From contig JALEPO010000050.1 of the NCBI GenBank assembly GCA_022768695.1, positions 1 through 54,470 on the forward strand: a stretch of 54,470 nucleotides of DNA, read 5' to 3'. Made by a program: the position numbers and the translations under genes. This document shows, piece after piece, positions 1 through 54,470 of this stretch. Position 1 is the first letter of the stretch, and each line of letters opens with the position of its first letter. A model generated the notes under the pieces. The model had not been told where the DNA came from, searched no databases, and worked only from the letters and a program-made list of their open reading frames with translations. The stretch comes from Clostridia bacterium (GTDB taxonomy: Bacteria > Bacillota > Clostridia > UBA1381).

Positions 1-1
1 T

Positions 2-787
2 GTTCTTACTACGAGATTCAGATGTCCTGATGAGAATGATGAAATTCATCAATCTAATTTTGTAGTACAGATTGATGAAGACAGTATGCAGACTACCTAT
101 GTACAGGGTGACACATCAGGTATGGCTTTTATATATCATTCTATGCATCAGTTTATTAATTACTCAGATAAAGGTGATTTAGTATTCACAGAAGTGGGTG
201 ACTATAATCCAAGAGGCATAAGAGTAATTAAATATCCTGCTAATCAGTTAAATCCGTTATTTAGCACATTACTTGTAACTTCTGGTGGTAAGTTTATTAA
301 AAAAGGTGGACTTACAAATAATTTTACAGGCTTAACTCCAGGTGGAGTTATAACTTTAGGTGATAATACAGTAGTAGTTTACAATGATGGAGAATATACC
401 GATGAAAAGTTTAACAATAAAGCATCTTATGCAGAGTCGGAGTTCAGAAATATAAAAGTAGCTATTGTGGATAACAAAGGTGACTTTAAAACCATTACTG
501 TTGACAGAGATCTTCTGAAGAAAGGTTCAAGACCTTATATATTAAAGCTTACTGATGACAAATTCATAGTTATGTGGCAGGAGCTTTCTACAAATGCATC
601 ATATGTATGGTATGCAGTATTCAATGCAGATGGTTCAAGGGTAACTGAAAATACTAAGACAAGTAAGGGTACGTTATCAGAAGATTGCTATCCTATCCTA
701 CTTGATGATAATATAGTATGGTTCTACGAGATGTCAGGAGAGGGTAAAATGCTTTGTGAACTTAATGTTTCGGAATATCTGAAGTAA
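2..787 (+). CDS. C-terminal part of a beta-rich protein of unknown function (truncated by window edge)
   Basis: The reading frame is open from base 2 and ends at TAA 785-787, so the true start lies outside the window; the visible part is 261 residues. I do not recognise the family. The sequence is rich in short beta-strand patterns with aromatic residues, for example SYVWYAVFNADGS and DDNIVWFYEMSGEG, which resembles a beta-propeller or repeated beta-sheet surface protein. No membrane segment or anchor is visible at the C-terminus. Codon use is more AT-rich than in the core genes further right, which fits horizontally acquired DNA. It lies next to a transposase scrap and a recombinase gene, so it may be cargo of a mobile element; that is inference. 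Confidence 0.6.
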   Translation, partial: VLTTRFRCPDENDEIHQSNFVVQIDEDSMQTTYVQGDTSGMAFIYHSMHQFINYSDKGDLVFTEVGDYNPRGIRVIKYPANQLNPLFSTLLVTSGGKFIKKGGLTNNFTGLTPGGVITLGDNTVVVYNDGEYTDEKFNNKASYAESEFRNIKVAIVDNKGDFKTITVDRDLLKKGSRPYILKLTDDKFIVMWQELSTNASYVWYAVFNADGSRVTENTKTSKGTLSEDCYPILLDDNIVWFYEMSGEGKMLCELNVSEYLK

Positions 788-796
788 AATAGACAC

Positions 797-901
797 CGTT
801 TCAGTGAACTGCCAAAATTGGGCGAAAATCCGATAGAAGAACAACTAACGAAATTTCTGCCGTGGAGCAAAGAATTACCAAGTTATTGTAAGAAGGTCTG
901 A
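797..901 (+). pseudogene. C-terminal remnant resembling an IS66-family transposase
   Basis: Immediately after the TAA of the preceding gene, and in the same frame, 34 codons ending at TGA 899-901 read as a transposase tail: ELPKLGENPIEEQ, then FLPWSKELPSYCKK. A Leu-Pro-Trp motif followed by a Pro-x-x-Cys end is typical of IS66-type transposase C-termini as I remember them. No start codon, no DDE catalytic core and no inverted repeats are present, so it is only a scrap. The in-frame position directly behind another gene's stop suggests a deletion or insertion joint at about 785-797. The family assignment is tentative. Confidence 0.4.
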
Positions 902-930
902 GCAAGTCAATAGAGTTGCTCAGCCTTTTT
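898..930 (+). terminator. Rho-independent terminator
   Basis: A perfect 8-bp inverted repeat, CTGAGCAA (898-905) and TTGCTCAG (916-923), is separated by 10 bases and followed by CCTTTTTAGG. It overlaps the stop codon of the transposase scrap and would end plus-strand transcription from the truncated gene at the window edge. Confidence 0.6.
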
Positions 931-1033
931 AGGTATTGATATCACTGATTATTGATCGGATACCTTTGATATTTTTCTGGGGGATTATGGGGCAGCTTGC
1001 CTATGCCTGCAAGCTTGTCCTATTACATGGGGC

Positions 1034-1246
1034 TTACGCCCCGTTTTTCTCCTGTTCTGCTTTCATGCTTCTCTGATACCCCTTAAGCAAAATCTTTGCT
1101 ACTTTGTTAATACATTCCTGATGTTCCTTTTGTGGCGGATTAGGATTGCCTATCATTCTGATCACGCCACTCTCGCCAAAATGAAACTCTTGTACAATTC
1201 TGTCCTCTGTAAGCTCTACAAGCTCACAACCCTCAAGCAGTTTCAT
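1034..1246 (-). CDS. Small hypothetical protein divergent from the recombinase
   Basis: This 70-residue protein begins MKLLEGCELVELTEDRI and ends with a charged, probably helical tail (LLKGYQRSMKAEQEKNG). The ATG at 1244-1246 is chosen because AAGGAGG sits 8 bases upstream; the earlier in-frame GTG at 1253-1255 overlaps that ribosome site. I do not recognise the family. It is transcribed away from the serine recombinase and they share about 170 bp of upstream DNA with a palindrome at 1322-1338. That arrangement suggests an accessory or regulatory protein of the same mobile element, such as an excision factor or repressor, but there is no motif to prove it. Confidence 0.6.
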   Translation of the reverse strand: MKLLEGCELVELTEDRIVQEFHFGESGVIRMIGNPNPPQKEHQECINKVAKILLKGYQRSMKAEQEKNGA

Positions 1247-1321
1247 ATCGCTCACCTCCTTGTTAAACTCTATGTTTTTTTAATTTTGTCCTATTCCGCT
1301 GCTTAGACTGATTTGGGTTTC

Positions 1322-1338
1322 GTGTACTATTAGTACAC
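1322..1338. promoter_or_regulatory. Palindromic operator-like site between divergent genes
   Basis: GTGTACT (1322-1328) and AGTACAC (1332-1338) form a perfect 7-bp inverted repeat around ATT. It lies in the region between the small minus-strand gene and the recombinase, where a repressor or recombinase accessory factor would be expected to bind. The function is inferred from position only. Confidence 0.4.
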
Positions 1339-1414
1339 TTCATGTCCAAAAAAAATATCCTCTATCATATGCACTCCGAAATTTCAATAGAATTTTTACA
1401 AAGGAGTGTTATTA

Positions 1415-3112
1415 GTGCGAAAATTCACACTAATAAATTTAATTGCCCGTGCGATTTTTTCGTTTTGCAAGCAAAACGAAAGCGCACATGGGCACAAATC
1501 ACCATTTGACGCCTTATCTGCCTGCGATAAAGCTATTAAATTTTCATTACTGTTTGCAGGCAGAAAGGCTATGGTGATTTTTATGCAATTTTTTAATTAC
1601 AAGGACAGCGTTGCCATATATCTGCGCAAGTCGCGTATGGATCCTGACGATGAAAGCATTGACGAAACACTTGCGCGTCATGCCGATACGCTGATGAAGC
1701 TTGCTGCCAAAATGGAATTGAATATTGTTGAGATATACAAGGAAGTTGTATCAGGTGACGGTCTTTTCACGCGCCCTGAAATGGTGCGACTACTGCAGGA
1801 TATTGAACATGACAAATATAGTGCTGTGCTATGTATGGAGATTGACCGTCTGGGACGTTCCTCGCAGAAGGATGGCGGTATTATCCTTGAAACGTTTCAA
1901 GAGCATAATGTTTTTATTATCACCCCGAGCAAAACCTATGACCTCAGTAACGAATATGACGAGCAGTCCGTCGAGATGCAGTCCTTTATCGCACGCCAAG
2001 AATTAAAATCAATCAAGCGCCGTCTGCGTAAGGGTGTTGAAAAATCGTGCGAATTTGGCTATCACGTTACAGAGCCGCCATATGGTTACCGCCGCGCATA
2101 TATAGATAAGCACCCAACTCTCGAAATATGCGAAGATGAAGCGAATGTTATTCGTATGGTATTTGATATGTATGTCAATCAGCGTATGGGAAGTCAGGTT
2201 ATTGCCGACAGGCTCAATGCTATGGGATACTGCCCCCGGAAAAATGACCACTTTTCACGCACCACAATACAATTCTATCTGCAAAACCCGACATATCTCG
2301 GTAAAATCGTATGGAATAAAAGGAAGCATATCAAAAAAAAGCTGCCGACCGACAAACACCGCTCCGTGCTTAATGATGAGGATAAGTGGATTGTAGCTGA
2401 CGGAATACATCCGGCAATCATTTCTCAGGAGCTGTTTGATGAAGCGCAGACAATCCGGAAAACACGTTCCCACCCGCCATCATTCACAGGCGAACTGCGA
2501 AACCCTTTTGCGGGATTGATTTATTGCAAGAAATGCGGTGCTGCTATTCAGCGCCAATATTCCAAGGTAAGCGGAAACCGTCTGCTCTGTCCGAATACAG
2601 GCTGTACGCGCAGTATTAAAACCGAATATGTTGAGGATTATATCCTTAAATTCCTCAAGCAAATATTAGCTGATTGTAATTCTACCATTGAAAAACAAGT
2701 GCAGAACGAAACAGACAAGCAATCGGAGCTTATCAAAATATCAATAAGAGATTTGCAGCGCACACTGAAAACCTTGAATACTCAAAAATCAAGCCTGCAT
2801 GATTTTCTTGAAAAGGGTGTTTATGATATTCCTACATTCCTTGAGCGCAGTAATGTCCTCGTTGATAAAATAAAAAAAGCCGAAACAGCTTTACAGGAAA
2901 AACAAGAGCAACTGAAAGATGTTGAATATGCACCTCCAATTAAAGAGGCAGTACCTATTTTAAAAAAGCTCCTGCTGCACTATGATGTTCTGGCTGTTGC
3001 AGAGAAAAACGAAATGTATAAGCAGCTTATCAAGCGTATTACCTACAGTCGCACAAAAGACCAGAAAGGCAACGAATTCTCCCTCGAAATTGAGTGGAGA
3101 TATGTTTTATAA
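1415..3112 (+). CDS. Large serine recombinase (site-specific integrase/resolvase)
   Basis: This is a large serine recombinase that cuts and rejoins DNA through a covalent serine link, typically to integrate or excise an element. The resolvase domain carries VAIYLRKSRMD with the expected nucleophile Ser73 and the EIDRLGRSSQ helix. A recombinase domain with PPYGYRRAY follows, then a zinc ribbon (CKKCGAAIQRQ, later LLCPNTGC) and a C-terminal coiled coil. Start GTG 1415 is chosen because AAGGAG lies 8 bases upstream; it gives 565 residues. Family members normally start just before the resolvase core, so the first 56 residues are unusual, and ATG 1583 (509 aa) is the alternative, although it has only a poor ribosome site. 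The gene ends 25 bp from the stop of a truncated clostridial gene, which suggests that the attachment site lies just beyond its 3' end. Confidence 0.9.
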   Translation: MRKFTLINLIARAIFSFCKQNESAHGHKSPFDALSACDKAIKFSLLFAGRKAMVIFMQFFNYKDSVAIYLRKSRMDPDDESIDETLARHADTLMKLAAKMELNIVEIYKEVVSGDGLFTRPEMVRLLQDIEHDKYSAVLCMEIDRLGRSSQKDGGIILETFQEHNVFIITPSKTYDLSNEYDEQSVEMQSFIARQELKSIKRRLRKGVEKSCEFGYHVTEPPYGYRRAYIDKHPTLEICEDEANVIRMVFDMYVNQRMGSQVIADRLNAMGYCPRKNDHFSRTTIQFYLQNPTYLGKIVWNKRKHIKKKLPTDKHRSVLNDEDKWIVADGIHPAIISQELFDEAQTIRKTRSHPPSFTGELRNPFAGLIYCKKCGAAIQRQYSKVSGNRLLCPNTGCTRSIKTEYVEDYILKFLKQILADCNSTIEKQVQNETDKQSELIKISIRDLQRTLKTLNTQKSSLHDFLEKGVYDIPTFLERSNVLVDKIKKAETALQEKQEQLKDVEYAPPIKEAVPILKKLLLHYDVLAVAEKNEMYKQLIKRITYSRTKDQKGNEFSLEIEWRYVL

Positions 3113-3136
3113 TATTTTTATATACCTTGCCTAATG

Positions 3137-3250
3137 TTATTCACGACAGCTATCATAAATCTTATCTGTATGTACGCATACCGCCTCACGGAAGTTTGTA
3201 CCGCAGCCGGAATTACAGCCCGCGTTTCTTTCATTAACACGTTCAATCAT
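3137..3250 (-). pseudogene. 5' fragment of a conserved clostridial gene, cut off at the recombinase
   Basis: ATG 3248-3250 with AAAGGA 10 bases upstream opens a 37-codon frame. It reads MIERVNERNAGC, then FREAVCVHTDKIYDSCRE, then stop. The phrase EAVCVHTDKIYDSCR is, as I remember it, the conserved start of a Cys-containing clostridial protein of roughly 150-200 residues, in which it continues with KDCLEDLRVY-like sequence. Here the match ends at the stop codon, 25 bp beyond the end of the recombinase gene. The simplest reading is that an element integrated inside this gene and the remainder lies beyond the left window edge. I did not find the missing part between 1 and 3112. The family name and function are unknown to me. 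Confidence 0.55.
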
Positions 3251-3328
3251 TTTATATCAATCCTTTCTGTTATTTTATGGTAAATCCCATGTTATACAGT
3301 ATGTATTTCCCATAAAAATGTGCATGAA

Positions 3329-3400
3329 AAAACAGCTGTTTTACAAACGGCTCAAGCTACAGATGAAGCGTCTGCAATTTCGCCATTCTTAACAGCTGTT
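3329..3400 (-). repeat. Paired AACAGCTGTT palindromes downstream of the MATE gene
   Basis: The palindrome AACAGCTGTT occurs at 3331-3340 (extended to AAAACAGCTGTTTT at 3329-3342) and again at 3391-3400. On the minus strand the two copies can pair into a stem of about 11 bp with a loop of about 50 bases, followed by a T run. They could therefore form a long-loop terminator for the MATE transcript. The rest of 3251-3429 shows no convincing gene. Confidence 0.35.
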
Positions 3401-3429
3401 TCGCTTGAAAGCACATCACCTTCACAACT

Positions 3430-4776
3430 TTAAATTTTTATATTTGTCCACTTACCCATCTTAAATCTTACCGCTGAAAATGTGTATCTTGAAACCTGAT
3501 CACCAAGCACACCAATCCATATTCCAACAATTCCCCATCCAAGAGTGTATCCGAACAGATAAGAAACTGCCGTACGAATAAGCGTTACGCTTATTGTAGA
3601 TGCCACAGCAGTGTACAGCGTATCACCCGCGCCCCGCAGACAGCCCATATATATAACCTGTCTTATCTGGAACAGTACCACAAAAATAATTATCCGCATA
3701 ATGCCAACACCTATTTCTACAATTTCCTGCTCCCTGAAGAATAATCCCATAAGAAATCTTGCTCCGAAAAAATAAATTACAGCAAGAGATACAGAAATAA
3801 CTCCGCCAATCATCTGGCAAGTACGTCCAAAATCCTCCGCCTTATCCGGCTTTTTTTCGCCAAGACTTCTGCCTATGAGCGCTACAGCTGCCGCTTGCAA
3901 TCCATCTCCGAAAGAAAAAGACAGGCTCATTATATTCATTCCAACCTGGTGAGCCGCCATTTCCGCATTACCCTGATGAGCCGCCATAAGCGCCGTCATC
4001 ATAAAACCGACACGCATAAGCAGCTGTTCAAAAAATACACTGTAGCCTATCTTAACAATATTCTTTAATGCAACTAATGAAGGATGTATTTTTTCTTTTA
4101 TTATATATGGCAGACTTACAAAGAAATCCGCTTTCATAACGGAAATTATACTCATAACACAGGCAACAACAGTTCCTAAAACAGTAGCTAAAGCGGCGCC
4201 CTTTATGCCCAGTGCCGGGAAACCAAAGTGACCGTTTATAAGCAGATAATTGAATATAATATTAAGAGTGTTTGACGTAATATTGGTAAACATCGTAATT
4301 TTAGTATTGCCCGCGCCGCGCTGAGCTGAATTTATACCCATCTGAATACAGTTAAAAAGCATACATCCCATAACTATACGATAATATGATACAGCGCTGT
4401 CATGAGTTTCAGGAGTTGAACCGCATAAATGCATAATATCCGGAGCAAAAATCACAAAAATCACACTTAATATTGCCGCAAGCCCCAATATCATAGAAAA
4501 TGCGGTAATCATAAGACTGTTTGCTTCTTTACGCTTATTTTCACCAAACCGTCTTGCAACCAGTGCGGAAAGCGACACATTTATTGCAAAAAATATCGAC
4601 AGCCCTACAAATTTGGGCTGTGTTGTAAGTCCTACCGCCGCAACCGCATTTGCCCCAAGAGAACTTACCATCAATGAATCCACCAGTCCGGCAAAGGCTA
4701 CAAAAAATGATTCTATTATCGCCGGAATTGACATATTTAACGCTATGTGTATTGTTTTTTTATTATACCCCTTCAT
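3430..4776 (-). CDS. MATE-family multidrug/sodium antiporter
   Basis: This 448-residue integral membrane protein has about 12 hydrophobic segments in two similar halves, as in the MatE family. The first helix region reads MSIPAIIESFFVAFAGLVDS, followed by SSLGANAVAAVGL, a typical MATE N-terminal pattern. Such proteins export drugs or metabolites across the cytoplasmic membrane in exchange for Na+ or H+; the substrate cannot be read from sequence. The gene is monocistronic, transcribed away from the pectin operon, with its own promoter at 4847-4875. The start ATG has a purine-rich AAAGAG about 13 bases upstream, which is weak spacing. Confidence 0.85.
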   Translation of the reverse strand: MKGYNKKTIHIALNMSIPAIIESFFVAFAGLVDSLMVSSLGANAVAAVGLTTQPKFVGLSIFFAINVSLSALVARRFGENKRKEANSLMITAFSMILGLAAILSVIFVIFAPDIMHLCGSTPETHDSAVSYYRIVMGCMLFNCIQMGINSAQRGAGNTKITMFTNITSNTLNIIFNYLLINGHFGFPALGIKGAALATVLGTVVACVMSIISVMKADFFVSLPYIIKEKIHPSLVALKNIVKIGYSVFFEQLLMRVGFMMTALMAAHQGNAEMAAHQVGMNIMSLSFSFGDGLQAAAVALIGRSLGEKKPDKAEDFGRTCQMIGGVISVSLAVIYFFGARFLMGLFFREQEIVEIGVGIMRIIIFVVLFQIRQVIYMGCLRGAGDTLYTAVASTISVTLIRTAVSYLFGYTLGWGIVGIWIGVLGDQVSRYTFSAVRFKMGKWTNIKI

Positions 4777-4846
4777 TATTTAAATTCATCTCTTTCTTCT
4801 GATTGTTGTTTAAAATATCTCCAAAATTCATTGCCTGTTACTATAT

Positions 4847-4875
4847 ATTATAGTATTCTATAATTTAAAAATCAA
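4847..4875 (-). promoter_or_regulatory. Sigma-A promoter for the MATE gene
   Basis: On the minus strand TTGATT (4870-4875) is followed after 17 bases by TATAAT (4847-4852), about 70 bp upstream of the MATE start codon. Confidence 0.6.
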
Positions 4876-4940
4876 CTAAAAAAAGTATTATGATGCTAAC
4901 AATTTTCATAATAAATATTCGTAATAACGAAAATTTATTA

Positions 4941-4969
4941 TTGATAATATATAAAAATAATGCTATAAT
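4941..4969 (+). promoter_or_regulatory. Sigma-A promoter for the pectin operon
   Basis: TTGATA (4941-4946), a 17-base spacer and TATAAT (4964-4969) lie 87 bp upstream of the rhamnogalacturonan lyase start. The 280-bp divergent spacer 4777-5055 also holds the MATE promoter. The surrounding DNA is extremely AT-rich, so the exact -35 box is less certain than the -10. No clear operator or riboswitch was seen. Confidence 0.6.
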
Positions 4970-5055
4970 TGTAATATATACATATTTTTTTATTATAAAA
5001 TCGAAATATATATTATACATAGTATTTTACATAATTAAGAAAAGAGAGGAAAATA

Positions 5056-8000
5056 ATGAAGAAAAAAATCACAGCAATTTTAACCACTGCGGCAACCGTA
5101 ACATCCATATTGTTTTCAGCTGTTCCCGATACCGGTTCCGCCTCGGCATCAGCAAGGCAGATGGAATATCTTGACCGCGGACTTGTTGCGGCAGATACAG
5201 GAAACGGAGTGTATTTGTCATGGCGTCTTTTAGGCAGCGAAAGCCTGTCAAATCAGGCATTTGATATTTACCGCAACGGCAGTAAAATATACACAACAGG
5301 CGCGGCAGACGCAACCTGCTATACCGATACGGAAGGAAAAGAAACTAATCAGTATATTGTTGTGCCTAAGGGCGAGAGCATAAGCAATGAAACCGCCGTT
5401 ACACCATTGAGCAGCAGCCATTATACCAATTACGGAAGCGGTACATATCCGAGAAATCAAACCTCGTATATGGATATTCCTATAATTCAGCCTGCAGGTG
5501 GTACAAGCAAGACGGTTGACAGCACTGACACCAAAACAGCCGACATAAACTATACATACAGCGCTAATGACGCAAGTGTGGGTGATTTGGACGGCGATGG
5601 CACATATGAGATTGTACTGAAATGGGATCCTTCCAATTCCGAGGATAGCGGAAAATGGGACGGAAATTATACCGGAAATGTTTATCTGGACGGTTACGAA
5701 ATAAGTTCGGATAACACAAATTATATGTGGAGAATAGATTTGGGAGTAAATATTCGTGCAGGAGCTCATTATACGCAGTTTATCGTTTACGATTTGGACG
5801 GCGACGGCAGAGCGGAAATTGCCTGCAAAACCGCTCCCGGCTCTAAGGATGGCAAGGGCAATTATGTTACAGCAGCCGGTGATACGGAAACAATTAGAAA
5901 TGCGGATAACTCAATTGATTACAGAACAGCCGCAAACGGAGGTTCTTACGGAAGAATATTCACAGGTCCGGAATACCTGACTATTTTTGACGGAGAAACA
6001 GGCGAGGCTCTTTATACTACCGATTATATTTCACGCGGCAGTGTAAGCGACTGGGGCGACGGCGGCGCAAACAGAAGCGAACGATACCTTGCAAGCGTGG
6101 CATATCTTAACGGTACTACTCCATCGCTTATAATGACGCGCGGATATTACGCAAAGGCGTGTGCCGCGGCTTATAACTGGGACGGAACAACATTAACACG
6201 TGTCTGGCTCAATGAAAGCACAGAAGAAAGCTCATATTCTGTAACCGATTCAAATGGAAACAAAACATCATACAGCGCTAAATCTCTGTTTGCTCAGGGA
6301 AATCATAATCTGACGACCTCCGATGTGGATAATGACGGCAAAGACGAGATAGTATTTGGTTCAGCTGTAATTGATAATGACGGAACAGTGCTTAACAGCA
6401 CCGGCCACGGACACGGCGACGCACTTCATGTATCGGATTTTAACAATGACGGAGAACAGGAAATTTTTCAGGTGCATGAAGAAGGGACATATTATGTTGA
6501 TTATGGCGCAGAGCTGAGAAAAGGAAAAAATGCGGAAATATTGCAGGCACAGGGCACAGCCTCCGATAACGGACGCGGAGTTATGGATAATTTTCTTGAT
6601 TATTCGGAAACAGGTAAATCATCTCAATTCTGGTCATCGGGAGTTACGGGAGCATACAATTTTGACGGTTCATCCGCCGGCGACAAACCGGATTTTACAA
6701 ATTTTATGATTTACTGGGATGCCGATTTGGGAAGAGAGGCTATGGACAGCAATAAATTAGGAAAATACACCTCCTCCGGATTGCAGAGATTTGTATGGGG
6801 CAACAGTTCTACTTATTTCCCCGGCGCATCTGCCAACAACAGCACTAAGGCAAATCCCTGTCTTTCTGCTGATATATTCGGTGACTGGCGCGAGGAGGTA
6901 ATTTTCAAAACAGGTGATGATAATTTAAGACTATATATGTCCTGTATACCGACAACCTACCGTCTTACAACGCTTATGCACGACAGTCAGTACCGCTGCG
7001 CTGTCGCATGGCAGAATGTAGGCTATAATCAGCCTCCGCATACAAGCTATTACATAGGCTCTGCGGCTCTTGCATCGGAGGACAGTACATATCTTGCTCC
7101 TGCGGTTGCTTTTACAGAGGTTACATACCCCGACAGTGCGGAAGGAACTCCAAAGCCTACAGTATTACCGACAGCAACCCCGAACGTAAAAACAGTTACA
7201 CCACAAGCGGATACATATCTCGTATATAATGATACTGCTGCTGCGCATGGATCAGACACTGAATTGAAGATTAATCAGGCACAAAACGTGTATGAAAATG
7301 CTACTCCGGGTCTGAAGGAAGCAAAGGGACTGGGATTAATACGTTTTAATTTGTCAGAATATACTGATATGGAATTAGAATCTGCCGTATTGCATCTTTA
7401 TGATAGATATACAAATACCGACAAAGCAACCTCTAAGCTCTATTTGGATTATTGCTCTCAGGATGATTGGGACGAGGCAACTGTTACTGCCAATGATATC
7501 ACAATACGAGGAGCAGGTACACCGTTATCTTCGCTTGGACTTAATCAAACTCCTGCATACAGCACAAGCTATTCTGAAATAACCTTTGATGTAACAGATG
7601 CCATAAAGGCTGACAGCGATAATGTGCATACGTTCACCCTGTGGACATTTACAGCTCGCGAACAGGTTATAGCGTCAAAGGAATATACGGGAACGGACGC
7701 TAAAGGTCCGGAGCTTGTGCTGACCTATAAGTCGGCAGAGCCGACCGCCACACCGACTGTATCGCCAACGGCAGCGCCGACAGTAAAACCAACGGCAACT
7801 CCTACTGTAGCACCAACGGCAACTCCTACTGCAGCGCCAACGGCAACCCCTACTGTAGCACCAACAGCAACACCTACTGTAGCGCCAACAGCAACTCCTA
7901 CTGTAGCACCAACAGCAACTCCTACTGTAGCACCAACGGCAACTCCTACTGTAGCACCAACGGCAACTCCTACTGTAGCACCAACAGCAACTCCTACTGT

Positions 8001-8508
8001 AGCACCAACAGCAACTCCTACTGTATCGCCAACAGCAACACCTGCTGTAGCACCAATGGCAACTCCTACTGCATTGCCAACAGCAACACCTGCTGTAGCA
8101 CCAACGGCAACTCCTACTGCATTACCAACGGCAACTCCCGCAGCTAATCCAACAGATACACCTATCACAGATAAAGTATTGGAGCCTATCGGAGTATACA
8201 AAAACAGGCTGACATCCATTACTCAAACAACTGCTGACAACGGAGAATTTACTATTTCCGTTATGCCGCTTTCGCAGGATAACCCTAACTATATAGCAAT
8301 TGATGACGCAAAGCTTATTATTGCGGAATATAATAACAATACACTTGTTTCGGTTAAGTTAATTAATGGTACAATTAATTCCGCCAAGGCTCTTATTTTC
8401 TCCGAAATCACAACTCCTGCGAGCGGTGAATATAAGATAATGCTGTGGGATTGCGGTAACGGCTATGCGCCTATAATTAATACAATTACAAATGAGGTAA
8501 CAGAATGA
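5056..8508 (+). CDS. Secreted rhamnogalacturonan lyase (PL11) with DNRLRE/CBM-like domain and Pro/Thr-rich linker
   Basis: This enzyme cleaves the rhamnose-galacturonate backbone of pectin by beta-elimination outside the cell. Residues 1 to about 31 are a signal peptide (MKKKITAILTTAATVTSILF). Residues about 35-690 are a PL11 beta-propeller like Bacillus YesW/YesX: it starts MEYLDRGLVAADTGNGVYLS and carries calcium-loop repeats VGDLDGDGTYEIV, VYDLDGDGRAEIA, TSDVDNDGKDEIV and VSDFNNDGEQEI. Residues about 711-892 look like a DNRLRE (CBM96-type) beta-sandwich, starting QADTYLVYND. A Pro-Thr repeat linker (about 896-1036) and a C-terminal module of about 110 residues follow. At 1150 residues it is far longer than the roughly 600-residue core enzyme. 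No sortase or SLH anchor is visible. The start has AGAGAGGA upstream, and the stop overlaps the next start by 4 bases, so the two genes are coupled. Confidence 0.92.
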   Translation: MKKKITAILTTAATVTSILFSAVPDTGSASASARQMEYLDRGLVAADTGNGVYLSWRLLGSESLSNQAFDIYRNGSKIYTTGAADATCYTDTEGKETNQYIVVPKGESISNETAVTPLSSSHYTNYGSGTYPRNQTSYMDIPIIQPAGGTSKTVDSTDTKTADINYTYSANDASVGDLDGDGTYEIVLKWDPSNSEDSGKWDGNYTGNVYLDGYEISSDNTNYMWRIDLGVNIRAGAHYTQFIVYDLDGDGRAEIACKTAPGSKDGKGNYVTAAGDTETIRNADNSIDYRTAANGGSYGRIFTGPEYLTIFDGETGEALYTTDYISRGSVSDWGDGGANRSERYLASVAYLNGTTPSLIMTRGYYAKACAAAYNWDGTTLTRVWLNESTEESSYSVTDSNGNKTSYSAKSLFAQGNHNLTTSDVDNDGKDEIVFGSAVIDNDGTVLNSTGHGHGDALHVSDFNNDGEQEIFQVHEEGTYYVDYGAELRKGKNAEILQAQGTASDNGRGVMDNFLDYSETGKSSQFWSSGVTGAYNFDGSSAGDKPDFTNFMIYWDADLGREAMDSNKLGKYTSSGLQRFVWGNSSTYFPGASANNSTKANPCLSADIFGDWREEVIFKTGDDNLRLYMSCIPTTYRLTTLMHDSQYRCAVAWQNVGYNQPPHTSYYIGSAALASEDSTYLAPAVAFTEVTYPDSAEGTPKPTVLPTATPNVKTVTPQADTYLVYNDTAAAHGSDTELKINQAQNVYENATPGLKEAKGLGLIRFNLSEYTDMELESAVLHLYDRYTNTDKATSKLYLDYCSQDDWDEATVTANDITIRGAGTPLSSLGLNQTPAYSTSYSEITFDVTDAIKADSDNVHTFTLWTFTAREQVIASKEYTGTDAKGPELVLTYKSAEPTATPTVSPTAAPTVKPTATPTVAPTATPTAAPTATPTVAPTATPTVAPTATPTVAPTATPTVAPTATPTVAPTATPTVAPTATPTVAPTATPTVSPTATPAVAPMATPTALPTATPAVAPTATPTALPTATPAANPTDTPITDKVLEPIGVYKNRLTSITQTTADNGEFTISVMPLSQDNPNYIAIDDAKLIIAEYNNNTLVSVKLINGTINSAKALIFSEITTPASGEYKIMLWDCGNGYAPIINTITNEVTE
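7741..8163 (+). repeat. 24-bp tandem repeat encoding Pro/Thr-rich linker
   Basis: About 17 imperfect copies of a 24-base unit encode PTATPTVA octapeptides with variants such as PTVSPTAA, PTALPTAT and PTVKPTAT. The central copies are almost identical and differ mainly at third codon positions, which points to recent unit expansion. It is an extended extracellular spacer between the putative carbohydrate-binding sandwich and the C-terminal module, and its length may vary between strains. Confidence 0.9.
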
Positions 8509-10178
8509 ATAAATCAGATTTTCAGCAAATGCTTTTAAAATTTATCACACCGCTCAAGCCATATTACAGCAAAGGCAAGGCTCGTATTCGTCTTGGCGGT
8601 CATGCCGCATGGTATGAGGACATATCCGTTGAAACAGAGGCCTTTTCAAGACCTCTGTGGGGACTTGTTCCCTTCTGGGCAGGCGGCGGTTCAGAGCCTG
8701 AGCTTGAAGAAATATACCGACTTGGCTTTGCAGCCGGCGCAGACCCGCAAAATCCCGAATACTGGGGAAAATGCCATGACCGCGATCAGCGTTTCGTCGA
8801 GATGGCGGCAATGGCATACGCTATGCTTCTTACTCCCGAAAAAATATGGGAGCCTCTTTCGGATTTACAAAAGAATAATCTGACTGACTGGCTATGGCAG
8901 ATAAATACTCACGAGGTATGCGACAGCAACTGGATTTTCTTCAGAATACTTGTAAATATAGCACTGAAAAAATGCGGCAGAAAATACAGTGAAGCCCATA
9001 TTAAAACAGATATTGACCGAATTTATGACTTCTATCTCGGAAACGGCTGGTATCAGGACGGTGTTCAAGGTCAAAAGGATTATTACATTCCTTTTGCAAT
9101 ACATTTTTACAGCCTGATATTTGCAGTTTTTATGGAGGAGGATTATCCTGCATACTGCAAAATATTCAAACAGCGCGCAGAAATCTTTGCAAAGGATTTT
9201 ATATACTGGTTTGCAGATGACGGCGAGGCTCTTCCCTACGGTCGTTCTCTGACGTACCGTTTTGCGCAGATTGCTTTTTGGAGCGCCTGTATTTTAGCCG
9301 ACGTAAAGCCGTTCCCGATTGGTATTATCAAGGGAATTATAGAGCGCAACTTGAAATCATGGTCAGAAAGCAATATGCTGGACAACGCTCAGCTTCTTAC
9401 CGTAGGCTATAAATATCCAAATCTGCTGATGGCGGAGCATTACAATGCGCCCGGCTCTCCGTATTGGGGATTGAAGGCATTCGCCGTTCTCGCGCTGCCT
9501 GATAATCATGAGTTCTGGACTACTCAGTCTCTTCCGCTTCCCGAGCTTGACAAGCTGCATCTTATCCCTGAGGCTGATATGATTATAGCTCACACTGACG
9601 GAGAAGCTACAGCATATCCGGCAGGCACTCACAAGAATTTCGCCTGTGGTCAGATTGTCGCAAAATATCTTAAATTTGCGTATTCTACCGAATTTGGATT
9701 TAACACGTCAAAAAGCGCGCTGTCGCTTGAAGAGGCGGCCTGCGACAATATGCTCTGCTTTGTTGTAGACGATCTTGTGCTTACAAGACGTTTCACAGAC
9801 TCATATTCGGTTAATGATGATAAAATAACTGTTACATGGTCACCCTTTGAGGGTATCAGTGTTACTACGCAAATTATTCCGACAGAATGCGGACACGACA
9901 GAATACACAGCATAAAATCTCAAATTCCATGCACCGCATACGACTGCGGCTTTGCTGTTGCTTCGTCTGACAAGTTTAACTGCGTTACAATGACAGAAAG
10001 CGGCGGCGCGTCCGCAAAGAACAGCTTTTCATCATGTACGGTAATCGGCGGAGAGGGACATATCATTTCCGCCGCACCAAATACAAATATTATGTATCCC
10101 AAAACTGTAATTCCATCCGTCAAATACACAATAGACAAAGGTGTTACAATTTGTAAAACCACTATAATAACGAGGTAA
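8505..10178 (+). CDS. DUF2264 family protein, probable intracellular glycoside hydrolase of pectin breakdown
   Basis: This 557-residue protein has the DUF2264 pattern: ETEAFSRPLWGLVPFWAGGG near the N-terminus, then KCHDRDQRFVEMAAMAYAML and a stretch of paired helices (an alpha/alpha-barrel type fold) with NGWYQDGVQGQKDYYIPFAI. A beta-rich C-terminal part follows. No signal peptide is seen, so it should act in the cytoplasm on imported fragments. As I recall, DUF2264 proteins have been placed in CAZy family GH154 with glucuronidase activity; I could not verify this. ATG 8505 overlaps the lyase stop (ATGA), which argues for translational coupling and a linked function in rhamnogalacturonan use. 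The exact substrate is unknown. Confidence 0.8.
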   Translation: MNKSDFQQMLLKFITPLKPYYSKGKARIRLGGHAAWYEDISVETEAFSRPLWGLVPFWAGGGSEPELEEIYRLGFAAGADPQNPEYWGKCHDRDQRFVEMAAMAYAMLLTPEKIWEPLSDLQKNNLTDWLWQINTHEVCDSNWIFFRILVNIALKKCGRKYSEAHIKTDIDRIYDFYLGNGWYQDGVQGQKDYYIPFAIHFYSLIFAVFMEEDYPAYCKIFKQRAEIFAKDFIYWFADDGEALPYGRSLTYRFAQIAFWSACILADVKPFPIGIIKGIIERNLKSWSESNMLDNAQLLTVGYKYPNLLMAEHYNAPGSPYWGLKAFAVLALPDNHEFWTTQSLPLPELDKLHLIPEADMIIAHTDGEATAYPAGTHKNFACGQIVAKYLKFAYSTEFGFNTSKSALSLEEAACDNMLCFVVDDLVLTRRFTDSYSVNDDKITVTWSPFEGISVTTQIIPTECGHDRIHSIKSQIPCTAYDCGFAVASSDKFNCVTMTESGGASAKNSFSSCTVIGGEGHIISAAPNTNIMYPKTVIPSVKYTIDKGVTICKTTIITR

Positions 10179-10184
10179 GTATCA

Positions 10185-10742
10185 ATGCTTGAAACAGAAT
10201 TAAAATCTATTATTACAAAAGAAATTTACGATAAAATCAAAAATACATTCAAATGGGATTTCTCGGCGGAACAAACCAATTACTATTATACGGATACTGA
10301 GGGGTATCTCCGCAAAAAACGCATAATGGTTCGCGTAAGAGAAAAAAACGGCGCATCCAAGCTACAGGTAAAGCTGCATAAAAATTCCGGCAGCTCATTA
10401 CAGATTTGCGAGGAAAACGAATATGATGTGAACGGTGTTCCTGAGTATATTTCTGCTGAAACCGCGATGGAAATTACAGGAATTAATACAGGACGTCTTA
10501 TATGCATGGGCAATTCCAAAACCTTAAGAAACAGCCTTATGTGGGACAGAACAACAGAAATTTGTCTGGATAAAACCACATATTTTGATATCACCGATTA
10601 TGAAATAGAGCTTGAATATACAGACACGCTTGACAAAGAGCTGCTTGAAAAGCTCTCCTCTATGGGCGTTGAATTTAAATCCGCATCAGTGGGTAAATTT
10701 TCACGGTTTCTAAAAAAATATGATGCTCTAAAAAATATGTGA
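10185..10742 (+). CDS. CYTH-domain protein (triphosphate tunnel metalloenzyme family)
   Basis: The signature ExExK of the CYTH family sits at residues 3-7 (ETELK). It is followed by alternating charged beta-strands with paired basic and acidic residues (RIMVRVREKNG, KLQVKLHKN, EYEL-like ENEYDV, YEIELEYTD), which form the triphosphate tunnel. Family members hydrolyse inorganic or organic triphosphates such as PPPi or thiamine triphosphate, or act as class IV cyclases; the substrate cannot be told from sequence. Length 185 matches YjbK-like single-domain members. The gene starts 7 bases after the DUF2264 stop with GAGG upstream, so it is the third gene of the pectin operon. Why a triphosphatase is there is unclear. 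Confidence 0.85.
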   Translation: MLETELKSIITKEIYDKIKNTFKWDFSAEQTNYYYTDTEGYLRKKRIMVRVREKNGASKLQVKLHKNSGSSLQICEENEYDVNGVPEYISAETAMEITGINTGRLICMGNSKTLRNSLMWDRTTEICLDKTTYFDITDYEIELEYTDTLDKELLEKLSSMGVEFKSASVGKFSRFLKKYDALKNM

Positions 10743-10762
10743 TTTTTTTGTGCATTATGCTA

Positions 10763-10792
10763 TTGGACAATAATATGTTTCTGTGTTAAAAT
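10763..10792 (+). promoter_or_regulatory. Promoter for the secreted subtilisin gene
   Basis: TTGGAC (10763-10768), an 18-base spacer and TAAAAT (10787-10792) lie about 36 bp before the start codon of the protease, so the protease probably has its own transcript. Confidence 0.5.
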
Positions 10793-10827
10793 TATATATA
10801 GGATTATTTAGAAATGAAGGTTTTGCT

Positions 10828-13002
10828 ATGAAAAAATATATAAAAAGAATTTCACTTATACTCACATTAATTTTTGCGATGTCATCTGCTTCGGCATTCG
10901 CTGAAGCGCCCGGCTATATCTTCAAGCTTAAACCCGACACCGCAGCAACCTATTCTGACGCAGAAGGTATTGAAAGTATATCCTCCGACGGACAGCTCTA
11001 CAGTGCGAAAACACTTGATGATATATATAGCTTTGTAGGCGAAGAAAACATTGACTTTATTACGGAGGATTGTCTTTTTTATCTGTTTGGTTTTCCGGAT
11101 GACGCTCCAAACGATCCTTACTATGAAAGCAGTCAGTGGAATCTTCCGCTGATTAATATGCCAGCCGTCTGGAAGAAGGGCTACAGAGGCGAAAATGCAA
11201 CTGTATGCGTGATTGACAGCGGTCTTTGGATTGACCATCCGGATATAATTAAGGATAATATAATTGATTCTTATGATGTTTTTACAAAAACATCCGATGT
11301 TTCAGACATAGTAGGTCATGGTACATTTGTAACGGGAACAATCGCCGCAGCTATTAATAACAACACAGGCATAAGCGGAATTGCAGATGAAACAAATATT
11401 ATTCCTCTTAAAATATTTAATCAAAAAACAACAAATCTTTCATATATACTTGAGGCACTGGATAAAATAGATAAAGAGTATGATATTGATGTTCTTAATA
11501 TGAGTCTTGGCACTTCGGAAAATGAAATTAGCGACAGTGCAAAATATCTGCTCAAGGACGCTGTTGACAAGCTTGTTGACAAAAATATAATCGTTGTTGC
11601 CGCTGTAGGCAATACAGGACATCTTGATAATGCCGTCAACTATCCCGCAGGCTTTGAAAACGTAATAGGAGTCGGCGGAGTTGCCTCAAATAAAAACTTA
11701 TGTTATTTTTCGCAGCACAACGACAGTGTATTTCTTGTAGCACCGGGCGGTATCGAAAAACAAGGTGCTTCAGCCGGCTACCTTTGCGGATTAGGTATTA
11801 CCGAGGGTGCAAGCTCTTATGTCTATGGAGGAGGTACCTCCTATTCCACTCCTCAGGTTTCGGCAGTCGCAGCTATAGCAAAAAGCATTTATCCCGATCT
11901 TACACCTAAGCAGTTTCAGGATATTCTTGCTCAAACATCTGAGGATTTGGGCGATAAAGGATATGACACATCATATGGCTATGGTCTGCTCAATGCGGGT
12001 GAGGTTGTAAAAGCAGTTGAAGATATTAAAAATGCTACTCCTACACCTACTTATTCCCCAGCTCCCACTCCAATTGAAACTCCGGCCGCTTCCCCGTCTG
12101 CTCAGCCACAGGAAACAGAAATTCCGGTCGCTTCCCCGTCTGCTCAGCCGCAGGAAACAGAAGCTCCGGCCGCTTCCCCGTCTGCTCAGCCGCAGGAAAC
12201 AGAAACTCCGGTCGCTTCTCCAACCATTGAACCCACACTAACTCCAACAGAAGCACCAACTCCGACTCCGTTCGTTTTTGATCCCGATAACTATGATTTA
12301 TCCTTTGAAAATAATGAAGTAGTTATCACAACTACGGATTCAGAAGCAATTGTTTATATGGCAGATTATGACGGCAGAACACTTGTTGGATTAAAACAGG
12401 TAAAGCTTTCTGAGCATCCTGATTACAAAGAAAATACAAATACATATAAAATTCCTGCTGATTCACAGCCTTCAAAGATATTCCTTTGGCACGGTATGCA
12501 GTGCTGCATAGAAGCATTGGTTTCACCGGATTATGTTGAACCCACCCCTGAGCCAACTATTGAGCCGACTATCGAGCCGACAGTTGAGCCAACCACGGAA
12601 CCAACATCTGAACCAACTTATGCAGATGAACTTGAGCAAACGCTTTTTGAGCTTATAAACAAAAAACGTGCCGATGAAGGTATCGCAGAATTTGAAACCA
12701 CAGATAAAATTTCATCTGTGGCGCGTAAATATTCAACAAGCAAATCAGAAGGAGTTGAAAGTCCTAATATTAATGACTTTATAAAACAGGAAGGACTTCT
12801 GCTGAAAACTGGAACAGCAAAATCAACAAAATTCCCCGAAAGACCTTCTGAAACTATATTCAATACATTAATCGCCAATGATACTTTATCACCCTTACTC
12901 ATGTCTGAGGAATATACACACATAGGTATAGGCGCTGTATCATACCTTAACGGTGAAGATGATTATTGCTATCTGACGTTGCTATTCTGTACTCCAAGAT
13001 AG
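10828..13002 (+). CDS. Secreted subtilisin-like serine protease with linker module and degenerate CAP domain
   Basis: A signal peptide (MKKYIKRISLILTLIFAMSS) is followed by a propeptide-like stretch. The S8 catalytic domain has Asp130 in VIDSGLWIDHPD, His164 in GHGTFVTGTIAA and Ser338 in GGGTSYSTPQVSA, so the triad looks intact. Three 14-residue ASPSAQPQETE repeats come next. A beta-sandwich-like module (about 490-585) contains VYMADYDGRTLVGLKQVKL and SKIFLWHGMQ, then an EPTxEPT linker. The C-terminal 120 residues (about 600-724) look like a CAP/SCP domain: LFELINKKRADEGIAEF and EYTHIGIGAVSY. The usual CAP histidine after the ARxH helix is absent (VARKYSTSK), so that domain is probably not catalytic. 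Start ATG 10828 has AAGG 7 bases upstream; the longer frame upstream has no ribosome site. It probably acts in the cell wall or outside the cell. Confidence 0.88.
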   Translation: MKKYIKRISLILTLIFAMSSASAFAEAPGYIFKLKPDTAATYSDAEGIESISSDGQLYSAKTLDDIYSFVGEENIDFITEDCLFYLFGFPDDAPNDPYYESSQWNLPLINMPAVWKKGYRGENATVCVIDSGLWIDHPDIIKDNIIDSYDVFTKTSDVSDIVGHGTFVTGTIAAAINNNTGISGIADETNIIPLKIFNQKTTNLSYILEALDKIDKEYDIDVLNMSLGTSENEISDSAKYLLKDAVDKLVDKNIIVVAAVGNTGHLDNAVNYPAGFENVIGVGGVASNKNLCYFSQHNDSVFLVAPGGIEKQGASAGYLCGLGITEGASSYVYGGGTSYSTPQVSAVAAIAKSIYPDLTPKQFQDILAQTSEDLGDKGYDTSYGYGLLNAGEVVKAVEDIKNATPTPTYSPAPTPIETPAASPSAQPQETEIPVASPSAQPQETEAPAASPSAQPQETETPVASPTIEPTLTPTEAPTPTPFVFDPDNYDLSFENNEVVITTTDSEAIVYMADYDGRTLVGLKQVKLSEHPDYKENTNTYKIPADSQPSKIFLWHGMQCCIEALVSPDYVEPTPEPTIEPTIEPTVEPTTEPTSEPTYADELEQTLFELINKKRADEGIAEFETTDKISSVARKYSTSKSEGVESPNINDFIKQEGLLLKTGTAKSTKFPERPSETIFNTLIANDTLSPLLMSEEYTHIGIGAVSYLNGEDDYCYLTLLFCTPR
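12082..12222 (+). repeat. Three 42-bp tandem repeats in the protease linker
   Basis: Three near-identical 42-base units encode 14-residue blocks of the type PAASPSAQPQETE. They form a flexible Pro/Ser/Gln/Glu-rich spacer between the protease domain and the next module. Confidence 0.8.
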
Positions 13003-13050
13003 AAAAAATGTTAAAATAATAGGGGGACTGTCGCGTTAAAAAACGCATAG

Positions 13051-13182
13051 GGGCTGCTTGATTTTAGACGCAGAACGAACAGAACACACCCGACGGCGTA
13101 CTTTTGTACTCCTATTGGTGTGTTCTGTTCGCAGACGTATGGTTTTATGCCATGCATCGGTCTGTGCTAAAAGCAACAGCCC
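13051..13182. repeat. Foldback (MITE-like) element with terminal and internal inverted repeats; likely bidirectional terminator
   Basis: The ends match as inverted repeats, GGGCTGCTTGATTTTAG (13051-13067) and CTAAAAGCAACAGCCC (13167-13182), with a few mismatches. Inside, a perfect 15-bp repeat begins CGAACAGAAC (13076-13090) and returns at 13117-13131, around a GTAC-TTTT-GTAC core (13098-13109). The plus strand continues with CTTTTTTT after the outer stem, so it would terminate the protease transcript, and it also sits downstream of the convergent small gene at 13193-13318. No transposase is present, so it is either a MITE-like repeat or an elaborate terminator. Confidence 0.6.
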
Positions 13183-13192
13183 TCTTTTTTTA

Positions 13193-13318
13193 TCATTCTC
13201 TGATATATATGCCTTGCTCCTCAATATAATCCAGTATATCCTGTACCGCTTCCTCAGGCCAATTCTCGGATTTCTCCTTTTCCGTTTCTTCAGCCTTCCT
13301 CTCTTTTTCATCTTTCAT
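13193..13318 (-). CDS. Small acidic hypothetical protein
   Basis: This 41-residue protein has a charged N-terminus (MKDEKERKAEETEKEKSE) and a helical tail, WPEEAVQDILDYIEEQG. ATG 13316-13318 has AAAGGG 9 bases upstream; an in-frame ATG at 13325-13327 lies too close to that site. I do not recognise the family. The conserved-looking NWPEEAVQDILDYI segment and the good ribosome site suggest a real gene rather than a chance frame. It is convergent with the protease and divergent from mgtE. Confidence 0.5.
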   Translation of the reverse strand: MKDEKERKAEETEKEKSENWPEEAVQDILDYIEEQGIYIRE

Positions 13319-13411
13319 ATCAATCATCCCTTTCTAATTTGATATATACATTCTATCATATTACTTTTAAAAAAACAATAGAAACATACTTATTCATACA
13401 TCAAAATCAAA

Positions 13412-13440
13412 TTGACAATAATAAAAAAATGTAATATAAT
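13412..13440 (+). promoter_or_regulatory. Consensus sigma-A promoter for mgtE
   Basis: TTGACA (13412-13417), exactly 17 bases and TATAAT (13435-13440), a full consensus match, end 33 bp before the mgtE start codon. The short leader leaves no room for an M-box magnesium riboswitch. Confidence 0.85.
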
Positions 13441-13473
13441 AATTGTGACAAGCGAAGAACAGGAGGGGATATT

Positions 13474-14829
13474 ATGGCTATTACACTCGAAAAAACAATC
13501 GAAGCATTACTGAATGGAAAAAAATATGCAACACTCAGAGATATATTGATGACAACTAATGAAGCCGATATTGCAGCAATTTTTTCCGAACTGCCCGAAG
13601 AAAATATACCTCTTTTGTTTAGACTGCTTCCTAAAGACATGGCAGCAGATACCTTCGCTTTAATGGATGCCGACCAGCAGGAATTATTAATACGGGGATT
13701 TTCGGATAACGAGCTTAAAGAGGTTTTTGATGAATTGTATGTAGACGATGCGGCAGATATTGTCGAGGAAATGCCTGCCAACGTAGTTAAGCGTATCCTC
13801 GCAAATACCAATCCCGATACAAGAAAAATCATAAATGAAATTCTGAAATATCCTGAGGACAGCGCCGGAAGTCTTATGAGTGTGGAATATATAAGTCTGC
13901 GCCCCAAAATGACGGTAAGCGATGCAATTAAGCGTATCCGCCGAACTATTACAAATGCCGAAACAATCTATACCTGTTATGTCACAGATGATAACCGCCA
14001 CCTTTTAGGATATATATCGGTCAGGAATCTTTTACTTTCCGAAAAAGAAGAGATTATTGAAGAAATAATGGAAACAACACCCATTTATGTCCATACCACC
14101 GATGATAAAGAGGATGTTGCAAAAAAAATGGGTAAATACGACTTTGTAACAATGCCGGTTGTTGATGTTGAAATGCGTCTTGTGGGAATAGTAATGTTCG
14201 ATGATGCTATCGACGTTATGCAGGACGAAACCACTGAGGATATTGAAAGAATGGCGGCTATCAGCCCTACTGAGGAGTCATATTTTAAAACATCGGATTT
14301 TAAACACGCAAAAAACAGGATTTTATGGCTGCTGGTATTAATGCTTTCTGCAATGTTTACCGGAAAAATTCTCGATTATTATGAAACTGCTTTCAGTGCG
14401 CTGCCGCTGCTTGTAGGATTTATCCCAATGCTTATGGGTACAGGCGGCAACTGCGGTTCTCAAAGCTCCACAATGATTATCCGCGGTATGGCTATTGACC
14501 AGATACATTTAAAGGATTTCTTTAAGGTTATTTGGCTTGAGCTTAGAGTATCTCTAATCCTCAGCCTTGCCCTTGCTCTTGTAAACGGAGTAAGAATAAT
14601 GATTATGTACTGGAACAATCCCGATAAGCTGGCGCTTTCGCTTGTTATTAGTATATCTATCATCGGTATTGTGATAATATCACAGATTATAGGCTGTTCT
14701 CTGCCTATGCTTGCGAAAAAATTAAAGCTTGACCCTGCCGTTATGGCAGCTCCTTTGATAACAACAATCGTTGATGCCGCTTCAATATTTATCTATTTTA
14801 ACGTTGCAATTAAATTTTTTAATCTTTAA
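13474..14829 (+). CDS. mgtE: Magnesium transporter MgtE
   Basis: This Mg2+-selective channel of the cytoplasmic membrane is 451 residues, the usual length. The N-terminal MgtE_N domain (about 1-130, superhelical, with repeated FxELPEEN and DADQQELL patterns) is followed by two CBS domains (about 135-255, e.g. IYTCYVTDDNRHLLGYISV), a connecting helix and five transmembrane segments. The pore signature GTGGNCGSQSSTMIIRGMA is present. In characterised MgtE the N and CBS domains close the pore when internal Mg2+ is high. AGGAGG precedes the start. It is a single-gene transcript with a consensus promoter and a following hairpin. Confidence 0.95.
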   Translation: MAITLEKTIEALLNGKKYATLRDILMTTNEADIAAIFSELPEENIPLLFRLLPKDMAADTFALMDADQQELLIRGFSDNELKEVFDELYVDDAADIVEEMPANVVKRILANTNPDTRKIINEILKYPEDSAGSLMSVEYISLRPKMTVSDAIKRIRRTITNAETIYTCYVTDDNRHLLGYISVRNLLLSEKEEIIEEIMETTPIYVHTTDDKEDVAKKMGKYDFVTMPVVDVEMRLVGIVMFDDAIDVMQDETTEDIERMAAISPTEESYFKTSDFKHAKNRILWLLVLMLSAMFTGKILDYYETAFSALPLLVGFIPMLMGTGGNCGSQSSTMIIRGMAIDQIHLKDFFKVIWLELRVSLILSLALALVNGVRIMIMYWNNPDKLALSLVISISIIGIVIISQIIGCSLPMLAKKLKLDPAVMAAPLITTIVDAASIFIYFNVAIKFFNL

Positions 14830-14840
14830 AAAATACGCTA

Positions 14841-14879
14841 AACTCCCGACTGTACGATAAAGCTTCGCAGTCGGGAGTT
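14841..14879 (+). terminator. Strong hairpin after mgtE
   Basis: AACTCCCGACTG (14841-14852) and its exact complement CAGTCGGGAGTT (14868-14879) form a perfect 12-bp stem with a 15-base loop, 11 bp after the mgtE stop. There is no clear T run behind it, so termination efficiency is uncertain. From here to the promoter at 15043 I see only AT-rich DNA without a gene. Confidence 0.6.
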
Positions 14880-15042
14880 GCTGTATACGTTTATACCGCA
14901 AACAGCTTATAATAAAATGCCGCAGCAATTATTTATTAAAGTTGTTTTGTCATAATAAACAAATTACACATCATTTTTCTGTATAAAATGTTAGTTATAT
15001 GTAAATTATATTTTATTTTTTTGTAAATATATCACAATTCTC

Positions 15043-15071
15043 TTGAAAAACAAAATAATAAGTGATATAAT
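15043..15071 (+). promoter_or_regulatory. Sigma-A promoter for the alcohol dehydrogenase gene
   Basis: TTGAAA (15043-15048), 17 bases and TATAAT (15066-15071) lie about 88 bp upstream of the start codon. Confidence 0.75.
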
Positions 15072-15158
15072 ATATGTATATTATAAGTTAAAAATTTAAC
15101 AAACTAAAATATTACCGAAGCTCAAAATGCTCCGGAAAATTATAAGGAGGTCATTAAA

Positions 15159-16340
15159 ATGGCAAGATTTACTTTACCAAGAGATTTGTACTACGGAAAG
15201 GATGCTCTTGAAAATCTTAAGAGCATCAACGGAAAAAAGGCAATCGTAGTAACGGGCGGAAGCTCAATGAGAAGAGGCGGATTCTTAACTAAGGTTGAGG
15301 ATTACCTGAAGGAAGCAGGCATGGAGGTTCAGCTTTTTGAAGGTGTTGAGCCGGATCCATCAGTTGAAACTGTTATGAAGGGCGCTGCTGCTATGACAGA
15401 ATTCCAGCCTGACGTTATTGTTGCAATCGGCGGTGGTTCTCCTATCGACGCTGCAAAGGCTATGTGGGCATTTTATGAGTACCCTGAAACTACCTTTGAG
15501 GAACTTTGCACTCCGTTTAACTTCCCTAAGCTTCGTCAAAAGGCTATCTTTGTGGCAATCCCTTCAACATCAGGTACTGCTACAGAAGTAACAGCTTTCT
15601 CGGTTATAACAGATTATGCAAAGGGTGTTAAGTATCCTCTTGCTGACTTTGAAATTACACCTGATATAGCTATCGTTGATCCGGCATTGGTTGAAACTCT
15701 ACCGCCTAAGCAGGTTGCTTATACCGGTATGGACGCATTGACACACGCTGTTGAGGCATTTGTTTCAACATTAAATTCACCTTTCACAGATCCGCTTGCG
15801 ATTAAGGCAATCGAAATGGTATTTGATTATCTGCCCCAGTCATATCTTGGCGATATGGACGCAAGAGAGCAGATGCATTACGCTCAGTGTCTTGCAGGTC
15901 AGGCATTCTCAAATGCTTTATTGGGTATAGTTCACTCAATGGCGCACAAGACAGGCGCTGCTTTCTCAACAGGTCATATCCCTCACGGCTGTGCAAATGC
16001 AATCTATCTTCCTTATGTAATCAAGTACAATGCTCATGAGCCTGAAGCTATGAGACGTTATGCTGATATTGCAAGACGCATAGGTCTTGGCGGTACATCA
16101 GAAAAGGCTCAGGTAAATGCTTTGATTGCTAAGATTGAGGAATTTAACAGAGCACTTAATATTCCTAAGACATTAAAGGAATTCGGTGTAAATGAAGATG
16201 AATTTAAGGAAAAGATTTCTACAATCGCAGAGCTTGCAGTCGGAGATGCTTGTACCGGTTCAAATCCAAGAGCTATTACTCCTGAACAGATGGAAAAGCT
16301 GTTCGTATGTACATACTACGGTACAGAAGTAGATTTCTAA
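15159..16340 (+). CDS. Iron-containing alcohol dehydrogenase
   Basis: This group III (Fe-dependent) NAD(P)H alcohol dehydrogenase, 393 residues, normal for the family, reduces aldehydes in fermentation. The nucleotide-binding loop VAIGGGSPIDAAKAMW and the metal-binding stretch DALTHAVEAFVS with GIVHSMAHKTG and GHIPHGCANA supply the Asp and His ligands. It resembles single-domain ADHs related to the C-terminal half of AdhE; the exact substrate (ethanol, butanol, 1,3-propanediol) cannot be decided. AAGGAGG lies upstream of ATG. It has its own promoter and terminator, and its codon use is biased towards G/C-ending favourites, which suggests high expression. Confidence 0.92.
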   Translation: MARFTLPRDLYYGKDALENLKSINGKKAIVVTGGSSMRRGGFLTKVEDYLKEAGMEVQLFEGVEPDPSVETVMKGAAAMTEFQPDVIVAIGGGSPIDAAKAMWAFYEYPETTFEELCTPFNFPKLRQKAIFVAIPSTSGTATEVTAFSVITDYAKGVKYPLADFEITPDIAIVDPALVETLPPKQVAYTGMDALTHAVEAFVSTLNSPFTDPLAIKAIEMVFDYLPQSYLGDMDAREQMHYAQCLAGQAFSNALLGIVHSMAHKTGAAFSTGHIPHGCANAIYLPYVIKYNAHEPEAMRRYADIARRIGLGGTSEKAQVNALIAKIEEFNRALNIPKTLKEFGVNEDEFKEKISTIAELAVGDACTGSNPRAITPEQMEKLFVCTYYGTEVDF

Positions 16341-16363
16341 TTTATTGTTTTTCAGAAAAGATT

Positions 16364-16394
16364 AAAGGGGCTGCAATAAAGCAGCTCCTTTTCT
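16364..16394 (+). terminator. Terminator of the alcohol dehydrogenase gene
   Basis: AAAGGGGCTGC (16364-16374), loop AATAAA, then GCAGCTCCTTTTC (16381-16393) forms a stem of about 10 bp with one G-T pair and a T-rich tail, 24 bp after the stop codon. Confidence 0.8.
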
Positions 16395-16443
16395 GATGTT
16401 AAAAAATATATTAATACTAAATCCAAAATTTCGTATTCGCCGC

Positions 16444-16482
16444 AAACAAAAAGAGCCGCTGCTAAAATGCATCGGCTCTTTA
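16444..16482 (-). terminator. Terminator of the S10-spc-alpha operon
   Basis: On the minus strand AAAGAGCCG (16473-16481 region), a loop of about 14 bases and CGGCTCTTTTTG end only 4 bp beyond the rplQ stop. It faces the alcohol dehydrogenase terminator, so the two transcripts converge here. Confidence 0.8.
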
Positions 16483-16485
16483 AAA

Positions 16486-16830
16486 TTAGTCTACCAATTC
16501 AAGAATTGCCATTGGCGCAGCATCACCGCGGCGCGGACCTAACTGCATAATTCTTGTATAACCACCGTTTCTGTCTGCGTACTTCGGAGCAATTTCAGAA
16601 AAGACCTTTGTTACAACGTCTTCTTTTGTAATAAACTCCAATGCCTGACGACGGGAATGCAAAGTATTTGCCTTACCAAGAGTAATCATTTTCTCTGCTA
16701 AGCTCTGGGTTTCCTTTGCTCTTGTCAAAGTAGTTTCAATTCTTCCGTTTTCTAAAAAGCTTGTTACCAAATTACGAAGCAAAGCTTTTCTCTGGTTTGT
16801 AGGAAGATTTAACTTTCTTGTTCCTGGCAT
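16486..16830 (-). CDS. rplQ: 50S ribosomal protein L17
   Basis: L17 is a core protein of the large subunit. The 114 residues begin [20 protein letters not shown] and contain [12 protein letters not shown], both family hallmarks. GGAGG lies 9 bases before ATG. It is the last gene of the cluster, directly behind rpoA (16 bp) and followed at once by the terminator. Confidence 0.97.
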
Positions 16831-16846
16831 AACTTATTACCTCCTA

Positions 16847-17797
16847 TTAATCTTCTTCTTTCTTAAGGTAAAGACCTAAACCGTTTAATTTGTTTATGAC
16901 TTCTTCAAGCGACTTTCTACCAAGGTTTCTCACCTTCATCATATCTTCTTCGGACTTATTTGTAAGATCCTCAACAGTATTGATACCTGCGCGCTTTAAG
17001 CAATTGTATGAACGAACTGACAAATCAAGTTCTTCAATAGTCATCTCAAGAACTTTTTCTTTCTTGCTTTCTTCCTTCTCAACGATGACTTCCGTATTCT
17101 TAGCATCATCTGAAAGGTCTACAAATAAAGTAAGTAGTTCATTCATAATTTTAGCTGCCAATGAAACCGCTTCATCCGGCTTAATTGTTTTGTTAGTCCA
17201 TACCTCAACCGCAAGCTCTTCACGGTCTGTATACTGACCAACATGAATATTCTCAACCGTATAATTAACCTTTGTTACAGGCGTATAGATTGAATCAACC
17301 GGGATTACACCGATTACAGGCTGCATATGCTGCTTATTCTTTTCAGCGCTTACATAGCCTCTGCCCTTTGACAATGTAATCTCAATATAAAGTCTTGCAT
17401 CGTCATTAAGAGTAGCAATGTGAAGGTCGGGATTGAAAATCTCAACATCATCATCACGCTTAATATCACCGGCAGTTATTTCCTGAGCGCCCTTTGCTTC
17501 AATGTAAACAGTCTTTGGCAAATCACCATGAATCTTAATAGCAAGCTTTTTAATATTCAGGATAATTTCTGTTACATCCTCTGTAACTCCGGGAACTGTC
17601 GAAAACTCATGCTGTACACCGTCAATCTTAATTGATGTTGCAGCAGCGCCAGGCAATGATGAAAGCAAAATTCTGCGTAAAGAATTTCCAAGTGTTGTAC
17701 CATATCCTCGCTCTAACGGAGATACCACAAATTTACCATATCTGCCGTCTTCACTCATTTCAACGCATTCTATATTAGGCTTTTCCATTTCTATCAT
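16847..17797 (-). CDS. rpoA: DNA-directed RNA polymerase subunit alpha
   Basis: This subunit nucleates RNA polymerase assembly. The 316 residues comprise the N-terminal dimerisation domain ([20 protein letters not shown]), a charged linker with KEESKKEKV, and the C-terminal domain that contacts DNA and activators ([29 protein letters not shown]). The Arg of VRS matches the DNA-contacting Arg265 of E. coli. The start at 17797 (MIEMEKPN) is chosen because AAGGAGG lies 8 bases upstream; the longer frame to 17833 would begin inside the leader. It sits between rpsD and rplQ, as in most Firmicutes. Confidence 0.97.
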
Positions 17798-17902
17798 TTC
17801 AGAACCCTCCTTTTTAATTGGAGTTCCCCGCAAAGCGAAATTAGCCTTGCGGAAACTCTTGCAAAAATGTATTTATATCCACTTACCGAGGGTAACTTGT
17901 GA

Positions 17903-18496
17903 TTATTTAGAATACAACTCGACAATAAGTGTTTCTTCTACTTCGTAGTCGATATCATCTCTGTCTGCTAAAGTAACAACCTTACCTGTAAGAGTATTTC
18001 TATCCATATCTAACCACTTCGGAACAACTCGTTTTGCGTTTTCTTCAACGATTTCCTTAATTCTGACCGAGCTTCTGCTCTTTTCTCTAACTGAAATTAC
18101 ATCACCCGGCTTAACAAGGTATGATGGAATATCTACCTTTTTACCGTTTACTGTAATATGACCGTGATTAACAATCTGTCTTGCTTCACGTCTTGTATTA
18201 GCCAAGCCTAATCTGAAAACGACATTGTCAAGTCTTGACTCTAAAATCTGAAGCAGCATCTCACCTGTGATACCGTTTCTCTTTGTAGCCATTACATAGT
18301 ACTTTCTGAACTGCTTCTCAAGTACGCCGTAAATAAACTTAACCTTCTGCTTTTCGTTCATCTGCAAACCATATTCTGACTGCTTCTTTCTTGACTGCTT
18401 CGGGTTCTTGTTTGAACTCTTATCAACACCCAAAACTGTTGGGCTGATACCTAAAGTTCTACATCTCTTTAATACCGGTTGCATATTTCTTGCCAT
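17903..18496 (-). CDS. rpsD: 30S ribosomal protein S4
   Basis: S4 is a primary 16S rRNA-binding protein that helps start 30S assembly. It has 197 residues with the S4 RNA-binding domain [20 protein letters not shown] and [20 protein letters not shown]. The N-terminus ([16 protein letters not shown]) lacks the four-cysteine zinc motif, so this is the zinc-free form. About 105 bp separate it from rpoA, the longest gap in the alpha operon. In many bacteria S4 represses its own operon by binding the mRNA leader; no such site was identified here. Confidence 0.96.
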
Positions 18497-18528
18497 GCTC
18501 TTTTTCCTCCTTTACAATATATTACAAA

Positions 18529-18927
18529 TCAGACTCTTCTTCTCTTAGGCGGTCTGCAGCCGTTATGAGGAATAGGAGTTACATCCTTAATCATGGTAAC
18601 ATCAAGACCTGTTGCCTGCAATGCTCTGATTGCTGCTTCACGTCCTGCGCCAGGACCCTTAACGTAAACCTCAACTGTTTTCATACCGTGCTCCATAGCA
18701 GCCTTTGCAGCTGTTTCAGCAGCTGTCTGAGCAGCGAACGGAGTGCTCTTTCTTGAACCGCGGAAGCCTAAACCGCCGGCACTTGCCCAAGATATAGCGT
18801 TTCCGGCTGTATCTGTAATTGTAACTATTGTATTATTGAAGGTTGAGCGAATATGTGCTGCGCCTTTTTCAATGTTCTTTCTATCACGACGACGTGTACG
18901 TGTAGTTTTCTTTGCTACCTTTGCCAT
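18529..18927 (-). CDS. rpsK: 30S ribosomal protein S11
   Basis: S11 belongs to the 30S platform. The 132 residues contain [36 protein letters not shown] and the C-terminal [15 protein letters not shown], all conserved. It follows rpsM by 17 bp with a good ribosome site. Confidence 0.97.
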
Positions 18928-18944
18928 TTAGCTTAGTCCCTCCT

Positions 18945-19313
18945 TTATTTCTTCTTACCTGCTATTGTTCTTGCAGGGCCCTTACGGGTTCTGGCATTGT
19001 TCTTTGTGTTCTGTCCTCTTACCGGAAGACCCTTTCTGTGACGGATACCTCTGTAGCATCCAATTTCCATAAGTCTCTTGATGTCAAGAGCAAGCTGACG
19101 TCTTAAATCACCTTCAACTGTGTATTCAGCGTCAATTGTTTCTCTCAACTTATTAACCTCTGCATCTGTAAGATCCTTAACTCTTGTATCCGGATTAATT
19201 CCGTTCTGAGCCAAAATCTTCTGTGAGCTCTTTAGTCCAATGCCGTAAATATAGGTAAGACCAACTTCTACTCTTTTTTCTCTTGGTAAGTCAACACCTG
19301 CTATTCTTGCCAT
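18945..19313 (-). CDS. rpsM: 30S ribosomal protein S13
   Basis: S13 is a head protein of the small subunit that contacts P-site tRNA and the large subunit. The 122 residues begin [20 protein letters not shown] with the IYGIG helix-turn-helix, followed by [14 protein letters not shown] and a basic tail ending GKKK. First of the rpsM-rpsK-rpsD-rpoA-rplQ alpha group. Confidence 0.97.
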
Positions 19314-19414
19314 ACTTTACTACACCTCCATTAAAAGATATCATCAAAAATTTATATTGTGTTGCAAGTTTTACCTGTTCACTTGAACAAGTCATAAATA
19401 AATTAATTTGCGAT

Positions 19415-19543
<129 letters not shown>

Positions 19544-19573
19544 TTACTAATTCCTCATTTGAGGAAACTCAAA

Positions 19574-19792
19574 CTATTTCGATCTCCAAGTTATTCTTCC
19601 GCGTGTCAAATCATAAGGACTCATTTCAAGAGTAACCTTATCACCGGGCAGAATTTTAATGAAGTTCATTCTCAATTTGCCTGAAATGTGTGCCAAAACC
19701 TGGTGTCCATTTTCAAGCTCTACTTTAAACATTGCGTTCGGCAAAGTTTCAACAACTACGCCTTCTAATTCCAAAACATCATCCTTAGCCAA
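19574..19792 (-). CDS. infA: Translation initiation factor IF-1 (TTG start)
   Basis: IF-1 is an OB-fold factor that occupies the A site during initiation. The protein reads [19 protein letters not shown], then [16 protein letters not shown] and [13 protein letters not shown]. Beginning at the TTG at 19792 gives exactly 72 residues, the normal family length, and places AGGAGG 9 bases upstream. The upstream in-frame GTG (19813) would add seven residues that include the ribosome site itself, so it is rejected. A TTG start for an essential initiation factor is notable, because IF-1 and IF-3 take part in start-codon choice. Confidence 0.93.
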
Positions 19793-19831
19793 TGTTATTT
19801 CCCTCCTACGCACAACAACTTGCTTCGCAAA

Positions 19832-20095
19832 TTATTTACCGCCTATTTCCGCTAATGCCTTTCGCACCTCTGAGTTTGTAACCTTTCCGACTGTTTCAAG
19901 CTTATTTACAATAAACTCAGAAATCTTACCTGAACCCTGAAGATGCTTGAGCTTCTTTTTCTTTGGGCTATCCACTTTTCGCAATTCACCGTTTGCAAGA
20001 TATGCGTACTCGCCATCTCTCGCTATAACAATAAATAAATCACCCTTATCTCTGCCCGCCTTTGAACGGACCATTGACCCAACCAAAATTTCCAT
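19832..20095 (-). CDS. KOW-domain RNA-binding protein (L14e-like)
   Basis: The 87 residues begin MEILVGSMVRSKAGRDKGDL, a KOW motif, and contain VDSPKKKKLKHL, a basic RNA-contacting stretch. Firmicutes carry this small L14e/L6e-like protein between map and infA, and its precise role is not established. GAGG precedes the start; 10 bp separate it from map, so it is in the same transcript. Confidence 0.9.
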   Translation of the reverse strand: MEILVGSMVRSKAGRDKGDLFIVIARDGEYAYLANGELRKVDSPKKKKLKHLQGSGKISEFIVNKLETVGKVTNSEVRKALAEIGGK

Positions 20096-20105
20096 ATCTA
20101 CTACC

Positions 20106-20852
20106 TCACAAAGTCAATATTTCATAACCGTCCTTGGTAATTAATACAGTATTTTCATAATGAGCCGCTAAGCTTCCATCCGCTGTTACAACTGTCCAGT
20201 CGTCATCAAGAACACATACCTTATAATGTCCTTCATTCACCATAGGCTCAATTGCAAGAGTCATTCCCGCAGCAAGCTTCACGCCTTTACCTGCTGTGCC
20301 GAAATTCGGTACGCTTGGATCTTCATGAAGATGTGTGCCTATGCCGTGACCTACTAAATCACGCACAACACTATATCCATTTGACTCAACGTAATTTTGA
20401 ATTGCGGATGAAACATCACCTAATTTGGCACCATGCTTTAAATATTTTAACCCCTCAAAAAAGCTTTCCCTCGTAACATCTATAAGACGCTGCGCTTGTT
20501 CGCTTATCTTACCGACGCCAAAGGTTCTTGCGGCATCACTGTGCCATCCATCAAGAACAGCACCCATATCAATACTTATAATGTCGCCTTCCTTTAAAAC
20601 CGCTCTCTTACTCGGTATACCGTGAACAACCTCGTCATTTACCGACGCGCATATGCTGCCCGGAAAACCGTTATAATTAAGGAAATTCGGTTTTGCTCCT
20701 TTGGAGATTATATAATCATACGCTATTTTATCAAGCTGCGCCGTAGTAACTCCCGGCTTAATGTGTTTTTCAATAAGCTCAAGAGTTTCTTTAGTAATCT
20801 TTGCCGACGCACGCATCTTTTCGACTTGTTTTGCTGATTTAATCGTTATCAT
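20106..20852 (-). CDS. map: Methionine aminopeptidase, type I
   Basis: This enzyme removes the initiator methionine from nascent proteins. The 248 residues carry all metal ligands of the pita-bread fold: Asp in ISIDMGAVLDG and HSDAARTFGVG, His in VGHGIGTHLHEDP, Glu in LAIEPMVNEG and Glu in HYENTVLIT. No N-terminal zinc-finger extension is present. It overlaps the usual adk-map-KOW-infA order of Clostridia and starts 6 bp after adk. Confidence 0.96.
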   Translation of the reverse strand: MITIKSAKQVEKMRASAKITKETLELIEKHIKPGVTTAQLDKIAYDYIISKGAKPNFLNYNGFPGSICASVNDEVVHGIPSKRAVLKEGDIISIDMGAVLDGWHSDAARTFGVGKISEQAQRLIDVTRESFFEGLKYLKHGAKLGDVSSAIQNYVESNGYSVVRDLVGHGIGTHLHEDPSVPNFGTAGKGVKLAAGMTLAIEPMVNEGHYKVCVLDDDWTVVTADGSLAAHYENTVLITKDGYEILTL

Positions 20853-20857
20853 AAATC

Positions 20858-21496
20858 TTACACCTCAAGTCCTAAAGCTTTATCAACATTTCTTGTTGTA
20901 TCTGCGAGTTCTTCTTCGCCCTTTGCGGTAACAAGAAGACCCAACTTTTCATAATATGATTTAATCGGTTCAGTTTCGGTATGATAAACCTTCAAACGAT
21001 TCATAATAGTATCGGGATTGTCGTCAGCGCGCTGAATTAACTCTCCACCGCACTTATCACATATGCCGTCTTTACTTGGCTTGTTTGAAATTACATTGTA
21101 AGGAGCACCGCACTTTGAACATTCGCGTCTTGAAGAAAGTCTTTCAACTATAACTTCATCATCAACCTCAAGTGACAGTACCTTATCAATTTTCACACCG
21201 GATTCTGTAAGCGCCACTGCCTGAGCCGTTGTACGAGGGAATCCGTCAAGGATAAATCCCTTTTCACAATCCGGTTTGGCAAGCCGCTCCTTTACTATAG
21301 AAACAATAACGTCATCCGGAACCAGCTTACCGTCATTAATATACTGTTCAGCAAGCTTGCCGATTTCCGTCTGTTCCTTTATGGCGGTTCTTAGCATTAC
21401 GCCTGTTGAAATTGTATCAATACCTAACTTTTTAGCTAATAATTCGCCCTGGGTGCCTTTACCTGCTCCCGGAGGGCCCATTAATACTAAATTCAT
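20858..21496 (-). CDS. adk: Adenylate kinase
   Basis: It interconverts ATP + AMP and 2 ADP. The 212 residues start MNLVLMGPPGAGKGTQGE with the P-loop, and include DGFPRTTAQAVAL. The long LID domain has four cysteines (CSKCGAPY and CDKCGGEL), so it binds zinc as in many Gram-positive enzymes. The start at 21496 is chosen because the P-loop normally begins a few residues from the N-terminus and a GAGAGG ribosome site lies upstream; the longer frame adds 16 residues from the leader. Confidence 0.96.
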   Translation of the reverse strand: MNLVLMGPPGAGKGTQGELLAKKLGIDTISTGVMLRTAIKEQTEIGKLAEQYINDGKLVPDDVIVSIVKERLAKPDCEKGFILDGFPRTTAQAVALTESGVKIDKVLSLEVDDEVIVERLSSRRECSKCGAPYNVISNKPSKDGICDKCGGELIQRADDNPDTIMNRLKVYHTETEPIKSYYEKLGLLVTAKGEEELADTTRNVDKALGLEV

Positions 21497-21592
21497 TATT
21501 TTTCCGCCTCTCTTTCTACCTGAATAGCTCAGGTTTAACACCAAATTTTATTTATAAATATTTAATTTACAAACAATCAGGCATTAAACCTA

Positions 21593-22924
21593 TTATTCAA
21601 GAAAGCCTTTATAATGTCTCATTACCATTTGTGACTCAATCTGCTTAACAGTTTCAAGCGCAACACCTTCCATGATAAGAAGTGAAGTACCGCCAAGCTG
21701 TAAAGCTGAAATTTTGAATACTGCGCCGAATATTACCGGCAAAATTGCAATGATTCCAAGGAAGATTGAACCGATAAGATTTAATCTTGATGAAACTCTG
21801 CCAATGTAATCACTTGTCGGCTTACCCGGTCTTATACCAGGAATATATCCGCCGCTCTTCTTCATATTATTTGACAATTCAATCGGATTGAACTGAATTG
21901 ATGAATAGAAATATGTGAAGAATATGATTAATACAAAATATAATACTGCGTAAACCGCGCTGGTCCAAGCCGGACCAAGTCCTGCTGAAAGGCAGCTTAA
22001 GATATAATATCCAATTCCGTCTGTAGGAAGATTTCCTCCGCTTACCAATCTTACGATTGTCGCAGGAAATGCCATGATACTTGAAGCAAAGATAATCGGC
22101 ATAACTCCGCCCATAGCAACCTTAATAGGAATATTAGTACTCTGACCGCCGTAAACCTTTCTTCCGACAACACGCTTAGCGTACTGAACCGGGATTCTTC
22201 TCTCAGCATCTGAGAAGAATACTACGAAAGCTATTGCTGCTACAGCAACTACGATAACTGCTGCTACAATTATAAGACCTTTAACAGAAACACCTGTTGA
22301 AAGGAACTGCTCATAAAGTGCTTTTGCACCCGCAGGAATTCTTGACACGATACCTGCAAAGATAATCATAGAAACACCGTTTCCAAGACCCTTTTCAGTA
22401 ATCAATTCTCCCAACCATACAAGGAATGCCGTACCTGCTGTAAATGTCAAAACAATTACAAAGAAGGTAAGTACACTCGGGTTAGAAATTGCATCAAGAC
22501 CTGCTGTTGCCTTCATGTTATACAATGTAACATAAAGACCCGCACCCTGAACAAAACCAAGAACAATACCTAAATATCTTGTAATCTTGTTTATCTTCTT
22601 TCTGCCTTCTACGCCTTCTTTGGCAAGTCGCTCAAGAGAAGGAATAGCTACAGTTAAAAGCTGAATGATAATTGATGCATTGATGTACGGTGAAACACCC
22701 ATCGCCATAACGGTCGCATTTGAGAAAGCACCGCCTGTAAATACATCAAACAAACTGAACAAGTCAGTTCCGCCGTTTCCAAGGAAAGCCTGCATTGCTT
22801 CTGTGCTCAGATAAGGTACGGGAATATGCGCACCAAATCTGAATAATACAAGCATCATTAATGTGAAAAGAATTCTGCGTCTTAGATCAGGGATTTTCCA
22901 TGCATTTCTTAAAGTATCAAGCAC
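21593..22924 (-). CDS. secY: Protein translocase subunit SecY
   Basis: SecY is the channel of the Sec translocon in the cytoplasmic membrane, needed for export of the lyase and the protease above. The 443 residues include ten hydrophobic segments, the signature PYLSTEAMQAFLGNGGTDLF, GVSPYINASIIIQLL (the TM2b region) and RRIPVQYAKRVVGRK (cytosolic loop). It starts 1 base after the rplO stop, typical of the spc operon. Confidence 0.97.
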   Translation of the reverse strand: MLDTLRNAWKIPDLRRRILFTLMMLVLFRFGAHIPVPYLSTEAMQAFLGNGGTDLFSLFDVFTGGAFSNATVMAMGVSPYINASIIIQLLTVAIPSLERLAKEGVEGRKKINKITRYLGIVLGFVQGAGLYVTLYNMKATAGLDAISNPSVLTFFVIVLTFTAGTAFLVWLGELITEKGLGNGVSMIIFAGIVSRIPAGAKALYEQFLSTGVSVKGLIIVAAVIVVAVAAIAFVVFFSDAERRIPVQYAKRVVGRKVYGGQSTNIPIKVAMGGVMPIIFASSIMAFPATIVRLVSGGNLPTDGIGYYILSCLSAGLGPAWTSAVYAVLYFVLIIFFTYFYSSIQFNPIELSNNMKKSGGYIPGIRPGKPTSDYIGRVSSRLNLIGSIFLGIIAILPVIFGAVFKISALQLGGTSLLIMEGVALETVKQIESQMVMRHYKGFLE

Positions 22925-23365
22925 TTATATCACCTCTGCCTTTCCGCCTGCCTTTTCAATTTTTTCTTTAGCTGACGCGCTAAGCTTTGCCACCTTTACG
23001 TTAAACTTCTTGGTAACCTCGCCTCTGCCTAAAATTTTAACGCCATCCAATGTTTTGCTGATAATGCCGTTTTCCTTAAGCACCTCTGCAGTTACCTCTG
23101 TACCCTCGTCAAGCTTATCTAAAGCTTCAACATTGATTGTAACATACTGCTTAGCAAATATATTCTTAAAACCACGCTTAGGCAAACGTCTGTATAAAGG
23201 CATCTGACCACCTTCAAAGCCCGGTCTTACACCGCCGCCGCTTCTTGCGTTCTGACCCTTATGACCTTTACCTGAAGTCTTACCGGTTCCTGAACCTATA
23301 CCTCTGCCCACTCTCTTAGGAGCAAACTTTGAGCCTTCTGCAGGTTGTAGTTCATCTAATCTCAT
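22925..23365 (-). CDS. rplO: 50S ribosomal protein L15
   Basis: L15 is a late-assembling large-subunit protein. The 146 residues carry [20 protein letters not shown] and the glycine-rich [20 protein letters not shown], followed by a C-terminal alpha/beta part. Directly adjacent to secY, and 22 bp behind rpmD. Confidence 0.97.
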
Positions 23366-23387
23366 TTGCTACACCTCCTTGTCAAAT

Positions 23388-23567
23388 TTAGATTTCTTCT
23401 ACTGTTACAAGGTGTGATACCTTGTTAATCATTCCGCGAATCTGCGGTGTGTCATTCTGTTCAACAACACTTCTGATTTTCTTTAGTCCAAGAGCTTCAA
23501 CTGTTGCAATCTGGTCCTTTTTTCTGCCGATTGTGCTCTTAACTAATGTTATTTTTAGTTTAGCCAT
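23388..23567 (-). CDS. rpmD: 50S ribosomal protein L30
   Basis: This small gene of 59 residues reads [20 protein letters not shown], then [14 protein letters not shown] and a tail [14 protein letters not shown], matching L30. ATG 23565-23567 has GGAGG upstream (from AGGAGGAACGCACATA). L30 sits between rpsE and rplO as expected. The 79-bp gap to rpsE holds hairpins (see repeat 23594-23638). Confidence 0.95.
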
Positions 23568-23593
23568 TATGTGCGTTCCTCCTTACGCTATCA

Positions 23594-23638
23594 CAAATTG
23601 CAAGCAATTTGCTCGCTATAACTTGCTACGCAAGTTAT
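23594..23638. repeat. Two small palindromes in the rpsE-rpmD spacer
   Basis: CAAATTGC-AA-GCAATTTG (23594-23611) is followed by ATAACTTGC-TAC-GCAAGTTAT (23618-23638), each a perfect stem with a 2- or 3-base loop. The second shares its ACTTGC-nnn-GCAAGT core with a hairpin in the rpsQ-rpmC spacer (27612-27636), and a weaker version lies near 19810 upstream of infA. There is no T run, so these are unlikely to terminate transcription. Confidence 0.55.
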
Positions 23639-23646
23639 TGACCTAC

Positions 23647-24150
23647 TTAACCTCTGATTTGGTCTACGGTCTTACCACGTAACTTAGCAACTTCTTCAAT
23701 CTGCTTCAGTTCTGACAAGCCCTGGATAGTAGCACTTACTACGTTTCTCTTATTATTTGATCTTAAGCACTTTGTTCTGATATTCTTAATGCCTGCAAGC
23801 TCAAGAACTGCACGAGCAGCTCCGCCAGCAATAACACCGGTACCTTCTGCAGCCGGCTTTAATAAAACCTTACCTGCACCATGTATACCGATTACCTCAT
23901 GAGGGATTGTTGAACCTACAAGAGGAACGCTGATTAGGTTCTTCTTTGCAGTTTCAATTCCCTTTCTGATTGCATCGGGAATTTCAGCAGCCTTACCCTG
24001 TCCGCAGCCTACGTGACCATTCTTGTCACCAACTACAACCAAAGCACTGAATCTCATTGTTCTACCGCCCTTAACGGTCTTAGCAACACGATTGATTGCT
24101 ACAACATTTTCTTCCAGCTCTAATGCTGATGCGTCTATTCTTTCAGCCAC
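23647..24150 (-). CDS. rpsE: 30S ribosomal protein S5
   Basis: S5 takes part in translational accuracy and helicase activity at the mRNA entrance. The 167 residues contain the S5 RNA-binding motif [20 protein letters not shown] and [19 protein letters not shown], then the ribosomal fold C-domain with [16 protein letters not shown]. 20 bp behind rplR. Confidence 0.97.
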
Positions 24151-24170
24151 TTTTTCTCGTCCTCCTTCTA

Positions 24171-24530
24171 TTAGAATTCTAAGCCGCCCTCTCTTGCACC
24201 TTCTGCAAGAGCAGCAACTCTGCCGTGATATACATATCCGCCTCTGTCGAAAACAACAGCCTTAATGCCTGCAGCAAGCGCTTTTTCTGCAACTGCCTTG
24301 CCCACTGCCTTTGCAGCCTCAACATTACCACCATTGCCTTCAAAACCCTTATCCATGCTTGAAGCCGCTACTAATGTAACGCCCTTAACATCATCGATAA
24401 CCTGTGCGTATATATGATTCAGGCTTCTGTATACGTTTAGACGAGGTCTCTCCGCAGTACCGGAGATGTTCTTTCTAACTCTCTTGTGACGACGAATTCT
24501 TGCCGCATTAGTATCTACTTTCTTAATCAT
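24171..24530 (-). CDS. rplR: 50S ribosomal protein L18
   Basis: L18 binds 5S rRNA together with L5. The 119 residues have the basic N-terminus [20 protein letters not shown], then [16 protein letters not shown] and the C-terminal [20 protein letters not shown], all conserved. 19 bp behind rplF. Confidence 0.97.
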
Positions 24531-24549
24531 TTAAGAACACTCCTTTCAA

Positions 24550-25098
24550 TTATTTCTTCTTGCCGCCTGCTTTACCTTCTTTACGTCTGATGTGTTCATC
24601 AACGTACTTAATACCCTTACCCTTGTATGGTTCAGGCTGTCTGTATTCTCTAATCTTAGCAGCAGTAGCTCCAACATCTTCCTTATTGGCACCCTTTACA
24701 ATGATTTTGTTAGGAGCAGGAACTTCGATAGTTACACCCTCTTTTGCTTCATATAAAACAGGATGTGAGTAACCAAGGCTCAAATTAAGAGTCTTGCCCT
24801 GCATAGCAGCTCTGTAACCAACACCGTTGATTTCAAGCTCCTTTGTAAATCCTTCGGTAACACCAATAACCATGTTGTTTACAAGTGTTCTTGTAAGACC
24901 ATGCAATGACTTATGCATCTTATTTTCTGACGGTCTTTCAACTGTGATAACTCCATCAGCATACTTTATAATCATGTCAGGATGAAGCTGTCTTGAAAGT
25001 GTACCGTTCTTACCTTTTACTGTGATTTCATTTGTATCACTGATCTTTACCTCAACTCCGGCAGGAACAGTGATAGGTAATCTACCTATTCTTGACAT
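24550..25098 (-). CDS. rplF: 50S ribosomal protein L6
   Basis: L6 lies near the factor-binding site of the large subunit. The 182 residues have two similar domains: [17 protein letters not shown] at the start and the signature [20 protein letters not shown] near the end. AAGGAGG precedes ATG. The gap to rpsH upstream is unusually long (238 bp) because of the foldback element at 25203-25324. Confidence 0.97.
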
Positions 25099-25202
25099 AG
25101 GGTTTTTCCTCCTTAACTTAAATTTACTCTGTCATACATTGACAGGTTTTCAGTTATTTTATTCTTTATTTAATCCGGCTTAGCCGATTTAAATCATAAG
25201 CG

Positions 25203-25324
25203 CGAATTTTTCAAATTCAGAGCTGATTTTTTGTTTATCAAGGCAAAATTGCGCAGGCAGTACGCATGTACGGCAAGCAATTTTAACGCCGAGAAACGGA
25301 AAAACAGACTGAATTTTAAAAATT
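25203..25324. repeat. 122-bp foldback element inside the spc operon (rpsH-rplF spacer)
   Basis: Arms of 60 bases (25203-25262) and 58 bases (25267-25324) are imperfect inverted copies around a central GTAC-GCAT-GTAC. Outer parts GAATTTTTCAAATTCAG and, reversed, GAATTTTTAAAATTCAG match closely; the inner part GCAAAATTGC pairs with GCAATTTTAAC. It begins 12 bp beyond the rpsH stop in an otherwise compact operon and carries no gene. A shorter hairpin CGGCT-T-AGCCG lies beside it near 25180. It has the form of a MITE-like repeat or a large RNA hairpin in the transcript. Confidence 0.75.
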
Positions 25325-25336
25325 CTTCCTTAGCTT

Positions 25337-25735
25337 TTACCAAACGAAAGCCAATACTTCGCCGCCAATGTGCTGCTTTCTTGCTTCCTTATCTGTCATA
25401 ATACCCTTTGATGTGGAAACGATTGCGATACCTAAGCCCTTAAGAACCTTCGGCATTTCTTCCGCACCTGCATAAAATCTAAGACCCGGCTTAGAAACTC
25501 TCTTAAGACCGCTGATAACCTTTTCGTTGTTCGGTCCGTACTTTAATGTAATTCTGATAACGCCCTGCTTACCATCCTCGATTACCTGGTAACCTTTGAT
25601 ATAGCCTTCTTCATTCAGAATTTCAACGATAGCCTTCTTTATATTTGAAGCAGGAATATCAACAGTTTCATGCTTTGAAGAGCTTGCGTTTCTGATTCTT
25701 GTAAGCAAATCTGCGATAGGATCAGTTATTTGCAT
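25337..25735 (-). CDS. rpsH: 30S ribosomal protein S8
   Basis: S8 is a primary 16S rRNA-binding protein and, in E. coli, the repressor of the spc operon. The 132 residues begin [20 protein letters not shown] and end with [15 protein letters not shown] and GGEVLAFVW, as in the family. It is followed, unusually, by a foldback element before rplF. Confidence 0.97.
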
Positions 25736-25785
25736 TTGTTTTACCTCCTTCCGAAATCCAAAAGAAATCGTACTCTAATTACTCT

Positions 25786-25971
25786 TTACCAACTTGCCTT
25801 CTTAACACCCGGAATCTGACCCTTGTAAGCCAATTCTCTGAAGCATATACGGCAAATGCCAAACTTTCTAAGGTAAGCATGCGGTCTGCCGCAAATCTTA
25901 CATCTTGTATAAGCCTGTGTTGAATACTTAGGCTTCTTTTGCTGTTTTATAACCATAGATTTTCTTGCCAT
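25786..25971 (-). CDS. rpsZ: 30S ribosomal protein S14, zinc-binding type Z
   Basis: The short 61-residue form carries two CxxC pairs ([12 protein letters not shown] and [12 protein letters not shown]) and the tail [11 protein letters not shown]. This zinc-dependent form is the one normally encoded in the spc operon of Firmicutes. 50 bp ahead of rpsH, 21 bp behind rplE. Confidence 0.96.
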
Positions 25972-25992
25972 GATTTATTTCCTCCTTATAAA

Positions 25993-26532
25993 CTATGAAC
26001 GGAACGGAGCGCCCATCTGCTTTAATAGCTCACGAGCTTCCTCGTCTGTCTTTGCGGTTGTAACAAAGTTAATGTCCATACCTCTGATTTTATCAATCTT
26101 ATCATAGTCAATTTCAGGGAAAATCAACTGCTCTTTTATACCTAAGGAATAGTTGCCTCTGCCATCAAATCCGTTAGGGTTGATACCTCTGAAGTCACGT
26201 ACACGAGGTAGTGCAACATTGAACAATCTGTCAACAAATTCATACATTCTGTCGGCTCTAAGAGTAACCTTAACACCGATGTTCATACCTTCTCTAAGCT
26301 TAAAGTTAGCAACTGACTTTTTAGCCTTTGTGATAATTGGCTTCTGACCTGTAATAGCAGCCAAATCACCACAGGCAGCCTCTATTGCCTTTGGGTTGTC
26401 CTTTGCTTCACCCATACCAATGTTAATAACGACCTTTTCAAGCTTCGGGATTTGCATTACGCTCTTGTAGCCAAACTTCTCCATAAGAGCCGGAGCAACT
26501 TCTTTACTGTATTTTTCTTGCATTCTACTCAT
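25993..26532 (-). CDS. rplE: 50S ribosomal protein L5
   Basis: L5 binds 5S rRNA and contacts the small-subunit head and P-site tRNA. The 179 residues include [40 protein letters not shown] and [20 protein letters not shown]. Normal family length; 26 bp behind rplX. Confidence 0.97.
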
Positions 26533-26558
26533 TGTCAGAATTTACCTCCTCTCGAAAA

Positions 26559-26882
26559 TTAATCGTTAAACGTTTCTTTACACTTCTTGCAGTATCTTAC
26601 CTTTGAGCCATCCTCAAGAATCTTGACGCCTGTTCTCGCCGGCTTACCGCACTTTGAGCAGATTCTCATTACATTTGAAGCGTCAATTGGAGCTTCCATG
26701 TGGATAATGCCGCTTTCCTGACCCTGCATTCTTGCCTTCTGGTGCTTCTTAACAACTGCAACACCTTCAACGACTACCTTGCCCTTTTCAGGAATAGCTG
26801 TAACAATCTTGCCCTCTTTACCTTTATCTTTACCGGCGATTACCATTACGTTGTCGCCGCGCTTTACATGCATTTTTTTCAT
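26559..26882 (-). CDS. rplX: 50S ribosomal protein L24
   Basis: L24 is an assembly initiator of the large subunit. The 107 residues start with the KOW motif KRGDNVMVIAGKDKGKEGKI and contain IHMEAPIDASNVMRICSKCG. Its two CxxC pairs (CSKCGKPAR and CKKCKETF) suggest a bound zinc, seen in many Gram-positive L24 proteins. Confidence 0.96.
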   Translation of the reverse strand: MKKMHVKRGDNVMVIAGKDKGKEGKIVTAIPEKGKVVVEGVAVVKKHQKARMQGQESGIIHMEAPIDASNVMRICSKCGKPARTGVKILEDGSKVRYCKKCKETFND

Positions 26883-26899
26883 TGTAATATCCTCCTTAA

Positions 26900-27268
26900 T
26901 TAAAGAACTTCCGGAGCCAATGATAGAATCTTCATGTACTCTTTATCTCTAAGCTCTCTTGCAACAGGGCCAAAAATACGAGTACCTCTCGGGTTTTTGT
27001 CATCTCTTACGATAACTGCTGCATTTTCGTCGAATCTGATATATGAACCATCAGCACGCTTTGACTCTTTAACAGTTCTTACTACAACAGCCTTTACAAC
27101 GTCACCCTTTTTAACAACGCCGCCCGGTGTTGCCTTTTTAACGCTGCAAATGATTTCGTCGCCAACTGCTGCATATCTTTTCTTGGAACCGCCCATTACA
27201 CGGATACACATTACTTCCTTAGCGCCTGTATTATCAGCCACTTTTAAAAGTGTTTGTTGTTGAATCAT
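26900..27268 (-). CDS. rplN: 50S ribosomal protein L14
   Basis: L14 lies at the subunit interface. The 122 residues begin [20 protein letters not shown] and contain [14 protein letters not shown] and [15 protein letters not shown], matching the highly conserved family. A purine-rich ribosome site (AAGGAGG) precedes it; 30 bp behind rpsQ. Confidence 0.97.
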
Positions 27269-27297
27269 TTCAAACTTCCTCCTTCCGGGACTGTTAA

Positions 27298-27555
27298 TTA
27301 CTTAACTTTTTCTACTATTTCAACCAATCTCCATCTCTTATCCTTTGACAGAGGTCTTGTTTCCATTACCTTTACTGTATCGCCGATTGAGCAAGTATTT
27401 TCCTCATCATGCGCCTTTAGCTTATAGGTCTTCTTTACGATTTTTCCGTATAGCGGATGCTTTACGTTGTATTCAATAGCAACTACGATTGTTTTGTCCA
27501 TCTTGTTGCTTACTACTTTACCAATCTTAACCTTACGGCTGTTTCTTTCTTCCAC
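27298..27555 (-). CDS. rpsQ: 30S ribosomal protein S17 (GTG start)
   Basis: S17 is a primary 16S rRNA-binding protein. Read from GTG 27555 it has 85 residues, the usual length, starting [20 protein letters not shown] and including [28 protein letters not shown] lies 9 bases before this GTG. A longer frame back to 27579 begins with TTG and contains the ribosome site inside the coding region, so I reject it. Confidence 0.93.
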
Positions 27556-27611
27556 AGATAAGTGCCTCCTTTCAGACAATCTGAATTCTATCTACTCGAT
27601 TATAACACTGT

Positions 27612-27653
27612 CAATTACTTGCAGCGCAAGTAATTGTGCCTGTTCAAACAGGC
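27612..27653. repeat. Two small palindromes in the rpsQ-rpmC spacer
   Basis: CAATTACTTGC-AGC-GCAAGTAATTG (27612-27636) and GCCTGTT-CA-AACAGGC (27638-27653) are back-to-back perfect hairpins, placed just after the rpmC stop at 27663. The first shares the ACTTGC-nnn-GCAAGT core with the rpsE-rpmD spacer. No T run follows. Confidence 0.55.
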
Positions 27654-27662
27654 ATTAGCCTG

Positions 27663-27866
27663 TTACATTGCAGAACCTTCAAGTTCTCTTTCATGAATGA
27701 TGGTTAAAATACGAGCGATAGTCTTTTTAACGTCACCAATTCTTTTGGGGTTTTCCAACTGATTAATAGCGTTCTGAAATCTCAGGTTAAACAGCTCCTG
27801 CTTGCTATCAGCCAACTTTTCTTCAAGCTCTGCTGTTGATAACTCTCTAAGCTCATTTACTTTCAT
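27663..27866 (-). CDS. rpmC: 50S ribosomal protein L29
   Basis: L29 is a small helical protein at the tunnel exit, near the trigger factor and SRP docking site. The 67 residues start [20 protein letters not shown] and contain [20 protein letters not shown]. It follows rplP by 2 bp. The gap to rpsQ behind it is about 107 bp and carries two hairpins. Confidence 0.97.
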
Positions 27867-27868
27867 TC

Positions 27869-28291
27869 TTATTCACCATCCTCTGTCTCACGTTTTACAA
27901 ACTTACACTTAATCGGTAGCTTGTGCATAGCAAGACGCATAGCTTCTCTTGCCACTTCCTCGCTAACGCCGGCGATTTCAAACATAACTCTGCCCGGCTT
28001 AACTACTGCTACCCAGTATTCTGGTGCGCCCTTACCTGAACCCATTCGAGTTTCAGCAGGCTTTCTTGTAACCGGCTTATCCGGGAATATCTTAATCCAA
28101 ACCTGACCGCCACGCTTTGTATATCTTGTCATAGCGATACGGGCTGCCTCAATCTGTCTTGAAGTAATCCATGCCGGCTCTGTTGCCTGTAAGCCAAACT
28201 CGCCGTTTGATACAACGTTACCGCGTGTTGCCTTACCCTTCATTCTGCCGCGCATAACTCTTCTGTATTTTACTCTCTTAGGTAATAACAT
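27869..28291 (-). CDS. rplP: 50S ribosomal protein L16
   Basis: L16 helps shape the A site of the large subunit. The 140 residues begin [20 protein letters not shown] and include [20 protein letters not shown], the conserved loop. Its first base overlaps the last base of the rpsC stop codon, typical of coupled translation. Confidence 0.97.
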
Positions 28292-29019
28292 TAGGATCTT
28301 CCTCCCTTCGGTCTTCTGTCGCCACGACGACGGTTGTCACGTCTGTTGTCAGCGGCCTGTGCAGCGGCTTCCTTCTGTCTGCCATCTGCCACGTTCAGGA
28401 TTTCACCCTTGTAAATCCAAACCTTAACGCCTAAGATACCGTATGTTGTCTTTGCTTCTGCAAATCCGTAATCAATATCAGCTCTTAGAGTCTGTAGAGG
28501 AATTGTTCCCTCGTGATACTGCTCTGTTCTTGCAATTTCTGCGCCGCCTACACGACCTGAAACCGCTGTCTTGATACCCTTAGCGCCAAGTCTCATTGTT
28601 CTGCCCATAACCTGCTTCATAGCACGTCTGAAAGAAACACGTCTTTCAAGCTGTGCAGCAATGTTTTCAGCAACAAGCTGAGCATTAGTGTCAGGTGACT
28701 TAACCTCCATAATGTTTACGTTAACAGTCTTTGAAGTAAGCTTTTCAACCTGAGCCTTTAGCTTATCAATTTCTGCGCCGCCACGACCGATGATGATACC
28801 CGGCTTAGCAGCATGAATTGTGATATAAACCTTGTTCTGCTTTCTCTCGATACCGATTTTAGCAACACCTGCATCGTAGCAAGCCTTTTTAATGAACTTT
28901 CTTATATTGTAATCTTCAACCAACTGGTCTCCGAACTCTTTTTTACCGGCGAACCACTTAGAATCCCAATCCTTAATAACTCCGACTCTAAGTCCATGCG
29001 GATTAACCTTCTGTCCCAT
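28291..29019 (-). CDS. rpsC: 30S ribosomal protein S3
   Basis: S3 lines the mRNA entry channel. The 242 residues start [20 protein letters not shown], contain a KH domain ([20 protein letters not shown]) and the C-terminal domain with [20 protein letters not shown]. The tail is rich in Arg ([16 protein letters not shown]), longer than the core fold and probably disordered. Confidence 0.97.
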
Positions 29020-29039
29020 GAGTTAACCTCCTTTTCCTA

Positions 29040-29378
29040 TTAGTCTTCCATTTCCTTTAATACTAAAGTGATATGGCTGGTTCTCTTTAAAATTTTGAAC
29101 GCTCTGCCCTGAGCATGCGGTTGAATTCTCTTTAAAGTAGGACCCTGTGTTGCGTAACATTCAGCAACGTATAACTTGTTTTTATCCATACCATTGTTGT
29201 TCTCTGCATTAGCAACAGCTGATGCAAGAAGCTTTGATAAATACTCGCTCGCAGCCTTTGGTGTATTATCAAGGATACCCTTGGCAACATTTGCGGGCTT
29301 GTTTCTGATCAAATCAAGCACGATTTTCACCTTTCTCGGTGAAATACGAGCATAACGTAATGTAGCACGTGCTTCCAT
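29040..29378 (-). CDS. rplV: 50S ribosomal protein L22
   Basis: L22 reaches into the peptide exit tunnel. The 112 residues start MEARATLRYARISPRKVKIV and end with PHAQGRAFKILKRTSHITLV, whose hairpin loop is the site of macrolide-resistance changes in other species. 20 bp ahead of rpsC. Confidence 0.97.
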   Translation of the reverse strand: MEARATLRYARISPRKVKIVLDLIRNKPANVAKGILDNTPKAASEYLSKLLASAVANAENNNGMDKNKLYVAECYATQGPTLKRIQPHAQGRAFKILKRTSHITLVLKEMED

Positions 29379-29448
29379 CTCGGAATTCCTCCTTTTCCCT
29401 ATTTTTTGGAATTTATATAATTAGTAAACTTCACATTAATGCGGTGCA

Positions 29449-29721
29449 TTATCTTGATGTCTTTGCACCTGCGTGTCCCTTATAGGTTCTTGTCGGAGCG
29501 AATTCGCCCAATCTGTGACCTACCATGTCTTCACTAATGAAAACCGGAACATGCTTTCTGCCGTCATGAACGGCTATTGTATGACCTACCATTTCAGGGA
29601 AAATTGTGGAAGCTCTTGACCAAGTCTTTACAACCTTCTTTTCATTAGCTTCGTTCATTGCGTCAATTCTTTTCATTAGACGTTCTTCAACGAAAGGTCC
29701 CTTTTTAAGTGATCTACCCAT
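29449..29721 (-). CDS. rpsS: 30S ribosomal protein S19
   Basis: S19 is part of the 30S head next to S13. The 90 residues read [20 protein letters not shown], then [20 protein letters not shown] and [18 protein letters not shown]. 70 bp separate it from rplV; 39 bp from rplB. Confidence 0.97.
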
Positions 29722-29760
29722 TTAACTGTTCCTCCTTTCGAACAATCATATAAGAAACAA

Positions 29761-30594
29761 TTATTTCGCGTTTCTTCTCTTAACGATAAACTTATCTGAC
29801 TTATTCTTATGCTTTCTTGTCTTAAGACCAAGAGCAGGCTTACCCCACGGAGTAACCGGTGCCGGACGTCCGATAGGTGACTTACCTTCACCACCACCAT
29901 GCGGATGGTCATTCGGGTTCATAACAACGCCTCGAACAGTCGGTCTCCAGCCCATGTGACGCTTTCTGCCGGCCTTACCGATAGAAATGTTTGAATGTTC
30001 CTGATTACCAACGATACCGATTGTTGCCTTACAGTCAAGACGAATCATTCTAACCTCGCCTGAAGGAAGCTTAACCTGAGCATAGTTGCCTTCCTTAGCC
30101 ATAAGCTGCGCACTGTTGCCAGCACTTCTTACAAGCTGAGCACCTCTGCCCGGATATAATTCAATGTTGTGAATTAATGTACCAACAGGTATATCCTTAA
30201 TAAACAAAGCGTTACCCGGCTTAATATCTGCGCCTTCGCCTGATACAACAACGTCGCCGTCCTTCAAGCCCACAGGAGCGATGATATATGCCTTTTCGCC
30301 GTCTTCATACTGAAGCAAAGCAATGTTAGCTGATCTGTTTGGATCGTACTCGATACCGATAACAGTTGCTGGGATACCATCCTTGTTTCTTCTGAAATCG
30401 ATAATTCTATATTTTCTTCTATTGCCGCCGCCTCTATGACGAACAGTAATTCTACCGTATGAGTTTCTGCCGGCGTTCTTCTTCTTCTTAGCAAGAAGTG
30501 AACGTTCAGGTGACTTCTTTGTGATTTCACTGAAGTCTGAAACTGTCATAAATCTTCTGGCAGGCGAAGTAGGATTATACTTTTTAAGTGCCAT
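29761..30594 (-). CDS. rplB: 50S ribosomal protein L2
   Basis: L2 is needed for subunit association and peptidyl transfer. The 277 residues begin [20 protein letters not shown] and contain the conserved [20 protein letters not shown] loop including the functionally important histidine. Length is normal. 76 bp behind rplW. Confidence 0.97.
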
Positions 30595-30670
30595 TATCCT
30601 TTACTCTCCTTATTCTAAATTATTGCGTTAAACCATATATACCGTTTTTGCAGTTTTTCGACTTAACAAA

Positions 30671-30973
30671 TTACATTTCAAAGAATTCGATTGTCTTGCT
30701 GTCAGCAGCAAGAGTAACAACCGCCTTCTTCCATGAAGGACGTCTGCCCTCATTGCGGCCCATTCTCTTAAGCTTGCCGGTAAAGTTCATTGTGTTTACC
30801 TTAGCAACCTTAACACCGAATACTTCTTCAACAGCTTTCTTTATCTCAATCTTGTTTACACTCTGAGGAACCTCGAAGGTATACTTCTTGATTTCATTAC
30901 CTTCTCTGTCAAAAACAGGCTCCATGCTGTGTTCTGTGATGATAGGTCTTCTTAGAATATCGTATGAATTCAT
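30671..30973 (-). CDS. rplW: 50S ribosomal protein L23
   Basis: L23 sits at the tunnel exit and binds trigger factor and SRP. The 100 residues begin [20 protein letters not shown] and include [20 protein letters not shown] and [20 protein letters not shown]. It shares one base with the end of rplD. Confidence 0.97.
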
Positions 30974-31596
30974 TATGCAAGCACCTCCTCAATCTTAGCT
31001 ACGGCATCCTTTGAAATGATGAATGCATCATGGTTAAGAATGTCATATGTGTTAAGTGTTCCAACGTGAGTCGGTGTAACACCCTTGATGTTTCTTGCTG
31101 ATTTGTAAACCTTTTCGTCAGCCTCAGCTGTTACGATAAGCGCCTTATTGTTGATTTCAAGACCCTTTAGCAAAGCTGCAATCTTAGCTGTCTTGAACTC
31201 ATCAACGTTCAAGCCGTCGATTACATATACTTTATAATCAGCATACTTAGCTGATAGAGCGCTCTTTAAAGCAATTCTCTTTACCTTCTTATTTATGCTG
31301 TAGCGATAGCTTCTTGGCTTAGGACCTAAAGCTACGCCGCCGCCTGTCCACTGCGGAGCTCTGATACTACCCTGTCTTGCACGGCCTGTACCCTTCTGTC
31401 TCCAAGGCTTTGCACCGCCGCCGCGTACTTCTGTACGTGTCTTTGTTGACTGTGTGCCTTGTCTTTGATTTGCAAGATAGTTTACTACTACTGTATGCAA
31501 AACTGTTTTATTCACTTCAGCAGCAAAGATAGCGTCTGAAACTTCCATTGAGCCGGTCTTTGCGCCTTCCATGTTATATAAAGCCACTGTAGCCAT
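30973..31596 (-). CDS. rplD: 50S ribosomal protein L4
   Basis: L4 lines the exit tunnel with L22. The 207 residues contain [20 protein letters not shown] and [20 protein letters not shown], the conserved tunnel loop. In E. coli L4 is also the repressor of the S10 operon, by attenuating transcription in the leader. The terminator in the leader of this operon (32808-32847) makes a similar role worth testing, although Firmicutes are not known to me to use L4 this way. Confidence 0.97.
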
Positions 31597-31624
31597 TATA
31601 TTTCCTCCTTTCCAATAACCTCGA

Positions 31625-32251
31625 TTATGCCTTTACGCTGTTTCTGATTGTAACAAGACCGCCCTTGTTTCCCGGAACTGCGCCCTTAACAAGGATTAAG
31701 TTCTGTTCAGCGTCTACCTTAACAACCTCTAAGTTTTGGATTGTAACCTTTTCGACACCCATGTGTCCGGGAAGTACCTTACCCTTCAATACTCTGCCTG
31801 GGTTTGAGCACATACCCATTGAACCGGATACTCTCTTACTCTTTGAACCGTGAGTCATAGGACCTCTGTGCAAACCGTGCTTCATCGGGCCGGCAAATCC
31901 CTTACCCTTTGAAATACCGCTTACATCAATCTTTTCTCCGGCTGCGAAAATGTCAGCCTTGATTTCATCGCCTACGTTCAAGCTTGAGCAATCGTCAAGT
32001 CTGAACTCTCTGACATACTTTTTATTAGCAGTGTTTGCCTTTGCGAAATGACCCTTCTGCGGCTTATTAAGATGCTTTTCTTTAACATCGCCAAAGCCTA
32101 CCTGGACAGCTTCATATCCGTCTGTTTCAACAGTCTTCTTCTGTGTAACAACACACGGACCTGCAACGATAACAGTTACAGGGATAACCTTGCCGCCTTC
32201 GCCAAAGATTTGAGTCATACCAATCTTTGTACCTAAAATTGCTTTTTCCAT
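31625..32251 (-). CDS. rplC: 50S ribosomal protein L3
   Basis: L3 is an assembly initiator whose tip reaches the peptidyl-transferase centre. The 208 residues start [20 protein letters not shown] and include [20 protein letters not shown] and [21 protein letters not shown] 145-bp spacer separates it from rpsJ and contains only a weak TTTGCG/CGCAAA hairpin. Confidence 0.97.
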
Positions 32252-32396
32252 GATTTTTCCTCCTTAACAGTTATTGGTTTGCGTTAAAAGCACCGCAAAC
32301 ATGACCTGCATCATAGTAAGCGTGTGAGCTTGCCCACCGCAAACTACTGCACTTTCGGTGTTTTAAACAAGTTCTGAAATTCTCCGTATCGCTGAA

Positions 32397-32711
32397 TTAC
32401 TTCTGGATTACATCAATTTCAACGCCTGCCGGTAGATCAATCTTAATCAATGCTTCCATTGTCTTAGCGCCCGGAACCACGATGTCGATTAATCTCTTGT
32501 GAGTTCTTCTTTCGAACTGCTCACGAGAATCCTTATACTTATGAACCGCTCTTAGGATTGTGATGATTTCCTTGTCTGTAGGAAGTGGAATAGGACCTGA
32601 TACCTTAGCTCCTGTTCTCTTTGCAATCTCAACAATCTTTTCAGCTGACTGGTCAAGTACCACATGATCATAAGCCTTTAACTTGATTCTGATTTTTTGA
32701 TTTGCTGCCAT
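32397..32711 (-). CDS. rpsJ: 30S ribosomal protein S10
   Basis: S10 is a head protein of the 30S subunit and, as NusE, a transcription antitermination factor. The 104 residues begin [20 protein letters not shown] and contain ISGPIPLPT-like [13 protein letters not shown] and HEQFERR-like [15 protein letters not shown]. The start at 32711 has AAGGAGGG 6 bases upstream; a longer frame to 32729 begins inside the leader. First gene of the cluster, behind a leader of about 320 bases with an intrinsic terminator. Confidence 0.96.
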
Positions 32712-33035
32712 ACTTTTCCCTCCTTGCAAAATAAATTGTACGTTGTAATCTGCACGACAGCTACTTTAGAAAATTGCACACACTGCCGGGTGTTTCGCAC
32801 CACCCATTTAAAAAAGCTCAAACCTTGCGATTTTCAAGTGTTTGAGCCGCATATAGTCAATTTCTGTCATACTATTCCTTTGCATCAAATTTACGCAAGA
32901 CACAGGTATAGCGTACATTTTCGGAATAGCGTGACAAGACTGCCGCCCGGTTTCTTGAATCGGACATTCTCCACGGAAAAACCGGCACCATTCGCCGCAA
33001 CCTCCCGCTTCATCGTTTGTTCAAGTGTCACAACG
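32712..33035 (-). promoter_or_regulatory. Structured 5' leader of the S10 operon (candidate attenuator)
   Basis: Between the promoter (33042-33070) and rpsJ lie about 320 transcribed bases without a convincing gene. In minus-strand RNA, GUGACA (33026-33031) can pair with UGUCAC (32931-32936), enclosing a second stem CCGGTTT (32979-32985) with AAACCGG (32947-32953). A strong terminator follows at 32808-32847, then a weaker stem GGGTG/CACCC at about 32785-32805. The arrangement is that of a cis-regulatory attenuator, but no known leader family is recognised. Confidence 0.5.
32808..32847 (-). terminator. Intrinsic terminator upstream of rpsJ (attenuator)
   Basis: On the minus strand GCTCAAAC (32840-32847) pairs with GTTTGAGC (32815-32822), extended by CTTG/CAAG inside with one bulged base to a 12-bp stem, and TTTTTT (32810-32815) follows. 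It ends about 97 bp upstream of the rpsJ start codon. I found no strong promoter between it and rpsJ, so full expression of the operon would require read-through or antitermination. Confidence 0.75.
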
Positions 33036-33041
33036 TCTATA

Positions 33042-33070
33042 ATTATACAGGATTCTTCCGTATTTTGCAA
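33042..33070 (-). promoter_or_regulatory. Promoter of the S10-spc-alpha cluster
   Basis: TTGCAA (33065-33070), 17 bases and TATAAT (33042-33047) on the minus strand. It lies upstream of the structured leader and downstream of the hydrogenase terminator, so it is the likely main promoter of the whole ribosomal cluster. Confidence 0.7.
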
Positions 33071-33095
33071 GCTTTTTTGCAAAAAAACTTCATTA

Positions 33096-33121
33096 AAATT
33101 TCTACAAATTTGTAGAAATTT
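33096..33121. promoter_or_regulatory. 26-bp perfect palindrome upstream of the S10 promoter
   Basis: AAATTTCTACAAA (33096-33108) is followed directly by its exact reverse complement TTTGTAGAAATTT (33109-33121), with no loop. The perfect dyad, about 25 bp upstream of the -35 box, looks like a binding site for a dimeric regulator or an UP-like element. Confidence 0.5.
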
Positions 33122-33148
33122 CAAATTCTTTTTTGTGCAGTTTGACAG

Positions 33149-33181
33149 ACATATTTTTTACACAAAATGTAAAAAATATGT
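33149..33181. repeat. 14-bp inverted repeat in the hydA-rpsJ spacer
   Basis: ACATATTTTTTACA (33149-33162), loop CAAAA, and TGTAAAAAATATGT (33168-33181) form a perfect hairpin. The rest of 33122-33344 is AT-rich and shows no convincing gene. Confidence 0.55.
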
Positions 33182-33344
33182 TATTTGTAATTAAATTGTA
33201 ATATAACTTAGCATTTATCTGATTAATTTTCCGATAAAAAAGATTTTCTGTTATCAACCTGACAACCCAATCTTGGAACAATAAGGAAATCTTTGCTTTG
33301 AATAAGCAAAATACCTCATCATATGAGTAATTTCCTATTCTTAT

Positions 33345-33376
33345 ACAAAAAACCGGGCGACAAATCCCGCCCGGCT
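33345..33376 (-). terminator. Terminator of the hydCBA operon
   Basis: On the minus strand CCGGGCG (33368-33374), loop GGATTTGT and CGCCCGG (33353-33359) is followed by TTTTTT (33347-33352), 6 bp after the hydA stop. Confidence 0.88.
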
Positions 33377-33381
33377 TATAA

Positions 33382-35070
33382 TTATTTCTGATATTCAACG
33401 TGTAACAATTCGTGATTTCTGCCCTTTATAATTTCATCGTAAATTATCTGAACAGTCGGATTTTTTTCTGAATACTTAATCTGTATTCTCTCATCGGTAT
33501 GATACAGGCCCTTAGCACGCTTATCTCGTTCAGGGTGCATAGCAAACGGCTGACCGGCTCCACCTATACATCCCTCAGGACACGCCATTACCTCAATAAG
33601 GTCATAATAAGCCTCTCCGTTTTCAATCGATGTTATTAATTGCTCCGCAACAGCAAGACCATGAACCACGCATATCTTAAATTCTCTGTCACCAACGTTT
33701 ATTACTGCTTCCTTTATTTCCTCTTTACCGCGTATTCCAACAAACTTAATATCCTTAATCGCTCCGGAGCTCTTATCCTCACTGCACTGACGTATAACAG
33801 CCTCCGCAACACCGCCCGTTACACCGAATATAACACCTGCGCCACTGCCGCCCATATCAAACGGATAGTCAAGATACTCATTTTCAAGGTCGGCAAACTG
33901 AATACCCGCTTCTCTAATCATAGTTGCCAACTCCTGTGTAGTAAGCGATAATTCAATTATGCGCTTACCGTCCACAGTAAACTCAGGGCGCGCCGCCTCA
34001 TATTTTTTAGCTGTACACGGCATGATAGCAACGGAAATAAGCTCTCTGTCATCACCGTCATCAGTATGCATCTCTTTTAATATGCTGCCAAACATCTGCA
34101 TCGGGGATTTGCAGCTTGAAATATTATTGTTAATAAATTCGGGATGCTTTTTCTCAGCATATCTTATCCACGCAGGGCAGCACGACGTAAACATAGGGAA
34201 AGGTCCGCCGCTCTTAACTCTGTCAAGAAATTCAGCCGCTTCCTCCATAACAGTCATATCCGCTCCGAGAACAGTGTCGTATACCTTATCTACACCCATC
34301 ATTTTCAAAGCGGCAACAGTTTTTCCGAGAACATTTTCACCATGCTCCATACCAAATTCATCGCCAAGGGCAACTCTTACCGCCGGCGCAATCTGAACTA
34401 CAACCTTCTTTGAAGGATCATTAAGATATTTCCACATAAGCTCAGACTCGTCCTTAACAGTTATCGCACCCGTAGGACAAACAGCCGCACACTGACCGCA
34501 GTTTACACAATCTGTGTCGCAAAGCTTCATATCAAACGCCGGCATAACCTGCATCTTTGAGCCTCTGTGTGCAAAATCAATAATTCCCAGTCCCTGCTTT
34601 TCGCGGCATACACGAACACAGTCACCGCACAGAATACATTTATTAGGGTCACGAACAATACTCTTACTGCTTGTGTCGCGCTCCATGACAGGACGCGTAT
34701 CCTCAAAACGAATTTTCTTCACACCAAATCGTATTGCAAGCTCCTGCAAACGGCATGAACCGCTTTTTGAACAGGTAGTGCAATCACGGCAATGCGAGGA
34801 AAGCAGCAATTCAAGAATCATCTTTCTGTGCTTCTGAAGCGCAATTGTATTTGTCTTTATCTTCATTCCATCTCTGGGCTGCGTTGAGCAGGCTGCTTCA
34901 ACTCCTCCCCATTCATTCTCCACAACGCACATTCTGCACGCGCCGTATGTGGAAAGCTCTGAATAATAGCAGAAGGTAGGCATTTCTATTCCGGCTTTTC
35001 TGATAACCTCAAGGACATTTTTTTCGCCCTCAATTTTAACCTTCATACCGTCAACATACATATATCCCAT
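33382..35070 (-). CDS. hydA: [FeFe]-hydrogenase catalytic subunit (HydA of a HydABC complex)
   Basis: This subunit makes H2 at the H-cluster. The 562 residues hold an N-terminal [2Fe-2S] domain (TFCYYSELSTYGACRMC), a His-Cys cluster (HCRDCTTCSKSGSC), two [4Fe-4S] motifs (CILCGDCVRVC, CVNCGQCAAVCPTGA) and the three H-cluster loops: FTSCCPAWIRY, MPCTAKKYEA and EVMACPEGCIGGAGQP. A small C-terminal Fe_hyd_SSU part follows. The last loop has GGAGQ where GGGQ is most usual. The start at 35070 has GGAGG 10 bases upstream. With HydB and HydC it should oxidise NADH plus reduced ferredoxin together (electron confurcation), which is inferred from the gene set. Confidence 0.93.
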   Translation of the reverse strand: MGYMYVDGMKVKIEGEKNVLEVIRKAGIEMPTFCYYSELSTYGACRMCVVENEWGGVEAACSTQPRDGMKIKTNTIALQKHRKMILELLLSSHCRDCTTCSKSGSCRLQELAIRFGVKKIRFEDTRPVMERDTSSKSIVRDPNKCILCGDCVRVCREKQGLGIIDFAHRGSKMQVMPAFDMKLCDTDCVNCGQCAAVCPTGAITVKDESELMWKYLNDPSKKVVVQIAPAVRVALGDEFGMEHGENVLGKTVAALKMMGVDKVYDTVLGADMTVMEEAAEFLDRVKSGGPFPMFTSCCPAWIRYAEKKHPEFINNNISSCKSPMQMFGSILKEMHTDDGDDRELISVAIMPCTAKKYEAARPEFTVDGKRIIELSLTTQELATMIREAGIQFADLENEYLDYPFDMGGSGAGVIFGVTGGVAEAVIRQCSEDKSSGAIKDIKFVGIRGKEEIKEAVINVGDREFKICVVHGLAVAEQLITSIENGEAYYDLIEVMACPEGCIGGAGQPFAMHPERDKRAKGLYHTDERIQIKYSEKNPTVQIIYDEIIKGRNHELLHVEYQK

Positions 35071-35075
35071 CTGAA

Positions 35076-36956
35076 TTATACCTCCTCTACCGCACCGAAC
35101 GGACAAGCTTCTATACAAGCTCCGCACTTAATACATTTTTCCGAATTAATTTCAAAAGGACTCTTAATTTCTCCGCTGATTGCCTGTACCGGACACTGTC
35201 TTGCGCACTTTGAACAACCCTTGCACTTATCAGGATTGATTTTATACTGCTTTAATGCCTGACACGCACCGGCAGGACACTTTTTATCTACAACGTGCGC
35301 TATATATTCATCTCTGAAATACTTAAGCGTTGACAGTACGGGATTTGCAGCCGTTTTTCCAAGACCGCAGAGCGCCGTCTTAGAAACCGTATGCGCAAGC
35401 TCCTCAAGCAAATCAAGATCCTCAAGAGTACCGTTGCCCTTCACTATTCTTTCAAGAATTTCGAGCATACGCTTAGTACCCTCACGGCACGGAACACACT
35501 TTCCGCACGACTCATTCTGAGTGAAGTTCATGAAAAATCTCGCAACCTCAACCATACAGGTATTTTCATCCATAACAACAAGACCGCCGGAGCCAATCAT
35601 CGCTCCAACCTTCTTCAGAGAATCGAAGTCAAGCGCAAGATCCAGCTGACCTGCACTCAAAGTCAGACATCCGCCTGACGGTCCGCCAATCTGAACAGCC
35701 TTAAACTCCTTATCTCCCTTTATACCGCCGCCGATATCAAAAACAACCTCACGAAGAGTCGTTCCCATAGGCACCTCAATCAAGCCTGTATTTTTAACAT
35801 TTCCGGTTATGGCAAAAGCTTTCGTTCCCGGACTTGTTTCCGTGCCGACCGAACGATACCATTCAACGCCTTTTGTTATAATAAGCGGAACATTAGCGTA
35901 TGTTTCTACATTGTTAAGAACTGTAGGCTTTGCGAACAGTCCGGCTTCAACAGTACGCGGAGGCTTAACTCTCGGCATACCTCTCTCGCCCTCAATAGAC
36001 GCCGTAAGAGCGCTGCCTTCACCGCACACAAACGCTCCCGCACCCTGATTTATATGAATATTAAACGAAAAATCAGTTCCCAGTACATTACCGCCAAGCA
36101 GTCCAAGCTTCTCCGCCTGCTCGATAGCGCGCTTTAAGCGTTCAACCGCAAGCGGATATTCCGCGCGGACATAAATATATCCCTCGCTTGCAGCTGTAGC
36201 AACACCGGCAATAAGCATACCCTCAAGCATTCTGTGAGGATTACCCTCCATAATGCTTCTGTCCATGAACGCGCCCGGGTCACCCTCATCACCGTTACAT
36301 ACAATATATCTTACCTTTTCCGGCTGTTTTCTTACCTGATGCCACTTTCTGCCGGCAGGATAACCGCCGCCACCGCGCCCTCTCAAGCCGCTTTCTTCTA
36401 TTTCGTTGCAAATCTGCTCGTCGCTCATTTCAAACAACGCCCGCTCCAATCCGGCATAACCGCCCAAAGCGATATACTCATCAATGGAATCAGCGTCAAT
36501 CTGACCGCATTCGTCAAGAACTATTCTTGTCTGTTTCTTATAAAAAGGAATATCAAACTGCTTTTCATATGTACCTGTCGAGTCCTTATAGAACAGTCTT
36601 TCAACCGGTTCTTTATTTACAAGAGTTTTTTCAGCAATTTCTTCACAATCTTCAAGCTTAACCTGCAAATAAAGCCATCCCATAGGCTCAATTTTAAGCA
36701 GCGGACCAAGCTCGCAAAAGCCGTTGCAGCCGCTCTTTTTAATACCTATACTGCCATGATCGATTTCCTTCTGAAGCTCAACCTGTACCTTAAGACCTTT
36801 CTCCTTGCATAGCTCAATTAAGCGATTATATATTTTTATACTTCCGCCTGCCACACAGCCTGTTCCCGCGCAGACAAGCACACGCAGCTCCTGAGAATCA
36901 AGCGCTCGGGCACATTGCGCGCGATATTCCTGTAATTCCTTCTGCGATGTCAGCAT
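35076..36956 (-). CDS. hydB: NAD-dependent hydrogenase diaphorase subunit HydB (NuoF-like)
   Basis: This subunit carries NADH and FMN sites. The 626 residues comprise a thioredoxin-like [2Fe-2S] domain at the N-terminus (VCAGTGCVAGGS, GCNGFCELGPLL), the NuoF core (RGRGGGGYPAGRKWHQV, CNGDEGDPGAFMDRS), an SLBB domain, the 4Fe-4S site ESCGKCVPCREGTKR, and two ferredoxin clusters at the C-terminus (CKGCSKCARQCPV, CIKCGACIEACPFGA). Length and domain order match HydB of bifurcating hydrogenases. It overlaps hydC by 7 bp and ends 6 bp before hydA, so the three are one unit. Confidence 0.93.
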   Translation of the reverse strand: MLTSQKELQEYRAQCARALDSQELRVLVCAGTGCVAGGSIKIYNRLIELCKEKGLKVQVELQKEIDHGSIGIKKSGCNGFCELGPLLKIEPMGWLYLQVKLEDCEEIAEKTLVNKEPVERLFYKDSTGTYEKQFDIPFYKKQTRIVLDECGQIDADSIDEYIALGGYAGLERALFEMSDEQICNEIEESGLRGRGGGGYPAGRKWHQVRKQPEKVRYIVCNGDEGDPGAFMDRSIMEGNPHRMLEGMLIAGVATAASEGYIYVRAEYPLAVERLKRAIEQAEKLGLLGGNVLGTDFSFNIHINQGAGAFVCGEGSALTASIEGERGMPRVKPPRTVEAGLFAKPTVLNNVETYANVPLIITKGVEWYRSVGTETSPGTKAFAITGNVKNTGLIEVPMGTTLREVVFDIGGGIKGDKEFKAVQIGGPSGGCLTLSAGQLDLALDFDSLKKVGAMIGSGGLVVMDENTCMVEVARFFMNFTQNESCGKCVPCREGTKRMLEILERIVKGNGTLEDLDLLEELAHTVSKTALCGLGKTAANPVLSTLKYFRDEYIAHVVDKKCPAGACQALKQYKINPDKCKGCSKCARQCPVQAISGEIKSPFEINSEKCIKCGACIEACPFGAVEEV

Positions 36957-37429
36957 ATCCCCTCCTCCTTTCTTATGCTATCCAAAAGCTCAACCGCCTT
37001 CTGCGGAGTCATAGCCGGATAAACAACGTCATTAACCGTCATAACAGGAGCAAGACCGCACGCTCCCAGACATGAAACAGTTTCGACAGTAAACATCATA
37101 TCATCAGTTGTCGGCTTCTGTTCGCTTACACCAAGATTTTCTCTTACCTTTTCAAGAATAGGGATTGATTTTCTAACATGACACGCTGTGCCATCACAGA
37201 TTTTAATAACATACTTTCCTTTAGGATCAAGCGAAAAGTTTTCATAAAATGTTGCAACAGAATAAATCTTGGCAATACTAATTTTCATTTTTTCTGCCAC
37301 ATGCTCCAAGATTTCTCTCGGCAAATATCTGTATTCCGCCTGAATCTGCTGAAGCACGGTGATAAGATTTTTCTGTTCATTGCCATACTGCTCAAGAACA
37401 GCATCAACATGACTAAAATTCGATTCCAT
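36950..37429 (-). CDS. hydC: Hydrogenase subunit HydC (NuoE-like, [2Fe-2S])
   Basis: The 159 residues show the NuoE thioredoxin-like fold with four cysteine ligands in KICDGTACHVRKS and VSCLGACGLAPVM. The family passes electrons between HydB and HydA. The N-terminal helix bundle contains LQQIQAEYRYLPREILEHVA. GAGGAAGATAAGGA precedes ATG, and it is the first gene of the hydCBA operon behind the promoter at 37476-37505. Confidence 0.93.
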   Translation of the reverse strand: MESNFSHVDAVLEQYGNEQKNLITVLQQIQAEYRYLPREILEHVAEKMKISIAKIYSVATFYENFSLDPKGKYVIKICDGTACHVRKSIPILEKVRENLGVSEQKPTTDDMMFTVETVSCLGACGLAPVMTVNDVVYPAMTPQKAVELLDSIRKEEGIC

Positions 37430-37475
37430 TCCTTATCTTCCTCCGTATTCTATTTTATTCCATACATACAGTTCT

Positions 37476-37505
37476 ATTGTAACAGAAACACCGATGTGCT
37501 GTCAA
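37476..37505 (-). promoter_or_regulatory. Promoter of the hydCBA operon
   Basis: On the minus strand TTGACA (37500-37505), an 18-base spacer and TACAAT (37476-37481) lie 46 bp upstream of hydC. The stretch 37506-37619 between it and the mgsA terminator has no gene. Confidence 0.75.
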
Positions 37506-37619
37506 TGATTTTTTGTTAAAAAAGAACAACAAATCGGGCTTTTTTTACAGTTTATTTGTTAATTTCAATTTTTCAGTAATAAACGGACAAAAAAATTACA
37601 ATAACAGCCGACAAAAATA

Positions 37620-37650
37620 AAAGGACTGAGCACTTTTAAGTGCATCAGCC
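37620..37650 (-). terminator. Terminator after mgsA
   Basis: The minus strand shows GGGCTGATGCACTT and AAGTGCTCAGTCC, a stem with small bulges, followed by TTTTATTTTT. It ends the mreB-to-mgsA transcript, 16 bp after the mgsA stop. Confidence 0.75.
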
Positions 37651-37665
37651 CATTCAGCCTTATTA

Positions 37666-38070
37666 TTATTTTTTTGGATTAACAATATCACGCCAGTCAA
37701 GATCACCGCGTTCAAGACCATGTATCAGAACTTCCGCTGTAGCGCAGTTAGTAGCAATAGGTATATTATGCATATCGCACAATCTCAAAAGTGAAAATAC
37801 GTCCGGCTCATAAGACTCCGCATCAAGCGGATCACGGAAAAATAATACCAAATCAATTTCATTATATGCTATTCTTGCACCTATTTGCTGATCGCCGCCC
37901 TGCGGACCGGATAAAAATCTGTAGACATTGAGTCCTGTGTTTTCTATAACCAATTTTCCTGTTGTACCGGTGGCATACAAGGCATGCTGCGAAAGTATAC
38001 CTTTGTAGGCTATACAGAACTGTACCATCAATTCCTTTTTTTTGTCATGTGCAATCAGTGCGATGTTCAC
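37666..38070 (-). CDS. mgsA: Methylglyoxal synthase
   Basis: It converts dihydroxyacetone phosphate to methylglyoxal and phosphate, a bypass of lower glycolysis. The 134 residues start [18 protein letters not shown] and contain [14 protein letters not shown] with the catalytic Asp (Asp71 in E. coli) and [15 protein letters not shown] with the second Asp (Asp101). His19 of E. coli corresponds to the H of IAHD. The position of E. coli His98 is Tyr here (ESYEPDV, where PHDPDV or PHEPDV is usual). mgsA is the last gene of the shape and division cluster, as in other Clostridia. Confidence 0.93.
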
Positions 38071-38127
38071 AAAAATACCTCCTTTTCCAAAATCCTTAAC
38101 TAAGCTGTGTTTTTTCTAATGTACTGT

Positions 38128-38919
38128 TTATCGTTTCAACAACCGTTTTAATCTTTTGAGTATGCCCTCTTTTTCATCAAAGTCCATAATAGGAACTGCT
38201 TCTCCCGTTATACGCCTTGCGACATTAGAAAATGCCATGCCCGCCTTTGACAAAGGATTTGAAACGGCAATCTCACCCTTTAATCCGGAAACAAGCAGCT
38301 CAACGTCATCAGGAACAATTCCTATAATGGGAATTGATAAAATATCCATACAGTCATCGACATTCATCATAATCCCCTGATTTATCATATCAACTCGGAC
38401 ACGATTAATAATCAGCCTTATATCCTCCACTCCGCTGTCCTCAAAAATCGAAATAACTCTGTCAGCATCACGAAGCGCGGCAGTTTCGGGCAGTGTAACA
38501 ATAACCGCTCTGTCAGCACCGAGCAGCGCATATCCAAATCCGCCGTCAATCCCCGCCGGAGCGTCAATGATACAATAATCAAATCTGTTTCTGAGATTAT
38601 CCCATAAATCTTTAAATTTTTCCTCATCTAAGCCTGACGCATCTCTTGTCTGCGGTGATGGAATAAAATAAAGATTTTCATATCTTGTATCCTTAACAAG
38701 CACCTCGTCAATCGTACACGTTCCATCGATTATATCAGAAACATCATATACTATATCGCTTTCCAGCCCGAGCGCGACATCAAGATTTCTCAGCCCCATA
38801 TCCATATCTACCAGCACCGTAAGCTTTCCTGACAGGGCAAGCGCAGCGCCAAGATTTGCAACAGCTGTAGTTTTTCCCGTTCCGCCCTTTCCGGACGCAA
38901 CAACGATGACTTCTCCCAT
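38128..38919 (-). CDS. minD: Septum site-determining ATPase MinD
   Basis: MinD is the membrane-bound ATPase that recruits MinC. The 263 residues contain the deviant Walker A VVASGKGGTGKTTAVANLGA, DMDMGLRNLDVALG, and APAGIDGGF. The C-terminal amphipathic helix EGILKRLKRLLKR is the membrane-targeting sequence. About 81 bp separate it from minC. No minE lies between it and mgsA (only 57 bp), which is unusual for a MinCD pair. Confidence 0.95.
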   Translation of the reverse strand: MGEVIVVASGKGGTGKTTAVANLGAALALSGKLTVLVDMDMGLRNLDVALGLESDIVYDVSDIIDGTCTIDEVLVKDTRYENLYFIPSPQTRDASGLDEEKFKDLWDNLRNRFDYCIIDAPAGIDGGFGYALLGADRAVIVTLPETAALRDADRVISIFEDSGVEDIRLIINRVRVDMINQGIMMNVDDCMDILSIPIIGIVPDDVELLVSGLKGEIAVSNPLSKAGMAFSNVARRITGEAVPIMDFDEKEGILKRLKRLLKR

Positions 38920-39000
38920 ATTAAAACCTCTGTGTTAAATTTTCAATATCCATCCAAGATATTCCTATAATACTATATCACAAAAAAATCATTTTGTCTA

Positions 39001-39714
39001 TCACTTTAACCAAAATTTTTCTATTTTTATTTCATTATTTATTAAATATGCCTTTTCAGGACTTATTTTTTCATTTTCATCACGATTTTTAATCTCGGCT
39101 GACACACCGGCAATCTTAATACTCTCCGGCGACAGCTCAAGCGCTGCGGCATATGCGTTGATATTACCCATACAGCCTGCCTCTATCTCGCCCATAACCG
39201 CTCCCATAACAATTATATTGCCTACGGCTATAAGCTTTCCGCCCTTTTCCACGTTTCCCATAAGTACAAGATGTCCGTCCGACTCGACAATTTTGCCGTC
39301 ACGGACAACACCTTCAAAAAATCTCGCGCGATTGCTTTTAAAATTATGTGTTACAACCTCTTTTATCTGTTCTACCGGAATTGTAAAATCTGACGGCTCA
39401 GGATTATCCTGCGGCTTATCCTCAATTTTTTCTTCTTCCTTTTCAGATTTTTTTGAGGTTCTGAAAATCTTTCTTTCACCGTAGTTTACCGTGCTTTCCG
39501 GAAGCATCGCTTTTATGACGGCCTCAAGCCGCATCCTGTCACTCCTCGACATTTCTCTTCCTATAATATATATGTTACAGTGACCGCTCCCAAAAAATTT
39601 TCTGAACTCGTCAAGCTTATCATGCAGAGCATGCATGATAAGCGAGATTTCTTCATTAGCAGATAAGTATATTTTTACACCGTCACCCGTTCCTTTTAGC
39701 TTGACTAATTCCAA
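39001..39714 (-). CDS. minC: Septum formation inhibitor MinC (TTG start)
   Basis: MinC blocks FtsZ polymerisation away from midcell. It has 237 residues: an N-terminal domain, a charged linker (KKSEKEEEKIEDKPQDNPEP) and the C-terminal beta-helix, VLMGNVEKGGKLIAVGNIIV, which dimerises and binds MinD. TTG at 39714 is preferred because GGAGG sits 8 bases upstream; the longer frame to 39738 overlaps the mrdA coding end and has no separate ribosome site. Confidence 0.9.
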   Translation of the reverse strand: MELVKLKGTGDGVKIYLSANEEISLIMHALHDKLDEFRKFFGSGHCNIYIIGREMSRSDRMRLEAVIKAMLPESTVNYGERKIFRTSKKSEKEEEKIEDKPQDNPEPSDFTIPVEQIKEVVTHNFKSNRARFFEGVVRDGKIVESDGHLVLMGNVEKGGKLIAVGNIIVMGAVMGEIEAGCMGNINAYAAALELSPESIKIAGVSAEIKNRDENEKISPEKAYLINNEIKIEKFWLK

Positions 39715-39734
39715 TATACTCACCTCCGTAAAAA

Positions 39735-41858
39735 TCATCTCAAAAGTCCATTATTTGTACTTGCCGGCTCAGCTGTAGCAGGTACCTCAGGCTGCTCAGT
39801 TGCAGCCGCGCCCTCTGTTAAGTTAAAATATTTATTGAAAATATCCTTCGCGACATCTCCCGCATTTGTACCGCGTACACCATGCTCCAGCACAACTGCG
39901 ACCGCAATTTCAGGGTCATCAAACGGTGCAAACGCTATAAAAACAGCGTTGTTTGAACCGTTACCCAACTGTGCCGTACCTGTTTTTCCGCCTATTTCTA
40001 TAGGATAGTTTGCAAAAAGCTCAGCCGCGCTTCCTTCATCTGCAACCTTTTTCATACCATCCTTAACAGCGTCTATTATATCATCATCAATATCAAGCTC
40101 ATCCTCAATAACAGGCAAGAATTCCTTTACAACACTTCCATCGTTTGAGGAACGTATGCTCTTTATAAGATTAACCTTAAAACGAGTTCCGCCGTTTGCT
40201 ATAGCTGCCGTATAATTGGCAAGCTGCATCGGTGTGAACAGGCTGTACGACTGTCCTATGGCTGCCTGCAAAGTATCACCGCCATACCAGTCCTGACTTG
40301 TAATATTCTTAATTATTTCCTTTTTATATTCAGGACTTGCCATATGTCCGGAGGTTTCCTCCTCAAGCTCTATGCCTGTCGATTCACCCAAGCCAAACTT
40401 AGCGGCATATTCATCTATTGTGTCTATACCCATTCTTCTTCCAACCTCGTAGAAGAAGTAGTTGCAGGAGTTTTCCAATGCCTGCGACACATTTTGCTTT
40501 CCGTGAGTTGTCTGATATTCCGACCAAATCCAGCATACCGGCTGATAGTCATCATAATATTTATATACGCCCTTGTCCTCAATAATCTCGTTCACTCTAA
40601 GATTGCCCGACTGCAAAGCAGCAATTGCCACAAGCGGTTTAAAGGTTGAACCGGGGCTGTAAAGTCCGCTTACGGTTCTGTTCCACATAGGCTTTGCGTC
40701 GTTTTCAATCAGCTTCTGATAATCCTCGTTAAAGGTTGTCATATCATAAGTTGGATTTGAAGCAACCGCCAATGCGTCGCCTGTTTTAACATCAATTACA
40801 ACAGCCGCTCCCGCATTACAGTCCGCGCCGTCCTTTTCCTTTATACCTCCGGACGCCTGTATCCTTTTTATAGTTCTTTCAAGCGACTCCTCCGCAACCT
40901 TTTGCAGCTCAGAATCAATTGTCAGCACAACGTAATTTCCCGGAACAGGTTCTATGTCATCGGCAATAATAACTTCATTTCCGCTTACTTTTTTCAGTGA
41001 GCCTGTTGTGCCGTCCTTGCCGCGCAAATAGCTTTCCGCCCATTTTTCTATTCCCTGCTTACCGATTATGTCATTATAACCGTATCCTGACTCCTTATAC
41101 TTCTCATACTCTTCGCTGCTGATTTTACCTGTTCTTCCAAGAATGTGCGTTGCAATACCCGGCATATTGTATTCACGAACATAGTTATTTGTAATTGAAA
41201 CACCATGAAACTCATTCTGACGTTCCTTTATTTCCGTAACCGTTTCAACTCCTACATCATCAGCCACAGTAAAGGGAGAAGTCTGAGAAAAGCCTCTTGT
41301 ATCGGCTTCGTATCGGATACCTATAATTCTTCTCTGCTCATCCTCAGTATAATTGTCGCTTACCTTATAAATCTCCTTATAGGCCTTTATTACAGAATCA
41401 GCGTTCATCGTCTGATCAATCTTTTTTCCTGTATATTTATTATTTTTAAACCATTCTGACCATTCACGCTCCACGCTTCCGTCCTCGTCTGTATCCTCAA
41501 ACTCAAACGTATACGGCGCAAAGCTTATTGGCAGCGAATCATAATATTCCACATGGTTGAGATATAAAATATCCACAAGCTTCTTAATTGTTTCATTAAG
41601 CTCCTCGTCAGACATATCTGTTTTCTGCATAACTACAGAATAGCCCACCTTATTTGTTACAAGAGCAGTACCGTATCTGTCAAGAATTTCTCCTCGCGGA
41701 GCTTTTTCAACAATATTGGTAGTCAGTCTGCTTGTAGCAACCTCAAGATACTGTTCTCCCTTCATAACCTGAAGGTCAAAAAGCTTAAAAATCACAGCCG
41801 CACACATAATGGCAACTATTATTTTAATAACTATAAACCTTGCTTTACTATTAGGCAT
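39735..41858 (-). CDS. mrdA: Penicillin-binding protein 2 (elongasome transpeptidase)
   Basis: This is a class B PBP that crosslinks peptidoglycan during cell elongation. The 707 residues have an N-terminal transmembrane segment (VIKIIVAIMCAAVIFKLFDL), a dimerisation domain with DRYGTALVTNKVGYSVV, and the transpeptidase domain with all motifs: SPGSTFKPL (Ser nucleophile), SCN in ENSCNYFFYEV, and KTG in GGKTGTAQ. It normally works with RodA; no rodA is present in this cluster. 28 bp behind mreD. Confidence 0.94.
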   Translation of the reverse strand: MPNSKARFIVIKIIVAIMCAAVIFKLFDLQVMKGEQYLEVATSRLTTNIVEKAPRGEILDRYGTALVTNKVGYSVVMQKTDMSDEELNETIKKLVDILYLNHVEYYDSLPISFAPYTFEFEDTDEDGSVEREWSEWFKNNKYTGKKIDQTMNADSVIKAYKEIYKVSDNYTEDEQRRIIGIRYEADTRGFSQTSPFTVADDVGVETVTEIKERQNEFHGVSITNNYVREYNMPGIATHILGRTGKISSEEYEKYKESGYGYNDIIGKQGIEKWAESYLRGKDGTTGSLKKVSGNEVIIADDIEPVPGNYVVLTIDSELQKVAEESLERTIKRIQASGGIKEKDGADCNAGAAVVIDVKTGDALAVASNPTYDMTTFNEDYQKLIENDAKPMWNRTVSGLYSPGSTFKPLVAIAALQSGNLRVNEIIEDKGVYKYYDDYQPVCWIWSEYQTTHGKQNVSQALENSCNYFFYEVGRRMGIDTIDEYAAKFGLGESTGIELEEETSGHMASPEYKKEIIKNITSQDWYGGDTLQAAIGQSYSLFTPMQLANYTAAIANGGTRFKVNLIKSIRSSNDGSVVKEFLPVIEDELDIDDDIIDAVKDGMKKVADEGSAAELFANYPIEIGGKTGTAQLGNGSNNAVFIAFAPFDDPEIAVAVVLEHGVRGTNAGDVAKDIFNKYFNLTEGAAATEQPEVPATAEPASTNNGLLR

Positions 41859-41886
41859 TACCGTTTCTCCTTAATCATCCTGCTTA

Positions 41887-42387
41887 TCAATCAGGAATAA
41901 GCTTTTTCTTATCATCTTCAATATACATAGTTTTCTTCACTAAAGGGTAAATCAGCGCCGCCGCTGCAAGATTATAAATTCCAAACGGAATAATCATCTT
42001 AAACAGCACATCCATACCCATCGAAAGATTAATCGTAAAGTACAGCACAGCCTCGCCCGCCGCAGACAAAATAAACACCCAAAACAAGGTTTTCACAAAA
42101 TCAGGAATATATCTTGGTTTATTTTTCAGCGCAGTTACAAGCAAAACACTGTAAGTATACATCAACACCGACACGGGAAAGCTTACGCCGCACAGCGAGC
42201 CGGTGCAGATACCGCATATAATTCCGGTACACGCCGCATAGTAAAAATCCTCTTCAATCATCGCGTATGCAATCACAAACGCAAAAACCAAATCCGGCGC
42301 GGAATTAAAAAAATTAATACGGTTTATAACAACCGTTTTAAGTATAAATAAAATAAATATCCATAAAAACAGCTTTAATCGTTTCAT
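41887..42387 (-). CDS. mreD: Rod shape-determining protein MreD
   Basis: MreD is a small integral membrane partner of MreC. The 166 residues form five to six hydrophobic segments (LWIFILFILKTVVINRI, FFNSAPDLVFAFVIAY) with a charged C-terminus. The sequence is poorly conserved in the family; position between mreC and mrdA supports the call. Its start overlaps the mreC stop by 1 base. Confidence 0.9.
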   Translation of the reverse strand: MKRLKLFLWIFILFILKTVVINRINFFNSAPDLVFAFVIAYAMIEEDFYYAACTGIICGICTGSLCGVSFPVSVLMYTYSVLLVTALKNKPRYIPDFVKTLFWVFILSAAGEAVLYFTINLSMGMDVLFKMIIPFGIYNLAAAALIYPLVKKTMYIEDDKKKLIPD

Positions 42388-43196
42388 TACCTCACTCCGT
42401 TAATTACAAGCACCTCATACAGCCTTGAGAAATCCACTGACGGTTCAAGAGTTGCATAATTAAGCATACCCATATTATCCGAGTTAATTTCTCTTATAGC
42501 GCCAACAAGCAGTCCCTCGGGATATATACCGCCCGAACCGGAGGTTTCAAGCAAATCTCCCACAATTATAGCAACGCCCTTATCTATAAAAGTCATCTTG
42601 CATAGTCCCTGACTGTACAGCTCATCATCACCCTCTACAACAGCGGCATCACCCGTTCTGCCGATTTTAACGCCCATTGCATTTTCGGGATTTAATACTG
42701 TTGAAACCGTCGCCCAGTTAAGACCTATATCTGTAATTTTTCCTACAACTCCGTCAGGTGTAATAACCGCATTTCCAATCGCCAAGCCGTGTGCAAGTCC
42801 CTTATTAATCTCAATGGTGTCGTACCAGTTATTCGCGGAATACGCTATTACAGACGCGGCAACGGTTGAATATCCGTCAGTATTGTTTTTAAGCTCCAAA
42901 AGCGCCTGAAGTCTTTCATTCTCTTCACGCAGCTGCGCGGTATCTCTCTCCTGACGGTTCAATTCATTCACTTGTCTTATAAGATTTTCGTTTTCCTCTT
43001 TATATCCGTCCATCTCCCAGACAAAACTCACCGCGCTGTAAATCTTATTCGATATATACGCAAAACCGTTTTCAACCGGCGAAAATATTGTTTTTACCGC
43101 GCTTGAAACAGGATTTGTGCCTATAAAATGCGATATTAATATGCACAGCAACACTCCGGCTGTAACCACAGCCGCTATAAATTTTCTTTTTTTCAT
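42387..43196 (-). CDS. mreC: Rod shape-determining protein MreC
   Basis: MreC scaffolds the elongation machinery in the periplasm-equivalent space. The 269 residues hold an N-terminal membrane anchor (FIAAVVTAGVLLCILISH), a coiled coil (LIRQVNELNRQERDTAQLRE) and a double beta-barrel with GVVGKITDIGLNWATVSTVL. Family length is normal. 35 bp behind mreB. Confidence 0.94.
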   Translation of the reverse strand: MKKRKFIAAVVTAGVLLCILISHFIGTNPVSSAVKTIFSPVENGFAYISNKIYSAVSFVWEMDGYKEENENLIRQVNELNRQERDTAQLREENERLQALLELKNNTDGYSTVAASVIAYSANNWYDTIEINKGLAHGLAIGNAVITPDGVVGKITDIGLNWATVSTVLNPENAMGVKIGRTGDAAVVEGDDELYSQGLCKMTFIDKGVAIIVGDLLETSGSGGIYPEGLLVGAIREINSDNMGMLNYATLEPSVDFSRLYEVLVINGVR

Positions 43197-43230
43197 TTAT
43201 CCGAAATTCCTTTCCGAAGAAATTAACCTG

Positions 43231-44235
43231 TCAATTTTTATTAGCCGCAATTAATTCCTTAATTCTCTCCAGCGACTTACCTGTTCCTACCGCTACACAG
43301 TCCAGAGGATATTCCGCAACGTGTGTAGGAATTTTTGTAACCTCAGTAATCAGCTTGTCAAGTCCCTTTATCAACGCGCCGCCGCCTGTAAGAGTTATAC
43401 CGCGCTCCATAATATCCGCCGCAAGCTCAGGCGGAGTATTTTCAAGAGTGTATTTTATCGCCTCAATCATTTCTTCGATATTTTCGCTGATTGCTGATCT
43501 TATCTCGCTTTCTCTAATCTGATTCGTTTTTGGCAGACCTGTCGAAACATCGCGTCCGCGCACCTCGAATACGCCCTCTTCATTACTCTCATACGCGGAA
43601 GCAATCGCCATCTTAATTTCCTCCGCCATTTTATCACCGATATTTATGCTGTGCTCCTTTTTAAGATAATTCACAATTGCACTGTCCAAAGCGTCACCGG
43701 CAATTCTTATCGACTTTGAGGCAACTATTCCGCCTAACGAAATAACCGCAACCTCTGTTGTTCCGCCGCCAATATCAACAACCATGCTGCCGGTAGCGTC
43801 ATCAACCGGAAGTCCCGCTCCGATTGCCGCAGCCATAGGCTCTTCAATAAGTACTACATCCTTTGCGCCCGCATGAATTACCGCCTCTTCAACAGCGCGT
43901 CTTTCAACCTCTGTTATACCTGACGGAATACACACCACAACTCTCGGCTTAAATACATTGCTTACATTAGCAGACTTTATAAATTGTCTTATCATAGCCT
44001 GCGTAATATCAAAATCCGCAATAACTCCATCCTTCATGGGACGAACCGCAACTATGTTTTCAGGAGTTCTTCCAATCATCTCATTTGCTTCTTCTCCGAC
44101 CGCAAGCACCTTGCCTGCATATTTATCTATAGCCACCACCGACGGCTCACGAACAACTATACCCTTACCCTTTACATAAATCAAAGTGTTTGCCGTTCCC
44201 AAATCTATACCCACGTCTTTTGAAAATAATCCCAT
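43231..44235 (-). CDS. mreB: Rod shape-determining protein MreB
   Basis: MreB is the bacterial actin that guides side-wall synthesis. The 334 residues begin [20 protein letters not shown] and contain the actin-fold phosphate loops [16 protein letters not shown] and [17 protein letters not shown]. The start at 44235 has AAGGAG 8 bases upstream. The frame can be extended to 44253, but that reads through the ribosome site. A GGGG-CCCC hairpin (44256-44269) lies just upstream. First gene of the mreBCD-mrdA-minCD-mgsA unit. Confidence 0.96.
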
Positions 44236-44305
44236 CTTTTTATCTCCTTTCAATAGGGGCTAAATCCCCCCGTTAAACATTTAATCCGTCAATTCATCAT
44301 AATCG

Positions 44306-44341
44306 AAAAATAATCAGAGCCTTCGCGCATAAAGGCGAAGG
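44306..44341 (-). terminator. Probable terminator between maf and mreB
   Basis: The minus strand shows CCTTCGC (44335-44341), an 8-base loop and GCGAAGG (44320-44326), then CTCTGATTATTTTT. The T run is offset by about 8 bases, so efficiency is doubtful; it may end the polA-to-maf transcript ahead of mreB. Confidence 0.4.
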
Positions 44342-44354
44342 ACATTGCTGTAAG

Positions 44355-44945
44355 TCATAACAGTTCAATATCAAACTCGCCGCTCAAGGTATCCGCGAGT
44401 GACGATATCGGCAGTCCGACCACATTAAAATAATCGCCGTCTATTTTTTCTATAAGCAGCGCTCCAAGTCCTTGTATTCCATATGCTCCTGCCTTATCCA
44501 TAGGCTCGCCTGTTCTTATATAGCTTCTGATTTTTTCATCATCAAGCAGCTTAAAGGTCACTTCGGTTTTAACACGGTTACATACAGTAAAGCCGTCGCT
44601 TATACGCATTATGCAGTAGCCGGTATAAACCGCATGAGTTCTTCCGGAAAGCTCACTAAGCATATTAAATGCGTCATCCTCATCCTGCGGCTTGCCAAGA
44701 ATTTTGCCGTCAAGCGTTACTATTGTATCTGCCGCTATAATTAACGCTTTCTTTTTTTTAAGAACATTTTTTGCCGTCGCAGCCGCTTTAAGCAGCGCCA
44801 GCTCCTGCACATAAATTTCAACAGGCGCATCCTTTGAAATCGAATTTTCGTCCGCGTCCGAAACAACCACATCAAAATCTATGCCGACTGCCGATAGAAG
44901 CTCTTTACGCCTCGGCGAACCCGAAGCCAAAATAAATTCTGCCAA
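44355..44945 (-). CDS. maf: Maf-like nucleoside triphosphate pyrophosphatase (TTG start)
   Basis: It hydrolyses non-canonical or modified nucleoside triphosphates (dTTP/UTP-type in the related YhdE branch). The 196 residues begin ILASGSPRRKELLSAVGI, with DADENSI and the conserved AADTIVTLDGKILGKPQDED. The start is TTG at 44943-44945, one base after the stop of the U32 gene, with GAGGAG 9 bases upstream. It stands next to mreB in many Clostridia. Confidence 0.93.
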   Translation of the reverse strand: MAEFILASGSPRRKELLSAVGIDFDVVVSDADENSISKDAPVEIYVQELALLKAAATAKNVLKKKKALIIAADTIVTLDGKILGKPQDEDDAFNMLSELSGRTHAVYTGYCIMRISDGFTVCNRVKTEVTFKLLDDEKIRSYIRTGEPMDKAGAYGIQGLGALLIEKIDGDYFNVVGLPISSLADTLSGEFDIELL

Positions 44946-44946
44946 A

Positions 44947-47028
44947 TTACTCTACTCCTCTGTAATAGTGACCACGCGTAAAGGAATTTTCCTCCGGCTT
45001 TGAAACCGTATTCCCCTCCATGGCATATTTATACATATTAATTATTTTATCACATTGCTCAAAATTTTCAACAGTAAATATCAATCTTACCGCATTTATT
45101 TTCAGTTTTTTTAAATCCCCCGCCTTATCCGCCATAAATATAGGCTTTGAATTTATTAATTCAGCGGTACAGTCCTCATTGCATATAATCGGAAATTCTT
45201 CATTCTTTCTGTCACGAAGCTTGTATATCCTCTTTTTCTGCTGACATTTTCCCATTGCCTTTACAGGACAGTTTTTCATCAGCATAAGCGGTATTCTGCC
45301 ATAACCGATAATCTCCAGAGCCGCCTCTGTATTTTCGCTGAGCGCTCTTATCTCATTTAAGTTAAGCTCCGGCGATAAGGTGATTGATTTAAGATTTTTA
45401 TAATGCTGCGCCGAAAAGGAATTAAAAATATTAAGACGAAAATCACCATATATTTCTTTGTCGTGATAATGCCTTACCGCCGCCGGCGACGAAACAAGAA
45501 CACCGTCTGTTGTAATTTTTTCTTCACGAAAAATTTCTGATGTCTTTGTAACAACCGTTATATCCTCCGAGAGCTTTTTCACGTCTTCCGCAAGTCTTTT
45601 CGGCGCATAGATAAGCTCTATTCCGCCCTTAACCGCCGCTCTTGCCTGTTCAATCGTCAAAACCTCAGCTGTCAGTTTTATTTGCGGCTTATTTCTGCTT
45701 ATTCCTTCAAATTCAAATTCGTTTTTTCTTCCTATCTCACGATACTTGATTTCATTCATAAGATTTTGAGCTGCCTGTCTGCGTACCGCGTTTATTTCTT
45801 TTATAGGTATTGTGATACCGTCATCTATGCTTACAGATATATCCTCCGCCTCAAAAGGAGTATCGCCAAGCTTTAAAAGCTGCATTGTAACTCTGTTTTT
45901 ATCTATCGGCTTATTAATTGCTTTTTCACTTTTTATTGTCCCCGAAGCAAAGCCGTATTTTACATCACCAAAATGCTCGGTACCGGAGGTATACATTGTT
46001 ATTTCAACAGGCAAATTCTCTTTTAGTGTCCCTATAATGTTTACAGGTATTTTTCTTATATTGGAATTAATATCCGCGCGTTTAAGCGCAGCCTCGGAAA
46101 ATTCATTCACCTTTGCGTTTGAGGGATTTTTATGGCTCATCATATTTTTGCCAAGCTCCCCCTTAAAATAGCCGTCTGTAAAGCCGGTGCGGGAAAATGC
46201 GTTCTTCAATTCCTGCATATCATTTTTTGAAACAGGATGTGTGTTATCAAGATATTTTCTGTAAATCCCCACAACCGCGCTGACATATTCAGCTCTCTTT
46301 AAGCGTCCCTCAATTTTAAGCGACGCAACGCCTATATCCTTTAATCTCTGCAATTCATTTATAAGAGCCATATCCTTGGGACTTAAAATGTAGCCGCTGC
46401 CGGCTGTTTTTCCCTTTTCCGTCAGCTCATACGGCAGACGGCATGGCTGAGCACATCTTCCGCGATTTCCGCTTCTTCCGCCGAGAATACTTGACATCAA
46501 ACACTGACCTGAATAGCACATACATATTGCTCCATGCACAAAAACCTCAATTTCCGCCTTTGCATTTTTACATATATGCTCTATTTCCCTTTCAGAAAGC
46601 TCGCGCGCAAGAACCACTCTTGAAAAACCCATATCCTCAAGATATTTTACACCCTCAAGACTTGTAACAGTCATCTGTGTGCTTCCGTGCAGAGTCATGT
46701 CCGGAATTGCTTTTTTTATAATCTCCGCCGCGCCTATATCCTGAATTATAAGCGCGTCAACTCCGGCATCATTAAGCTCATAGGCATATTCCTTAAGAGC
46801 GTCAAGCTCTGTTTCCTTTATCAGCGTATTCAGCGCAACATGAACGTCAACACCGTACAAATGGCAATAATCAGAATATGTCCTTATATCCTCCAAAGAA
46901 AAATTATCCGCGCTGCGACGCGCGTTAAATTTCGGTCCGCCAAGATAGACCGCGTCAGCGCCGGACTGTACCGCAGCGTGTAATGCGGCGGCATTTCCTG
47001 CCGGCGCAAGTAATTCTATATCACTCAT
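44947..47028 (-). CDS. Peptidase U32 family protein, RlhA-like (DUF3656)
   Basis: The 693 residues begin MSDIELLAPAGNAAALHAAV and carry the U32 signature VHGAICMCYSGQCLMSSILG with RGRCAQPCRLPY, cysteine clusters that suit an iron-sulfur or metal site. The long C-terminal half corresponds to DUF3656. E. coli RlhA, with the same architecture, hydroxylates C2501 of 23S rRNA rather than cleaving protein, so this is more likely an RNA-modifying enzyme than a protease. It overlaps zapA by 4 bases (ATGA) and ends 1 base before maf. Confidence 0.88.
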   Translation of the reverse strand: MSDIELLAPAGNAAALHAAVQSGADAVYLGGPKFNARRSADNFSLEDIRTYSDYCHLYGVDVHVALNTLIKETELDALKEYAYELNDAGVDALIIQDIGAAEIIKKAIPDMTLHGSTQMTVTSLEGVKYLEDMGFSRVVLARELSEREIEHICKNAKAEIEVFVHGAICMCYSGQCLMSSILGGRSGNRGRCAQPCRLPYELTEKGKTAGSGYILSPKDMALINELQRLKDIGVASLKIEGRLKRAEYVSAVVGIYRKYLDNTHPVSKNDMQELKNAFSRTGFTDGYFKGELGKNMMSHKNPSNAKVNEFSEAALKRADINSNIRKIPVNIIGTLKENLPVEITMYTSGTEHFGDVKYGFASGTIKSEKAINKPIDKNRVTMQLLKLGDTPFEAEDISVSIDDGITIPIKEINAVRRQAAQNLMNEIKYREIGRKNEFEFEGISRNKPQIKLTAEVLTIEQARAAVKGGIELIYAPKRLAEDVKKLSEDITVVTKTSEIFREEKITTDGVLVSSPAAVRHYHDKEIYGDFRLNIFNSFSAQHYKNLKSITLSPELNLNEIRALSENTEAALEIIGYGRIPLMLMKNCPVKAMGKCQQKKRIYKLRDRKNEEFPIICNEDCTAELINSKPIFMADKAGDLKKLKINAVRLIFTVENFEQCDKIINMYKYAMEGNTVSKPEENSFTRGHYYRGVE

Positions 47029-47549
47029 TTTGTTTCCTTATCTATCATTTCAAGAAATTCCTGTTCGCGCGCGGCATAATCCGCCTCCATTTTTTTCAGC
47101 TTGTCTTCAAGCAGGGCAATCTGTCCCTCAAGGAATTTAATTTGTGTCCCCGCTTCTTCAAGCTGTTTTTTTGCGTCGGCTGTTTCCGCTTTTATTGCTG
47201 TTTCATCTATTGTAATCTGATCTGACTCCGCTAAATCAAGCTCTGCTTTTAATTTTTTGTTGTCCGATTTCAATTTCTTGTTTTCAGCCTGCGCGGCATT
47301 TAGCTTATCGGAACAGGTCTGAAGCTGTTCCTTCATGAGTCTGCCCGCCTCCTGAACCTTAAAATATTCGTCACACACATTCAGTGCCGCAAGCACAATC
47401 GGTCTTTCACCCATAATGTTGCGTCCGCCTCTTAAAACCAAATCCACCTTTTCATTTATGTGGGCGCAAAGCATCTCAATATATTCGGCGCTTTCATCCG
47501 CTACCACATCATATTTTCTTGAATTTATCGTTACCGCTACAGTTGCCAT
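47025..47549 (-). CDS. zapA: Cell division protein ZapA with long coiled-coil tail
   Basis: ZapA bundles FtsZ filaments at the division site. The globular domain reads MATVAVTINSRKYDVVADES and includes ALNVCDEYFKVQEAGRLMKE. The following half is a coiled coil (KLNAAQAENKKLKSDNKKLK, then KFLEGQIALLEDKLKKMEAD). At 174 residues it is longer than the usual roughly 100 of E. coli ZapA, as in several Clostridia. The ATG at 47549 is chosen; in-frame GTG codons just upstream overlap the ribosome site. Confidence 0.87.
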   Translation of the reverse strand: MATVAVTINSRKYDVVADESAEYIEMLCAHINEKVDLVLRGGRNIMGERPIVLAALNVCDEYFKVQEAGRLMKEQLQTCSDKLNAAQAENKKLKSDNKKLKAELDLAESDQITIDETAIKAETADAKKQLEEAGTQIKFLEGQIALLEDKLKKMEADYAAREQEFLEMIDKETK

Positions 47550-47644
47550 ATCCACCACTTCTTTTCTACATATTTTTTAATATTATTCTACCATAAATCA
47601 GTATAAATTAACAGACCTTTTTTCAAAAATTTTGAAAAACTTTC

Positions 47645-47675
47645 CGCAAAAAGCTGCCGGACACTGCCGGCAGCT
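47645..47675 (-). terminator. Terminator after the NUDIX gene
   Basis: On the minus strand AGCTGCCGG (47667-47675), loop CAGTGT and CCGGCAGCT (47652-47660) is followed by TTTTGC, a perfect 9-bp GC-rich stem. It separates the NUDIX transcript from zapA; a separate zapA promoter would have to lie within 47550-47645, where I see only weak candidates. Confidence 0.82.
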
Positions 47676-47740
47676 AAAATAAACTTTATTAATTCAAAAA
47701 ATTCTTATTAATATGTTTGACAGAATTTGTTTTTTCAAAC

Positions 47741-48286
47741 TTATTTCTCCTGTTTGTCCAAAATTGCCTTTGCTTTAAGTATCGCAACCGCGGTTTTTGC
47801 GTCATGAATTTCGTTGTTCATAACCATTTCATACAGCTCGTCAAGACTGTGTCTTGACACATTCAGAAACTCGCCTTCATCAAGGTGCTGTCCCACAAAC
47901 TCAAGTCCCTTCGCAAGGTAAATATTAAGTACCTCCTCACAATAGCCCGGTGTTGCATAGTACGCGCCCAAATGAATAAACTCCTCCGCCTTATAGCCTG
48001 TTTCCTCTATAAGCTCACGCTTTCCGCACTCAAGAGGGTCTTCGCCGTATTCCAGCTTTCCGGCTGGAATTTCAAGCATCATCGACTTTGCCGCAATGCG
48101 GTACTGGCTTACCATAAATACCTTTCCCTCGTCATCAACCGCAATCACGCCGACACCGCCCGGATGCGCAATAAGCTCACGGCTTGCAATTTTTCCGTCC
48201 GGCAATTCCACCTTTTCCTTGCGTACCTTGATTATTTTTCCGTCATAAATACTTTCACTTGATATTGTTTTTTCTTCAAAATTCAT
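47741..48286 (-). CDS. NUDIX hydrolase, ADP-ribose pyrophosphatase type
   Basis: The 181 residues contain a complete Nudix box, GKLEYGEDPLECGKRELIEE followed by TGY, with the REL-EE metal-binding Glu residues. The N-terminal SIYDGKIIKVRKEKVELPDG is typical of ADP-ribose pyrophosphatases (NudF/YqkG). It hydrolyses ADP-ribose and probably related nucleotide sugars. The start has AAGGAG 7 bases upstream and overlaps the end of the broken methyltransferase gene by 11 bp. Confidence 0.92.
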   Translation of the reverse strand: MNFEEKTISSESIYDGKIIKVRKEKVELPDGKIASRELIAHPGGVGVIAVDDEGKVFMVSQYRIAAKSMMLEIPAGKLEYGEDPLECGKRELIEETGYKAEEFIHLGAYYATPGYCEEVLNIYLAKGLEFVGQHLDEGEFLNVSRHSLDELYEMVMNNEIHDAKTAVAILKAKAILDKQEK

Positions 48287-49458
48287 GGCTGTTCTCCTTC
48301 CTTATATCCTCATGTTCTCTGAGAAATCTCTCAATCGCCGGTTTAACGTGCAGCATTTCCTTTAAATCTTCATAATCACGCTTAGACTTTTCATTTTTCC
48401 TACCTGTGTACACTGCGCGAATCATTATATTCTTCGGCGTTTCAAGAGGTGAAATATACTCAATCATACTTACCTTATAACCCACGCTTTCAAGATATGC
48501 CGCGCGGATACCGTCTGTCAGCGTATCCGCAAGACGCGCTTTTAAAATTCCGTGACGAGTTATTGCTTCAAACGGTTCATAGGAATACTGCTTTAAAATA
48601 TCCTTATGACAACACGGCACGCTGACAATCGCCCTCGACTTCGCTCTTATACCCAGAGCAAGCGCCATATCAGTTGCTGTATCACAGGCATGAAGCGACA
48701 CCACAATATCCGGACGCACACTCGGAGTGTATTCCGTCAAATCCGCCTTTATAAACTCCATGTTGTTATAACCCAGATTTTTCGCCATTCGCTTTGACGC
48801 TTCAATTACCGTTTCGGAATAGTCCACGCCTATAAAATGACACCTCTTTTTCAAAATCTCACGCATATAGAAATTCATCACAAAGGACAGATAGCTTTTT
48901 CCGCACGCCGCGTCAAAAATAACGTACTCGTCACGCTCGCCGATTTCTTTTAAAACGCCCTGCATAAGCTCTACAAAGTAGTCAATTTGATTATATTTGC
49001 GGATTTTGTCGTTCTTTATCTTTCCGTTCTTTGCAAGTATTCCGATTTCTGTTAATAAATCCTTTGCAAGCGCAGGATTTACAACGTATTCACGTCCCGT
49101 GTCTGCACCACGCTTGTTTTATTTACCTCCACGGTTACGTCTTCATGGCGCATATTCACCTTTTTGTCGCTTGCGTCAATTACAATTTTCGCGCCTCGCT
49201 CACTGTAAATCACCTGCGCCTCGTCGTACTTTAAAAGCTCCTCCGCAATTATATCCCATATATCGTTTTTTCCACATTTCGCTTTACCGCCTGATAGTCA
49301 AGCGTTATTTCATCGCCGTACAATATTTTAGCCGGAAAATTCTTTGTTCCCGATTTGAAATTTATTGTTATATCCGTGAAAAATGTCTTATTCTCCTCCA
49401 TTCTCGACAGAAGCCCCGAAAAAAACAAATTCACCTTTGATACAGTTTTTTTATTCAT
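48276..49458 (-). pseudogene. Class I SAM-dependent methyltransferase gene with two single-base frameshifts
   Basis: Three consecutive frames together make one protein of about 393 residues. Part 1 starts at ATG 49458 (AGGGGG upstream) and reads to about 49266. Part 2, with WDIIAEELLKYDEAQVIYS, runs to about 49098. Part 3, with VNPALAKDLLTEIGILAKNG, covers the rest, including the methyltransferase core VIFDAACGKSYLSFVMNF (motif I), GVDYSETVIEASKRMA and SLHACDTATDMAL. Restoring one A in the A6 run (49266-49271) and one G in the GGG run (49096-49098) joins all parts. Both shifts are in homopolymers, so either the gene is decaying or these are sequencing errors. The substrate is unknown. Confidence 0.8.
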
Positions 49459-49474
49459 TTTATACCCCCTTCAC

Positions 49475-52084
49475 CTATTTTGCGTCATACCAACTGTGAC
49501 CGACAGACATATCCGCTTTAAGCGGAACATTAAGCTCCATTGCGTCCTGCATTTCCTCAAGAAGAATTTCCTTTACCTTATCCACCTCGTCCTTATACGC
49601 TTCAACAATCAATTCGTCATGCACCTGCAATATAAGACGTGATTTCATATTCTCGCGTATAAGCCTGTCATCAACACGCACCATCGCAAGCTTAATAATA
49701 TCCGCCGCAGTTCCCTGTATAGGTGTATTCAGCGCCACGCGTTCTCCAAACTGACGTATATTGTAATTCGGTGATTTTAATTCCGGAATATAGCGTATTC
49801 TGTTCATCATGGTTTTTACATAACCATCTTTTTTAGCCTGTTCCTTAACGCTTTCCATGTAATTTCTTACACCGTGATACTTTTCAAGATAGCTGTCTAT
49901 ATATGCTTTTGCCTCTTTAACGGAAATCTTTAAATCCTGCGCGAGCGAAAACTCACCTATACCGTATACAATACCAAAATTGACTGCCTTCGCACTTGAA
50001 CGCTGCTCCTTTGTAACCTCCTCAAGCGGTATTCCAAGCACCTGAGAAGCTGTTACGGCATGAATATCCTCGTTATTTCTGAACGCGTTTATCATCGTTT
50101 CGTCATTTGCCATATGCGCAAGCACACGAAGCTCAATCTGCGAATAGTCCGCGTCAACAAGAACATAATCCTCTTTTGCAACAAACATTTTGCGTATCTC
50201 GCGTCCAAGCTCTGTTCTTGTCGGGATATTCTGCAAATTAGGCTCTGTTGATGAAAGTCTGCCCGTAACGGTTACAGTTTGTGTAAATACCGAATGTATA
50301 CGGTGCGTAACAGGATTTACAACCGCTGCAAGTCCGTCACAATAGGTACTCTTTAGCTTTGTAAGCTGGCGGTATTCCATCAAAAATCCGATTATCGGAT
50401 GCTTATCCTTAAGCTTTTCAAGCACCTCAGCATTCGTTGCATAACCTGTTTTTGTTTTCTTCACCGGCGGCAGATTAAGCTTTTCAAAAAGTATAACTCC
50501 AAGCTGTTTTGGTGAATTTATATTAAATTCCTCACCTGCAAGGAAGTATATTTCCTTCGTCAGCGCATCAATTTTCTCCCCAAGCTTTTTTGAAAATTCC
50601 TTAAGCTGATTATCATCCACAAGAAATCCGTTTATTTCCAGATGTGCAAGCACTGTAACAAGCGGCAGCTCAATTTCACGATACAGTTTTTCCTGTCCGT
50701 TCTCCTTGATTTTTTCCTGTATTTTTTCATTGAGCGCTCTCAGAGCAACGGCGCATTTTGCAAGATATTCACTTTTATCGGTTTCATCGTCTTCAAGTAA
50801 TGATAATTGCTTCGCTTCAGGCTTTTCAATTTCAACTCCGAAATATTCACCTGCAAGTCCTTCGATTGTATATTCACTTCTTGCCGGGTCAACAAGATAT
50901 GCGGCAATTGCAGTATCATCACATATATTTTTAATTTCTATTTTGCCATTGAGCTTTACTATTGCCTCCTTGGCGTCAAACATGATTTTGGGAATATTCT
51001 CATTTTCAAGTAATTCCTTTATTGCGTCCTGTTCATCAGCTATAACTGCCATGCTGCCTATTCCAATCGCAATAGTTGAAATATCATCTCCGTCAAAATC
51101 GAGCACAACAGAAACACTCTCGCATTTTTCCCCGAGATACATAGCAGTTCCGCCCAACTGATAAGAAAAATCCTTAAAAATATCCTCTGTTTCCCGCGCC
51201 GCTTCACCCGCAGACAAATCAAGCTTCTTTATAATGCTGTTAAGCTCAAGTCTTTTCAGTATATCATACAGTTCTACACTTTGCGAAAAGCCTTCAAACG
51301 CGCAGTCCTCCGCGGAAAATTCAATCGGAGTATGGCGGTCAATCGTGGCAAGCTCCTTACTCATAAACGCCATATCTCGTCCATCCTTAAGCTTTTGCAG
51401 CATTGCGCCTTTAAGACCTATATCGTCAATGTTATCGTATATATATTCAATGCTGTGGTGCTTTTCAACAAGGCTCATTGCCGTTTTTTCGCCTATGCCC
51501 TTAACGCCGGGGATATTGTCCGACGGATCGCCCATAAGCGCCTTAATGTCTATAAACTCTGTCGGTGTAACATGATATTTTTCCTTTACAGCCGCATCAT
51601 CATATATGATTGTTTCGTTGTAGCCCGACTTTGTAACAGTCAGAATAACCTTTGTCTTGTCACTTGCAAGCTGCAAATCGTCCTTGTCACCTGTTGCGAT
51701 AAAGCAGCTTATCTCCTGTTCTTCGCAAAGCCTCGCTACCGTTCCTATTATATCATCCGCCTCATAGCCCTCTTTTTCAAGAATGGTTATATTCATAGCC
51801 CGAAGCACGTTCTTCGCCAAAGGCATTTGAGCCGCAAGTCCCTCAGGCATAGGCTTTCTCTGTGCCTTATACCCTTCGTACTGCTTATGTCTAAAGGTCG
51901 GCGCCTTAACATCAAATGCAGCACAAATATAATCAGGCTGCTGCTCCTTTATCAGCTTCAGCAGAATATTCAAAAAGCCGTATATCGCATTTGTAGGTGT
52001 TCCGTCCTTTGCAGATAAATATCTCACACCATAAAATGCACGGTTTAAAATACTGTTTGAATCTATTATAAGTAGCTTCTTCAT
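49475..52084 (-). CDS. polA: DNA polymerase I
   Basis: It repairs DNA and removes Okazaki primers. The 869 residues have an N-terminal 5'-3' exonuclease (MKKLLIIDSNSILNRAFYGV; GDPSDNIPGVKGIGEKTA), a 3'-5' exonuclease-like domain, and the family A polymerase (motif A DADYSQIELRVLAHMAND, motif B QRSSAKAVNFGIVYGIGEF, motif C VHDELIVEA). The first proofreading motif is FDGDDIS instead of DxE, so proofreading is probably absent, as in other Firmicutes. AAAGGG lies upstream of ATG. Confidence 0.96.
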   Translation of the reverse strand: MKKLLIIDSNSILNRAFYGVRYLSAKDGTPTNAIYGFLNILLKLIKEQQPDYICAAFDVKAPTFRHKQYEGYKAQRKPMPEGLAAQMPLAKNVLRAMNITILEKEGYEADDIIGTVARLCEEQEISCFIATGDKDDLQLASDKTKVILTVTKSGYNETIIYDDAAVKEKYHVTPTEFIDIKALMGDPSDNIPGVKGIGEKTAMSLVEKHHSIEYIYDNIDDIGLKGAMLQKLKDGRDMAFMSKELATIDRHTPIEFSAEDCAFEGFSQSVELYDILKRLELNSIIKKLDLSAGEAARETEDIFKDFSYQLGGTAMYLGEKCESVSVVLDFDGDDISTIAIGIGSMAVIADEQDAIKELLENENIPKIMFDAKEAIVKLNGKIEIKNICDDTAIAAYLVDPARSEYTIEGLAGEYFGVEIEKPEAKQLSLLEDDETDKSEYLAKCAVALRALNEKIQEKIKENGQEKLYREIELPLVTVLAHLEINGFLVDDNQLKEFSKKLGEKIDALTKEIYFLAGEEFNINSPKQLGVILFEKLNLPPVKKTKTGYATNAEVLEKLKDKHPIIGFLMEYRQLTKLKSTYCDGLAAVVNPVTHRIHSVFTQTVTVTGRLSSTEPNLQNIPTRTELGREIRKMFVAKEDYVLVDADYSQIELRVLAHMANDETMINAFRNNEDIHAVTASQVLGIPLEEVTKEQRSSAKAVNFGIVYGIGEFSLAQDLKISVKEAKAYIDSYLEKYHGVRNYMESVKEQAKKDGYVKTMMNRIRYIPELKSPNYNIRQFGERVALNTPIQGTAADIIKLAMVRVDDRLIRENMKSRLILQVHDELIVEAYKDEVDKVKEILLEEMQDAMELNVPLKADMSVGHSWYDAK

Positions 52085-52160
52085 CTATTTTCCCTTTCTG
52101 CAATAAATATTTCAATAAGTAAATTTACCATATTGCCAAAACTATATGCATAATCAACAA

Positions 52161-52640
52161 CTACAGCTCAATAGTCAGATTACGTCCGGTCATTTCATAG
52201 CGGCGGTACTTAACACCGACCATATCAAACATCTTTTTTGATGCAATCGTATTTGCAGAGTCGGCATATTTATCCGACATATACACCACCTCACGAATGC
52301 CCGACTGAATAATCGCCTTGGCGCACTCGTTGCATGGAAACAGCGTAACATACAGCTTTGCGCCCTCAAGCGAGCCGGAGCTGCGGTTTAAAATCGCATT
52401 AAGCTCCGCATGGCAGACATACATATATTTTGTGTTAATTGGACTGCCCTCTCTTTCCCACGGCATATCGTCGTCACAACAGCCTGTCGGCATACCGTTA
52501 TAGCCAAGTGATAAAATCTTGTTTTCGTGGTTCACAATACACGCACCGACCTGTGTGTTGCTGTCCTTGCTGCGCTGCGCGCTGAGTAACGCAATACCCA
52601 TAAAATATTCGTCCCATGATATGTAATCTTGTCGTTTCAT
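52161..52640 (-). CDS. dCMP deaminase (ComEB-type)
   Basis: It deaminates dCMP to dUMP for thymidylate synthesis. The 159 residues carry the zinc site: His in CHAELNAILNRS with the catalytic Glu, and PCNECAKAII with two Cys ligands. The N-terminus reads WDEYFMGIALLSAQRSKDSN. Its length matches Bacillus ComEB, whose role in DNA uptake is uncertain. A consensus-like promoter lies directly upstream (52691-52719). Confidence 0.93.
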   Translation of the reverse strand: MKRQDYISWDEYFMGIALLSAQRSKDSNTQVGACIVNHENKILSLGYNGMPTGCCDDDMPWEREGSPINTKYMYVCHAELNAILNRSSGSLEGAKLYVTLFPCNECAKAIIQSGIREVVYMSDKYADSANTIASKKMFDMVGVKYRRYEMTGRNLTIEL

Positions 52641-52690
52641 TGTCCTTCTCCATAATTTTATTATTAAAATACTATATTTTCATTATTAAT

Positions 52691-52719
52691 ATTTTATCAT
52701 TTATACATCTTTTAGTCAA
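52691..52719 (-). promoter_or_regulatory. Promoter of the dCMP deaminase gene
   Basis: On the minus strand TTGACT (52714-52719), 17 bases and TAAAAT (52691-52696), immediately behind the purD terminator. Confidence 0.7.
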
Positions 52720-52749
52720 GAAGAAAGGGCTGTCCAAAACAGCCCCTTT
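52720..52749 (-). terminator. Terminator of purD
   Basis: The minus strand reads GGGGCTGT-TTTGG-ACAGCCC followed by TTTCTTCTT. It starts a few bases behind the purD stop. Confidence 0.85.
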
Positions 52750-52752
52750 AAA

Positions 52753-54009
52753 TCAATATTTTTTTATACCTATATCACTTCTGTGGAATTCGTCCGTCCA
52801 TGAAATTTTACTAACACCCGCGTATGCGTTTTTAATCGCCTCATCAAGGTCATTGCCGACAGCCGTAACGCCCAATACGCGTCCGCCGTTTGTGACAATC
52901 TTGCCGTCCTTTATTGCCGTTCCCGCATGGAACACGGTCAGGTCACCCACATTGTCAAGACCGGTAATCTCATAGCCCTTTTTATAGCTTACAGGATAGC
53001 CGCCCGACGCCATAACAACGCACACAGCCGCGTTATCCTCCCATTCAATTTCGATTTCGTCAAGGCGCTCGTCAATAACAGCCTCCATAATTTCAACCAA
53101 ATCCGTCTTTAATCTCGGCAGTACGACCTGTGTTTCGGGATCGCCGAAACGGCAGTTGTATTCTATAACCTTAACGCCGTTGGCGGTCATCATAAGACCG
53201 AAATACAGCACACCCTTGAACGGTCTTCCCTCGGCGCTCATAGCCTTTATAGTCGGCAGGAATATGTTTTCCATGCACTCTGCCGCCTTTGCGTCGTCAT
53301 AAAGACGGCTCGGCGAGAATGTACCCATACCACCTGTGTTAAGTCCCTCGTCATTGTCATAGGCTCTCTTGTGGTCCTGTGCGCTGACCATCGGCTTAAC
53401 TGTCTTGCCGTCTGTGAACGCAAGCACGCTGACCTCCGGGCCTGTCAGAAATTCTTCAATTACAACACGGCTGCCGCTCTTGCCGAACTTGCCGTCGTCT
53501 ATCATTTCATGTACAGCCTGCTCGGCTTCCTCTAAATTCTGCGCGATTATAACGCCCTTGCCGAGTGCAAGTCCGTCAGCCTTGATAACAGTCGGGAATG
53601 TGCCTTTTTTGATGTACTCAATAGCTGATGCGCTGTCTGTGAACACCTCATATCCGGCTGTGGGGATATTGTACTTCTTCATAAGTTCCTTTGAAAAAGC
53701 CTTGCTGCCCTCGATAATCGCCGCGTTTGCGCGTGGGCCGAATGCGCGGATACCCTCTTTTTCCATTGCATCAACCATTCCCAAAACAAGCGGGTCGTCG
53801 GGTGCAACCATTACAAGGTCAACCGCCTTTTCCTTTGCAAATTTAACCATGTTTTCTATGTCGGTTGCGCCGATGTCAACACATTCAGCAAGCTCTGCAA
53901 TACCGCCGTTACCCGGCGCGCAGTAAATCTTGTCAACCTTCGGTGACTGCGCGATTTTCCACACGATTGCGTGTTCGCGTCCGCCGCCGCCTACAACTAA
54001 AATTTTCAT
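52753..54009 (-). CDS. purD: Phosphoribosylamine-glycine ligase (GAR synthetase)
   Basis: This enzyme makes glycinamide ribonucleotide in purine synthesis. The 418 residues start MKILVVGGGGREHAIVWKIA and have the ATP-grasp core (TVIKADGLALGKGVIIAQNL), EFLTGPEVSVLAFTDG and the signature RFGDPETQVVLPRL. It follows purH, as in the usual pur operon, but here a spacer of 248 bases with hairpins and a short ORF lies between them. AAGGAG lies before ATG and overlaps the end of the short ORF. Confidence 0.96.
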   Translation of the reverse strand: MKILVVGGGGREHAIVWKIAQSPKVDKIYCAPGNGGIAELAECVDIGATDIENMVKFAKEKAVDLVMVAPDDPLVLGMVDAMEKEGIRAFGPRANAAIIEGSKAFSKELMKKYNIPTAGYEVFTDSASAIEYIKKGTFPTVIKADGLALGKGVIIAQNLEEAEQAVHEMIDDGKFGKSGSRVVIEEFLTGPEVSVLAFTDGKTVKPMVSAQDHKRAYDNDEGLNTGGMGTFSPSRLYDDAKAAECMENIFLPTIKAMSAEGRPFKGVLYFGLMMTANGVKVIEYNCRFGDPETQVVLPRLKTDLVEIMEAVIDERLDEIEIEWEDNAAVCVVMASGGYPVSYKKGYEITGLDNVGDLTVFHAGTAIKDGKIVTNGGRVLGVTAVGNDLDEAIKNAYAGVSKISWTDEFHRSDIGIKKY

Positions 54010-54021
54010 ATGTCTTACTCC

Positions 54022-54072
54022 TTATCTTTCCGTACAAAACACCAAGTGCGGTGTTTCAAGTATCTGTTTCAT
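54022..54072 (-). CDS. Possible 16-residue leader peptide upstream of purD
   Basis: The ORF MKQILETPHLVFCTER has AGGAG 6 bases before its ATG (54070-54072), as good as that of the real genes. Its TAA (54022-54024) overlaps the ribosome site of purD, which suggests coupling or reinitiation. AAACACC and GGTGTTT inside it form a hairpin. I found no known leader peptide of this sequence, and it may be a chance frame. Confidence 0.3.
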   Translation of the reverse strand: MKQILETPHLVFCTER

Positions 54073-54097
54073 ATAGTACTCCTGTTACTGTTAAATT

Positions 54098-54256
54098 TGC
54101 GGATACCGCAGCGCCGCAGGTGCAAATTGCAAACTGACGACATGAGCGTCAGTTTGCTCAAAATCAAAAAAGTTTCGTTAGGAACTTTTTTGATTTCTCT
54201 GTGCTGAGATTGGCTGAAATCGAAGATTTCAGACGGCGTGCGGACGCGCACGCCGT
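54098..54256. repeat. Row of five hairpins in the purH-purD spacer
   Basis: From the purH end: ACGGCGTGCG-GACG-CGCACGCCGT (54233-54256), CTGAAATC-GAA-GATTTCAG (54214-54232), a 14-bp stem AAATCAAAAAAGTT (54161-54174) with its complement at 54183-54196, an 11-bp stem GCAAACTGACG (54129-54139) with 54147-54157, and TGCGG-ATA-CCGCA (54098-54110). All are perfect. The A/T-rich one has a terminator-like T stretch on the minus strand. No gene is present other than the short ORF downstream. Confidence 0.8.
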
Positions 54257-54257
54257 A

Positions 54258-54470
54258 TTAGTGATGGAACAGACGAATACCTGTAAATGCCATTGCCATG
54301 CCGTACTTGTTACACGTTTCAATAACGTTATCGTCACGGATTGAGCCGCCCGGCTGCGCGATTACGGTTACGCCCGACTTGTGCGCTCTTTCGATATTGT
54401 CACCGAACGGGAAGAACGCGTCCGAACCCAATGCAACGTCCGTGTTCTTGTCAAGCCATGCTCTCTGCTC
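54258..54470 (-). CDS. purH: C-terminal part of bifunctional PurH (AICAR transformylase/IMP cyclohydrolase)
   Basis: The 70 visible codons read EQRAWLDKNTDVALGSDAFF, then GVTVIAQPGGSIRDDNVIE and end MAFTGIRLFHH, the typical C-terminus of PurH. This end belongs to the AICAR formyltransferase domain, which makes FAICAR with 10-formyltetrahydrofolate. The start is outside the window. It lies directly upstream of purD, as in other pur operons. Confidence 0.95.
   Translation of the reverse strand, partial: EQRAWLDKNTDVALGSDAFFPFGDNIERAHKSGVTVIAQPGGSIRDDNVIETCNKYGMAMAFTGIRLFHH

Follow-up and report, generated by a model that had tools for sequence, protein, structure and literature searches.

The S10-spc-alpha cluster encodes a large share of the ribosome, and to our knowledge its control outside the Proteobacteria is little understood. 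The locus studied here belongs to a gut bacterium of the Clostridia and lies in contig JALEPO010000050.1, all 54,470 nt of which were analyzed and are called the window below. It raises the question of how the ribosomal cluster is expressed if its only good promoter is followed by an intrinsic terminator ahead of the first gene. The promoter, leader, terminator hairpin, and rpsJ are all on the (-) strand of the window and are laid out as follows.

33042-33070, (-) strand: promoter, with TTGCAA (33070-33065), a 17-nt spacer, and TATAAT (33047-33042), 10/12 consensus matches.
32940-33021, (-) strand: core of the S10-Clostridia ribosomal protein leader, Rfam RF03136, 82 nt, 50.3 bits with a gathering cut-off of 35.1.
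32864-32937, (-) strand: stem-loop between core and terminator that varies by species, seen in the MFE and centroid folds.
32816-32847, (-) strand: terminator hairpin of 13 pairs with one bulge, based on fold energy, d score, and kept position.
32810-32815, (-) strand: U6 tail and predicted 3' end of the attenuated transcript, based on sequence and d score.
32718-32725, (-) strand: Shine-Dalgarno sequence AAGGAGGG, read from the sequence.
32397-32711, (-) strand: rpsJ (ribosomal protein S10), first gene of the cluster, with its ATG at 32711, from the ORF translation.

The promoter is the top-scoring one on the (-) strand within 31500-34500, and 37 of the 47 relatives from the order have a promoter-like pair with at least 9/12 matches in the corresponding position. 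Transcription would start near 33036-33034, and the leader between promoter and rpsJ spans about 325 nt. By the same criterion of at least 9/12, no promoter-like site was found between the U-tail and rpsJ in the window; such a pair was present in that interval in 10 of the 47 relatives. The original prediction had named this promoter as the sole good one, with no strong promoter after it and two enclosed stems behind it. All three points were borne out, the stems as the predicted fold at 32937-32864, whose sequence is unconserved among relatives. We take the genes that follow, named through sequence recognition, to be rpsJ-rplC-rplD-rplW-rplB-rpsS-rplV-rpsC-rplP. Directly upstream of the ribosomal cluster, at 33382-37429 on the (-) strand, is what looks like an operon for NuoE/NuoF-like subunits and an [FeFe]-hydrogenase-like protein. 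The ORF of the latter ends at 33382 and has its own terminator at 33377-33350, the strongest in the window. Since this terminator closes the upstream operon, read-through from there is unlikely to feed the cluster, which must therefore rely on the leader promoter or on promoters inside the cluster.

The original prediction recognized no described family in the leader, which proved wrong. A scan of the entire window with cmscan and Rfam 15 gave one match, RF03136, which covers the full model (1-81 of 81), scores 15 bits above the cut-off, and lies in the 5' leader of the rpsJ/S10 operon with rpsJ downstream on the same strand. No other Rfam match was found at E <= 1. Membership in RF03136 is settled and, therefore, the kind of leader is already known. 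Of 61 near relatives, 51 also had a match. The class gave 114 matching genomes among 196, with 92 scoring above the cut-off, and the phylum 84 among 199, with 51 above it; the controls, B. subtilis and L. lactis, matched as well. One genome (G016) carried two matches, at C63:3377-3459 and C15:217-297, either a second copy or an assembly mix. Eckert & Weinberg 2020 (PMC7247131) reported Clostridia examples that they consider the same in structure as the S10 leader described by Yao et al. 2007 in Firmicutes, and discussed them no further. Judging by the family name, RF03136 presumably rests on those examples. The window shares with the family the same RNA core over the full model, the same gene, and the same place, but the Rfam model stops at 32940 and leaves outside it a closing helix, the attenuator hairpin, and a CACCCGG element.

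The hairpin at 32847-32816 with its U6 tail folded at -16.1 kcal/mol (with flanking bases), compared to -6.3 +/- 2.0 for shuffles (z = -4.84). Candidates were also ranked by the d'Aubenton-Carafa d score, a standard measure of hairpin and U-tail. Both strands of the window together had 345 terminator candidates, among which the hairpin, at d = 3.9, ranked 9th, well ahead of the following one at -1.7. Four dinucleotide-shuffled windows contained 0, 1, 0, and 1 candidates per strand at d >= 3.9. The stretch 32847-32810 is a stable G+C-rich hairpin with a U-tract beyond chance, as expected of an intrinsic terminator. It was not in the output of the automatic terminator scan. The terminator had been predicted as 12 bp with a U6 tail about 97 bp before rpsJ; by sequence, the terminator and U6 are real, with 13 pairs and 98 nt from the end of the U6 to the ATG. 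A second strong terminator of the window, at 37623 on the (-) strand, has the tail UUUUAUUUUU, and the UUUUAUUU tails seen in relatives are therefore normal for the lineage.

In all, 126 distinct S10 leaders were compared. The hairpin was present at the same place in all 46 leaders of the window's order, nearly always 22-25 nt before the conserved CACCCGG, in line with a terminator of conserved position. The order's leaders had a median d of +3.0, with 30 at d >= 0 and 37 at d >= -6. Among other leaders of the class, a hairpin could be placed in the same range in 45 of 50, with a median d of -14.1; only 2 of the 45 reached d >= 0 and 15 reached d >= -6. A common cause of the poor scores is a tail that changes to A (UUUUAAUAUA, UUUAAAAUA). 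Some members (e.g., L047, L054, L145, and L152) have no G+C-rich arm at the hairpin place, and one family (f27) has no CCC..GGG-type arm there. Leaders of the class are long, at 158-453 nt, with a second conserved block after the core. Those of distant Bacillota are short, with 72-91 nt between the GGUUGC anchor and the ATG, and in them the core runs straight into the ribosome-binding site (..GGGCGAAAAGGAGG..). As a hairpin with a poor U-tail usually occupies the same place in other Clostridia, the terminator looks like a lineage-specific upgrade; read most simply, the window's order has turned a structural arm of the leader into a terminator. A pattern scan with GGGUUUUAUU and GAAACACCCGGC returned 16 records from Clostridia, Oscillospiraceae, and Bacillota MAGs, several of them from animal gut. 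In one genome of 4.8 Mb in a single contig (G082), pieces of 23S rRNA lie directly upstream of the S10 leader (L177) at C1:852522-854517; they span model positions of about 1032-2912 and are separate from the full-length rRNA operons.

The leader continues past the terminator, and the following features lie in this part of the RNA or pair with it.

32939-32946, (-) strand: 5' strand of the closing helix, GCGGCAGU, overlapping the end of RF03136, based on covariation over 74-91 leaders.
32754-32761, (-) strand: 3' partner in the closing helix, GCUGUCGU, which exists in read-through RNA only, based on covariation over 74-91 leaders.
32858-32865, (-) strand: strand A, AGAAAUUG, which would pair with strand B after read-through.
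32768-32776, (-) strand: strand B, CAAUUUUCU, partner of strand A.
32788-32805, (-) strand: post-terminator hairpin, GGGUG (32805-32801) with CACCC (32792-32788), based on covariation.
32776-32796, (-) strand: conserved 3' element GAAACACCCGGCAGUGUGUGC, with the class consensus GAAACACCCGGCANAGUGUACAG, based on leader comparison and model R1.

The 3' element was searched for with R1, a sequence-only model of 40 positions built from 65 leaders. The training pattern demanded C.CGG or similar, so those positions are conserved by construction, and the real test of the model is in genomes independent of the training set. In the window, R1 gave a single match at 32815-32778 (31.6 bits, E 9e-9). When 59 whole genomes from the class were searched, 42 had a match at E <= 0.05. 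The best match was just downstream of RF03136 in 29 of these, and no RF03136 match was reported in the other 13. Five of the 13 were inspected (G065, G087, G099, G124, and G127), all outside the training set. The element was upstream of rpsJ in all five, and the core was diverged yet recognizable in most. R1, then, locates the S10 leader even where RF03136 is not reported, and on this comparison the 3' element is part of the leader.

The closing helix joins the last strand of RF03136, GCGACAG, to CUGUCGU beyond the terminator. Its strands change together across species, as GCGACAG:CUGUCGU, CGACAAG:CUUGUCG, CGACUUU:UAAGUCG, CGACUGG:CCGGUUG, and CGACUGU:UCAGUUG. The mean score over 91 leaders was 13.16, compared to 11.45 +/- 0.25 when core strands were permuted among species, a permutation that ignores relatedness. 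The A/B helix pairs a stretch upstream of the terminator with one that follows GUGU. Near relatives have it as GAAAAUUG:CAAUUUUC and another family as AAAAGCGUG:UACGCUUUU, with AAAAAGCAUG:UAUGCUUUUU and CUGUAC:GUACAG elsewhere. This pairing exceeded cross-species pairing at z = 8.2, again by a permutation that ignores relatedness; in the window itself it is weaker, with one bulge, and is not the top-scoring helix. The post-terminator hairpin also covaries (GGGUG:CACCC, GGGCG:CGCCC, and GCCGUG:CACGGC; z = 4.6, relatedness ignored) and is limited to part of the lineages. All three helices can form only in read-through RNA. A local hairpin, ACAC:GUGU around CCGGC, was rejected since its covariation was not above sequence conservation (z -1.1). 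The closing helix and the Rfam pairing UGUC:GACA at the end of the core are in competition; shifting the latter to GUCC:GGGC would make room for both. In four leaders without the terminator hairpin (L031, L034, L036, and L043, from f27 and one other family), the strand on the 3' side of the closing helix, CUUGUCGUACU, can alternatively pair with AGUGCGA, immediately upstream of the Shine-Dalgarno sequence. Such pairing would give a switch at the ribosome-binding site in these leaders.

We favor feedback attenuation by a ribosomal protein, resembling that of the E. coli S10 leader and L4 and operating without an antiterminator helix, with a probability of about one half. The RF03136 match, a terminator beyond chance, a hairpin in 46 of 46 leaders, and the kept upstream promoter all support attenuation. 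Given the positionally conserved terminator and no obvious later promoter, it was retained from the original prediction as the most economical reading. Under attenuation, RNA polymerase would start near 33036 and transcribe the core, and a fraction of the complexes would stop at 32810. A ribosomal protein of the cluster, when in excess, would bind the folded leader and increase termination, as L4 and NusA do on the E. coli S10 leader, with no competing antiterminator helix. In read-through RNA, the helix 32946-32939/32761-32754 would bring the terminator hairpin and CACCCGG together in a single domain upstream of the ribosome-binding site, and translation may be tuned there as well. The sequence comparisons show the family membership, the quality and kept position of the terminator, the 3' element, and the covariation of the closing helix; we infer that termination does occur, that it is partial, and that it is regulated by such a protein.

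There is precedent for attenuation without an antiterminator helix in E. coli, where NusA pauses the polymerase at the attenuator hairpin of the S10 leader and L4 stabilizes the paused complex (PMC10931766). Conditional terminators are a known mechanism of ribosomal protein leaders (PMC7247131). The E. coli leader mediates both attenuation and translational repression by L4. The two S10 leaders have in common the operon, a structured leader, an intrinsic terminator before rpsJ, no need for an antiterminator helix, and, if the proposal holds, the mode of action. The RNA appears to differ, with RF03136 as the only Rfam match here at E <= 1, and the leader of the window is longer and has an additional domain downstream of the terminator. 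For hints of the ligand, the core and the 3' domain were aligned locally with the 16S and 23S rRNA of one Clostridia genome (the window's own assembly is without 16S), and no rRNA mimicry clearly above chance was found. The core scored 12.39 with 16S (shuffles 12.36) and 12.79 with 23S (shuffles 13.21), and the 3' domain exceeded shuffles by 0.6-0.7, roughly half of one standard deviation. In 44 of the 126 cores, which are homologous to one another, the best 16S match was at about 1275-1325 (AUGAAGUCGGAGUUGC..CCGCGGUGAAU) in the ribosomal head region, with scores not above shuffles. In the 16S fold, the pairing of this region presumably differs from that of the core. Neither L4 nor S10 can be preferred as the ligand from sequence.

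Another possible explanation, unlikely in our view, is that the leader acts on translation only, with the hairpin as a structural arm and its U-rich 3' flank serving structure instead of termination. Most other Clostridia have a hairpin at this place before CACCCGG with poor tails such as UUUUAAUAUA, the fixed spacing suggests a packed RNA module, and distant Bacillota have the core alone, ending directly at the Shine-Dalgarno sequence. The poor U-tails and the short form also suggest that the older role of the leader may be translational. In the window's order, however, the tails are U-rich and the scores equal those of operon-end terminators in the same genome, and a structural arm needs neither. 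It is less probable still that the terminator is partial and unregulated, letting through a constant fraction of transcripts with no response to a protein. This would fit the moderate terminator scores in many relatives and the fact that no switching structure was found, but the hairpin is within a conserved ribosomal protein leader of a family assigned to feedback control, and long-range helices span it.

A terminator/antiterminator switch controlled by a ligand is the usual design of attenuating Firmicutes leaders for ribosomal proteins (PMC10931766). The rplJL leader of B. subtilis (L10(L12)4), like the leader studied here an attenuating ribosomal protein leader in Bacillota, uses an antiterminator and an anti-antiterminator; neither was found in the S10 leader of the window. 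The 5' arm of the terminator paired no better with its own upstream RNA (14.4) than with that of other species (14.7 +/- 0.2). In a transcript ending at the U-tract, the mean pairing probability of the hairpin at equilibrium was 0.98 in the window and 0.86 over 43 relatives. Among the leaders compared, no conserved partner competing for the 5' arm was found. Such a switch is therefore improbable, and antitermination by a competing pairing was not upheld. With no alternative structure to switch the terminator, regulation would need a protein acting on the polymerase or on the hairpin. S10 is the first gene product of the cluster and is itself NusE, and the suggestion that with NusB and Nus factors on a boxA it makes the polymerase resistant to the terminator is very improbable. 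Inspection by eye of the stretch from promoter to terminator showed no CUCUUU run resembling boxA, and Rho-dependent stops are the main ones known to be overcome by boxA antitermination (PMC10931766).

Three parts of the leader appear to be new compared to the Rfam model and the literature consulted: the attenuator hairpin conserved in the order, the closing helix, and the 3' element. In the literature consulted on ribosomal protein leaders, neither a terminator nor this 3' element was found described for the S10-Clostridia leader. The RLC-47-1 rpsJ motif of Clostridioides difficile and its kin, which may cover part of the same RNA, is likewise a structured element in the rpsJ 5'-UTR of Clostridia; it was reported in 2024 from three genera of Peptostreptococcaceae only (PMC11109978).

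One family of ribosomal protein leaders is seen here in three architectures: a core at the ribosome-binding site, a long form, and a long form with a terminator. If the reading of the conserved part is right, the Rfam model could be extended by it and would find S10 leaders that the present model does not report. The U-tract at 32815-32810 and the 3' domain would then be defined sites for tests. For the bacterium, this probably means that the cell tunes how much ribosomal protein it makes by allowing just a fraction of the transcripts to pass. We tentatively suggest, as a possibility that we hold to be somewhat unlikely, that the Clostridia S10 leader works in two stages, with the Rfam core, an arm made into an attenuator in one order, and a class-wide 3' domain (GAAACACCCGGCANAGUGUACAG and the closing helix) that would form only in read-through RNA and control translation or stability. 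If this is true, one RNA family would act at the ribosome-binding site or at termination, depending on the lineage of Bacillota.
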